Below, in pieces: positions 1-64,000 of a DNA stretch of 64,000 bases. The DNA is from Daphnia pulex (lineage: Eukaryota > Arthropoda > Branchiopoda > Diplostraca > Daphniidae). Location of the stretch: the NCBI RefSeq assembly GCF_021134715.1, contig NC_060028.1, forward strand, positions 2,130,501 through 2,194,500, given 5' to 3'. Position numbers and translations under genes: made by a program. How positions within the stretch are numbered: position 1 is the stretch's first letter; each line of letters begins with the position of its first letter. The notes below the pieces were generated by a model. It was given only the letters and a program-made list of their open reading frames with translations, was not told where the DNA came from and did not search any database.

Positions 1-1029
1 TAGTGTGAGTAAAGAATACTGCACATAACTCGCAATTCATTACGTTTGCTCAAGGGCAATGTGTTAATAAACATGGAAATTGTTGTTTTGCTGCGGGAAC
101 AATTGGTAGAATTTTAAAAAGAGTGCGAACTGCGAAGTATTTTGTTTAACTATTAAATTAGCGTATGAACAGAATCATTTGCGTCGCAATCGCAACGGTA
201 TGCGTGACTTGACATCTTGTTGATAACCACTACAAGGACGCCATCACTTAAGAATTAGCAGTAGGCTACTCCTTTAATTGGAATTCGAACAAACACTCGG
301 GTTATACATAAGACAACCGGTACCAGCAGAAAGGCAAAACAGAAAGTTTGACGTCCTTTAACCTGGTTACCAGCAATGTTGCGCAATTCTTCAGGCTATT
401 GAGAATTCCGTTTCTACAATATTCCTACAACTTAATCATATTCCTGTCCTCATCATTATGAACCCCGTTAGACAGTTAAGGCCCGTTTTTATTTCCGTTT
501 TTTATTGTTGGATTCACAGTTCACTTGTTATATTTCCATCTATTGTTCGACAGAAAAATCCTACATTCACCAAGGCAATTCTCAATTAAACATGAACAAA
601 TTTCCATTTCTCTTACTCCTCGACTTTCCCTTTAATTTTAAATAAATAATAGTTTTTTCAGATGAACGAATCATTTTCAAATGGGAATAATGTAAAAGTA
701 AGTAGAGGTTCGACACTCACCGCTAGATGGCGTTGCCAGATATTCTCAAACGTCAAAATTAAAAAGTAGATAAACATTTTCTTACGGCACTTGAACGCGT
801 AGTCGTCCTTCGTGTGTTCTCGTTGCTTAATAAAACCGGTGGTGTAGCTCAGCAATTTACAGTTTGTTTTCAGACCTCGAGTCGGAAAGTCCGTGCCCAT
901 CGCGTGGCGAGATTGCGTGAGTGAAACTTGAGTTGAGGCTCTGATTCTCCTTAGTCATTGAGTACATCCGATCTTTGGTAAAGTTGAAAAGGTGAACTGT
1001 GTGTTGTATAACATCTGCTGCCAATCATC
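1..1029. other. Upstream flank of the Patched-related gene; no gene seen
   Basis: No coding exon with protein-like composition was recognised on either strand. The last 100 or so bases before the ATG at 1030 probably hold the 5' UTR of the following gene. A CTAGATGGCG element lies at 723-732 (see the findings on this motif). Confidence 0.4.
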
Positions 1030-4000
1030 ATGGATGTAACCGATGCCGAATATCAATGTCATAAGCAAAACACGTCGAGTCAGGCCAAATCTTGCGTGAA
1101 TCGGGCATCTTTTGTCTTCATGGCCAATTTTGAAAACTTCTTCTTGAGGTTAGTGATTTGAATTCATACTTTTCTCTTGTTTAGTTGTAGACCTTGAGAC
1201 TGTCTCGGTGCTGTAAATGCAAAAAAAAAAGCCAACACACATTTCGTACATGGGTACGGTGCACAAAAACTGTTTCCACTTCACCAACTTTTACTCTTTT
1301 CAAGGCTAGGTTGAATAGTCGTCTGCTTGCGCATCCCCTACTACAGAAAATACAAATATGAATTATTTTTTGGTTTAATAACGTCGATATATTGTTTTTA
1401 AAATTATTTCGGAGTAGAGAAGATTTATTTGATTCGCTAATTGCTAGTAGGTTACACAGTCAGGATTTTATTTTCGAGTCAGCCGTATGACGTCATGTGT
1501 TTATTTTTGCTATGGGCGTAAATGATGTAATAATTAGAATTCTTTTGGCCAACGCTGATTACCCTTCTTACGACTTTGAACATCATTTTTCACTTGAGGG
1601 TGTCCCACGTGTACCTGCTGTGTAACTAGGCGTCTTTGGATTCAAATCGTACAATCAACAACCATAATCTGATACCGTACCCGGCGAACCTTCTCTCCGT
1701 GACGTGACTTGTAGAAAGAAAGTTCATTTTAATCGCCTTGAAGCGAAAAATATTATTGTTGAAATAATTAGACAAACACGGACGTGAATCTAGCCCGGAG
1801 TGATTGTGTATGCAAAATCGTTTCCTCTCCCAGAAGAATTCAGTAGAATCCAGTGTCAATAATAAGGCTCTTCATGTGTTTTGCTTAAGTAGGTTAAAAT
1901 TCGAAAGATTGCTTTCATTTGCATCGTTTATCTGAAACAAATGTTTACATTAGTGTTGCACGACCGATGTGAGTTTATCATGAATCTGCACTTGCGCACT
2001 TCCTCGGTGAGGTTACGGCAACCGTTAGGCCAGTGCTAAATAGGCTTGTAAACAAGGTTGCTTTATCCAAATGCCATGATGTACATTTTTAAAAGCTGGA
2101 CATGGTCAAAGATTAAAAGAAAATTGAATTTTACTTTTTTTTTCTTTCCAGATGGGGTATCACTGTAGCCAAAAACCCGTGGACTTACATCATCGGCAGT
2201 ATTGTAATAGCAGCTACATGTTCGATAGGGTTGCTGAACTTTACAGCCGAAAACAGGCCCACTAAACTTTGGATCCCGCAAGATTCGGGTTTCGTACACA
2301 ATTCGGAATGGCTTCAGGAACATTTCCCTAACGAGATACGACTGCAATCGTGGGTCTTGGTCGACGATGATGTACTGAGGCCTGAAACTTTTCTTTGGGT
2401 GAGTTATTCTTCATTTCTTAAAATTAAGCCAGGCCTACAATCTTTTTTTTATTGATTTTTTATTAATTTAAAAAAATGATTTGATAGATGCTCGAACTTC
2501 ATGATAACATAACCGAACTTGCCTCAACTAACGGATACAAATGGAAGGATGTTTGTTTCAAGTAAGATTGAGTAACCATGTGGGTGGTGTCGTAGTGAAT
2601 CATAGAATTAATTTTAAAAAAATTATTTGATGTATAAGGATCCCAGTTGTAACTGAACCAGAGACCAAGCGAAGAAGGAAACGACAAACCAATAGCAGTG
2701 AAATCGAATCTTTTGGTTTCGAGGATTTCGATTTTGACGGGTTCGATTCAAATTTTGAAGATATTTCAGCTCCTGCCCTAGATCCCAATTTCGAACCGGC
2801 CATTGATCTGCCTATTGGTAAACAAATTCAAAAACTAAAAATGGCTGTCGAAAAATGTGTATAATTTCCATTGATCCTAAAAATAGGAATATTCTGCGAC
2901 ATCGTGGAAGGGCTGGAAGAAGCTTGTTTAGAGAACAACATTCTAGATATCTGGAATTATAAAAAGGAAGTCATCAGTAAACTTTCCAGACAGGATATCA
3001 TCAATGCCATCAACTCTGTTGAAAGGAGTAACCTTACCAGGGTCCAGTACAGCAATCTGATCGGCCAAGTAAGTTTTGCCTCCCTCTATTAGGTTTTTTG
3101 ATTGTCCGACTTTAATTTCATTTGCGGTGTATTGGCCTTAGCCGCGTTACAACGAATCGGGGCATATCGTCGGAGCTGGTTCGGTGCTCGTGCAATTACT
3201 CACGCGTGTCAACTACTCACTGATCACCCATGACGCAACGTCAAACGACGCCGGAACGGGGGACCTTGTAAGCGAATTCGTTTTTTATACGAATACATTA
3301 GTTGCTACTCGGACGAATAGGATATCGCAGAATTGAATTTGCAATCATTTTTAGGTTGATCCCATTAGTCTTGAATGGGAAGGAGCCTTTGTCAACCTGC
3401 TCCACAATTTCACCGTCACTCTCAACAATTCAAACTTGTATTACATGGCTTCCAGAAGGTAATGTAACTCGAGACATAATTTATTCTTTATAGCTTTTGG
3501 CTGTTTTTACTTATACACTTCTCTTGATTTTAATCAGTTTCGGAGATATTAGTTCGGCTACCATCCTTGGTGATGTGCGACTCCTCTCCGCTGGAATTTG
3601 CGTCGTTTTCATCTATGTTCAGCTGATGCTGGGCAAATTCAATTTGGTTGAACAACGCGTAAGAAGAGAAGAACCTTGATGAATTCTTTTGCCGGCGGAG
3701 GATTTTTTGTAACGCTAACTTGTATTTCTGTTACCAGGCATTTCTTTCCTTAACTGGAATAGCTTCGGTTGCTATGGCCATCTTGGTCAGCTACGGCCTT
3801 TGCTCTGCGTTCGGGGTCTTCTACGGGCCCGTGCATTCCATATTGCCGTTTTTGTTGCTGGGCATTGGAATCGACGACATGTTCGTCATCGTTCAATGTT
3901 GGAGCAACTTGAACAAGGAAGAAATGAAGAGATCATTGCCGGTTCGAATTGGCATCACCATGAAACACGCCGGCGTGAGCATCACGATTACATCAGTCAC

Positions 4001-6102
4001 CGATTTCGCAGCTTTCGCCGTTGGGGCCACAACAGTAATTATGCAAATTTCTTTTTTATCTTTTCATTTAGCGACTTTTAATTAACCGGGGGGTCTTGAT
4101 TGTAGGTTTTGCCATCGCTGCGATCGTTTTGCATATACTCTGCCGTGGGGATTTTAGCTACTTACCTATTCCAGGCGTCTTTTTTCGTTGCCTGGCTGAC
4201 ATTGGACCAAAGGTGTTTCAATTTTTATTTGCGAAAAGTCATTGAAGAGCATTCTTAACTGGTTTCGTTCAACCTTTAGACGAATTGAAAGCCATCGCGA
4301 CGGCATGCTTCCCTGCTTCGTCCACCGTAACTGGAAACCCAGCACTTTGTCAAGGATTGAACCTCTCCAGGTTTTCTTTTCGCGCATTTTGGCCAAATAT
4401 CTCTTCAAATGGCCAGCCAAGGTACTGTACCATTTATCTGCATAGGCGGCGTTCAATTAATCTGATCGACTGACCAACCATTCAACAGGTTTTTATCTTG
4501 ATTCTCTCCGCCTTTCTGTTGGGTGTTAATACCTGGGGCTCAGTCCTTATGCGTCAAGAGTTCAACCCGCTTTGGTTCATTCCAACTTCGACATATCTGT
4601 CTCAATACTTTTCGACCATTGAGAGCCACTATCCTGACAACGGGCAATTGGCTTCGATTTACATTCAAACGACAAACTTGTCCAGCAACTTGGACCAGCT
4701 CGAAGCCTTAATTGACACCGTGAGGAATGAAACGCAAATCGTGAGCCAAGTGGACGACTGGTTTACTGGGTTCAAGGACTTCACGGCCAAGCGGCACGCT
4801 ATTGGTAAGCCAAACTTGAGTTTCTAAACGAGTTTCTTCTCAGGGCATTCTTATATTTTGTTTATTCGTACTTTCACATTACAGACTGGTCGAGTCAGAA
4901 TATGACAGACGAGCAATTCTCGACGTACCTGAAGAATTATTTGTTTACCCAAAAGGGAGCGAAATTTCGCAGTAATTTTAAATTTGAAAAATCTTTGGAA
5001 TGCCGTTCTTCTATCGCTCCACCTATTTCGGTAAGTTTTCGTTATGTTTGTTGGCTTTTGCGCACATTTTAAAAATGTTATTTCAATTTTTCTTTACAGA
5101 TTACGAATTTTGATTTTGTCTTTCGGCCGTTTTCTGGCAGAGAAGAGCACATCCCCGCCATGAGACGGATTAAAGAAATTGCGGAAGAATATTCGCTTGA
5201 ATTCGGTAGTCATGTGTTTGCCTCCGCCCGGATATTTTCGTCTTGGGAAACGGACGAAGTAATTTTTTAAAAATTTTGACACCTGAAGAATTTTCAGTTT
5301 CTACAATGTTTTAAATTCTTTTTTATCAGGTTATCATGGAAGAACTTTATCGAAATTTGGCTATAGCCATGGTCTGCGTCTTTGTCACAACTTTTATTCT
5401 CATTGCAAACTTGTTTGCGTGTCTACTGGTTCTCCTTTGCGTTGTCTTAACCTTGGTAAAATTTATTTCTTGTTTTTGATTTGAAATATGTTGCTAAACG
5501 TTTTTATTTCTTTTTTTTTTATAGATTTGCGTGAACGGATCTATGCACTTTTGGGGACTTACAATTGACACTGTGTCTTGCATTAACTTGGTGTTGGCGA
5601 TCGGACTTTGCGTCGATTACGCTGCCCATGTCGCTCACACTTTTATGACCAAAACTGGAACCCGAAACGAACGTGCTGCTGCCACCATTTCCTCTATCGG
5701 CCCGGCCGTTTTTCATGGTGGTTTCAGCACATTTTTGGCCTTCATTTTCCTTGCGAATTCCGATTCGCACGTTTTCCTCACGTTTTTTAAGGTATTTAAG
5801 ATTTTGATTATTAGTTTTTATGTCAAGTTTCTCAAGTTCTTTTCAACTTTCTTTTGCAGATATTTGTCCTCGTCGTTGCATACGGGCTATTCCACGGATT
5901 ATTATTTTTCCCGGTTGTTCTTTCTTTAGTCGGCCCAGCTCCATTTGATGTAGCCGCTCCACCGGATGTCGAAGACAAAGCCGTCACCGCCGAAGAACTT
6001 GAACCGCAATTGAGTCATCGAGAAAAGTCAGATATTGTAAAAGTTCGTACGGAAGAAGAAATTCCAATTAAGGGAACAACGGAAGCGGATAGTAATCTTT
6101 AA
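1030..6102 (+). CDS. Patched-related / PTCHD3-like sterol-sensing-domain membrane protein
   Basis: Seventeen exons join to 2955 nt (984 aa) with correct phase throughout: 1030-1148, 2152-2398, 2488-2561, 2639-2817, 2887-3068, 3142-3267, 3355-3458, 3538-3658, 3738-4034, 4106-4212, 4280-4421, 4489-4804, 4885-5030, 5100-5258, 5330-5455, 5525-5791, 5860-6102. The protein has the RND/Patched layout: a first membrane segment near residues 50-70, a large extracellular loop, a sterol-sensing-type block (SFGDIS.. through FIYVQLMLG), and two membrane proton-path motifs, GIGIDD (Asp430/431) and GLCVDYAAH (Asp846). A charged cytoplasmic tail follows. Family knowledge suggests a proton- or cation-coupled lipid or sterol mover, or a Hedgehog-pathway relative. 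It is shorter than true Patched and lacks its long tail, so the Ptr/PTCHD3 group is the better name. A dibasic-rich site (TKRRRKRQ, residues 156-163) lies in loop 1. The start is the first ATG giving an open first exon; the substrate is unknown. Confidence 0.9.
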
Positions 6103-7019
6103 AAAAAAAAATAATAATAATAATAATGCCGATTTTATTTATTTCTGTTTATAAAAAGCGAAAATGAAATCTGAGATTGACTGTTTTCGCTTTACACGTT
6201 TAGTTGATTGTTTTAAGGTTTTTTTTTTAAATTTTTGTCTTAAGGTGAAATGTCCGTATACGTCTAAAACCAGTTTCCCTTTTCTAAAATGCACAAGTAA
6301 TTCCTACTGATTGTGTAGCGTCAGTAGCCGGATTCTTATGCGCATCACCATGGGATTCGCCCCTCTAAAAACTTAAAATGTCACATGTGATAGTTAGTTA
6401 AAACTGGCGTCATTGTATGTATTTTCTCATTGAACCCACCCAACAGTTATTGAAAATTATTGTTGGTGTCGTATGTAAAAAAAAAAAGACCAATCTTGAT
6501 GTACGGATCGATGCGACTTTTATAATCCACTTGGAAACACAAAAATGGATCACTCAATAGTGTTGGACTAACTGTATAGCTTAGAATAATTGCTCTTAAT
6601 ACTTAATAATTTCACTTAAATTGTGTACCTGAATGCATGCATATACAGTCACAATTGAAAGTTCAAGGCACTGATATGTTTCAATATAGATTTCTGGTTA
6701 TTTCATTTCCGTTGCAATTATAAAATAGAGAAAGGAGTTTGAATAGTTTCGATTGCGACAGCCGAAACTTTTTAACAGTCACGAATTTCTGTGAATGATT
6801 ATAAAAACGGTTGATTTCATTTACTTTCCAATGCATTTGGTATGTAATGCAGGGCAAAAGCTGGTGAATTGGTGATAGTATTATAAATACATTAGTCAAA
6901 TAAATCAGGACTTTTGCTTGAGCAGGTACATATCGATTAGAAAGTAAAGATCCTGGCAACTAGCGTCGCGCGCAGCTAGTTCACCTATTTAGGAAACGGC
7001 CGTGGTTAAGAGTTTCAAG
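6103..7019. other. 3' UTR of the Patched-related gene and intergenic DNA
   Basis: A short (AAT)n/(TAA)n run directly follows the stop codon. The rest is AT-rich with no supported gene. It should contain the 3' end of the upstream transcript and the promoter of the small membrane-protein gene at 7020. Confidence 0.4.
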
Positions 7020-7957
7020 ATGGCGTTTTCTGTCCTAGTCATGCCAGTTGTTGCTTTGTTTTGTTTATTCGCCGCATCCAATTGTTCCATGACTTCTGTG
7101 AATGCGTCGAACCTGATTGAAATCGCAAAAGGCAATTCTACAAGCGGGTAATTGATGGCTCTATAAACTCTGTCTCTCACAGGACGCTAGGTGGCGTCCA
7201 TTTCTTCTTACTCATTCATGCATAGTTCCGATAAATATCTTAACTTAACACAAAAGTTACACTGTTCGTTACGTGACGGATGGGTGTCAATAACTTTTCC
7301 TCCAACTTTTCTAAACATTTTTTTTGTAGCAGGAAGTTCACCGTTACATAATGGTGTCCTATCAATTCAATCGTCTGTTATTTCCAACTAAAAATGTAAT
7401 ATTAATGGAATTTCATTTTATTATTTATCAGTAAAACTCCTGAACATCGGAGTAACACTAAACCGTTGCTCCTGTCGTCTTCACTGTTCCATAACAACAA
7501 TGACACCAACACTTCGTCTGTGTGGAACTTGGCCCACTACACCAACCGGGCTGTGGATCATCGTGATCACATTTCTTCGGCGCCCACTCTACTAGCCATA
7601 ACGATTTTTGTAGGATTCACGCTGGCTGGACTATTGCTGCTATGGAGGAGATATCGTTACGCAAACAGGTAGATTTGTTTGTTTTGTTATTGCAGTAGTG
7701 ATAATAAATTTCTAATACGCAAATTTCTTTTCAGAGAAGTGATTTGTCATTATACTACACTGAACCAAGAGGTCACCCTTTCAGCGAATGATATCTTATC
7801 CTCGGAGACTAATGAAGATCACGAATTTCATCTGGACATGAGTGACGACACACCTACCAGTAGCAGTGATGACGAAGTAATTTCCGACATATTTTTAAAC
7901 TTGTACTTGAATTAAGGAACACACAATTCTGTTTTTCTATAGGAACTACTTCGGTAA
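7020..7957 (+). CDS. Small type I membrane protein with acidic-dileucine tail, unknown function
   Basis: Four exons (7020-7147, 7432-7668, 7735-7876, 7943-7957) sum to 522 nt, 173 aa, in phase. The order is: a hydrophobic N-terminal signal peptide (residues 1-20, MAFSVLVMPVVALFCLFAAS); a Ser/Asn/Thr-rich luminal stretch with several NxS/T sites; one membrane helix (about 99-117, rich in Leu/Ile/Val, ending at RRRYR); then a cytoplasmic tail. The tail holds YTTL, a tyrosine sorting signal, and ends in SSSDDEELLR. That is an acidic cluster with dileucine, like the tails of mannose-6-phosphate receptors and sortilin that bind GGA/AP adaptors. The inferred role is cargo or cycling between trans-Golgi and endosomes. 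I do not recognise the family; a FAM174-like protein is one alternative. The final exon is only 15 nt yet carries the ELLR end. Confidence 0.7.
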
Positions 7958-8556
7958 CGGCACTCCACATTTCCAGATATTTGAATTCTCCCGCCATTAA
8001 ATTTCAATCCCGTAATTTTCAAACACACTAAATTTTGGATAAATGTTCTCATTAATGCTGTGAAATTCAAATTTGATTCCAGCAAAGAATTTGGATTCAA
8101 ATTGATTTCAATGCTCATTCCGTAAAGTCGGGTTTATGGCAAGCTGGCATTGGTGCTGTAATAATCAAGTTTCGATTTTGGTGGCCCAGAAATTTATTTT
8201 CGTCTGCGTTTGTTTCTTACCCCCCTCTCTAGCGTTGCAAAACGCCATCTATGAATTCCTGAAACCGTATTGTACGTTGTGCATCATTACATAAACATGT
8301 TAAAATCATACAAAATGATTTCTTTCATTAACTTTGATCATTTTTCTACGATGTTATTAAAGTATATCTGCTCAAAATAAATTTCTCAATCGAGGCCAGC
8401 GGTTTAGAAGAATTATCCCGCTAGGGTCGCTAGTGTACACCCTCCAGTAATATTGTGGTAAAGAAGTGAGTTGGCTGGTCCGGTCTTTTCAAGACAGAGG
8501 TTGTGATCAGGTCTTTTCGTCCACCATATTGCGAGTGAAGAAAATCAGCCGATAAA
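7958..8556. other. Intergenic region and 5' UTR of ATP synthase gamma
   Basis: No gene was recognised. A minus-strand ATAGATGGCGTT element lies around 8241-8252. The 60 or so bases before 8557 probably form the short 5' UTR of the ATP synthase gene. Confidence 0.4.
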
Positions 8557-9952
8557 ATGTTCAGCCGAACAGCAGCAATTATTCCACAATGGTTAGTTAA
8601 AACTAATTTAAAGTTTGCAGAAATTTACGTGTTCGAAAATTACTGTGCTTCAATCGGTGGAACTATAATCTTAAAATACGAATGATAGTCGTAGTTTTTC
8701 AGGTACAGCCGGCATGCGAAACAACACAAATAAACTTAAACTTTGTGATCAGAATCGAAATTTCATTTTTTTATCAATGTTATATAATACGAACGTATTC
8801 CACATATTTTTTAAAATTAGTATCGCGATTTATTTTATGAACTAGATGAGATGTGCTAAGAATGTTGAATCTAATTGTAAACGAGTTATTGATTATATTT
8901 CCTTTTGTCTATCCTCAGCAGCCAGCAGGTGCGTGGCATGGCTACATTGAAGATGATCTCCATCCGTCTCAAGTCGGTTAAGAACATCCAGAAGATCACC
9001 CAGTCCATGAAGATGGTCTCAGCCGCTAAATACACCAAGGCTGAGAGGGAATTGAAATTAGCTCGCCCTTATGGAATTGGAGCACAAGAGTTTTACAAAA
9101 AGGCTGAGGTCAAAGGTAGGTTATCAAATACTAAAGTGAATTTCAAAAAGAAAATCTAATTTTGCTCATGTTTTGTATGAAGATGAGGAGGGTGATAAGG
9201 GACAACTGATCATCGCCGTTTCATCCGATCGTGGTCTGTGCGGTGCAGTCCACTCATCGATTGGCCGTATTGTAAAAGCCGATATTGTTGCCAATCCCAA
9301 CACCAAAGTAGTCATTGTTGGTGACAAAGTCCGAAACATTTTGCAAAGGTATGGAATTATACAATTTATGTAAACACAAAAATGTAATCATTTTTATTCT
9401 GTTTTTAGGCTGTATGGCAAGAACATCGCCATGGTAGTTACTGAAGTTGGTCGCAAACCAGCTGTTTTTGGTGATGCTGCCGTTATTGCGCAAAGCATCA
9501 TCAACTCCGGTCTAGAGTTCAGCAAAGGAAAGATCCTGTTCAACGCTTTCCGAACAGTTGTATCTTTCCGTACGACTGAAATGCCATTGTACAGTCAGAC
9601 TGCCGTGGCGAACGCTTCCAAGCTACCCGTTTACGACTCCCTGGACAGCGACGTCATTCAATCCTACACCGAGTTCTCATTGGCCTCGCTCCTCTTCTAC
9701 AGCATGAAGGAGAACGCCACTTCTGAACAATCCTCTCGTATGACGGCCATGGACAATGCTAGCAAAAACGCAGGTAATTTCCTCCCTTATTAAATCCAAA
9801 CTTTATTCAAGTTACTGATCCACTTTATCTCCTCTTAAGGTGAGATGATTGATAAACTGACGATGACATTCAACCGTACCCGTCAAGCTGTCATCACTCG
9901 AGAGTTGATTGAAATCATCTCCGGTGCCGCTGCTCTGGAAACCAAAAACTAG
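8557..9952 (+). CDS. ATPsyngamma: Mitochondrial ATP synthase F1 gamma subunit
   Basis: Five coding intervals after a tiny first exon (8557-8591, 8919-9115, 9183-9348, 9409-9773, 9840-9952) sum to 876 nt, 291 aa, in phase. Residues 1 to about 20 are basic and hydroxylated, as in a mitochondrial presequence ending near RGMATLK. The N-terminal helix ([23 protein letters not shown]) and the C-terminal helix ([25 protein letters not shown]) form the rotating coiled coil of F1. The central part has the [14 protein letters not shown] motif typical of gamma. The protein is the central stalk rotor that couples proton flow in Fo to ATP synthesis in the matrix. Length fits insect homologues (just under 300 aa). 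The gene is convergent with WDR4, only about 250 bp away. A damaged copy of exon 4 lies at 15308. Confidence 0.96.
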
Positions 9953-10118
9953 ACCAGCATTCTTAGGAAAAAACCAAGTCGAAAACGCATCGCTCATCAT
10001 CCACCAGAGCAAAAAGTTTTGTAGTAGAGTAAATAAGAAGAGATCGTTATACTATGCCTACGTCCCACACTGTAAAATGAAAAGTAACCCATGGTCATCT
10101 TCTATTGGTTGGTGAAAC

Positions 10119-10124
10119 AATAAA
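10119..10124 (+). terminator. Poly(A) signal AATAAA of ATP synthase gamma
   Basis: A canonical AATAAA lies 167 nt after the stop codon, followed by an A-rich run. It lies before the 3' end of the convergent WDR4 coding region at 10207, so the two transcripts may touch or overlap slightly. Confidence 0.7.
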
Positions 10125-10206
10125 AAAAAAGCCAAATGCCAACTTTTAATTGTGTATTATTCAAGGGAAAAATTGAATTTACAGAGATGAAGGAATGTAA
10201 AATTGT

Positions 10207-11890
10207 TCATTCAACTCGTAATCGTTTGGGGCTGGACGTGATGTCTGAATTTTCAGCTTTTGGTTTAACTTGTTGCTCTATTTTACGTTCGCGATACACT
10301 TGCACGTTATCGAACCATCGCTTAAACAACGGTTTCAAATCGCCGTTACACGTCTGGACACACTCTAGAAAGTTTGGAATTATTCAATAGTAAAGGAAGC
10401 TTCAGGAAAACAAATTCGACTACCTTGAACGATCTTGAGATGGCTGAGGTTTGTTAGTAGGTTACCAACTACAGCGGATTCTCCAAGGGTATACAGGAAA
10501 GATTCATCCTTGCCAAAATATTCAATAGGGTTTGAGGCGCTGTCTGTTAACACGTAAAGACTTCCACTTTCGGTAAATGCAGCTTCTAAAGGTTGAGCAA
10601 CGAACGGCAGCGTTTGCCGCTGAAATTTGGTCTCGGCACCGATAATTTTGAATAAGAACACCGTCTTGATTCTGTGAGATTAAAACACCATGAGTATTGA
10701 ATAAAGCGAAAATGTGGGGGGAAAAAAGACTCACCTATCAAGCAAAACCGCCGCGATACTCATGGTTTCTGAGGCATTATACACTACTACAGATCGAACT
10801 GCCTTTTCCATTTCTTCATCTGAAGTTTCCTTCAAGGTCTCAGTATGCAACATCTTACCATCCAGGTAATCCCAGACTCTTAGTGTCCCATCCTATTGAA
10901 CGACCAAGAAATTAAATCATTTCATTAAATCTAAAGGATAAAAAAAGAAAAAAACCTACACCGGAGCCTGATAGTAATAAATTATTTTGAATAAAAGCCA
11001 AAGATGTGATAAATTCAGTGTGTCCCAAACAATATGAATGTATATTGTAAGCATTGGGTAGGCAAGAAACCCTGATTTTTTCATCTCTTTCACTAGTGAT
11101 GACAAATTTGTTATCAGATGAGACAACCTAATAAATATAACAATAAGAAACTAGTAAGTTTATTAACCAAGTAAAATACTTCAAGAAAAATAATACCACA
11201 GCTAATAGCATGGAAAGATGTCCCAGAATGAGCTTTCCTTGACCAGTTGGTTCATTCAGTGAGTAAGTAAAGCAATCACCAGCTTTGTCTAGAAATTATA
11301 TGAGGTAAGCAATAATCCAATCCTTTGAATATAATGATCTGACTAATATAAACATTATTACCAGCCACTAAAAGCTGACTGCTGTCAGAATTAAATGTGA
11401 GGGAAGAAACTTTCCTTGCTGCTTTCCACTGTTTCAAGACATCCATACTGGATAATTTCCAGACTGTTAGATTTTTATCTGATGTACAGACAGCCAAGAA
11501 TGAGGCACACGGTGATAATGCAAGGCAAGTACCCATTTTTAGATGAGAGTAGTCTTCTGAATGTGTGTTCCTAAAGTTAAAAAATCTGTGTTACAGTGTT
11601 CTAAAATATACTAGTATCCTTTTACTAACTGAGAAATTTTATCAGGTTGTTTGTTTTCTGTTTTTGGTTCTTGCTTGGTTTTCTCAGCATGGCTTTCTGG
11701 TAGAAGTGGTATAGAGGCATGTTTCAAAATACCAGTCCTGCAAATAGTAAATAAGCAAACACGTTTAACATTTTTCCCACCCACGTATGAAGGAACACGC
11801 ATGCAAGAACACCTACGTTGTATCTAGAGTCAATATAGAAACTTCTGAGCCGATTGCAATCAAGTTTCCACGTGCTACGAAAGGAGCCAT
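10207..11890 (-). CDS. Wdr4: WDR4/Trm82, non-catalytic subunit of tRNA (guanine-N7) methyltransferase
   Basis: Eight minus-strand exons (11817-11890, 11630-11737, 11362-11570, 11197-11288, 10960-11127, 10735-10892, 10424-10671, 10207-10364) sum to 1215 nt, 404 aa, in phase. WD40-type repeats are visible, for example ALSPCASFLAVCTSDKNLTVWKL, DNKFVITSERDEKIRVSC and LLLSGSGDGTLRVWDYLDG. The stretch HTEFITSLAFIQNNLLLSGSGDGTLRVWD and the end LKPLFKRWFDNVQVYRERK are diagnostic of WDR4 (wuho in Drosophila, Trm82 in yeast). Family knowledge: it holds METTL1/Trm8 and supports m7G46 formation in tRNA variable loops. A Lys/Glu-rich linker (residues about 43-60) interrupts the early propeller. The donor of exon 5 was placed at GTAGGT, because the nearer GT two bases upstream breaks the frame. 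Confidence 0.93.
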
Positions 11891-12415
11891 CGTTCACCAA
11901 GTTTGCAGAAGTTAAACTGATGAAGTCTAGACTCTAGACGTCAGCCAGACGACAACACATGCCTTGCGTTGGCGGTGGCGCCAAAACCGGCATCGGTTTG
12001 AAATACGAAAAAAAAATTCAATGTTCAATATAAAATATGAGCGCTTAAATAATTATCTAAATTGCATATATTTCAGATGGACATAATAGAAACGTGAGAT
12101 AATTTTGTTTGTATATTTGTTGTACTCGCAATGTTTTTAAAATAATTTTGATTGTAGTTTCTGAATCCCTTATAGAAGCATCTCATTGCCATAGCCCAGT
12201 CATTCTAGGAAAGCCTTTTGGATACCTAACGCCCATGGGATTTATAATAATGTATATTTTCTCCACCCTTCTGATTCCCTTTCTGATTTCGCCATTATTG
12301 ATTCACTGTACATTGCAGCCGTTTCGTCAGTTTTGTCGTCTCTACAAAGCCGTACATTCGCCTGGATTTCCGATTGAAAAGTTGTGAATTGTTCTCACAG
12401 TTTCTTGAGTTAAGG
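11891..12415. promoter_or_regulatory. Shared upstream region between WDR4 (-) and the LRR gene (+)
   Basis: WDR4 starts at 11890 on the minus strand and the LRR gene has its best start at 12416 on the plus strand, so these 525 bases probably serve as a bidirectional promoter. An open frame upstream of 12416 (hydrophobic, FSTLLIPFLISPLLIH) has a plausible acceptor near 12157 but no clear family match, so I did not include it in the gene. Confidence 0.4.
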
Positions 12416-14119
12416 ATGCCTCAAGTGAAGGCTGTCGACTCACTTTTTACACTGTGTATTTACTGCATTAAGAACAGTTTAAATCTTAACGTTCCGACGA
12501 AAACGAAAACATTACAGACTGGAAGATGGACTGGTAGTCCATGGTTCGTCGAACAAACGACTGACCTCGGACTCGATAAAAATCTTTTTCAACTACGTAA
12601 GTCGAACCCACTGAGACTTGGTGTGCATTCATTATTCAAAAACAAATGTTTTAATATCATTTTGACACTTTTTTATATGTAAACTGATGAACTTTCTTTG
12701 TAGCCACTGTCTTGTTGGAGGCTATTTTCAGCTCCCTTGTTACTTCCTACGATGTGAACACCCAGAACACATCTCTTCTCGAGTTAATCATTCCTCCACA
12801 ACTTAAAAAATGGATTGCTCCCGGTTTATACAACGAGCAATACTTGAACTTCTTTCCCAAACTTGGAAACTTGCAAGAAATAGTATTTCGGAATTCTAGC
12901 GTGGGGGATATTTGTTTAAGAACCATTGGGATGTGGTGTGAAAAATTAAGGTATTTCAAATTGCTATTACTATTCTAACAATATTTTAATTAAAATGCAA
13001 TCTTATTTCATTTTTTGAATATGTAGAGTGTTAAATATTGAAAGATGCAGTAGCGTGACAGACGCCGGAATCAAATGGCTTATTTACAACACCGCTCATA
13101 TCAGAATTAAAAAAAATGGAAGGCTGACCGAATTACGCAAGACCCTACAAGTACTAAAGATTGGAAATACCGGTGTAACACGTAAGGGAGTAAAAATGGC
13201 AGTAAAGCATTTACGATCATTGCAGTACCTTGAGCATGAATATTGCTTTGAAGTTTTGGTAGAGTGGAGTCAAACTAATACTCTAGATCAACGTCTAACG
13301 AAAAACACTCGAAAATTGTCTTTTATTCGGTTGTGTGTCCTACCTAATAAGCTGTTTCAAAGTGGTACTTTTGCGTTAGCGGTGGCACTGTGCTCTTCGC
13401 TTATGCAAATCCAAATTTGTGTTACAGAAGGGTTAACAGACACTGATCTTCAGTGCTTGACGACTTTAAGACATCTTCGTTCACTATGTATCTTAGGGAT
13501 AACTAGCTCAAAGTTTGATGAAATTACCTTCGATATGGGCGTTGCTCCAGTACTGGGTGTTATTGGAAGTTCGTTAGAAAATCTTGACCTTACCTACTTT
13601 GCATTCGTCGATATTTGGACAGTCATTAAGTTTTGCCCCAATTTAATTAACTTAGCCTTCCTCTGCCATTGCGAAAGTTTAAGCAACTTGTCTAATGAGG
13701 AGATCATTCAGTTGGAAAATAATGAACAAGGACGAATTTTTTTTAAGGAACTGAAGGTTCTATGGGGTTGCTACAACATTGAAAGCGATATTTTATTGAA
13801 TTTTTTATCTTCTCCTTTATTAGAAAACGTCAATATATCACGTTGTGACGCATTCAATGACGAAATTTTAGGAGAAGCTTCAAAAAAACTTCTACTCCAA
13901 AATCTGAAATTGTTAGAGTTATTTAATTGTGGTTCAGTCACGAGGCTAGGATTGGATACATTAATGGTTGCTAGTAACCGTCTTGAACTCATAGACATAC
14001 ATTTTTGTAAAAATCTGACACTGACTGACGTATCTGATTGGCACTCGCAAGCTCGCGATAAACAATGGAAATTGCGTTTAAAATTTGAGGATTCCAATGG
14101 TAAAAGAGTGTTTTCCTAA
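12416..14119 (+). CDS. Leucine-rich-repeat protein, F-box/AMN1-like
   Basis: Three exons (12416-12596, 12704-12950, 13027-14119) sum to 1521 nt, 506 aa, in phase. From about residue 115 the protein shows degenerate LRRs of the cysteine-containing type found in FBXL/AMN1 proteins. Examples are LRVLNIERCSSVTDAGIKWL, LQVLKIGNTGVTRKGVKMAV, LLENVNISRCDAFNDEILGEAS and LKLLELFNCGSVTRLGLDTL. The N-terminus (MPQVKAVDSLFTLCIYCI) looks more like the adaptor-type start of ZYG11-like or other Cullin substrate receptors than an obvious F-box. The inferred role is protein-protein recognition, possibly in a ubiquitin ligase. The start is the ATG at 12416; an upstream extension cannot be excluded. AATAAA occurs at 14285. 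Confidence 0.75.
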
Positions 14120-14185
14120 AATATAATTGACTTACATCAAATTGAAAACTCACAAACCAAAAAGGTTCCTTTGTTTTCAAATTAT

Positions 14186-14232
14186 AAATCGCCAAACTTA
14201 CGATTGAATCAATTATTATAGTTTGGCGATTT
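14186..14232. repeat. Perfect 13-bp inverted repeat after the LRR gene
   Basis: AAATCGCCAAACT at 14186-14198 is matched by its exact reverse complement at 14220-14232, with a 21-base AT-rich spacer. It lies 67 bp after the LRR stop codon and before its AATAAA, so it is probably inside the 3' UTR, where it could form a hairpin. Confidence 0.85.
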
Positions 14233-14410
14233 TTTTCCGAAACATTCTGTAATCAAATCTTGAAATTTGGATTAAAATTTCAAAAATAAATAATAACTGA
14301 TGTGCAACTATACTGTGTTGATTGATTTAATGGATTAAAAAAAATAAGATAATTACTAAAAATGCTGAACCGATTTATTATTATAGTAATAAAGAAGGAA
14401 CTCATTGTTT

Positions 14411-14806
14411 CTAGCAGAAGTTACTAGCTAGAGCAGCACGTATAGCGGCACCAACACTGCGAGAAGTTCCAGCAACAGTTCTAGCGGCACCAGCAGCTCG
14501 CCGCACTAGCTGAGCAGCAGCCATGGACCGGTAAAGTGGCCTTGCCAGTCGAGAAGCAACCAAACGACGTGAAGGTCTGCCGAGGTAGGCAGCAACAACG
14601 TGTCGAATCGGCCTCCTAAATAGTGCTGCAATAGCAGGTGTGAAAACGCCCTCGAGTTCAACGGAAACGGCCCGCCGTAGAGTTTGTTGTAGCTGGTCAA
14701 AAACTCTAAGCGACGCTCTGCATTGCAATCGCCTTCGAGTTGCTAACAAGCGAAGTCTTTCATCGCGCGTGTGTCTTCCATAACGATGGGGGCATAAATT
14801 TGGCAT
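14411..14806 (-). CDS. Arg/Ala-rich basic protein of 131 aa, unknown
   Basis: A single uninterrupted minus-strand frame starts at ATG 14806 and ends at TAG 14411. A good acceptor (TTTTAG) lies five bases before the ATG, so this could be the coding exon of a gene with an upstream 5' UTR exon. The product is extremely basic and rich in Arg and Ala (RRLQCRASLRVFDQLQQTLRR; RRAAGAARTVAGTSRSVGAA), with few acidic residues. Its GC content is clearly above that of the flanking DNA, which is unusual here. I do not recognise a family. It could be a nuclear or DNA-binding basic protein, a lineage-specific gene, or a chance frame in GC-rich DNA. No function should be assigned. Confidence 0.4.
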   Translation of the reverse strand: MPNLCPHRYGRHTRDERLRLLATRRRLQCRASLRVFDQLQQTLRRAVSVELEGVFTPAIAALFRRPIRHVVAAYLGRPSRRLVASRLARPLYRSMAAAQLVRRAAGAARTVAGTSRSVGAAIRAALASNFC

Positions 14807-14811
14807 GATGT

Positions 14812-15307
14812 CTAAAATAAATATGATATGTTACTAATACAAAATAGACACGAAATAAAATTCAAATAAAAAACACACAGTTAACATTTTAATCTAATGA
14901 AAGCTAGCTAGTTTACTCACATCAATAGGTTTATAAGTGGAGTAGAATTCTGCACAGATTCGTCTCTAAACGTCTTGTATTTCTAGTCTCAATGGAATGA
15001 CTGAATTTTATTTTGGGCGCTCTACAGGAAGTCGACAGCACAAAAGCAGAAGATCCCTCGAATTTGGTTTCATTCTAGGTATGCACAACTCATTAGTGAT
15101 GTTATCGCCGCAGTGGGAATTTTGTTCTCAGAAATGTAGTATACTTCACCTGGAGCGTTTCAGGGTTTTACTAAAGAGTGCGTGCACGCGTAACTATTAT
15201 TTACTCGAAGTCTTTTGTGACATTCGCATTTTTTATCATTTATAATGGGATTAATGCTTCCCTAAAGTTATTGGCAATACCTACCCCCACGGAACCTTAT
15301 AGTTCAT
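14812..15307. other. Intergenic DNA; no gene supported
   Basis: Short frames occur in this AT-rich stretch, but none shows domain-like sequence. It may hold the upstream exon and promoter of the basic 131-aa frame. Confidence 0.35.
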
Positions 15308-15442
15308 AACGCTTCCAAGCTACCCGTTTACGACTCCCTGGACAGCGACTTCATCCAATCCTACACCGAGTTCTCATTGGCCTCGCTTCTCTTCTACAGC
15401 ATGAAGGAGACCGCCATATCAGCACTTCGGAACAAACCTCTC
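15308..15442 (+). pseudogene. Truncated duplicate of ATP synthase gamma exon 4
   Basis: From 15308 the sequence is nearly identical to 9611 onward in the ATP synthase gamma gene, for a little over 100 bases (coding [15 protein letters not shown].. through FYSMKE). I count only a few substitutions: GTC to TTC (Val to Phe), ATT to ATC, CTC to CTT, and AAC to ACC (Asn to Thr). The copy then drifts, with an insertion after GCCA, but still matches weakly around CACTTCGGAACAAACCTCTC before a stop. No other gamma exon lies nearby and the 5' part of the exon is missing, so it is an exon fragment, not a gene. High identity suggests recent duplication or gene conversion. Confidence 0.9.
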
Positions 15443-15803
15443 TTAATCCTCTCAATCTCTATATTCTTCCAGAAAATCTAATGAAAAAAAAATTGTATTC
15501 CAACTGGCGTCGGACAAAAATCAATCTAAATATGGAACCACTGAACCAGTATGGAACGCTCTCTACATTAGCAGAATTTAAACACATTCACGATCTCTGT
15601 TCACGATACAGATACAGACAAAAGCAGGATTTTAACAGATTCAACAGGGTCATTGATGGATACTAAAATTTATTGCCTCTCTTCAATACCGATTCTTAGA
15701 ACTCTACACCGTTTGAGATTCTAATATTCTATATACCCGTAGTAGAATCACACTAGAAATATCAAAACGTAAAGAAAGTTAAGATCATTAATCACTCAAA
15801 GAA
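15443..15803. other. Intergenic DNA before the 3' end of PSAT
   Basis: A 61-codon plus-strand frame (15481-15666) is present but resembles nothing I recognise. The stretch probably includes the 3' UTR of the minus-strand PSAT gene. Confidence 0.35.
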
Positions 15804-17166
15804 TTATTGCAATTTTGATTTCATAAAATCTTTCATGAAGGTTGTCAATAAGGACACTTCATCGACAGTGACGGCGTTGTAAAGGGACGCACGTATCCCG
15901 CCGACAGATCGATGGCCCTTCAATTGAATCATATTTCTCCTTTTGGCTTCATCCAAAAACTGTTTCTCGAGATCTTCGTTGCCGTTTTGAATACGGAATG
16001 GAATGTTGACGCGACTACGAACGGAAGCGGGGACGGGGCAGCTGTAGAAGCCGCTAGAATTATCGATTACTTCGTAGACCATTTGGCTTTTAGCATTTGA
16101 ACGTTGTTCCATGACCTTTACACCACCTTGGTCTGAGATCCATTGGAAAACCAGTGCCATAACGTAGAGACTGTGAATCAATACATTGGAGTAATACAAA
16201 CAAAACATTATTAATTGAATCCTATTTGAAAATATTAATGCTGGGAATACTTGAAACATGGAGGTGTGTTGTGCAACGAGTTTTCTTTGGCCATCACCGA
16301 ATAATTGAGCACCGAGGGACAGTGAACAGATTGTTTACCCATGAGATCGTTACGGATAATGACTAAAGTCACACCGGCTGGGCCAATATTTTTCTGTGCA
16401 CCAGCAAATACCAGAGCAAACTGCAATGCATTTAAACAAGAAAATTAATTAAAAACTGGAAATCTTAATAACAAAAATTGATAACAAACCTTTGTTATGT
16501 CAAAGTCTTTTGTGAGAATATTGGAAGACATGTCAGCTACTAATGGAATTCCATGAGTATCAGGAATAAAATTGAGTTCAATTCCATGGACAGTTTCGTT
16601 GGAACAGTAATAAAAATATGAGACATCTTCATCACGATCCCACTGAATCTCATTGGATGGAGATTTGAAATCAGGTTTAAGTTCAATCACACGACCATAT
16701 TTGGAAGCCTCTTTGGCAGCTTTTGCGGACCAAGTGCCTGTGTTGAGGTAGACAGCTTTGCCAGTGGAAGGCAAGAGATTCAGAGGAACAGCAGCGAACT
16801 GGCCTGTGCCACCTCCAGCCATGAACAATATTGTGTAGTCTGAAGGAATGTTACTATTGAGAAAAGTAAAGGATCAAACAAATGTTTACATGCTTTATTT
16901 TATATACTGCTAGTCTTACAGAAGCTGTCGAATATTTTCCTGTGCATCAGTGACGATTTTCATAAACTCTGGGGATCTGTGACTCATCTCCATAACACTG
17001 ATACCCGTTCCGTGATAGTCCAGCAGTTCTTGTTGAACTTGCAACAAAACCTAATAAACAATAAAAGAATGAAATTAACTGTGTCGAATGAAAACAAACA
17101 ACTGTGGCTTACATCTTCAGGTAACTTTGACGGACCGGGACTAAAATTGATGATTTTACTAGACAT
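15804..17166 (-). CDS. PSAT1: Phosphoserine aminotransferase
   Basis: Five exons (17113-17166, 16920-17050, 16490-16853, 16251-16420, 15804-16170) sum to 1086 nt, 361 aa, in phase. The start [19 protein letters not shown] is the classic PSAT N-terminus. The protein continues with [16 protein letters not shown], the phosphate-cup segment [15 protein letters not shown], and VADMSSNIL. It then has [14 protein letters not shown], in which Lys193 should form the Schiff base with pyridoxal phosphate. The C-terminus has [16 protein letters not shown], with the conserved substrate-binding His-Arg and Arg. It converts 3-phosphohydroxypyruvate and glutamate to phosphoserine and 2-oxoglutarate in cytosolic serine synthesis. 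Length is close to the family norm (about 360-370 aa). It diverges from the long HR78 upstream region. Confidence 0.96.
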
Positions 17167-17920
17167 TTCGTGGACCGCCAAAAAAAAGAAACTAAATGGA
17201 ACCAAGTCAAGTGGGAGGCAACACTCACAAACCGCACACAACTTATTAAAAAAAGAGAGATGACATTTGGTCGTCGTTTTGTTTGTTGATGTATCGTCGG
17301 CGATAAGCCTAGATGGGGTAAAATTGTAGTCAGAAGGTGGTGCCACCTATGAGTAGTCAAACTGGACACTCGGTCGGGGGGGAATAGCCATCGTGCCGGC
17401 CGAGGTCATGTGGTCTTTTCGAAGAGTTCATTGAGTGAGATTGGTGAGTGCAGACACACATAGTCACTGGGGCTCAGAGGGCAACGAGTCTCGGTTGAAA
17501 GCGGATGATTGTCAGATGATTGGGCGTGTACAACACTTTTATTACAAGTGTCTGTGTGTTGGTGAATCTAGTTCAATTATACCAGAGAGTGTCTGTGTTG
17601 TTTTGTGTGTCTTGGAGTAGCCGGAAGACTAAAAGGTAAAGACAAAACTTTTATGTTTTCCTCTTGAGTAAATAAATAAAAGTGATGGAGGGGGTACCAA
17701 CTGTCGTGTGTGTGCATGCGCGAGTTGATTTTCCCAAGGCCAAAACGAGGTTGAAAACAAGCGAAAGTGAAAGCCTCTGTGATCTTTTAGCATGGCGAGC
17801 TGACCTAGAAATAAGAAAAGGTTGTGAGCTGCCAAACGAACGTGTGTGTGTTCCAATTTGTTGAAGAATTGATATTTGCCCACCCAAAACTCGAATCGTC
17901 GTCGTTGAAAAAAAGTATAA

Positions 17921-17933
17921 AGGTCAAAGGTAA
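17921..17933 (+). promoter_or_regulatory. DR1-type nuclear receptor element
   Basis: AGGTCAAAGGTAA is a direct repeat of AGGTCA-type half-sites with a one-base spacer, the second half-site having one mismatch. TR2/TR4, HR78, HNF4 and RXR family receptors are known to bind DR1 sites. It lies between PSAT and HR78, so HR78 autoregulation is a fair guess, not shown. Confidence 0.5.
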
Positions 17934-18538
17934 AGATTGGTTCAGGGGTGCGGTCACCTTGGAAACGTGTGGCGCCCCGATAAAGTGCCGACCAATCATT
18001 GGGCAAAGAAAAAACAACTCTCAAAGATTTCTTTTTTTTACCTCTGCGTTCGTGTGTGTGTGCAGGTTTGTTTCGAGGTTGAAAAACAGTTTTTCAACGG
18101 GATCAACACACACACGAAAAAAAAGCACGTCAACGTGAAACACACGGGTAACAAGAGACAGGAAGGACAACGGTCGCACAACACTCTCGGCTTACTTTTT
18201 AAAAACATTTGGAGTGTCCACCAGCGCCGCCGCCGTTGTGACGGGAAACATTTGATCGACGGCATTACGTCAAAAAACAGAAATCCGATTCGGCGGATGC
18301 CGCCAGAGTTGTGTGTGGAATGCGTCCAAATTTCGCCTCCCCCAGAGAAAATAAAATAAAATATTTTTTAAAAAAGGCCTTTGAACGACGACACCATTCT
18401 AAAAGAGTCATAAATCTCAACCCAAAAGAAGAAGAAGTAGGGGGCCATATAGTATCGATTGGTGTAGGTAGCGATCGATAGGTTGCGGCGGGGTTGGGTG
18501 TAGGGGGGAGTGTGTAAAAGGGGGCTTAGGTTAGGTTA

Positions 18539-18775
18539 CGCTTGGCACAATGTTACCTTGGAAGCTGTTTAGCCCAAGCCAAGCCCCCTGCAGCAGGTAT
18601 ATTATTTTGTGCGCGCAGCAGCTCTCTCTCCTTCTCCATTCTCCTTCTCTCCCGGTTTTCTATCTTTGTGTGGCATTCTCTCCCCCTTCGGAAAAGAGGG
18701 GAGAACGAAAGGTCGGATAAAAATAAGTAGGCAAGCCCCAAAACGACAGAGAGGGCGCGCTTGGCACAGTGTTAC
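18539..18775 (+). repeat. 18-bp motif repeated twice (18539-18556 and 18758-18775)
   Basis: CGCTTGGCACARTGTTAC occurs twice in direct orientation with one base difference (A or G), 219 bp apart. The DNA between has no other obvious repeat. This suggests paired binding sites for one factor, or two remnants of one element. Confidence 0.75.
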
Positions 18776-19389
18776 AAGGGTCGGAGTGCGGGACAGGTCG
18801 TGACTGCGAGAGGCTCTGCTGTTTTCAGTTTCAAGCTCCGCCTCCTTTTTCACTCTCTGCGTGTGTGTGTGTGTGTGTGACTTTCCAAATGGGACTATTT
18901 TTTCACGTTGATTGCAACTGATTACACACATTCACGTTTGTTGGGTGAGTTTCACATTTCTTGAATATCTTAATTGAATTGAATGACGGAAAAAGATGTC
19001 ACGTTTAACGGGTGGCCATCTAGTAGTGGCCTGTTTACTCTTGTGTGATTCGTTCCTTTTTCTCTTTTTCTCCCCACCACCACCACCACATGACGAGAAT
19101 AACCCAGAAAAATCGAGGGGTCGAGAGAAGGTCGACTATAACTATTATATTTGTTTCCCCATTTTTCCACCGAGGGGTCGTTTTTCTGACCTTTTCCCTT
19201 TTTTTTCTCAAAAATATCTGGTGAAAACGTGTGTGTAGTCTCTTATAATATGAACCCGTAACCTTGTTGTTTGTTGGGAGGTGGGTGGGGTGAGGAGGGG
19301 GGGGGGATAGAATACAAATGGCAGGAAGGGGAGACTAAAAAAAATAAAAATTTGTTTACCGACCGGTTTTTCTTTCAAAAAAAGATTCT

Positions 19390-19412
19390 TACAACAACCC
19401 CCCCCCCCCCCC
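19390..19412. repeat. Poly-C tract
   Basis: A run of about fourteen C residues follows an A-rich stretch, and a G-rich run sits about 100 bp upstream (around 19290-19308). Length is likely to vary between alleles. Confidence 0.8.
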
Positions 19413-22400
19413 TTTGGTAAAAAAATGTTGAAGGGTGACAAGTTCAGGAAACGGTTTTCCACCCCCCAACCAACTACAAAAATTAACCAACACCGGAAAT
19501 ACTTTTATTTATTATTTATTCTTTTTCTCTCAATCGATTTTTATTTACAAAATTCAAATTTTTCTTTTTTGGGAGTTTGGGTTGTGGGGGGAGATGGAAG
19601 ATGATGGATGCGGGCCGCGTAATTTTGGTGTATTCTGCTGGCCCCGATGGATGCGGGAGAAGCACCTCTTCTCTATCTCTACCCCATTTGGGAATAATCA
19701 AAACAATATATTAAATATCTCTCTCAAAAAAAGATGTGTGTGTGAGTGTGGAGGAGAATATCCCTCGGAGCGCCACGACGGAATAATTCAGCGCGCGCGC
19801 GTTATCGACCGCCGGCGCTCCGCTTCATCCGGGTTCCGCGGAGGTCGTCAGAGGTTCGTGACCTTTACAAAAAGAAGAAAAAGAAAATCCTCCCTTTTTT
19901 TATTTTCTCCCGCACGCCAGATGAGCAAAATGATGATGTACACCGAGCCGGGACCGGAGCAGATATATAGAAGCAGATGGTCAAGTCGACCGAGCTGTTG
20001 GAAAAAACAAAATTGCCTCCAGAAGTACAAGTCAAAGTCATAAAAAAAAGAAGGAAAGAAAAAACAAAACAATCATACCAAACCACCTCCATCACACACA
20101 CACGACGCGTTATATCGGTGCAGGGCGACCTGAACGAGATTTAATGCCCCGTGACCGGTCGGTGACCCCCGGCCAACCTTTTCGACCATGTCGTCTCTTT
20201 TTTTTATTTTATTATTTCAAAAAGGGGGAAAAAATAACAAAAAATTCTTCTTCTGGTTACACACACACACACACACCTGTCTAAAGGTAGAAAACTGGTG
20301 GTACCAGAAAAACAAAAAAACGAATTTTGTTGGAAAAAAGGTGAACGCTAAAAAAGACCTGCTTTTTTTATTAGTATTATAATTTCTAAGGATTTATTTC
20401 GTCATCCATTTCACACTAAAAGAAAAACATCTTTTTTATTTTATCTTTTTTTGAACTCACGAACAAACGGACACGCGGGACGACTTTTTCTTTTGTTTGA
20501 GGGGGGGACGGTGAACCCGGGTCATCGATCGGCAGTCAAAAGGGGGTGGAGTCACGAAAGCTCGGACAATGAAGGAAAAAAAAAGGGAGCTAGAAATGTG
20601 TGCACGACAAATGAAATGGTGTGACGGGGGGTAAGAAGAAGATGGTGGAAATGTCATTAAAATCCAGGCGATGATGACAGATGCCATTTTTGCGGGCGGC
20701 CCGGCTTTTTTCTATATAATGAGACATTTGCTTCTTTTGATCGTTAATTCGTAGCTTCAGGTGCTACCGGCGTTCGTTCATGCGCCTGCTCTCTCCCTCC
20801 CCGTACACTTTTTGTGTACGTGTAACTGGCGGCGGTTTTATTTGAAGTTGCAGGGGTTTCAAAAATGATTTAGTCCATTTGGCGTGTGATGTTGTGTCGT
20901 GACCTCCAAGAATGACTTTCACTTTTTTTTTCTTTTATTCGGGACGACGTTGCCATTTGAACCGGTTTGACCTGTTTGATGTCACCATCTTTTGATTTAA
21001 AATCATTTAAAAAAATAAAAAATCGTTCGGGAGAAATGAATTTTTGGGTTTTTTAAAAAAGGGGGTTGAATTCGGGACAGAAGAAAATTTGTAATTCCAG
21101 TCGATCCCCCACAGACCTAAAAAAAATAGTCAGCTGGAGGTTTTTATATGTTGTTTCTGGGTAAACCGGTTGCGGTAATAGCGACCTGAAAAGCCCTGCC
21201 GCTTTGACCTAGTTTGGCCCAATCCACCATCAGCCGAGTTCTTTTTTTTTTCCAAAAGGGATCACCAACTTCATTGCCCCCAAAAAATAACCGAAAACAA
21301 ACTTTTTGGTCGTCCCCAAAGGACACAAACCGTGGGAAGAACTGTCCTCTCTCTCTCTCAATTTTTCCATTTGGCCTTTTTTATTTTTCTTCTATTATTT
21401 TACAACCATCGAAAGAAACAAATGAAAATGTTTCAACTTTGAAAAAAAAAGCCATTTGGTCACTCGGTCAAGGCTCTTTTGTGATTTTGTTTCATTCAGG
21501 TGCCACCGTATCTCGATGACATTCGATCCAGTCAAATAGACTAGAAAATAATGTGATTGCTCATTATTGATGACGATTATGACTTGTATTCAATAATGTC
21601 TGATGATTAGACTTATCATCACAAGAACAAGTGAATCATTTTGTCAACCAATTGAAATCCCCTCTAGTGCCAGTGACACAGATATGATTTGTTCTTTCTT
21701 TTTTCTCCAGGGACTTATCACGCAAACTTTATTCTTTTTTCGTTCGGAACGAACCCGATAACCACGCTCACGCACATCACGGTCATCCTGTGTGTATGTG
21801 TGTGCCTGGCCAACTTTAATCTTTTGGCTAAATTTGACTTTTTCGAAATTTATTTTTTGGGGAAAATTGGACTTTGAGGTTCCGACTACGACGGGTAGAT
21901 GGCGTCTCGGTTGGAATCACAAACGCTCACGACAATGTCGAGATGGACGAGTGGGCGGAGTGCGAACCTTTCTCGACCAATTGATCAACTTTTTTTATTT
22001 TATTTTCCAGAACAAATAAAGACGTCGTCGTCGATTCGATCCAATTAACTTTCGAATTCCTAGATTGTTTTTTTCTTTCTTGCTTGGTAGCCGGGTGAGT
22101 CGTGACTAGCGACCTGTCACGACAGCAGGTCGTTCATCAATACGAAAAAAAAGCCAAAAAAAAAACTAAACAAACAAAAACCTCAACACAAAAATGGGAA
22201 ATGGCTTTAGGCTAATAGATAAAAGATTATCCGTTTAACGTTGTGGAAATGGGATCAGCCTTAACTATATTTTTAACTCAAAAAGGGGGGCAACTCACGG
22301 CTGCGGTCGATCGCGCGCGCGCACTCACAGGTGTTTGATTGACGAGCGGGTGATTTGAAAAAATTAAACTTTTTCTAAACAAAATTCAACAGCAGCAGCA

Positions 22401-23255
22401 GCAGCCGGATCTCCTTTTCATTTTTGAGTCTTGTCTCCTCCTGTTGGAAATGAGGGACATTTACGAGTTGCTCTTTAACTTGCCCAACTGCTGTTGAACT
22501 TTTTTCTCTTCAAAATAAAATAGACACAAGTCAATAAAAAGAAAAAACAGGAGGTTCTTTTTTTTTCCTTTTTTAAAGAAGAAAAAAGGAATGTAATAAC
22601 AATGATTGTAGCAGGGCACATCTGTCGCTTGTTCCTATGGCAACAAGAAGCAGAAAAAATCACGGTCTGCTACCCCCTCTTGCTACACACAATTCACGCC
22701 CAAATGATGTCGGCAGCAGCAGCAGGTCTCCGATCTGACGGTATATTTTATGATAAGTTGTTTATTTTCTGCGGCAGTAGCCTACCGAAATTTTGAGTTT
22801 TTTTCGGGAATGTAGCGCAACCCGTTTGAGGGGGACCCGAAAAAATAGAAAAAAAAGGGCGAACTAAAACCCGGGAAACCGTGACGGACGCCATTTTCTT
22901 TCAGTGACATTTACAAAAAACTAAACTTGCCCGGTCATCGCTGCTGCTGCTGCTGCTGCAGCACAAGAAGTCCTTTTAATGTAGACACAAGTCGTGACCT
23001 GAACTTTGTTTGAACGGATTTTTTTTACTTCTTCTCTAAGGGATGTCTAGTGGGCTGTCAACCCTATCGAACCGTGAGCTTTCTTTTTTGACTTCTTCTT
23101 CTTATTCGTTTGCAACCCCCCGAAACCATTGCCCGGTGGTCATATAGCCTCAGTGGTAGTTCCGGCCCAGTAGCTTTTCTCCTCATTTCCCCCCTTCAGA
23201 TAGATTCCCAGCCGTCGTATTATTATTTTTTCTTTCTGGTTTTTTGGTCCTTGAA

Positions 23256-23282
23256 CCTCTTCTTCTTCTTCTTCTTCTTCTT
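23256..23282. repeat. CTT/TTC microsatellite
   Basis: Eight or so tandem CTT units. Similar short CTT/GAA runs recur at 23641, 25265, 39782 and 45000, a general property of the non-coding DNA here. Confidence 0.8.
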
Positions 23283-25713
23283 CACATTTTTTGGTTGTTC
23301 TTTTGCTGGACGCTCCGTCGTGTAGCGACGTCTATTTCTAGACCGGAGCCCGTCACGGCCGCGTGAGCAGCTCAAGGTATAATCCATTTCTCAGGTACAT
23401 AGCGGGCGGATGATGATGACCAGTCGGTTGAAACCTCTGGCCAACCTCGTCATTACACAAGGTGGTGGTGGGGGGGGGAGAGCGAACGAGTAGTAGCTGA
23501 GCAGCCCCCGAAAAACTTTGGGAAAAAAGAGAAAAAAAAATTCATTTCTCTTTGATTGGATGAACAGGTGCCCGGCCGTGCGGAACTTGAACCCTCGGCC
23601 CTCTTTTTATTATTATTTACGATTTTTCATGTACAAAAAGAAAGAAGAAGAAGAAGAAGTCTAAAAAGTAAGTAGTAGTAGTACGTTTTCCAACAGCTGT
23701 TGCCACGCCATCTGTCGTCGGATTCCTACCGTCGATGGGAAAGAAGAAAAACTTTTTTCTCCGTCCACTTTATTATTTTTATTTTTCACGCTACTACTCC
23801 CCCGAAAATAGTCTAATCGGCAAATCCAACTTTTTTTAAAAAACAAATCTTTTAACTTTTTTTATCAAATGTTGGTAGTAAAGGTCATAGACATTCCTCG
23901 CAGGTCAAACGTCCATTGTGTCGGGATAGAAAAATAAAACTACAAAAGGTGTTGGCCTCTCTTACAAATAGAAGAAATTTCCCCCCGCGTCCATCTGGCG
24001 TGTCAATGTGAGAAAAATGAAAAATTCTTGTAGTAGTAGTAGTAAGGAATGGATGTGTGACAAGGAGCTTCTGTTGGGGGTGAGTCAGCGAAAATGGTTG
24101 TCTCTCCTATCAAAAGATGCAATCAACCTGCGTGTGAGAGACTTTCTAGAGGAGGCGGCGATGGTGGTGGTGGAGGAATCATCTGCTTTTCTTCTATTTT
24201 TCTTTTTTTTTTTACGGGTTCCGCATGGTTCGCTTCTTGTGAGCTCGGGAGCTGCTGGAACAACCCAACCGGCCGGCCACCACATGTGACGCGGGGTTCA
24301 CGTTCCAGCAACAGGGTCAGCGCACTGTTGTCGGCCGCGGCTGAGAAGACACGGGAGAGAGCCAGGTGGTTGGGCGGCCAGCAGCGGCCAGTAGCCAGTA
24401 GCGCCGTGAGCACCACACACACACACGCTCACGTTGCGAGTCACTCAAGAGAGAGAGTGTGTGGTGCGGTTCACAGGCGAGCGGGAGAAAAAAAACACCA
24501 ACAGTCGCTGACCAGGTCGCCATCAAGACGGTCCACTCTGATCCGTGTCTCTCTCTGCTCTGCTCTTATTATTATTTAACACGAATTATTTTGTCGACTA
24601 CACCGGGAAACAACTTTATCAATCGACTGTGTTGTTTTTGGTGGTGTTGTGTCAAAGTTGGTGAAATTTCCCAATCAGAGAAAAGGTAAAAACAAACCCA
24701 AAAATTTAAATCAAAACTTTGGATTTGAACTGAATAAGTCCAGGGGAGTTCGTGACCGATTGGCATTGATTATTCTATATTTAATTTCCCCCCTTTACTT
24801 TGATGATTATTTATTAAAAAACTGTTGGAAGAGAAAAATAAAGTGTGTTGTGCCGCAAGCAACAGGTGTCGCGCTCTCCTGGAAATTGAGGAAAAAAGGT
24901 TGGTGGGGGGGTGGGGTGGTTGTTTCGCTCGGTTGCCCAGTTGTTGTGTTGGGAAAAAAAAAGGAAAGAAATAATATTGAAAGGAACCTCTTTTTTTCTT
25001 TCTCGACTGTCTTGGTGGTGGCCATTGGGGTGTCAAGGTGAGTCCGTTTCTCTCTCTCCCCCCACGTTCGTCCTTGTTCCACACTGGACAACATTCGGCA
25101 GCAGCAGCAGCTACCTTTTTCTTTTTTCCGAAACCTTTTATTATTATTATTTCCACCAAATTTTTTTATGATGAGGTCTCGGTTCTCCTTCTCCCAATTT
25201 TTTCGTCGTTTTGTGTTTGGTGGGATTTTTTCATTTCAGAAAAAGGGGAAACAACTCTTATAGCTTCTTCTTCTTCTTCTTCGTCGGGGTTGTTTATTGT
25301 CTTGTCCGGCGTGACCGCATCCCCCCTAGCGCGTCCTTTTTCCGTCCTCGAAAAAATAGACAAAAAAACTTGTTGTGAATATCCGGTTGAACTTTCCACC
25401 GGACTCGTTTCTTTTATTTCCAAATAAATAAAAAAACATATTTTTTTTGTTATCAGTTTTTTCTTTTGTATTAATTTTTTTTTGATCCCGATTTTTTTTT
25501 TCAGATGATGATTGGAGCGTGAACCGGTCGATTTCCTCGTTTGTGTGTGGGCGAGGGTCGTGAGAAGATTTTTGTTGGGTTTTTTTTCCAACCGGCAGCC
25601 ATTAGAAAAAAAAAAACGGGAGAACCGAAATTTCGATTGAATTAATAAGAAGAAAATAAGAAGAAGAAAAGAAGAAAGGCCAAGTTGGTGAAATTCGATT
25701 CAGGTGCCACTGG

Positions 25714-28678
25714 ATGCCGATGAGGATGGACACGTCCACTTCGGCGATCAGCCTCGTTGCGGGGGACAAGACGCCGCGTGGAGCCATGGCCCTCTCCGTC
25801 GAGTACTGCGTCGTCTGCGGAGACAGAGCCTCAGGTGAAATATTTTTAATAAAATCAAATCAACCCGAACAAAATTTGAAAATTAAAATTTTTGACGAAA
25901 AATTTCAAATAGGGCGCCATTATGGAGCCATCAGTTGCGAGGGCTGCAAAGGCTTTTTCAAGCGCTCCATCCGGAAGCAGTTGGGCTACACGTGCCGCGG
26001 CGGAAAGGATTGCGAAGTGACCAAACACCACCGCAACCGGTGCCAGTACTGCCGACTCCAGAAATGTCTCTCCATGGGCATGCGAAGCGATTGTAAATAA
26101 TTGTCCATAATATTCTTTTTTCTATTTGGTCTATTTCACAATGAATTGTCTTTTGGGTTGAATGGACAAATGGCCGATTTGAATGCGTCATAATTCTCAA
26201 TTTTTATATTTTCAATTGTGTTGACTCTCACCGTCCAGCGGTTCAATCGGAGCGGAAGCCAGCCGGCGACAAGAAATCCGAGTCGCCGTCGTCTCAGCTG
26301 TTGACGTCGGCCAACTTTCTACTGCGCGGCGATCTCTCATCGGCGGCCAACGCCGCTCTTTCAGCCTCTGGACAAAACGTTTCATCGCCAGGCCTCCTCA
26401 AACGTATTAATCACCTTCATTCTTTTTTAATATTTCGTTCAATTGACCATTGAATTAAAAAATTCGATTCTAAATTAGCCTTTGCATGGAACGCGGATCT
26501 CAGCACGTTGGCCAGCGTGGTGACGTCGTTGGCCGGCATGCGCTCAGCCGAGGCCTTTGGCGCCGTCAGCGCCAATGCGATGAACCATCGAGGAGCCTCG
26601 CCGGCCGATCGACCCGATCGTGGAACCATCAGCGGCAATGCTCTCGTAGCCTATTCACACAATCATCACCACCACCACCACGAGCGTGGTGGTGGCCAAA
26701 ATGTCAAAATGGAGGAGGAAGATGATTCGGATGACGAAGATTCGGCGTCGACCACCAACGACGAAGCCGCCGTCGCCAACGCACTTCACTTGGCGAAAGA
26801 AAACCTCATTTCAAAAGCCTTTGACACCATGGCCAAGGTAAAAATAAACTAAAAAATTTGACTCGAATTGACGCAATTTGTCGCAATTCTAAATTTGGAA
26901 ACGTTGTAATTGCGATTTCGCCCGAGGTGCGAAATTAACATCGTCTGCTCAATAATAGAATGGCCATTCAGACACATGGTGGAATTCACACACACAGTTT
27001 AGGGATAGAAAATTGTCGTTTCGATAAGCTTTATTCGAGATTTCGACACATAGTAGATGACCTCGTTGAATTGTTTGGCCAGATATATTTGTTGATAATC
27101 AAGTGGAACATTCTGCCCATGCTTGTTGAGCCATTATCCACTCTACGAATAACCTGGGGTTATTAGTTGAGCTCCATTGAAGTAATTGGGGGGACTTCCC
27201 TTTGAAAAAAGAACCTGTTTTGTGTATGTTTTTATTAGAATGCAGCTCACATGATTTCTCTTTTCTTTTTCCTTTACCTTTGACTATTGTTTCTTGGTCA
27301 CACAATGCAAACTGTCGTGCCACCCAAAAAGCTCATTCAACGTCCAACACCTGTTGCACATTGAGATGTTTGAACCTGCTGCTGCTCGTGGCTGGGAAAT
27401 AATGTTGGACGGAAAGCTAAAATGAAGCCTTCTGTTACTATTTTGTTTCTTTTTTAACATGATTGGCCCATAGAACATGAATGGTGGGGACACGTCGAGC
27501 ACGGGAGCCGATTACGAAGATGACGGCCTTTACGAGTTGGATGGTCCCCTACTGTCTGACGGCAACGTCTCGTTCCAGCTGACTACGCCGTCACCTATGC
27601 CCGTCTTCCTCAATGCTCATTTCATCTGCGAGAGTGCCTCGCGGCTCCTGTTCCTCTCGGTACACTGGGCACGATCCATCGGCGCCTTCCAGCTGCTCTC
27701 GTCCGACACTCAAATCGAACTCGTTCGCGGCTGCTGGTCCGAACTCTTTGCCCTGGGCATGGCCCAGTGCTCTCACATCATGTCCCTGCCGGCCATTCTG
27801 ACGGCCATCATCACCCACCTTCAAGCCTCCGTCGCCCAGGACAAAGTCTCTGCACAGCGAGTCAAATTGGTATGTACAGGCTCCTCTTTTTTCTTCTCTC
27901 CTTGAACCGAGAAAAGAAGAAAAAACCTTTCACCAGAAGAATTATTAACGACCGTTCATCTCTCTCCATTGTTTGCCCAGGTGACGGAGCACGTTTTGCA
28001 GTTGCAAGATTACGTCAACACCATGTCCAAGCTACAGGTCGACGAGCACGAATACGCTTACTTGAAAGCCATCGCCCTCTTTAGTCCAGGTAGAGAAAAG
28101 GAAAAACGATTTTGATATCAAAAGAGAATTTTTCATTTGTGTCATCGTCTTATTTTTCAAATCTGTAGATCACGCGGGGTCGACTGGCCGTCAGGTGGAG
28201 CGTTTCCAGGACAAGGCTGTCAAAGAATTGCGGACGTACGTGACGCAAACGTGGAACGAAGAGGCTGAGGACCGATTCCCACGGCTCCTGTTGCGGCTTC
28301 CGCCGCTCCGCTCACTCCAGCCGGGACTGATGGAAGAGCTCTTTTTCGCCGCTCTGATCGGCACCGTCCACATCGACTCGGTCATTCCCTACATCCTCCG
28401 CATGGATTCGACAGAGTACAACGGGCAATTCGGTAAGAAAAAAAAATGGAACACAACTAATTCTTAAACCGCACCTATTATATGACGTAAATAATAATGA
28501 AAAAAACCGGTATTCTCACCCGCGAGTTTTTCTCTCACATCCGTCACTTAAATGTGTTTTTCTTTGGAAATGAATAGGCGGAGCAATGGCTAGCCCAAGT
28601 CCCCGAGGCCAACAGTCGTCTTCCTCTCCATTGCCGGGCAACCATCGAACGCAGTCGCGCTCTCCAGCCGGCCATTAA
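25714..28678 (+). CDS. Hr78: HR78 (NR2C/TR2-TR4-type) orphan nuclear receptor
   Basis: Eight exons (25714-25834, 25913-26092, 26239-26403, 26479-26837, 27474-27869, 27981-28089, 28169-28432, 28578-28678) sum to 1695 nt, 564 aa, in phase. Residues about 29-101 form a two-zinc DNA-binding domain: [20 protein letters not shown]-box CEGCKG, then [19 protein letters not shown], followed by the SVQSERKP box typical of TR2/TR4/HR78. A long Ser/Ala hinge follows, with six consecutive His and an acidic patch ([12 protein letters not shown]). The ligand-binding domain begins about residue 310 and ends [26 protein letters not shown], close to TR4. A Ser/Pro tail replaces a clear AF-2 helix. Drosophila Hr78 acts in the ecdysone response and moulting and binds DR1-like sites. 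The start is the first of two in-frame Met codons; Met25 is an alternative. The mature ligand, if any, is unknown. Confidence 0.93.
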
Positions 28679-30035
28679 TAACATTTACAAGTTGTCCCGA
28701 ACACCTCCCACGTACAGTTTTTTTTGTTTCTACTTTCAAATAATGAAGAAAAGAAAATTCGATTGATTTTTTTTTCCTCCCACCCGACAATCGAGCCTCC
28801 TGTTTGTCTGTAAAAAAACTGGATCGATGTGAAATGTGTGCATATATTATACCACATTTATATAGTAAAAACCTTTTTTTCTTTCTTCTTTTGGGTGTGT
28901 TTCAGAGTGATCCAGACGAGTGAAATACTATATACGCAAAAGTGTTCGTGTGTGTGTGGCTGTTTAATTATTTTTGTTTTCTTTCCCTCAATAGAAATTC
29001 AACTTTTCTTTATTTTATTTCTACGAATGGATCATCACTTCACCACCCTTTGAATATATGAAAGACAACTTGCACTCCTGATTCATTATTTATATATATA
29101 TCTATCCATTTCCGCAAAAGAAAAACAGTGAAGGTGTTTTTGTTTAACTTGCAAAAAGAAAAAGTGCCTCTTTTTTCTCTTCGATTTAGATGGCCTTTTT
29201 TTCCCCTTCTCCTCCTCGATTGATTTATTATTATATACAGTATGTTGTGTTATATATCTAGTACCAAGGACAAATCCTAAAAAAAAAGAAATCTTGGAAA
29301 GAAGCGAAAAATTATGTTTTTTTTTTTTTGTGTGTTGGTGTGTGTAAAACTTAACTCTTATAATTATATTTTACTCCCTATTTTTGACGTGGTTGTGTTT
29401 CCTTAATTTCACTCCTCCCTCCCACCTCACCTTTATTGACTTTATATAACGACCGAGATCGGCAAAAAAAAAAAAAAAAAACAATTTATAAATAATCTTG
29501 ACGCAAAAATAAAAGAAGAAAAACCGAAACAAAAATCTTCACGTTTCCGCACTGCCTAGTAGCTCTACATCAACCCAGTTTCCAAAAGAAAATAACCACA
29601 AACAGCACGGACATTATTTAAAAAAAAGAAAGAAAAAACCCAGGATTTATATATATATATACATAGAAAGAAGAAACCATTTGTAACTGCCCACCACCAC
29701 CATCCTTTCTCCCACCTTATACGTCAGCTGACTGGCTGAAATAATGGCTGCCGCAGTTTTATTTCCTTTTCATGTCTATTTCGAGTGTCGGTATTTTTCT
29801 ATAAATACAAAATTCCTTTCTCTTGGATGGATGAAGAAACAAACAAACGATTAAGTGATGAGTGTCCAGGGGGGGAGGACTTGAATTGAGTTTTAAAAAA
29901 AAAAGCCCTGGCAAATAGAGCAAGCAGCAAGCACGTGAAATATTATTAATATAGCTAGATTATACAGTGCATCATTAATTATTTTTTGGAAAAAGTTTAA
30001 TTTTAAAATTAGGAACGGCACTTTTATTTTTAAAT
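28679..30035. other. 3' UTR of HR78 and intergenic DNA before RNF170
   Basis: AT-rich DNA without coding signal; AATAAA at 29508-29513 is the best poly(A) signal for HR78, implying a 3' UTR of about 0.85 kb. A poly-A run at 29465-29481 and (TA)n runs at 29090 and 29650 are present. Confidence 0.5.
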
Positions 30036-31224
30036 TCAATTGGACGAGGCATCTGCTGGTGCTGGTGCTGCAGCTGGCGGTTGATTATAACTGCCAAAAA
30101 TATTGCCGCCATTGGCGATATAAGTGCGGTAAACATTGGTGATGAACACGGCGACGACGAGGAGGACTAAAAGATCGTCGACAAGGCCCAACAGGCCAAA
30201 GGCTGCTTCCGGTATGATATCGAGCGGTGAAAGGAGGTAAATCACACAGCCAATCACGAGAAGGCTGACACGAAGGCGATACAGGTAAAGGAAGCCTCCT
30301 TCTGAAAAGACTTCGCTTAAAATGTGACGGAATAGAACAGGAAGCTCGCGAATATTCTCCCAGAACTGTTGGGAAACGATTAGATTATTACAAGACGTGT
30401 TATTTAAAAAATAATAATGATTTCAAATGAAATATACCGGTCTGGGCTCGCCACTGTAGCGACGATTGTAGCTATTGATTTCACGGATGAAAGTGGTTAA
30501 ATCTGGCTCTTCATCTGACCCGCTGGCGGGATTCAATTCATTCTCGCTAAAACCTTGAAAGAGGATCGTAACCTGAAATGAAAAAGACATCTGTAACTCA
30601 ACTGCATCCCATCTGGCAGCATCTGTGTGACTATATTCACCTGCTGTCTGCAAACAGGGCAACGGACTGCCCCTAAAAAACTGCCATGGGCCCTGTAGGC
30701 AAGCCAACACCGACCTGGAAATAACAACAGGCCTGTCTTTAATAATTTTGACCAAAAAAGAAGAAAAATGTTGACTTGACATGAAGGTTTCACACTTACA
30801 GCAAAAGATATGGCCACAGTTGGTCTCCACTTCATACTCAATGTCATTGAGGCAGACAGGACATTGATTCTGTTGACCGTACCTTCTTCTTGGTTGGACT
30901 TTATGAATTACATGCATGTCACACTTAGCGTAAATTTCATTTTTATTAATAGACAAGGAAACTTTTGGTACCTCTCATGGTTTCACGAAGTAAATTCACA
31001 TTTTCCCTCTCCTCAGGATGGACAGTTTGTTCTCGTCTCTCAGACCTTAATGGTAACCAGAGTGCCAACACATCAAACACCACGAGCAAAGAAAAACTCT
31101 GTTACTTTTAATCAACAAACCTCATCATGTAGTATCCAAAAAGAACGAGAGCGATCACACAGGCGAGTGTGATGAGAATGACCTCTTCACCAACACCTTC
31201 GATACTGAACAACGACATTAGCAT
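30036..31224 (-). CDS. RNF170: RNF170-type membrane RING E3 ubiquitin ligase
   Basis: Six exons (31121-31224, 30972-31045, 30800-30898, 30641-30714, 30438-30572, 30036-30365) sum to 816 nt, 271 aa, in phase. Order: an N-terminal membrane helix (residues 16-33, VILITLACVIALVLFGYY); the HPEE..LLRE linker; a RING domain (CPVC, then NCGHIFCCRC, then CPVCRQQ); the FIREINSYNRRYSGEPRP segment; then a DUF1232 domain with two membrane helices (YLLSPLDIIPEAAFGLLGLVDD). This matches human RNF170 (258 aa) along its length. The human protein sits in the ER membrane and ubiquitinates activated IP3 receptors. The C-terminus here adds an Ala/Pro-rich tail. The intron before the RING was set by phase; reading through it gives a misleading longer frame. 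Confidence 0.92.
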
Positions 31225-34200
31225 TTTACCCTGGAATATCACACCAGGCAGTATTTGTTTTGGTTTTTTATTGCTCTAGTTTCTAGTTACAAAACTTGTG
31301 ATAACGAGTGGGATATTATTTGACTCGTCCACCAACGTTGATGCATCGTTAAATTTCAACGTCCACCATATCACGTACACATTTTCTGTAGCAGACGAAA
31401 ATAACAATTTCTGTCATCACTCTACACAAAAAAATATTGACATGCCAAAACACGCCCGTCGATTGAAATATTGAGAAGCCTCTTCTAGCAATACGGGCAA
31501 TAAAAAAAATGCAAATTTATTATTCGATCGTATTTTTAATTGACAACATTCACAATTTACTACAGCAGTCGTTCATTTTTAATCCAAACTTTTTTGCCTT
31601 CCGTAGGGAGCCGTATGGTTTAAAATTAATCCATTCTAGTAACAGCAGTTGTATTATATAGACAATTGACTTCTCCGTCGAAAGCTCGGCATCAGCCAAA
31701 CAGCAGATGCAAGAATATGCATGAATCACAGCTTGGCAATCCATCATGACTTTATGGAAATTCAGAACGGTATATGATTGTAGGCATCAAGCCGCCATCA
31801 CACGACCTAACCACCTCTGCTGTCGAAAGTTCAGTGACTTGACAGAATATGTTTGAATTATTCCCGAAAGCAAAACGTTCGACACAAATCGCACAGCAAA
31901 TGCAAGGTGTACAGCACACTATCCGTTCAGCTTCTTGAACTTTTGAATCGCGTATAGATATTCACAAATCCAAAACATGACTTATACACAAACTTTGTGA
32001 ACCGAATCAAAAAAAGAGAAATCAACACATCTCTCTCCATAACATTGGACTATATTTGCATGTTATAAATTATTCATGCGACTTGCGATCGAAAAAGAGA
32101 ACTCAAGTGGCGTGTCGGAGCGACATCTTGAAAGACTCAATTTGTCGCCGAACGCGGGAGACCGAAATGAATTGATACCGCGAACGCCAAACTATTGCAG
32201 CAGCAGCTCGTCAACGTTCAATCTACTTGGGCAAAATAAATTAAAAATGAAACATCAAAGATTTTGAATACGGTGCTATACTGAGAAATGAAAGTATTTA
32301 TTATAAACCTCATTTTGTTCCTGGAAACATCCGCAGACACCTTTTCAAAGTTCAACGTGAAGCATTCATCCAGCACAACGTGTAGTATACTGCTTTGATG
32401 ATTTCAGAAATCCATCCGTTATAGTCTGATGATTACTTACTTATGCATGTATTGTTGTTAATGGTGTCATTGGGTTCTTTGGATTTCGTTCAAGGATTCT
32501 TTTTCTTTTCATTGTAGTTTTTTGAATGCTGTGGGGTAGTTTGGCCATCTATTGGGAGTTCTGGGAAAGACGATATGGGAGCGCAATGGTTTGGCGCTCC
32601 TTTGATTTTCATATAATCGCAGTGAGCATGTATAACAATGACCACCTTTCAAATTCTTTTCAGGTCAGGTTTACCATCGTTGGAGAACATCAATAGCAAT
32701 TCCATGACCATGATTCTTCGACTTCCAAGTAAATTCTTTTATTGTCCGACTTATTCTCTTCTTCCCCCCGTTGAACATCACAAAAATGGCCGATGACTAG
32801 ACGGTTTTTTCTTTCCCATTCTAAAGGTCAACATTTCTGACAAGCACCTTATCGTTTTATAATAATTATAGTAATTATCCTATAATCATAGCGTGACAGA
32901 AATTAAATTATTATTATTTAATTTTTTTCCGTTTACGTTATGCCATTCATTAAATTTATTAGTATTTTCTTTTTCGCCGACGTGGCATTCAATACCTTCC
33001 GTACATGGGTGTTGATGGTGGTCTATGATAATTCATTTTTTAAAAATCATTTCATAATTCCATATTTTTTAAATTTGGCGGGCATTTGTCACAGAATCTT
33101 GCCATCGACAATATTTCCGACTTACTCTATCACTTATTACGTCATTGTACTTTTCAATTATCCTTTCACTAGACACAACATTGAACTCTTTTACAAAGTA
33201 GAATAAGAATTCACCGGAATTCACCGAACTGGGATAAATAATAAATTCTTCTGAAATCATCAAAGGACACAAGTCAGAGTGTGCGACAACGGCGACATTT
33301 CCAAGGTTTCTTCTTCTTTCGCAATAAGAAAAAACGAACAATTATATAAATCCATAAGTAAGACAACTACAAGCCAGTCGTGCATGTAGCTATAACTACA
33401 GTAAATACAATTAAGGCGAGACCTTTATGCTGTGCATCAAAACAGAGCGCTGTTTGTTTGTGATAAATAGGAAAAACCTGTTTGCTATATCTGGCGGGTT
33501 GTGCAACGAATTTTGGCTTCACATCATATACGAAAAACCATCCGATTGGATATAGTAGTAGTAGCACTAGTTTGCACACATTATGCAAAGCAGATATATA
33601 TGTTTTGGCAATACGGATCTATAGACGGAATGACGTTCAAGACTGTGCTGTGTACAAGGTCCCGGTTTTAATTGATTACCTGGTTAGCCTTGCAGGTGTC
33701 AGCCAGGCTATCTCCTTTTCAAGTGGAATAATGTTGGCCGTTCCACGTCTTTAATGCTGCGCGTATGTATACAGGCGGTCGACATTTCACGCCCTACTTG
33801 CTGCTGCTGCCGTAATACATAATATGTACACGCGGAGCGAAATGATTTGTTGGGTCGTGCTCTTTTTTGGTCATGTCTGTGGAGAGGCTTAAGGCGTGAC
33901 TGCTGCTGTCTACCACCACCACCGACTTCAGAAGCTTTACAAAGTGTGAATTCACATTTTGATATATAATCCTATTTAAAGACATTGATAATGAATGGCC
34001 CAGCACACCGCGCGCTTGGCTGAACATGAATCAACTCTACATCGTCATTTTTCTCGGATGAAAGGAAACAAAGTCCCTTTCAGCCCCCAAACATTTTCTT
34101 TTTTTTACAAAACTTAACGGGTGGCTTCATCCTAAAGATTATTATTAGACTCTGAGATTTTTCTTTTTTATTATCATCCTGGGAAATGTAGGACAACGTT

Positions 34201-35319
34201 TTAGACGCTATTGTTTTTGTTTTTGTTAAATACATTTAATCAGAGGAAGATTTTCTTTTTTAAATCGGAGATTGTTGATCACCGTTCTGTAAATTAGAAA
34301 GTCAATTTTAATTAATTTCGATTTGTTTCTTTCTATTATTCCCGAATCGGTAAAACTTTGAGAAATTCGATTGAATTTGTAGTTTCGATTACTAGATGGC
34401 GTTGAAGAATTTACTCGGGGGAGTAAATAGATGGCGTTGGTGACGGCATTTTCCGGTTTTCTTCTTTTTACATTCATTTCTCACGCGCTTCGTTATTAGT
34501 CGCGGAGAGAGAAAAAGAAGATGAGAAGAAATTAAAAAATAAAAACGTTTCATTAAAAAGCAATTTGTGCAAACACGGCACCCACACTATACACGAGCTC
34601 GGCATCGACAATCCATTTCGTGATTCCGGCGCCCGCGTGATGTCCATTAGCGGCATGGCCTTTTGACGAGTATATAGTTTTCTCTCGGGTCTCGTGCTGG
34701 AAGATTTCCATACAAATGGCCTGCTGCGATATCGTTTGTTTCATTATTGGCACGTTAATCAACTCGCATTTCCCATCATCTTCCAATTCGATATATTAGA
34801 CACCACCAAATTGGCTTTTTTATTACTATTACACCGAGCGATGGCAATAATAATACGAGAATATGGAAAGAAGAATATCGCGTGAATATTCCTCTCATTT
34901 CAATCTCCGCGTTTTAAGTTGTCGAATATCTGAAACTCCAAGTGAAACTCCTTAGATATATTTGACGTCGAGTGCTGATGGCCTAAATAGTTGTTGCGCA
35001 ACATGCACTCGGCTGTGTATCAGAGATAATCAGATAAGCGCAATCTCTTCCTATTTGTGTCAATAAGTCAATCGTCGTGGATTATCGGTCGACTTTGTTC
35101 GGACGGGATTTTCCACCACTGCTGCAGTGCATGTGACTGTCAATTTTTTCCTTTTTATCTTCTTTGTGTGCGCTATACTTTGATATAAGTAGACAACCAG
35201 TCCAAATGTTTAACTGCAATGGGAAAAAATGTAGAAACATTAATTTTGAATAATTTCATAAATAATTTCAACACAAATCGATCAAATATAGAACATTTGA
35301 AATCAAATAGACACGGTCG
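31225..35319. other. Non-coding interval, first part of the 17-kb gene-poor stretch
   Basis: No protein gene is supported on either strand. TAGATGGCGTTG elements occur at about 34393 and 34429, 36 bp apart. The remaining frames are short and lack domain-like composition. Confidence 0.4.
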
Positions 35320-35335
35320 ATTCGAGGCTCTTTTG

Positions 35336-35426
35336 TGATTCTGATTATTTCTCGAAAGCCAGTTGTGATTTTTTGACGTCAGCCAAAAATGTGAAATGGC
35401 ACGGCTTTCTGAGCAACAATCAAAAA
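35336..35426 (-). ncRNA. mir-315: microRNA precursor mir-315
   Basis: On the minus strand, 35425 down to 35403 reads TTTTGATTGTTGCTCAGAAA followed by GCC. This agrees with the mature miR-315-5p I know from Drosophila and other arthropods. The 3p arm (35360 down to about 35337, starting GGCTTTCGAGAAATAATCAG) pairs with it. GGCTTTC pairs with GAAAGCC, GAG with CTC, and AATAATCA with TGATTGTT allowing G-U, giving a stem of about 22 bp with few bulges and a loop of about 42 nt. Conservation and hairpin together make this a strong call. Drosophila miR-315 is known as an activator of Wingless signalling through Axin and Notum. The precursor probably derives from a longer non-coding transcript across the interval to the right. 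Confidence 0.93.
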
Positions 35427-38400
35427 CATTGGGAGCTATTATATAATGCAGCAGAATATAAGCGGCGACACACACAATGTCACACCCATCATATCCATCC
35501 GCGGCATCCACATCAGTTGATTGAAGAATTTTCAGAAGCGACACTCGTCTCCGATCATAGAGATGATCCATCATCCATCGGCGATCATCACACACAATAC
35601 CCAGTCCATCCCCCACCCCCACGACACTAGATTTCAGACGTATATATATAAAAAGCTTCCATCTCTTGTGCTGCTGTGTATAGATTTCCACGTGGTTCAC
35701 ACATATATAGAAAAGCACAGCACACAGCACAACCAAACCATACAAACTTTTTTATTCGTAGTAGAATTTTATCCATCGATCAAACTAAAGCGGCTGCTGC
35801 TGCTGGCGGCTGATGATGACGCAACGAGAATTTTTTTCGTTTCCTTTTCAACAAAATAAAAATGGAGAAAATATTTTATTTATACACAGCATAAAATATA
35901 TAAGAAAAAAGAAAACAACTTTTCACCTCTACCGGCGCGCCGAGCTCTCATACACTCGGGGCGAGACACACACACGCGAGAGAAATATATATATATATAT
36001 ATACTTTATATAATATTAACGTCGACGGAATGGAGACGATGGCGTCGGCGCTGTTCCCTTCATAAAATGACCCCGCCCACTTTTTTTCCCCCTGAAAAAT
36101 ATTTCTCCGCCCACTTCTCGTGATGCATATCATCAAAAAACTTAATTCGTTTGATTTCTTTTTTCCCGTCACTAAATACCCGTGAGCGGAATGTTGACTG
36201 TTTAATCGCATCACAATCAAGTCTAAATCATTTGAAGACAAAATCCCCGCGCTATTTGAACAAATCAAAAAAGTCTGACGTTTATATATTTTTTCCAAAC
36301 GCGCGGAGAGAAATCCAATCTAAAACCTTAACAAACACACACACACACAAGGCAACGGTTTTTTTTTTTTTGTTGACTCGACGGGCCTCTGTTTATGTGT
36401 CAACATTCGGCCGGCAGAGAAAAGGAAAAAAAAAAAAAATCGCTGCCGGCCGGGCCGCGTCACCGGATCCAGTTTCTGCCGCGTCCGTCGTTTTTTTATT
36501 TTTTTTATTTTTTATTATTTGTTGCCGACGTCATCGATCGATAGTTGAAATACATAAAATGTGCTGTGAACAACAGCAGGCGGCTCACAGACAGAAAAAA
36601 AGAAAACGAAACGAATATAGGCTATATCTCTTTAGGTGATTAAAATCTTTTATTATATCTATACGAAACGCCGGTGAAGAAAATGAAAAATCATTCGGCA
36701 TCATCGACACACACGATTGTGCATAGAAAGGCGTTTCGGGGTTTTTTCTTGTTCCTTTTTTTTCTTATTAAAAAAATAAAATGAAATGAAAAATTGAGTA
36801 GAGACCAAAGATGGCGCTGCCAATCGTTCAATAGACGTACACGCCGCCCTAGGCATCAATAAATCATTTCACTTATACCCACCCGAGCAACAAAGTTTCA
36901 CCTTCTTCTTATACATCACGCATCCATATATAATGTATTAAAAATAATAGATGCACATATTAGCTATAAGTATAGGCCTATCGAGCCGTTCCTGTTAAGA
37001 GAGAGATAAGTTGATTTAATCAACTAATATAAACGCGATGGCGTATTATTTAGGCAATACATAACAAATCATTATGCAGAAGAATAAAAAAACAAGTCGC
37101 TTCTGATAAATAATTAGTAACAAGAAGAAAAAAAAGAAGCTCCTGGAAAAACAGAAGCTTTGAACCATTTCTTTTGTGTGTATAAAATATTTTTTTTATT
37201 TTTTCTTCGAAAAACTTTTGAAAGATGGAGTGACTTTTATTATCTATTGTGCTGTGCAGAGGCCTAAAAAACAGAATTAACGCGCCGTTTTCAAAAGAGA
37301 ATCTAATCATTTTTCGAACCGGAACGCTGTTAAAATTAAATAAAACCAAAAATTAAGTTGCTGGAATCGGTATATATATAGTGTATAGCCGGAGGGGTTT
37401 TTATGTTAATGTGAAAAGGGGCTATAGCTCTGCTGCTGCTGTATAGTATAGAGCATAGAGTAGAGTTTAGAGACGAGCCAAAAAGTATTGATTTATTTCA
37501 CAGACCACGCCCAGACATACCAGTCACCTCTTTTCACGCTGCAGAGAAAACTTTTCAGTCGTCTGTAGACGGAGTCTATACAGCTTTTAGGCCTCGTGAT
37601 ATTTTGCTTTTAATCTTTTTAAAAACTTTTGGAAACTTTATTTTTTTATTTTTTGGTTGCTGCCGTCATTGATTTTTCATTTTGTTGTACATTGGATCAT
37701 CCGATTGCGATAACGTCGCTCAAACTTCCCAAACTTTATTGACATTTGAATTTATTTTTTCGTTGTTATTATCTTTTCGAGCAATAAGAACATTTCAAAG
37801 TCTAAATAATAATCACCTTTAAACATAGAAATATATTCCCAGCAGAGTAGAGAAAAAAGAAATATTTAAGCTATAGGAAATTACATTACATTTATAAAGC
37901 CCCGGCATCAGTATTTTCGTCGAAAAATATATTTATATTATATAAGATTTGTGCTGCTGTTGGTGTATAGAAAAATATATAATTCTCTATCTAATATTAT
38001 ATAAAAAGCTGTTTGAGAAGGGAAAAAAAGAAGAAAATGAGTCGGCACTATTTTCATAAATAATAAGTGCTGTCTAATATTTGATTTCTTAGCGCAACAG
38101 CAAAGAAAAGGAAATAGAAAGACACACACAGAAAATGCGCGTTGTATAGAGGAGAGAGAGGGGAACCGATTTCTCATGGAAGAAAAAGAAAAGAAAGAAA
38201 ACGGTCAAGTGCCTGGGCGGCCAGCTGTGCTGCTGCTTGCTGCCCTGAATGTTGTTGTATATTATGAAAAGAAGAAGAAGAAGATGCTCCAACAGCAGCC
38301 AAAAGGGAAGGAAAAAGCATCTCGTCATCAAGGGCAGCTAGCAGCAGCCAACACTTCTTTTCAGTTGTGTGAAGGAAAACATCGTGACCAGACAGAAAAA

Positions 38401-41400
38401 TGTCGTCTCTCTATAGAGAGTTTAGAAGCTTTAAGATATCCTGTGTATGCCAGCGCGAGATATTACACAAGGAGCTATGCGTATACATTCATTTTCGCCC
38501 TATGATGGCCGTTTCTATGTAACTCGAAGAAATAAGAAGAAAAAAAGGTTTTTCCCCTGGACTGCTGTGAGTAGGTGGAATAGACAACACTTGAAAATTT
38601 TTCTTATATTCCAGGAGAAGAAGAAGAGGCTACAAATGAGTCTAGCTGCTGCGCTGCTGGGCTGTCGGGGTCAGGGGGCGCGAGAGAAATAAACTCTCTG
38701 CGGGGGACCAGCTCTGACGTCATCATCTCTCACGCGTGAAAATATTTAAAAGAAAAGAAACCGGCGCAGCGCCCACAACGGCCACATTCTCCACTGGCAG
38801 AGATCCGCCCAGTAGAGAAAATAAAATAAAATAAAATAAAATTTTTGGGGTCCAGTAGGATAGAATTTGATCGCATTTCACCGAATAATATAACAAGAAC
38901 CCGATCGTTTTATTTCGTTGCGGATGTTATTCAATCTACGAGAACGACAACTGATATCCAAGATAGCCCCGAGGCCTATAAAGCTCCATATAACTATAAA
39001 TTTACACCACCAGTATGCCAGTAGCCTCCATATAATTTAAACTATACATTCATCATTCAATTAAAAAATTGAAAAAAATTCGAGTCGAAAAGTTGCGTCA
39101 TTACAGCTGCGAAAATTACAGTTGGATTTCGTTGTGCTGTGTATATAGGCTATATAACCTGGAACAAAATGAAATAAATGTCTTGTATCTTTTGTGCTCA
39201 AGGAATAAGAACAAGGTAAGAAAAAACGGGGGGTGGGAGAGAGACAGGAGGGGCGTAACTTGACACCATCGACACCTGTTGTATATAACAGTTGTGCTGT
39301 GTGTGCTGGTGGGGGTGCCGTTGCGTCGGAGGATTTTTTCTTTTCCTTTTTCAAAAAATCCTCAGCGTGGGGGCTGTTTGTGTATTAGCCATTATCGGCC
39401 GAGTACATATATCCTATAGAGAGAGAGAACCTTTTCTTCCCAATTAACTTTTATTACCCCCACCCTTGGAACTCAATCACTTAAAACATTCCGTTTCCTG
39501 TGCTGCGCTGCGCTGTGGGGAAATCCCAATTTTTTGGTGTTTCGTCCTTATCCGAATTTATGATTGGACGCACTCCATCAACTCGATATAAAACACCAAA
39601 GGAAACAACACAAAAAAATTCAATTTCGTATATAACTCTACATATACGTATAGTTATATAAACCAAACAATCGAAAGAAAAAATCATTTGTGAGAAAGCA
39701 GCGGGAGTCCTATACCATCAGCACCGCGCCCATTTCAAAAGGAAGAAGAACTTTCTTGAGCGTCCTATCCCGCCCCCAACTGTTCTTCTTCTTCTTCTTC
39801 TCGTCTTGCACACACACCAAAAAGTTCAGAAATAGAAATTTCCCTTCCATAACGACAGACCCCCAGCACACACACACACATGCACACAGCAGAGAGCCCC
39901 GAAAAATCATCGGTTAACACAAAATCGAAAATAATTCCCTGCTCACCTTGTACCTCGTCTATAATCACAAGGGGGTTTCTCCGATTGCGTCTATAAAAAC
40001 GCCATCGAGAGAAGACAAATCTGCCATATAACTAATCATCAAAAGAGAGAGAGAGAGAGCTATAGAGATTGTGAACCAACAAAGTCTCTCGTGCTGTGTG
40101 TAGCGTAGCCTATACATTAAAACAAGATGGCAGTTATAGGCCCGAGCTATATCTTTATGTAGTCAGGAATTAATGATGGGGTGTATATACAGGCGAGGCT
40201 TTATAATACACTGCAATTTAAACACAGGGCTACACACACAAAATCTAAGAAAAAAAAGTTGTTAACACTTGGCAACTTGACGCAGGTGGGAAATATATTA
40301 CAATAAAGATTTGATGTAATATAAATGGAATATAACGATATGATATAAGAAAAAAAGAACTTATTTCTATTTTTTACTCAATTTATAATGCCGGTAAATT
40401 GATCTGTATAAAAGCCGGATGCTGCATCTAATAAATCTAATGCAATAATGCATAGATGACGGGGAGAGTATAGTATATATAGAACGAGACCCCCCAGCAG
40501 CAGCGCAGGACACAGATTGCGTTAGAGATGATTATTATAACCTCTGACTCGATTGTCGCAATATCCGTCGCCTAAATCTTGTCGGAAAAGACGGCGCGTT
40601 TCGCTACTAACGAACCGCATCATCGTCATCGCGGCTTTTGTGCGGTTTCAATTTTTTGGTGGCTGTACAGATGAGATAAAAAAGGACTAACCATCTATTG
40701 CTGCTGCTGTGTTTGAACAAACAGAGAAACAGTTTTGGGGTCAACCAACACATATTACAAATACATATAGAGAAAGAAAAATGAAATCCATCGTATATCC
40801 GGCGGGATTTGAACAAACGACGACGACGTGTATAGTATATGATAACCATTTTCCACACCTCATTAAAGACTATCTTTATATTATATTATTAGATATTTTC
40901 GGGCCCGGGCGTAGTATATATATTATATAAGAGGGGGGTCTTTTCTTGAAATGGTCATGGAATGCAATTGGTTCCCCTTTTATTTTCTGCTTCTTATAAG
41001 GCCTGATGATTATGATAGAGAGGCAAAAAGGATGAGAGAGAAAAGGTGTTCTATGCGGCAATTAATGTCTTGTGGCTGGCGGCGGTCAGCGCCATTTTGG
41101 AAAATAAAATAAAATAAAATAAAAAAAGTTCTTTTTTTCTCACTTTTTTTTTTTAAATTATTGTTTCTCATTTCCGGATGGTTGATTGCATTCAGAACCG
41201 CGACGAAAAACATTTTTTTTTCATGCCCCCTTTTTAAAATTCATTCAAATAGAAAAAAAACCTCCAAAAATTCCCTTTTTTATTATGTATTATTAGGCTT
41301 CTCTTTTAAATCATTTTGGGTTTAATAGGCCTATCATAAAAAGATGGTGGTAGCTTATATATAAGTAGGCCTGCATGACGTATTATATATATATCGAGCC

Positions 41401-42299
41401 AATTCTTTTCATCAACATTTTCTTGTATAACAAGCTTTGGAAAATAAAATAATCGTATAATCGTAATAGCCTGAAAAAAAAAACAAGCTGAGGATTTAAA
41501 AAAAAAATGTCCTGCGGGATTTGTTTGTTGCTGGTTGAGAAAGAACAAAAAACCTTAGAAAAACACTGGCGGGATCTATATATACAGCACGCATTGACTA
41601 ATATACGCAGATTATAATTAGCCCACACGACATCAGTCGAAAGAGAGAATTTGACGTAGTATATACACCCACACGAAATTTGTATGAGCTACTTTTTTTT
41701 TGTTTCATCCCATATGATGCAAGGAATGGAGAAAAGAATTGTCGCCGAGGAGCCAGCAAATTAAAAAGGGCGCGATCATTCAATCCTGCTAATTATTAAT
41801 ACACAAGAGAATGAAATCCTCCTTTTTTTTGTTTTGTTTCTAGGAAAGAGCGTCAAAGAAATCCAATAAAGGCGGGTCCCTTTCTTTCTTTCGCTATAGA
41901 GGCGACTAATAAAACGACAAAGAACCGGCCATTTTAAAATAAATGAAATCGAAAAGAAGAAGAAGAAAATAAAATAAAATATAAAACAGACGGAATTGCT
42001 GGGAAATCGATGGAACGGCCTCGATTTTTGTTCTTTCTTCCGATGAAAAAATTCACTTGAAAACGTTCACACACAGCACACTCACAAAACCGCAAAATAA
42101 AATTCCCATTTCAACCATTTTTGGGTTTAAATTGGTTCTAGGCTAAACAATTAAAAAGAAAAATTTTGTTTTTCAAACTTACCGGGTCGAGATGATTTGA
42201 ATTTGTCTTTATTTCTTTAAATATTAAACAAATAAAATGTATATACTCCTTGTTTTTGTTTCTTTTTCTTTTTTTTTTTGAAATAAATTTTTTAAAAAT
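35427..42299. other. Low-complexity non-coding DNA right of mir-315
   Basis: No gene recognised. There are many short tracts: (TA)n at 35985-36003; CA runs; CTG/CAG clusters; repeated AAAAT units at 38819-38842 and 41101-41121; and CTATAG/GGCCTAT-like words. An AAAGATGGCGCTGCC element lies at 36808-36822. If pri-mir-315 is long, this region would be its 5' part. Confidence 0.4.
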
Positions 42300-42479
42300 T
42301 TCGATGAAATATAAAAAAGAAATGCCGCCGCCGCGTATCGGGGCCTCCATCCGTTCACGACACGATCGCAGACGCAACTGTTGCCGCGCCGGTCACGGAA
42401 CTCGGCAACTCCTCCCCAGCCTCTCCCACCCTCTTTCCTCCTTCTTTCTTTTTCCCCCACCACCTCTCTTTCATTTTCC

Positions 42480-43215
42480 GTTTTTCTTTCGCTATATACC
42501 CAGCAGAGGGTACCGCCCACTTTATCAAGCCTCGTAGCGCAGCAGCGCATCGGCAGCAGCGCGCGCGAATGTCGTCTGGTATTTACGATCGTAAATAATA
42601 AAATCCGTAGAATTCCGGCGAAATTTTATTTATAGGTATCACATTTTGGCATTTGACACTGCGATGTTATATACAGAGGAGGGAGGGGGAGATTCATTAG
42701 CCCTTTCTAATCAGCTATTACTTATACGTCAGTCCCCTAATATAGATATAAAACGAGGCGTCAATCGAGTACATGGAATCAAAATTTTATTCCAATCGAA
42801 ATTTATAAAATCAAATGAAAATCAAATCATTTTCAATTTTTTGCTCTTCCATTTTAATATTTCATTTGAAAATAGTCTGCCCAAATGATAAAAATGATTT
42901 GTTCAATTTTCTTGTCGAAAATAATTTAGAAAAATTTTATTAGAAATAATTTTTGGCTTAAAGAAATAACCGATTTGAATTTTGCAAAAGGTGCGCGAAA
43001 TGGTTGCATAACCCATACATATATAAATGACCATCATCAGAGAGTATACAGAGTGCAGTAGTATAGACGACATCGAGGCAGTGTGGGAGGGACAGAGTTC
43101 CACCCGGCGACGCCTGGGCGGAGCCAGAGCGCAACCAATGAGGAAGCCGATGACAAAAGGTGGCAAGATGGCGAGCGGAGCGATTTAATTGGTCGCAGCC
43201 CGACCCCCCTTGATA
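42480..43215. promoter_or_regulatory. Candidate promoter region in the gene-poor interval
   Basis: Two GC-richer islands stand out from AT-rich DNA. The first (42490-42600) ends in an 18-bp perfect palindrome, TATTTACGATCGTAAATA, at 42580-42597. The second (about 43075-43200) contains GGGCGGAG, AACCAATG, CAAGATGGCG (YY1-like) and an ATTGG (reverse CCAAT) within about 90 bp. Such clustering is typical of a TATA-less promoter. No coding exon adjoins it, so it may drive a non-coding RNA such as pri-mir-315, which is an inference. Confidence 0.35.
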
Positions 43216-46200
43216 TTGTATTCCTCCCGTGTATATCACCCCCCTCCCTTCTATAACCCACCCCACCCTCTGTATCAATGTATACCCAACCCCCTCTTCT
43301 GCCATATAGAGAAGGGGGGAAAAGAAAAGAAAAAACCCACCTTTTTACTTTTTATTATTAAAAAACATAGACTAAATAGACTATAGCTATAGCTACTACT
43401 ACTACAGAGATATATAGCCACTTTTTAAAAAAATTACACAATTTTTCTACATTAGAACCGCTTCTTCCTCCTCTTTGTTAAGTGTCTAGTATGTGTGTAA
43501 TAACGGGGCCTTGTATAATAAACGATAAAAATGTGGGTCGGGGTCATTTAATAGGTCGGAAAACATATGACTAAAAAGAATGCTGCTGCGATGCCGTCGG
43601 ATGAGAAATAAGAAAAGAAAATTTGTTTTATTTTAAAATATTAATGGACTTGATCATCAAAAGTGAATGCTGCGAATAACAGCTGATGGTGATGAAAGGG
43701 CTGCAATGAACAACAGATGGTATCCTTGCTATATAATAATAATCCAAATCCCTGCTATATAGACAGCAGCCAGCCAGCCAGCCAGCAGCAGCTTCCGGAT
43801 TCTCCATTATATAACTGTCGGCAGCGATTATAAGCGCATAGCATTGATGATGATGGCAGGCCGCGGGATTTTCGGCCTCCAGGGATGTGTTAAAAGACAA
43901 ATCAACGGGTTATTATTAATATTGTCCGTCAGTGGCGACGTCTAGCGATTCGAATAAATTTCGAAATGTCTTAAAATAAATCACAGCCAAGCTATACAGC
44001 AGTAGCAGATATACGCAGATGTATAGATGATCAGTGTGATGGATGACTAGCAGCCGTATAGGCCATCCTCTATAGATTGAAACTAGGCAATTAGCGACAC
44101 AGCAAACACCTTTAGGTAAACACAAAGAGCGACGGCAGATGACAGACATGGCGGCCGACGACGAGTTATATAAATCCCATCGACGCTCTAATATAAATAT
44201 AGATATTTGTCCAGTTTTTCATCTTTCTTCTAAAGGGGATCGGCCATAACGTTATGATATATAATCCACATTATTTTTTTTTTCCGGTAAAAAATATAAT
44301 AATAATATATAACAGCTAGGATCACTACAATTTGATCCACACACAGCTGCCCCCCCACTCTTGTACACACCCCTTTTATTCGATGCGGGGGTTATACATA
44401 GACGTGCGTAAATGTCTAAAAAAAACGAAATAGATTTTTTCGTCGGTTGCGATGGCGATCAAGTTGTGCTGTGCTGTGGGGGTGGCTCTGAAATTCCCCC
44501 CTTTTCCTTATACTACACATCAAATGCTGCTGCGGCATTATATATTTTTATATATATAAAAAAAAGGCTTACATGACGTGTACATCATCATGGGAATAGA
44601 TTGTATATATGGGGCGCGGTCCTCCTATGATGGGCAGGCCATCTCGAAATAAAAAAATAAAAAAAAAACTGGTGGAATAAGTTGGGGGTGAAAAAAAAAG
44701 CGGTTTCAATCAGCCCTAAGATCGAGAGGGTGCACCCCCCCCCCCTAATGTTGCGCAACCCTCTTCTTCTTATATAAGGGGGGAATTTATTTTTTTTTAC
44801 TGGATCAAAAAAAAAAAAATGAATAGCCCGAGGGGGTTGCTCCTCTTTGTATTTACACCCAGGCCGAATGTGTGTGTATACGAGCGAGATTTCCTCATCA
44901 ATGAGTATATTGTCAGATTGGAATAATGATGCCCGGCTATTGCTGCATGTGCACAGAAGAACGGAGAGGGCTAAAAAATAAAAAGTTCTATATCCTTTGA
45001 TTCTTCTTCTTCTTCATCTTCTTCTATACGAACGGATAGAGAATGAAGGATCACACTGATAACCCCCTTTTTATTTCATTCAAGAGAGCTCTATATATAT
45101 TAGACTGTGTATGTTTTTCCTCTCTGATTTTTGTGTATATACACGCGAGTCCAGCAAATATAGAACTTGGGCCTGTTTATTGATGCCTGTCTATCTTATC
45201 CACATCCCCCATGTGTTAAGAATGGAAAAAAGGAAAAGAAAAGAAGAAAGAATGGATATATAGTGCACAACATCTGCTGCCAAGCCGGTGCGGATTAACG
45301 AATCTCATCATTTGATGTTCTAACCGCATTCGATGCTGACCATCAAGTCATTATATAATTCTATTTTCTTTTTTTTTTTTAAAGAACGGCCAAGGTGTAT
45401 ATTGAATTACAATCAAGTTCTGGGTGGTTTAGATGTAATATTACGGAAAAAATCAAACTACTTGAATTTCAAAAATAAATAGAAAAAACCACCAAGAATT
45501 TTCTTATTATATAATGGGGGGATATATCAAATAACGGCCAAATAACTGTCTATTTATTTTGTAAGGCTATATTTTCGACCAATCGACTTCCAATGGCGTC
45601 CTGTGAAATATATTTTCGATTTTCATTTAAAAACACCGTCGCGCGATGGAATGTATAAATTGATATTTGTCACGCCAGAAATGATTCATTCGATTCTTTC
45701 GGCATAATACATATAGTGTGAGGCAATCTCGTTCATCATCTGATACTCTTGTACAAGTGACGTCAATAGAAATGGCGCACACAAGACGTTTTCCGAAAAT
45801 ATATTTATAACCGTCAAACACGTAAAAATAAAAAAAATTGGGGGTGGGGGGACATAGAAAACTGGGAGGAATGTAAATATTTAGGCGGCGGGAAATTCAA
45901 ACGCCGAGATGCGACCAAGAGAGAAGAATCTATAAGAAATCTTATTTTGCTGTTAGACATTATTATTATTTCAAAAGGAGAAAAGAAGATAGCTATATAG
46001 GAGAGAGAGCGCGTGTTGTAATAGAACAATGGGATCGATAAGATCCATCTGTGGATGAGAGAGTGAGAGAGCTAGAAATATGTTTCAGTTCAATTCATTC
46101 TTTTCTCTCCAACCCCTCTCTTTGGTTTTTTGGGTTGCCGCCGTTTGATCTCGACATGTCATCCAACGGCTGCAGGCTATTTCCATTTTTAACGATGTCT

Positions 46201-48445
46201 ATGCATAATAGATGTACATGCATAAGGAATCGAAAACATTCGCAACAAACCCCCCAAAAAAGAATAAACAGCAATCGTTATTATATACATAGCAAGCGCT
46301 ATAGCAACAATACAAAACTAGGATCGCGACTGAATCAAGTCCCGAGGTGAAATAATATTATCCAAAGCTCTCCAGTCTAACTAAATTTTATTATTATAAA
46401 GTCTTATCAAATAAAAAAAAAAACGTTTCTTTGTATTTTTGAATATGCACAGCACCAAGGCCGGACCATTAGTCAGCGAAATAGACACACAATAGTTAAT
46501 GAACGAACATTCCCCCCTCTCTTTTTTTTTAAATAGAAATTCGAATCTCCTAGAAAAATAATAAAAAAAAAGAATTCTCTATTCAACAAAAATATAAGAA
46601 ATATCTAAAGTCTCTTGTTCCCCCTCCCCCCCTCCTACGCCCTTCAATCAGCCGACGTGAATCAAGTCGCTCAAGTGCAAACGAAGAAATTTTTTTTCTT
46701 TTAAAATACTCGGAAGAGAAACTTAAACAAAAGAAAATCTAATTATTCCAGAAATTAACGAAATGCAGCGCCATTATATAATACGGGACCGTTGCTGGCA
46801 TTGACTATCTAATCAAGTTCTCCTTTTATATATGCTGGGAAAATGGAACATGAATTTCGAAATGATATATATATCTTTCATGACCATTTGACGACAGCTT
46901 CTCCATATCCGTGCCGCGCTATTCTTGTCTAACATCGAATAGCTGAGAGAATGTGAGCGACAGTGTATTGAGGAGAGAGATATCAGGTAATCATCTGGCG
47001 AATACAATACGCCGACTACACACGCACAACCCAAAAAATGTGTCTATATACCCTCGGAAAATAAAAAAAAACGACGACGACGCCGATCTGATGGAACGTG
47101 AGAAAAAAGGGGGACTTCATTTTTTGGACGTCGATTTTTGTTGTTCCCCCCTCGATTCCACCAAGTATTATAGTGTGCAACATACCCCAAAAAATCGAAA
47201 GGTGATTTCTCTATAGGCATGACAAAAAAAAAATGAAAAGCGTTTTTTTTTTTCTTTCGGCTAGGAGGAGAGATGCGGATGTGACGTGGGAAATTCCGAC
47301 TGGGTTCTTCAGCCCCCCGCACTTTTTTTTTTCAGTACTTCTTCTTCTTCTGGCCGGATCATTTTCTTTTAGATGCGGGACGTGTATACACAATAGGAAT
47401 AGGCCGAGCTCTCACAAATAAATGAAAAAAAAAATATCTAACGATAAAAAACATGGAATCGAAACTTTTTCTTCTTCTTCTTCTTCCCCCTCCTAGGGGA
47501 CATTCCGGATATGATTCTACTAGCTTGATTACCAAAGAGCTATTCTCCCCTCCTTCTTTATATCAAGAAGTAAAAAAAGGGAGGCCTAGAAAAAAAAAAG
47601 TAGGAACATGAGAATGAAAAAGTCACTCGTCCATTTATTTGAAGAGCCTCTTATCTTGAAAAAAAGACCAGTCGACCACCACCATCGATATACGGGTCAT
47701 GTATCACTATTGCGACGACTCTATGGCTAGAAAATAATAAATATATAACTTCGAAATTGTAGTATGTAACCGGCATTGTTAATAACTCAAGCTGGCGCGT
47801 ATTTTTTGTATTAGCTTAATTTAACGTTTCTGTGTCTTTCTTTCAATGTTTCACATTGTTAATTTTCATTTTATTTTGTTTGATTTTTTTTCAAGGAGAA
47901 AAGAATATTAAGAGCCAAAAAAAAATAATAATGATGAAAGAATGAGAGTATAACAATTATGTAGGAATTATTAGGTGCATTCGACAAATCACATCTCGCA
48001 TATCCGGTTGCTAACTAATTTAGTCTCTTCTTCTTCTTCATTTTTTTTAAAACTAAATAGTGAACAAACACCGCCCTCTATTGAACCAAAATTTTTGACG
48101 ACATGCCCACCACCTCCAAAGTTCTTTTTTTTTCCTATTGAGCACGTTTTTTTTTCTCTTTTCAGACTCTAACAAAAATGAAAAAAAACGTAAGGAATGG
48201 ATATTTAAAGACAAGAAAATTGAATTTTTATAGTAATTAATAATAATAATAATAATAAAGGCGGTTGGTTTTGGCCTTTGAAGAAAAAGAAGAAAATCGG
48301 ATGCATCAGGGGGGAAAAGCACTTTCTTGAATGGAACAACCCGGCAATTCCATCTGGCGGTCGAAAAACGAACTCGACAGCCACATAATTAAACAAATAA
48401 ACACAAACAAACACAAGTTTTCTTTTTTATCTCTCATCATTCCGT
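43216..48445. other. Low-complexity non-coding DNA before PPM1H
   Basis: No supported gene. It includes a CCAG/GCCA tandem run at about 43770-43790, CTT runs at 45000 and 47470, poly-purine runs and (TAA)n at 48239-48258. The right edge should contain the 3' UTR of the minus-strand phosphatase gene. Confidence 0.4.
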
Positions 48446-50578
48446 CTACGAATTTGACTCGTTTTTATCTTCAATTTCTGGGTCGCTGGTTCCATCCGTG
48501 ACGGGCTGCAATGGATCAACGATGACCTCCGGCGGCGCCGCAACGTCGCCGACAGTGGCGTCTTTGTCTTCTTCTGCAACGGCGGCGACGACGCCGGCCT
48601 TTTCTTCTTCCGGGTCCAATAGGGTAGCGGCCTTGTCCACAGGCGGAATCCCGTTGGTGTGGATATCGGCGGTCATTCGACCCGGCTGGTTGGCCGCCAT
48701 GACGGCCGACTCGACGACGGTCGATGGGTCGTTGACCGCAATGTCCACCGACACCTGGTGATCAGACTGGCGTTGACTCTGAGATTCCATTTCCTGCTTC
48801 CAGCGGAGGTGCTCTTCCTTGTAGGCGGCCAGCGGGATGACAAAGACGGAGATGTCGTCGATGGTGGCCGATTTGCTGTCGGCCGTCCGCCAACTGCGCT
48901 CGTTCAATTTACCCCGCGAGCACATGACCAAGTCCTGGGCGGCCGACGTGAAGCGGTACCGATACCGGGCCGCATCCTCCGCCGGAAACTGCTCCAGGCT
49001 CCGCTGCACCGATTCGGCGACGCGCTCATTGCTCGTCACGTCCCACAGACCGTCGGTGCCCATCACCAACACATCCGTGTCGTAAATGGCCTCTTTCTCA
49101 ATGTCCACGATGCGAACCTGAATCACAAAATTAAAAAGACATAAATTAAAACCCCAAATAATAATATCAAATGGAGATTTATGGGCCGATAAGGACCTCT
49201 GGTTGTGACGATAGGAAAGGCTTAATGAGGATGCTGGAATTGGGGGCGCGCAAGTCGTGGTCGCCAAATCCACGCGTCACTCCGATGGTGGCCAGGACTC
49301 GGCTGCGTTTGCCTTCACCATAAACAACCGGGAACTTGAGGTCTTCGGGTGTGACCGTCTTGTAAGCCCAGCCGGTCATGTGAGGCTCGCGGTAGAGGAG
49401 CCGCTGGCCAATGTCACGTCGATTGGGACGACGGGAGAAGTCCAGCGCCGTGTACTCGCCGCCCAGCAGCTCCGGCTGGAGGGCGGCCAGCTTGCGAATT
49501 CGCTGACGCTCCGTTTCGGGAGTGAAATCGTTGGACAGTGGGAAAGCCTTTCGGCCACGACAGAGAACGGCCCGGGAGTCTCCAGCATTCGACACGAAGA
49601 GTTTGCCACAAATGAAGAGAGATACCACCACTGTGCAGCCGCCCGTCACGCGATACACGAATCTGTCTTCGGCGATCAGATTGTCCTAATCCAACCCCCC
49701 CAAAAAAAACATTAATGGATCATCCTGTAAAACACAGGGTGAAATGACTAAAATCAACTTTGATTCGTTACCATTTCGTGGAACGTCGCTTCTAGGGCTC
49801 CCACAATGAAACTTTCGACGCCAATTTCTCTTTCAGGAAACCACAAGACTTGATTGCGACCATTCTGGGTAGATTCGTTTATCTCTGGAGTTGGTAGCAA
49901 GTGATGGATCACCTCCATTAGTTTATCCTGTCAAAAGATCTGTTATTAGTAATGAAAGCTTATGTTTAAATAAAATATAAGTGGTCATTTTACATGGAGA
50001 ATACAGTGGAGTTCATTGGATGCCGATATTGCAGCTCCAGTCCCGGCGTGGCCATCAAAAAGAGCAAAATAGGAGTAAGGTATCCTTTGTCTGGATCTGT
50101 GTGTGGTGGAATCTTTTTCAGGTGTAGAGGGAGGAGTGTGGAACTCAGCAGCTTCAGCCGAGTGACCATTATCGGAATGCCTTCTTTCTAGATATCCAAC
50201 ATGGATTCTTGCCTGGTCCTCATTCCTCAGTGACTTTCCAGCGTTGACAGCCCTGAGAAATACATTGACGTTAAAAGTGGAAGATGGCCAGTTGTCTCGA
50301 CAAATAGTCTGCGACAAGAGATTTACTTACTCTGCGTAACCTGAGTTCCAAGGCATTTTGGTTATGTCTCTTGGAACAATGATGGGTCTGATGGCATGAT
50401 CACCAGCCACCTGAATCTCGTCTTCCCCATTGAGCTGGAGGAAGTGGGGTCTGGTGTATGGGAATTTCAGGGGCAATTTCGGTTCGCCGTTTTGTCCTAC
50501 ATCGTTATTCTTGTCTGGTGATGCTGTGTCCAGGTTGTTCACGACGGAAAAGAACGCATTTTTGAACTTGTTGAGCAT
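48446..50578 (-). CDS. PPM1H: PPM1H/J/M-type PP2C serine/threonine phosphatase
   Basis: Five exons (50331-50578, 49994-50252, 49772-49927, 49197-49685, 48446-49117) sum to 1824 nt, 607 aa, in phase. The N-terminal KLPLKFPYTRPHFLQL..DHAIRPIIV block is specific to PPM1H relatives. PP2C metal-binding and core motifs follow: NEDQA (Asp95), FALFDGHAGTGAA (Asp149), NAGDSRAVL (Asp257), IGVTRGFGDHDL and MGTDGLWDV (Asp406), ending with IDDISVFVIPL. All metal-ligand Asp residues look intact. Mammalian PPM1H removes phosphate from LRRK2-modified Rab8/Rab10. The C-terminal 120 or so residues are an acidic, Ala/Pro-rich tail absent from the human protein (514 aa). The start matches the human N-terminus; an in-frame upstream Met (about 34 codons longer) is possible. 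Confidence 0.9.
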
Positions 50579-51144
50579 GGCCGAGACGATGCGTGTGACG
50601 AGAAACGGACGGTAGTGGAAGAGGTGCGACAAGGACGATGTAAACAGTTCCACCGACATCAACAAAACACCGTCTCAGACGGGTGAAAACAAGACGAACG
50701 CGGTGTTTACCAAAGAAAACCCTGTAAATGGTGGTCGAGAAACAATGAATAATTCCCGACACGGCTGACCAATTAACAAGAAATAACACATCAGCATTTA
50801 GCAGACGCCTGTAATGTACACAAAAATGACCCAGATGGCTCCACTGTCGACCTGTCGTCATCTCCTGCCAATCGGAAGCTACTTCACTCTCAGTGATCAC
50901 GGCATTCCAGAATTCACGAGACGTTATTTTATATTTTTATGAATAATGACAAAATGATTTCCATCAGATTAAATTTTATAGCTTTGAAAAATATTTATTG
51001 TAAATATATCTTTATAAACCCAACTAATGTATCGATGACTTATAATGCGCACTGTTTGATTTAGACCACCCATGAATAGGACATTGATCATTTCAATTAT
51101 CACAATACATGGCAAAAATATACGACTGTTGGCGTTTCGATAGG
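50579..51144. other. Intergenic region: PPM1H 5' flank and AGA 3' flank
   Basis: No gene recognised; this should contain the PPM1H promoter and 5' UTR, and at the right end the 3' UTR of the minus-strand aspartylglucosaminidase gene. Confidence 0.4.
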
Positions 51145-52501
51145 TTACGACGAAGGAAGAGTGCAATCGACGAAATATACTTTAGGCTTTCTTAAATCGG
51201 AATTGGCAACGGCATAAGTGAAATTTTTAAAACCGTAACAAGCAGCACCAAACTCTCCATTTGTCTTCATAGCCACGACAGCCCCTTCAAACTTCGGGTA
51301 ATAGCCTGCTATGGTTTTGAGCGAGTACGCTGCCGCAGTACTGGGAGTCATGCCATTTCGCATGTGTTCAACGGTAGCAAAGCTTGGCAAGAATCTCATC
51401 AAGACGTCACCATCACCAGTAGCGGCAGCTCCACCAACTTGCTGGTCCACGTAAGATCCCGAACCTGTGATGGGTGCGTCGCCCACTCGTCCCGGGATTT
51501 TGTGCCTGGCGCCGTTAGTGGACGTTCCACTCGCCATTTTCCCTTCCGCGTCGATTGCCACCATTCCTATGGTGTCATGGCTCTTTTTAAATTCTAAAAA
51601 ATTAAAGTAAAGGATAAACAAAATTAATATCGATTAAAATTAAATTCTAATAATTAACACACCGTCGTCGTTTGTGCCTGGCTCTGATTTTGCATGCACT
51701 TCATTTGGAGTATACGGACCACAATTTCTTTCTGGAATCGGCAGTACATTCTAAATCAAGTTATGTGAAATTAATAACACATTATTAAAGGTGAACCTCA
51801 TAATAAATTGATTACCTTCCAAAAGTTCGGCTGGCAATTTTGGGTTTTCCAATCCTGCCAAATTTCATTTGAATCACTAGTAGTCAGGTTTTCTACTTTG
51901 AAGCCCATTTGGATTGCAAATTGAGTTGCACCATCTCCAACTAAAAGTGTGTGATCAGTATGTTCCATGACTTTGCGAGCAACACTGATGGCACTCTTAA
52001 TGTTCTTCATGCCAGCCACAGCTCCACATCGATGTGTAGGTCTGTAACGAAAAAGTAAATGCATAAACTATTAGTTTACAGAATAAAATAAATTAGTTCT
52101 TTACCCATCCATAATCATAGCATCTAAAGTTGTTTCTCCATTTTCATCTGGACTTCCACCAAAACCGACAGTGCCATCACACTGTTCATTTTCACAAACT
52201 GAACAGCCCTCTTCCACAGCATCTAGAGCCGATTTTCCATTCTCTGACAGTACTTCCCAAGCTAATACAAAATATGGATACCAATAATTTGTTTTGATGG
52301 AAGAAAATCAATACCTTTCTTTGTTGCATTTGTAAATGCCCATGTGTTGATAATGGCAGGTAGCATATTTTTTGTTGAAGGCCAACTCTGTTTAACTTGT
52401 CCAATTACACTATCTGGAACTTTTATCACAAACTGCGTGCAAGATGAACTATGAATGTGTAGAAAGAGACCTAGACCGATAATAACACAAACCAATACCA
52501 T
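51145..52501 (-). CDS. AGA: N4-(beta-N-acetylglucosaminyl)-L-asparaginase (aspartylglucosaminidase)
   Basis: Five exons (52315-52501, 52105-52261, 51816-52041, 51663-51750, 51145-51593) sum to 1107 nt, 368 aa, in phase. A signal peptide (residues 1 to about 20, [20 protein letters not shown]) precedes the Ntn-hydrolase. Motifs: [52 protein letters not shown], then [10 protein letters not shown]. In the last motif Thr227 should be the autocleavage nucleophile that starts the beta chain. [16 protein letters not shown] (substrate Arg/Asp) and ATGDGD follow. It is a lysosomal enzyme that cuts the GlcNAc-Asn link in glycoprotein breakdown. Length is near human AGA (346 aa). It diverges from POLR3F. 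Confidence 0.95.
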
Positions 52502-52976
52502 ATTGATTTGCGTGAACCAAACCTAAAAGAAATAAATGAAATTATCAAAACAAATTCATACCATCGGATTGTAAGTTGGTTACTACTTTGTTCTGATATT
52601 TAAAAATGATTCGGTAACAAATAAATTCTATCCAACTTAAATGTTCAAATCCTAATGTCAAAAATGCGCAGACAGACAAGAATGAAGAATCCGAATTGAT
52701 AGAGCCACTCAACTCAAGTCACAACAGTCAACAGCTGGTCAACAGTGTTGCGCGATTTATTTGAAAAATCAAATATTCAGTCGCGCAACACTGTTGAAAA
52801 AAGGGGGGTATTACAAACGTTTTTGCTCGTCGTCGTCGTCTCGTCGAGTACGTCGACTCGACGTCGGAGCCTTCACTGTTGGGTGTTCCTCGAAGCGAGC
52901 AGGTCTGAGATGAAACGTTGACGACGTATTTAGCAACCAAAACGTGTAGTAAATTCTTAGAAAAATCTGTTTGAAA
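52502..52976. promoter_or_regulatory. Bidirectional promoter region between AGA and POLR3F
   Basis: The two start codons are 475 bp apart and point away from each other. The stretch contains a strong inverted repeat (52739-52797) and CGACG-rich DNA around 52830-52870, likely in the 5' UTR of the plus-strand gene. Confidence 0.5.
52739..52797. repeat. Perfect 17-bp inverted repeat with nested inner palindrome
   Basis: TCAACAGTGTTGCGCGA (52739-52755) is the exact reverse complement of 52781-52797. The 25-base spacer itself contains ATTTGA-AAAA-TCAAAT. The whole 59-base element can fold into one long hairpin or cruciform. It sits in the shared promoter between AGA and POLR3F. Confidence 0.9.
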
Positions 52977-54215
52977 ATGACCTCAAAGGTAGTAATTAAG
53001 AAAGAGAAAGTCGATAATCCAAAACCAGGACCATCTGCGCCGAGCGATGACGATATGACTGAAATTGAAGCTCGCATACTTGAACTGCTAAGAGAATATC
53101 CGAAAGGCATTAACGACAAGATATTGGAAACTCATATGTCCAACCTCGACAAGCAAATTCAAATTATTGTTCTAAATCGACTGCTCAAACAAGTAAAAAT
53201 TTTAATGGAGTTGTAGCTAAATTTTAATTAACTAACCCTGTTTATTTGTGCTGATGTAGAAGAAAGTGTACATGTCCAAAGCACCTGTAACAAATGAATT
53301 GTTTTGGTGCCTCAATGAGCAACCTACCAGTATTAAACTAAAGGGAGTTGACAAAGAAGAGAATTTGGTTATGAGGATCATTGAAGAGGCAGGAAACAAG
53401 GGCATTTTGAATAAAGACATCCGTGACCAGTCTGGCTTGAATCTAACAGCCATCAACAAGATACTCAAAGCTCTGGAAGGAAAGGAATTAATCAAATCTG
53501 TCTTATCTATTTCAGTAAGTTAAAGAAACAAAGTTATTTTTGTCCTAAATAAGAACACACCTTTTGTAATGTGATTTTTTTCCAGGTCGCAAAGATAAAA
53601 GTTTACATGCTATTCGACTTACAACCTGACAGATCAGTTACAGGAGGTTCATGGTACACTGATGGTGAATTTGAATCAGAACTGGTGGATATTGTGAATC
53701 AGCAATGCTACAGGATGTTGCAACAGAAAGCTGAAGCAGCCCAACTCAAAGCTGTAAGTTAATTTTTTTTAAACTGACTAACATTTTTTAATCCTTTTAA
53801 TATTTGTTATTCTGAATCAGATGGACGGCCCCTTAATAGTGCGCAACGCGTCGTTTCTCTCTTCCAAAGAGATGTGCCAAATGATTTCAGATATGAACAT
53901 AGTCAAGTTTACTTTAACAGTTGAAGAAATCGAAGCCATTCTCGAAACGCTTGTCTATGACGGAAAAATCGAAATGCGTATGGTATCCGATGGCGATGAG
54001 AAAATCAAAACGTACAGAACTGTTGAAACGCTCCTGTCTTCTGCTGCAATTGTTCGAATCCCCTGCGGAGTTTGTCCAGTAATTAAAATTGTATTATTTT
54101 TTTGGTTCTATCACTTTTATTAAGCAAACGATTTTATCAGGTCATTGAGAAGTGCGGTACTGTAGGTGAGGTTCAACCGAAAAATTGCGCCTATTATGAT
54201 CAATGGTTGGATTAA
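52977..54215 (+). CDS. POLR3F: RNA polymerase III subunit RPC6 (RPC39)
   Basis: Five exons, all in phase 0 (52977-53192, 53260-53514, 53586-53753, 53821-54078, 54141-54215), sum to 972 nt, 323 aa. Human RPC6 is 316 aa. The protein has tandem winged-helix domains, visible as DKQIQIIVLNRLLKQKKVYM and GNKGILNKDIRDQSGLNLTAINKILKAL, then VYMLFDLQPDRSVTGGSWYTD, a hallmark of this subunit. At the C-terminus CGVCPVIEKCGTVGEVQPKNC keeps the four cysteines (C-x2-C-x5-C-x10-C) known to bind a 4Fe-4S cluster in the human protein. It works with RPC3 and RPC7 in promoter opening and TFIIIB contact in the nucleus. AATAAA at 54313-54318 is a likely poly(A) signal. Confidence 0.95.
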
Positions 54216-54344
54216 AAGGATGAAATCTCAAGACACTACTTACATCGAACCAATAAGGAAGGATACTTTGAATTAAAAGAGTAATGTAAAAATTTAACTT
54301 TGAAGACTATGGAATAAATTTTGTATTAAAACTGTCATCACATC

Positions 54345-54660
54345 TCTCATCCATTTCCTCGTCAAGAAGCTCTAGGCAATTACTCATACATATTAACGAA
54401 AGCTCCGTACTTGGTTGGGAATCTGAAGTAACGCTTGCCTTCAACACTGCCATATTTTTTTCCGACAGGTTAATCATAGTGAATACCTAAGATCCACCAT
54501 CCAGGTTAGAAACTAGTGTTCCCAATTGATAACTCCACGGCGACGTGCTAGCCCTGACACGGCAACTTTACATCTTTCATCAACTCGAAGAGCTTTTCCT
54601 AATTTTCCTCTTCAGCCTTCTTAGTCTGTGGTTCTTCTGCCTTCTGGTTGATTAATCCCC
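54345..54660 (-). pseudogene. Relic of tubulin-folding cofactor B (CAP-Gly part)
   Basis: Translating the minus strand gives, in broken frames, DERCKVAVSGLARRRGVINW, then PGWWILGIHYD-stop-PVGK, then YGSVEGKRYFRFPTKYGAFV. This matches the CAP-Gly domain of tubulin cofactor B (RC-V, RRG, PG-WIG-RYDEP-GK, GSV-GKRYF, KYGAFV). At least one frameshift and two in-frame stops interrupt it, and I see no clean exons around it. An upstream Lys/Glu-rich piece (NQKAEEPQTKKAEEE) may belong to it. The intact family member helps fold alpha-tubulin; this copy cannot encode it. Confidence 0.8.
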
Positions 54661-54974
54661 AAGTTAGACTCACCTACCCATTTGTACTTCAAGACACTAT
54701 TTGACCTGAAATAACAAGAATTCCAATTTCTATTCTAGGTCGGTATCAACAACCTCATCAATGCGAAGGCGAACAGTAGTTACAGTAGTTGCTTGCGTTT
54801 GGGCCAAGATGAAATGTGAAAAGGCTCTTTATTTGTGGTGGTCAACTTAGTAGAAAAAAATCCAGTTTTATTTGATCAAATGAGAGATAAAAGAATCTTG
54901 ATTGGAGACGCGCGCAGGTCGTTGGTGTCCGGCCATCATCGTTTGAATATGTTGGGCATTTCGTGGTCTGCTGG

Positions 54975-57383
54975 ATGGAGTCCATTGTCGCTGGCAATGA
55001 CGGCCCTGGCTGGATTGCTCGAGGGATATATTATTGGGTGTGGAGTCGTTACCACTTTGTTCGCCTCATCTGCGCTCTGCCCGGACCGAAAACTTTACCT
55101 TTGCTGGACAACATTCTCGGTGGAAAACACTTTTGATAGTACGATTTCAAAATTGATTAAGCTCACTTGTTTATTGACATCTAATGAACTGATTTTTTTT
55201 GTGACTTTCTCTAGAGCGTTTGTTTGTTGAATGGATAAAATGGAATGGATATCTTTTCCGAGTATGGATCAGTTACTATCCGATGCTTCACGTGTTTATC
55301 ATGAACTATTGGAGGTACACTATTAATAAGCGTTCTATTATGTTTAGATCACAGGAGGTCCTTACAAATGAACATTATTTTCTACGTGTAGCCGATTCTT
55401 TCCAATCAAAATCTCTAAACAAAAATCGGGTGAATACAAATTCTTTTTACCTGAAAACTGCCTCGCTGTGTTATCGGGTATAATATGACACTCAGCTTTT
55501 TTCATTCCCATTCCAGTCTCGTATTATTATTTTGGTATATTGCAGGTGACAAATGGCGTCCTCGTCGCAAATTGCTGACTCCAGCGTTCCACTTCAAAAT
55601 TCTCGATGAATTCATGCCTACCTTCAATGAGAAGAGCATGGCCTCCGTTGCCAAAATGGAAGAAATTCTGGGGACAGCTGGAAGCAAAGAAATCGACGTC
55701 TTTTCGATTATGACCGAGCTCGTTTTCGATGTTTTCTGTGGTAATTTTATTATGGTGGTAATATTATTAATTGGTAAATAAATCAAATGGCTGACATTTT
55801 ATAAAACACAATTTTTTTGTTTGGTTCAAGAAACTTCCATGGGCAAGAATACGTGGAGTGAAGAGAAAAAGAATACATTTGCAAAGAGTCTTCAATGGTG
55901 AGTTTGAACGATTTCATTTGATATACCTGTCCTTGACCAATTTCATCTTGTCAGTTTGGAGAATATCTTGATTGAACGTGCGATCCGTAAACCGTGGCTG
56001 AGAATCGATTGGATTTACAAATTGACCGCACTTTACCGCAAACAACAGCAGTACTCTTCTTTTTTCGACACCGTCCACGAAAAGGCAAAAAACGGCTGAA
56101 TTTGGGTTTTTAATTGGGCGTAATTTCATATTATTGGAAATGTTATTAAAACAGGTGATTCGAGAACGCCGTGAATTTCACAGAGAGAACGCAGAGAAAT
56201 ACTCAAATCAACCAGTGATGAACAACAACGCCGATGAAGAGGTCAACTTCTCACGACCAAGTATAAATTTCAACTCTTGTTGCACTAAATTGTCATCTGA
56301 ATTAAATTAATCGGCAGTCATTTCTCATCAGAGGAGAGATTAGCGATTTGGATTTATTATTATAAGTATCGGAAGAGAATCCTGATTTCGACGACAAGAT
56401 GATCGGCGACGAAATTTCTCTTTTCATGACCGCGGTAACAAAGTTCTTCTGGAATCATATTTTTACAGACAGTTATATTCATTCAGTGATAAATGCTGCA
56501 GGGTTACAACATCTGGGACCATGACTTGGTTTATTTACCTCTTAGCTAAACATCCGGAACATCAGGTGCTATATATATATATATGTTACGAATCGAATTA
56601 GTGAAATACCTTCTTCATAAATTAATAATTTTTGATTTGATTCAGAAATTGGTGATCGAAGAATTGGATCTGGTTTTTGGCGAATCCTATCGGCCAGGGA
56701 CGGCGCAGGACTTGACTCAGCTCAAATACATGGAACGTTGCATCAAGGAAACTTTGAGGTTGTATCCGCCTCTTCCAGTAGCAGCACGCTGTTTAACGGA
56801 AGAAGTTCAAGTCGGTATGTCAGTTTTAATTCCCCGCAGAATGCGGAGAATTTATTTGGTCGATTTCATTTGCATCAGCTTAAAAAAATATGTTCAATTG
56901 ATTAATAGGTGCTTACACTTTACCAAAGGACTTAACAGTTCTAATAAATATTGGTATGACCCATCGCATCCCAGAGGTTTTTCCTGAACCGGATGCTTTC
57001 AAGCCGGAACGATTTCTTCCGGAGAACTGCATCGGTCGGCATCCGTACGCTTTCATTCCATTATTTAGCGCCGGACCTCGAAATTGCATCGGTGGGTCTA
57101 ATTCTCTCACGAAAATCATCTAAAATTAAAATTTTGTTTGAATTTATTTTTCAACTTCTTAGCGCAAAAGTTTGCCATGGAGGCCAAAGTTGCAATCGCC
57201 AACATATTGCGGCGGCTGCGATTTTCTCTTTCAGATACTTCAGGCCCACTTAATCTCCCTACATTTCAACGACGTAATTACATATTGTTATACATATTGA
57301 TACAGAGATTTGAAGGATTTTTTAAAAAATTTTTATTATGGCGGAGAATGTTTTTAACATTTCTAGGCGGAGAATGTAATTAA
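54975..57383 (+). pseudogene. CYP4-type cytochrome P450, probably inactivated
   Basis: CYP4 pieces appear in order: ALPGPKTLPLLDNILGGKHF (54975-55138), RLFVEWIKWNGYLFRVWISYYPM (55215-55314), GDKWRPRRKLLTPAFHF (55546-55740), then 55831-55897, 55955-56084, 56155-56260, 56332-56434, 56502-56565. The C-terminal part follows: the ExxR exon (56646-56814, KETLRLYPP), the PERF and haem-loop exon (56909-57091, LFSAGPRNCIG), and the last exon (57163-57383). Lesions: an extra T near 55131-55134 giving a TGA; loss of the WLGTGLL segment; a one-base deletion plus TAA in 56332-56434 (LDLLL-stop-VSEENPDF); and about five bases missing in the I-helix (remaining TTSGTMTW). Exon 55955-56084 would need a GC donor. 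The C-terminal haem half is intact, so loss seems recent. The intact family oxidises fatty acids or xenobiotics at the ER. Confidence 0.8.
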
Positions 57384-59259
57384 CCCGATCTGTGTCAATT
57401 TTAATTTGATCAAAATGTAATTTCAATAACGTCACACATTTGGCTGATGTAGGGCGATTTCTGAACGCAGGAGGAGTTTCGTTTTTCGCTGGATTTTCCC
57501 TTTGCCATCAGGGAAGGGTTCACTGTATTATCTCAGGGTATTTCACCTGAGCCTGTTGGATTTTCTGTTCAGGTTTGCAAGCAAATCTGAAGGACAACTA
57601 CCTCGAGGACAGGGGGTCTAAGCACAATCCGATCTTCAACAGATTGTACCAAATCAACATACAGCTAGTCTGGCCGTGACCTATGAGATTACCTCCTACT
57701 CCTCAATCTCAGCTCCACAAGCCCCCTAGACACTCGGTCGTCGTGACGCAGATTTGGGCCTTTTTTTACAATTTCTGTGGCGCCGCCTGATGATTAGGTG
57801 ATGAACCAACCATGATCCCGTTGAGAGTCGAACTCGATGCCGAAACGTTGAGGTCTCGATGTTCCCATGATAAAGCCACGCCTTATCCGACTCACCCACT
57901 CTGTTCACATTAATATTGTATGTTTTATTTGATACGAGAATATTGACTTGTGACATCTATTTAACCGTTTGGCAGTTATTTCCGAAGGATTTACGGTTGA
58001 CATAAATTCAATCCAGTCAAAATTGAATTAAACAATGAAATTAATCATGAACATTGTGAGGAAAAATGTAAATAATTTTAATAAATTACCTGGATGCTGG
58101 ATGTTTTATCTACCCGGCAAAAAATAGGTCCAGCAGACTAGAATAGATACGCCCTATCCCCGACGTTGTCAACAGTCGCCGCCAGTGTATGAAACTTCCA
58201 TGTTCCATCCACTCAATTAATAACTAAATCCAATCAAAATTAAATTTGCTACGTTAATTGACAGAAAGATTCCCTGGTGTCTTTCGTCCTGTGGTCTAGC
58301 CGGCCAAAATCCAATAGAGGCTAAGCATAGATAATGAATCGTCTACATCTCTATAAAAGGCCCAACTCTGCGTCACATTAATACCGGGAGCCTGGAGTCA
58401 CATTAATACTAGGGCGTTGGTTAAACCGGGGTTGTCGAGGCGGGGACAATCCATCTGTGCTCTGCAAACATTTCCCGTATAAACTGATCTTAGATATTTA
58501 TTTGACTATTTAGGAGTGACTGCTAGTCTGCTAGGTAAAAAATATACTGTTGTGTAATTCCCCTGGGTGTTTTGAAGAATTAATAATGACTTTAACGACC
58601 GGCCGAGATTTGGTTTTTCTTAAACAGAACCTGCATTAGTCACCACAAGTTGTAATAATGGGTTTTTGGGTTTCAATAGTACGAAAAACCGGAATTTCAC
58701 TGCAAGAAAAGATTTAATATTAAACAAATGTCATAGCAGTTCTATTCCTTAGGTCATACTCGCAAATGAAAAAGCAGACGACAATAAGAAAACAAAATAA
58801 TAAAAAACGCCATCTATGTTCGCTATCAGAAGACATTTAAGCAGTGTATGATTTTTCCGCTAGGAATAATTTCAAGAATTTTTTCCGTCCGAATTCCGAA
58901 ATAAGGCATTTCAGCAGCATTTTGGTCAGCTTGCCCAGGAAACGGTTGACGAAATTTGTCAATACAACGCAACTTGTCAAACTTTCTAAAGAAAAGTATC
59001 CAATGACGAGGGTTTTTCCCGAATTTTTTGTTATTTTTCCGGTTTTCCGGGCCTTTCCCGGACTTTTCAGGCAAGTGAACCACCAAAAACAAAGAGTTAG
59101 TAATACCCCTGCGGTGGACGACTTAATACCACAGAAAAACCTAGAACAATTAAAGGTCGTGTTGAAATTTTATAGTTTATTTTATTGAGTAGGAGGAGAT
59201 TACACACTTTTTTAAAATACTAAATACAACATCCCGTTAAAACCTATGCTCACAAGTCA
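57384..59259. other. Intergenic DNA between the P450 relic and the serine protease
   Basis: No protein gene is supported. A tRNA-like stretch lies at about 57815-57905 on the minus strand (listed separately). GTCACATTAATAC is repeated at 58372 and 58397. A minus-strand ATAGATGGCGTT element lies at about 58806-58818. Confidence 0.4.
57815..57905 (-). repeat. Degenerate tRNA-like sequence (tRNA pseudogene or SINE head)
   Basis: On the minus strand, TGGGTGAGTCGGATAAGGCG (57898 down to 57879) resembles the D-arm and A-box of Leu/Ser tRNAs. GAGTTCGACTCTC (57835 down to 57823) resembles the T-arm and B-box. The spacing of about 45 bases between the boxes is possible for a tRNA with a long variable arm. 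The 7-base ends do not pair, so it is not an intact tRNA. A tRNA-derived SINE is equally possible. Confidence 0.5.
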
Positions 59260-60482
59260 TTAGAAACGGACGGTTTGCGAAATCCAGTTAATATAGTGAT
59301 TAACACGAGTGTAAAGACCAGGTAAGCGAGGACGAGCGCATCCGATTCCGGCGCTGACGACGCCAACCAGCTGATGACGTCCGTCTTTCTTAATCATCAA
59401 CGGACCACCGCTATCACCCTGTAAATTCAGTTTGATTTAGTAAGCTCAATAAGCAAAAATATTCCAATCCTTTTTACTTGACAAGAATCTTTGCCGCCAT
59501 TTTCAAGACCGGCGCACAAAGCCGAGTTGATGATGGTTAGCGATTTCTTCTCGTCTTTGTACCATTGCTGGCAATCCTTGTTAGCCAAAATGGGCACGTC
59601 AACCTTCTGCAGTGTGTTGGCTCTTTTTCCACCTGACATTGCGACAATAGATGATTTTTAAAAAATTCTTCAAATAAGAAAATGCTTTGACATACCATTT
59701 TTAACCTCATCGTTCCACCCCCAACCGGCCACGGTGGCCAGCAGTCCAGCGAATGAATCTGCATCTGGGTTAGGTAAACAGGCCGGCTGAACGCGGTCGC
59801 TCCATTGCACGTCGCCATCGACATTAATGAGGGCGATGTCATCGGCCAATTGGCGAGTCACGTACGACGGATGCATGACGATCTGGTTGACTCGAAACAA
59901 TTTCGTTTGTTGACTGTCGGCCCCCAGGAGGTTGTGCTCAGCCACACTCACTTGAATCTGCGGTGCTCTGCGACTGAATGTTCATATTCCAATTAGTTTA
60001 CCATTAATTAAAAATTAAATCAAACATGGAAAGAATAAAATAAGAGTGTTTTTTTCTGTTATTCCGGTTTATACTTAAGGACGCAATGGGCTGCAGTGAG
60101 AATCCATCGCTTGCTGATGAGCGCACCGCCACAAAAATGCTCACCACTCTGTCCAGCACGTAGAAATTTCAGCGACACCATCCTGCAATATAGTGAATAA
60201 GAATTAAAACACCAATCAATCTTTGAAGTCTAATTTTATTTAGGGCCACAAAGGAAATGGAATTCACCAAGGGAATTCTCCTTCCACAGCGTCAATGCCG
60301 TTGACGATTCGCCCGTTCCTGAATTTCGATATCCCGCAGTCAACGTCGGCCACTGAATCAAATAAAACGAGCAATTAGGAAACAATAAAATTTAATCCGA
60401 AATTTAATCGTGAAATACTGTTGACGAAAGCATCCAGTGGCTGGAAATAAAGGAAACCAATGATCACTAAAATGAATTGCAT
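59260..60482 (-). CDS. Secreted trypsin-like serine protease (S1 family)
   Basis: Six exons (60419-60482, 60268-60352, 60075-60182, 59696-59973, 59478-59632, 59260-59418) sum to 849 nt, 282 aa, in phase. A signal peptide (residues 1 to about 19, [19 protein letters not shown]) leads to a short propeptide with one Cys and the activation site [16 protein letters not shown]. Triad: His82 (TAAHC), Asp131 (ADDIAL), Ser233 (GDSGGP). Asp227, six residues before the serine, marks trypsin-like cleavage after Arg or Lys. The propeptide Cys (DVDCG) probably bonds to the catalytic domain, as in chymotrypsin-like and some CLIP proteases, but no CLIP domain is present. A digestive or haemolymph role is likely; sequence alone cannot decide. 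A TATA box lies upstream. Confidence 0.94.
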
Positions 60483-60583
60483 CTTGTTACAAGACCGGTG
60501 ATTAGTTAGGCGACGTCGAATCAGATTGAAATCTGTTGGCTGTTGAAGGTGTCGTTGTCTTGAATCAACTGACACGGAGCACC

Positions 60584-60589
60584 TTTATA
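60584..60589 (-). promoter_or_regulatory. TATA box of the serine protease gene
   Basis: TATAAA on the minus strand lies about 100 bp upstream of the start codon, in GGTGATATAAAGGTGC. A TCAGT initiator-like word sits at 60568-60572, a little closer than usual, so the real start may be slightly further downstream. Confidence 0.55.
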
Positions 60590-62747
60590 TCACCCGTGAA
60601 ACACCGAGCCGAATGAGCGGGCAGCTGAAAGTGATTTGGAAGCAAGGGCGGGAGTATATAGGAAGTTCAAAAAATGAACTTGTTGCTCAAGAAAGGAATA
60701 GAGGAAGAAGTTAAAAAGGCCCATCTCTTGTTTGGGGTTTTCAAGGCTTTTCCAGTTTTCCAACTACGACCTGCACGAGATATCTAAGGATATTGTACAG
60801 ACACGTAAATATTCGGGAATCAAATGTATGTCATCGCTACCATCATGTCTTTTCCCGGTTTCAACTGTCAAGGACGCTGGTACCGCGTTACGTTGCTCAA
60901 CTGTAAGGTGATGTAAGTCGTCTTCGATGAGTCATTAATAAAGCGTCAATGATTACTGATCTTCGATCAATAACCATGTAGCCAAGAGTATATAGCTTTG
61001 AAGTGGTGCTGCACCAATGCTACTTATCTTCTAGCAGCGCATCTCTTCATTGCGTTATCCGTTAAAGTTAAGTTGTTGTTTCTGAAGTAATAATGGTCAG
61101 TATAAGATGAGTCAGTAAGTTCCATAAATTCAATTGCATCGGTTAAAATAAACCATGTCAGTGATGTAACCAATTGCATTCGTTTTCTGCTACATAATTA
61201 GGTTCGAAATGTCATAAAAATGCTACAGGTTTAAAGCTAATAAAAAGGCGTCATTAAATGATAAAATGAGATAATCTACCAACCTAATGCGCTGTCACTT
61301 TCCTTCAACACGACGATGAGGATGTCGGCATTTTCTTCAGAGTCATCTTGACTTTCGGCATAAATTTCTAGACAAATCAAGGAGCCCATATACAATTATC
61401 CTCGTGATCAAAAGCTCGGGGTTTTCCCACAAGTTAGACCTAGTAGAGTACACAGCAATAAATCAATAACCAGCAGCCGAGAGCCTCTCTTGGCGATAGC
61501 CGACTTTCACTTTCACCTCCATCCGCTTCCTGCCGACATACCGGATGTCTCCAATGCGCTGCCCGCATCGATTTCAATCAACTTGAATGCGCATCATCCA
61601 ACAAGTTGGGACAATGCTATCTAAGAAAAAAAATAAAATAAAACAACACACAAGTACGTCACACAATCAAGGAGAGACACACCAAATAAAAAAACAAAAT
61701 CGACACAACTAATATTTGTAATATTTATATCGACTCGTCAAGGCTCCTGGACAAGAAATCGAAACAAAACACGCGCGCAGCATATGTGAAAATAAAAAAA
61801 GAAAAATACGTGACAAAGTCGGAGAAATTGAAAAAAATACAGGCCAAGGCTTTGGTTTGTAATGAATTAGTAGTATAGTAGTGGTGGTGGTGCAATCTAC
61901 AACACACGAGAGACTGCGACGACCAACCCCCCTCCCCCTCCAAAAAACAAACAAACAATTGGAATCATTTCTTCTCTATAAATGCCAAAGGGGTCAAAGA
62001 TATTCCGGGACAGCCATAAATACAAGAAGATAAAAAAAAGGGAAGAAAAAACACACATTATACATTATAAGACGATGGCACAACAACCGCGTGATGTCGC
62101 TGACTTGGCGCACGAGGTACACGTCAACCCCAAAAAAAATGGACCTGAATTTTGTTATTTTTTTTTAGTTTGAATGACGTCAAAAAAGATATGGCTGGTG
62201 GGTGGGTGGAAAAACTTGTCTTTCTAAATATATGCCAAACTGCATATTATATAATGATATATATACATAATTAATACATTGTGTACGTGTGCATCTGTTT
62301 GTGTGTATAAATTAAACGGGGGATAAATTTTGCACGGCCACAATGAACCCAAAAAAACCCAAAAATTTGGGATATTATTTTTCTGTTATTCAACACATGG
62401 GGGGTATATAGGATCAACGATATAGAGGTAAATTGGCCAGTGTACAGGTTATATTCATTTTGAAAACCTGACTAGAAAAAAACGATTCCGGCCACAACAT
62501 TTTGGGATACGAAATAATAAAACGTTTAACACAAATATTTCACTAAACAGGAAAAGGAGAAAACTTAGGACAAACCTCTTTTTAAATATTTCATGAATGA
62601 ATCAAGAGGAGGGGAAAACGAAATTTGGTTTTCGGAACGGTCAAAGACACAACAAAATTTAAGACTAGTGGGGTAGTTAGGATATTGGTGGTGTTGGCGG
62701 TGTAGTAGTTTTAAATAGTTCGACAAACTTTGTTTTTTTCTTTTACG
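60590..62747. other. Intergenic DNA: protease upstream region and zinc-finger 3' flank
   Basis: No gene is supported. The left part is the promoter side of the protease gene. The right part (about 61600-62747) is AT-rich with poly-A and TA runs and probably includes the 3' UTR of the minus-strand zinc-finger gene. Confidence 0.4.
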
Positions 62748-64000
62748 TTAGGATTCAGGATCAACCGATGCCGAGTCGGTGGCCGTTTCATCTCGAACGG
62801 GATGGCCCGTACTGAGATCGATGTACAAAGCATCTTCGTCTTCTTCTTCATCGTCGTCGCTGCCTGGCTGGTTTTTCGTTTTCTCGTCGTAGACGATTTC
62901 CGGCTCCGTTCCAGCCACTTCAGGGTTCACCGGTTCTGACCAAATTTCCAGGTTGGAGCATTTCCAATAACTTTCCGGCAACTTGGCGGCCTTGCGGCCC
63001 TTCAACTGGAAGTGCAGCCCAATGTGCTCGGAGAGTTCCTCCTGAATCATCACCGTGAAATCGCAGAAATTGCAGCGGAAACTGCCCGTCGCGCCGTTGG
63101 CCGCGTGATGGTCGATGTGACTAATCAGATCCTCCTGGTTGCCACACCTGTACGGGCAGTACTGGCAAGAAAACGGCTGCTGGACGCTCTGGTGTTGAAC
63201 GGAACGCAACTTGTCCTGCAGCCAAATGTGTTGCCGGTCGGCCGTCGATAGCGGCTGCTCGGGCAATTGAATCGTCGGGACGGTGGTTGTCGGTGGTAGC
63301 TCGTGGGTTTCGACGTCCATGGCTTCGTCGGCCGTCGTTTCGCCACCGGCGGCCGTCTCGCTCTCGTCGTGCCTCTTCATGTGCTGCAGGAAATTGGTGT
63401 AGTACTTGACGGCGTAGTCGCAACGGTCGCAACGGTAGCGCTGCTTGGAGCCGTGCAAATTGGAATGGACTTTGAACTGCTCCTTCTTCTCGAAGCTGGA
63501 CGGGCACTTGGAACACTGGAACCGTTTCAGCGGCTTCGTATTGTTGTCCGTCGTCGACGTCTCGGCCGTCAGCTCGTCCTCGTCTTCCGTCTGGTGCAGG
63601 TGGTGCAGGTGCAGCTTCTCGTGTTTCGTCAAATTGTCCTGGGCCTTGACGGCGTAGTTGCAGAAGCGGCAGCGAAACGGACCATTGCCACCGTGCAAAG
63701 AAATGTGATACTGCAGCGCTTTGCTGTCCGGGTCGAATCGAGCCGGACACAGCGGGCAATTGGCCCAAGTCTTTTCGGCAGTGATGGCAATTGGACTGGG
63801 TTTCACTTCCGATTCCTTCCGGCTGGTCAAATCTATCGCTCCTTCCTCCTCATCCGCACTGCTGTTGGGTTGGACGGCCAAAATGCGCGGCTGCGGATGC
63901 TGTTCAGACGCGCCGTGATGTTCCACCAGCACCTAATTCATCAAATCAGCTGTCAGATTTAAATTTAAAATGAAAATTTAAAACCAAATCAAGTACCTTG
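62748..64000 (-). CDS. C2H2 zinc-finger protein, 3' part (gene continues beyond the window)
   Basis: The last coding exon spans 63932 to the TAA at 62748. It is preceded by an intron (63933-63996) and the final four bases of another exon (63997-64000, CAAG before GTACTT), so the 5' part lies outside the window. About 394 residues are visible, with six C2H2 fingers arranged as three pairs: CPLCPARF../CRFCNYAV.., CSKCPSSF../CDRCDYAV.., CQYCPYRC../CNFCDFTV... The second finger of most pairs has the short C-x2-C-[ND]-[YF] form seen in REST/hunchback-like transcription factors. An acidic linker and a C-terminal acidic tail (DDDEEEDEDALYIDL) follow. It is a likely DNA-binding regulator in the nucleus; the exact family is not recognised. 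Confidence 0.85.

What the first reader, a model, noticed from the sequence alone, without database searches (positions are those of the whole stretch)
35336..35426. mir-315 gene in a 17-kb protein-free interval
The minus strand carries the conserved miR-315-5p together with a well paired 3p arm. It lies alone in an interval with no convincing protein gene, while the rest of the window is gene dense. That suggests a dedicated long primary transcript and a protected regulatory domain. The hairpin loop (about 42 nt) is rather long.
Basis: partly seen in the sequence, partly recalled or inferred. Interest (0 to 1): 0.75.

Follow-up and report, generated by a model that had tools for sequence, protein, structure and literature searches.

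The report
Ordinary mir-315 microRNA gene in Daphnia
This is very probably the water-flea copy of a well-known, deeply conserved microRNA gene (mir-315); it looks real, but the gene is already known and its gene-poor surroundings are not exceptional.

Summary
The minus strand at 35328-35435 carries a mir-315 precursor. miR-315-5p (22 nt) is exact at 35425-35404, the only exact copy in the 133-Mb genome. The hairpin folds at -35.6 kcal/mol (z -5.1), 20 of 22 bases of the 5p arm pair, and Rfam mir-315 matches over its full length at 59.4 bits, E 1.2e-8, just under the 63-bit gathering score. The organism is inferred to be a Daphnia: a miRNA described from D. magna matches exactly. mir-315 is already sequenced in D. 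magna (PMC6828783 Table 2). The predicted pre-miRNA (89 nt) is within the 57-100 nt usual there. The 17-kb interval between an RNF170-like and a PP2C gene lacks convincing coding sequence, but a larger coding-poor stretch lies upstream of the window, so a special 'protected domain' is not supported. A good-looking 3' splice site 115 nt past the hairpin hints at a spliced, intronic primary transcript; untested. Axin and Notum, the targets known from Drosophila, show no notable seed sites (inconclusive).

The parts
35328..35435 (-). mir-315 precursor hairpin with basal stem (extent of the Rfam RF00717 match)
   Evidence: Rfam RF00717, 59.4 bits, E 1.2e-8 over the window, model 1-83 of 83; RNAfold z -5.1 for 35320-35445
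35403..35425 (-). miR-315-5p (22-23 nt), 5' end at 35425
   Evidence: exact 22/22 match for 35404-35425; 20 of 22 paired
35337..35358 (-). predicted miR-315-3p arm
   Evidence: predicted duplex partner with 2-nt 3' overhangs (read); no reads available for this genome
35359..35402 (-). apical loop of 44 nt, which itself folds into two small stems in the MFE
   Evidence: 26 more bases in the unshown loop part than the consensus in the Rfam alignment (30 against 4)
35213..35235 (-). putative 3' splice site (an exon would begin at 35213), about 115 nt downstream of the hairpin; would place the hairpin in an intron of the primary transcript
   Evidence: 9th best of 800 AG sites on this strand of the interval, 21st of 3332 on this strand of the window, by a recalled weight matrix; no RNA evidence
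31225..48445 (.). 17.2-kb interval without convincing protein-coding sequence
   Evidence: codon-usage scans; no Pfam match over cut-off for the 10 ORFs scanned
30039..31224 (-). flanking RNF170-like gene (RING finger, DUF1232), downstream of mir-315 on the same strand
   Evidence: Pfam: DUF1232 over its cut-off, two RING models at E 1e-4 and 5e-4 but under their cut-offs; first exon read by eye; the name RNF170 is recalled
48446..50674 (-). flanking PP2C phosphatase gene, upstream of mir-315 on the same strand
   Evidence: Pfam PP2C over cut-off in two ORFs, 48449-49276 and 49182-49685; outer ends are ORF ends, not mapped transcript ends

Best explanation
A single-copy, canonical mir-315 gene of a Daphnia. 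A primary transcript on the minus strand is cut to a pre-miRNA of about 89 nt and then to miR-315-5p, which silences mRNAs that carry AAUCAAA-type seed matches. Shown here: sequence, predicted hairpin, single copy, no convincing coding sequence around it. Shown in print for D. magna: mir-315 hairpin reads. Inferred: Drosha/Dicer processing in this species, an intronic position in a spliced non-coding transcript, and the target set.
For: Exact mature sequence, single copy. Stable hairpin. Rfam match E 1.2e-8. mir-315 with 8250, 6008 and 5551 normalised reads in D. magna juveniles, subadults and adults, PMC6828783 Table 2. Identical mature sequence listed as miRNA 315 in two mosquitoes, with one more base as an unnamed novel candidate in a clam, and as the target sequence of the miR-315 assay used in the snail Lymnaea.
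Against: Rfam score 59.4 is below the gathering score of 63. No small-RNA reads from this very genome. Four pairs at the base of the Rfam structure and one in the stem are not standard here. The basal UG motif was not seen at its usual place (by eye). Of 3328 windows scanned in the interval, 106 have a lower folding energy than the first mir-315 window, so energy alone does not single it out.
Confidence: 0.96

Rival explanations
1. mir-315 sits in a specially protected regulatory domain with its own very long primary transcript.
For: 17.2 kb without convincing coding sequence; the two best donor-like sites on this strand of the interval lie far upstream, at 42182 and 39946.
Against: A coding-poor stretch of 44-49 kb lies close by and others of 14-30 kb appear by cut-off; splice-like strings alone are weak evidence, and eight acceptor-like sites in the interval outscore the one at 35213.
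Confidence: 0.15
2. The hairpin lies in a 5' intron of the downstream RNF170-like gene and is co-transcribed with it.
For: Same strand, about 4.1 kb upstream of its ATG.
Against: No strong acceptor was found just before that ATG (the AG ending at about 31231 is not among the six best sites listed for the gene region).
Confidence: 0.12
3. The 192-codon stop-free frame over the hairpin (35173-35751, minus) is a protein or a miRNA-encoded peptide.
For: A frame this long is rare: 2 of 300 first-order Markov copies of the interval reach 192.
Against: Codon score of -30 bits and no Pfam match at E 0.1.
Confidence: 0.02

Closest known systems
MIR-315 family (Rfam RF00717), including D. magna mir-315 and insect miR-315
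   Same: identical 22-nt 5p arm as printed for insects; full-length match to the family model; 5p/3p duplex with 2-nt overhangs (predicted)
   Different: a longer loop than the Rfam consensus and a less well paired base; the D. magna hairpin sequence itself was not seen

Membership tests
MIR-315 | mature 5p sequence and seed | tested here: met
   exact 22 of 22, single copy; same letters printed for mosquito miRNA 315
MIR-315 | hairpin with 5p and 3p arms paired and 2-nt 3' overhangs | tested here: met
   predicted fold only
MIR-315 | full-length significant match to the family covariance model | tested here: met
   model positions 1-83 of 83, E 1.2e-8 over 64 kb
MIR-315 | Rfam gathering score of 63 bits (a curators' annotation threshold, not a biological property of the family) | tested here: not met
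   59.4 bits; that the long loop and basal mispairs cost the missing bits is inferred
MIR-315 | expressed with precise 5' ends | not testable with these tools
   no reads for this genome; D. magna mir-315 hairpin read counts in PMC6828783 Table 2
MIR-315, function as in Drosophila | seed sites in Axin and Notum 3'UTRs | tested here: inconclusive
   Axin C9 copy: no 7-mer or 8-mer in 3.5 kb after the stop (one 6-mer). Axin C7 copy: none in the first 2.6 kb, then a 7-mer at 2653 and an 8-mer at 3007. Notum: one 7-mer-m8 about 1.6 kb after the stop read by eye. Background 0.35 7-mer-m8 sites per kb. UTR ends unknown

The most novel reading that the evidence does not exclude
In Daphnia the unchanged miR-315 no longer targets Axin and Notum, the Wnt inhibitors it represses in Drosophila, so its target set has been rewired while the miRNA stayed identical.
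Probability: 0.2. Interest if true: 0.3.

Novelty: already known. Interest (0 to 1): 0.1.

Why it matters
It confirms an ordinary gene call: a single-copy, sequence-identical mir-315 in what is very probably a Daphnia, placed between an RNF170-like and a PP2C gene. Its one testable extra is whether its targets in Daphnia are those known from Drosophila.

Tried and rejected
Other small RNAs: at gathering score Rfam lists 0 matches in the window, mir-315 included; at E up to 5 the only further matches are two weak ones outside the interval, and in the 1.1 kb around the hairpin two weak snoRNA matches (E 2.9 and 8.8) taken as chance.

Other hairpins: 3328 windows of the interval gave 506 candidates in 145 clusters, of which the 60 of lowest energy got z-scores from 60 shuffles each. 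The best was -4.0 at 36350-36459 minus, a GC-rich inverted repeat with A and T runs, judged by eye not miRNA-like. mir-315 is not among the 60; I infer that it failed the single-hairpin filter because its loop folds into two small stems.

Coding content: the best codon scores in the interval are 14.2 bits (34574-34729 minus, 52 aa) and 13.7 (42350-42421 plus, 24 aa). The best exceeds 19 of 20 Markov copies (maxima 8.3-16.3) and the second exceeds all 20 second-best scores, so a short exon cannot be excluded; the stretch 32000-47900 was also part of the background of that model. With a 214-kb background no segment of the interval reaches 14 bits. The ORFs holding the first, and one frame near the second, have no Pfam match (10 ORFs scanned; one other had two matches under cut-off, E 0.033 and 0.083).

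Relatives elsewhere: the exact 22-mer has 0 matches in genome contigs and viral contigs, as expected of collections of prokaryotes and viruses.

Papers: the Drosophila study of miR-315 and Wingless (Silver et al. 2007) was looked up by DOI and is not held; its content is taken from passages of a review (PMC11456543). PMC8196560 words the effect as 'increasing' Axin and Notum, against the review; not resolved here. The main text of PMC4569176, on D. magna miRNAs, does not hold '315'.

Full report
What is there. On the minus strand, the 22-nt miR-315-5p is exact at 35425-35404 and occurs once in the 133,188,837-base genome. The surrounding 126 nt fold at -35.6 kcal/mol against -20.1 (sd 3.0) for shuffles, z -5.1, 0 of 200 as good. 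In the MFE 20 of 22 bases of the 5p arm are paired, with mean probability 0.88 of pairing with the 3p arm; reading 5p as 35425-35403 and 3p as 35358-35337 gives 2-nt 3' overhangs at both ends. A CNNC motif lies 18 nt past the predicted 3p end (its role in Drosha processing is recalled); the basal UG motif is not seen at its usual place (by eye). Rfam's mir-315 model matches over its full length at 59.4 bits, E 1.2e-8 for the window, below the gathering score of 63; the alignment shows a longer loop than the consensus, four non-standard pairs at the base and one in the stem. At E up to 10 no other place in the genome matches the model, with 56 of 21,995 first-look candidates scored; 2 of 14 control genomes gave matches, none over the cut-off.

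Which organism. The genome has 13 contigs; the seven whose lengths were seen are 6.6-13.4 Mb. That such a genome fits Daphnia pulex is recalled. The genus is supported by an exact, single match to miR-nov-4-3p, listed as a novel miRNA of D. magna; presence of that sequence outside Daphnia was not checked.

Is it known. Yes. PMC6828783 (passages, sections 6 and 8, and part 1 of 2 of section 10 seen) lists mir-315 among 66 conserved miRNAs of D. magna, with 8250, 6008 and 5551 normalised reads in juveniles, subadults and adults, and gives 57-100 nt for most conserved pre-miRNAs with four longer ones, mir-315 not among them. The identical mature sequence is in 12 papers of the library (listing). 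Passages of three were seen: it is miRNA 315 in two mosquitoes (PMC2834634); with one more base an unnamed novel candidate in a clam (PMC3972184); and the target sequence of a bought miR-315 assay used in a snail (PMC5834643). D. pulex mir-315 itself was not seen in a paper (searches; the main text of PMC4569176 does not hold '315').

Surroundings. The interval runs from the first coding exon of an RNF170-like gene (ATG near 31224) to the apparent stop of a PP2C gene near 48446. A codon-usage scan trained on 25 ORF stretches of the window gives best scores of 14.2 and 13.7 bits in the interval, over short stretches of 52 and 24 aa; maxima of 20 Markov copies run from 8.3 to 16.3, and 1 of 20 exceeds the best. 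Real exons of the window score up to 143 bits, but several weak true exons score as low as 13-25, so a short exon cannot be ruled out. With a 214-kb background no segment between 30380 and 48441 reaches 14 bits. Of 10 ORFs of the interval scanned against Pfam, nine gave no match at E 0.1 and one gave two under cut-off. In the 214 kb around the locus the interval is the second longest coding-poor stretch at cut-offs 14 and 18 and the third at 22; the longest, 44-49 kb, ends about 22 kb upstream of the window start. The scan is crude and can miss weak genes. So the 'protein-free' part of the finding broadly holds and its 'protected domain' reading does not follow.

Primary transcript. An acceptor-like site at 35213, about 115 nt past the hairpin, ranks 9th of 800 AG sites on the minus strand of the interval; the two best donor-like sites on that strand lie far upstream at 42182 and 39946 (weights recalled and not calibrated on mapped introns). 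This suggests, without proving, that the hairpin lies in an intron of a spliced transcript. A 192-codon stop-free frame over the hairpin (reached by 2 of 300 simulations) has a codon score of -30 bits and no Pfam match, so it is not read as a gene.

Function. In Drosophila miR-315 represses Axin and Notum and so activates Wingless signalling (passages of a review, PMC11456543; original not held; PMC8196560 words the effect the other way). In shrimp it represses a prophenoloxidase-activating enzyme (passages of PMC6178132). Here two Axin-like genes (C9 and C7, the DIX domain at the protein's end) and a Notum-like gene (C3) were found with Pfam DIX and PAE models (names by recall). After the C9 Axin stop there is no 7-mer or 8-mer seed site in 3.5 kb; after the C7 stop the first are a 7-mer at 2653 and an 8-mer at 3007, far beyond the first poly(A) signal near 554; Notum has one 7-mer-m8 about 1.6 kb after its stop. 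With 0.35 7-mer-m8 sites per kb as background (428,000 bases, both strands), neither presence nor absence is significant. Coding-sequence sites were not assessed.

Verdict. A real-looking, canonical, already known microRNA gene in a moderately gene-poor stretch. Interest is low.

Noticed in passing
window 35328-35435, plus strand: The antisense of the hairpin also folds (-32.9 kcal/mol, no shuffle control) and matches the mir-315 model weakly (32.9 bits); an antisense miRNA is possible but unsupported.
   Followed up: partly
L013 and L014 (C9:2844000-2852000 and C7:10545800-10553800): An Axin-like gene is present in two near-identical copies on different contigs, alike also in the 1.5 kb after the stop that was printed (by eye); a recent duplication or an assembly matter.
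   Followed up: no
about 22-71 kb upstream of the window start on C12 (L030, L029, L016-L019): A 44-49 kb stretch with hardly any coding signal by codon usage.
   Followed up: no
window 36350-36490: GC-rich inverted repeat with A and T runs about 1 kb upstream of mir-315; it folds on both strands.
   Followed up: partly
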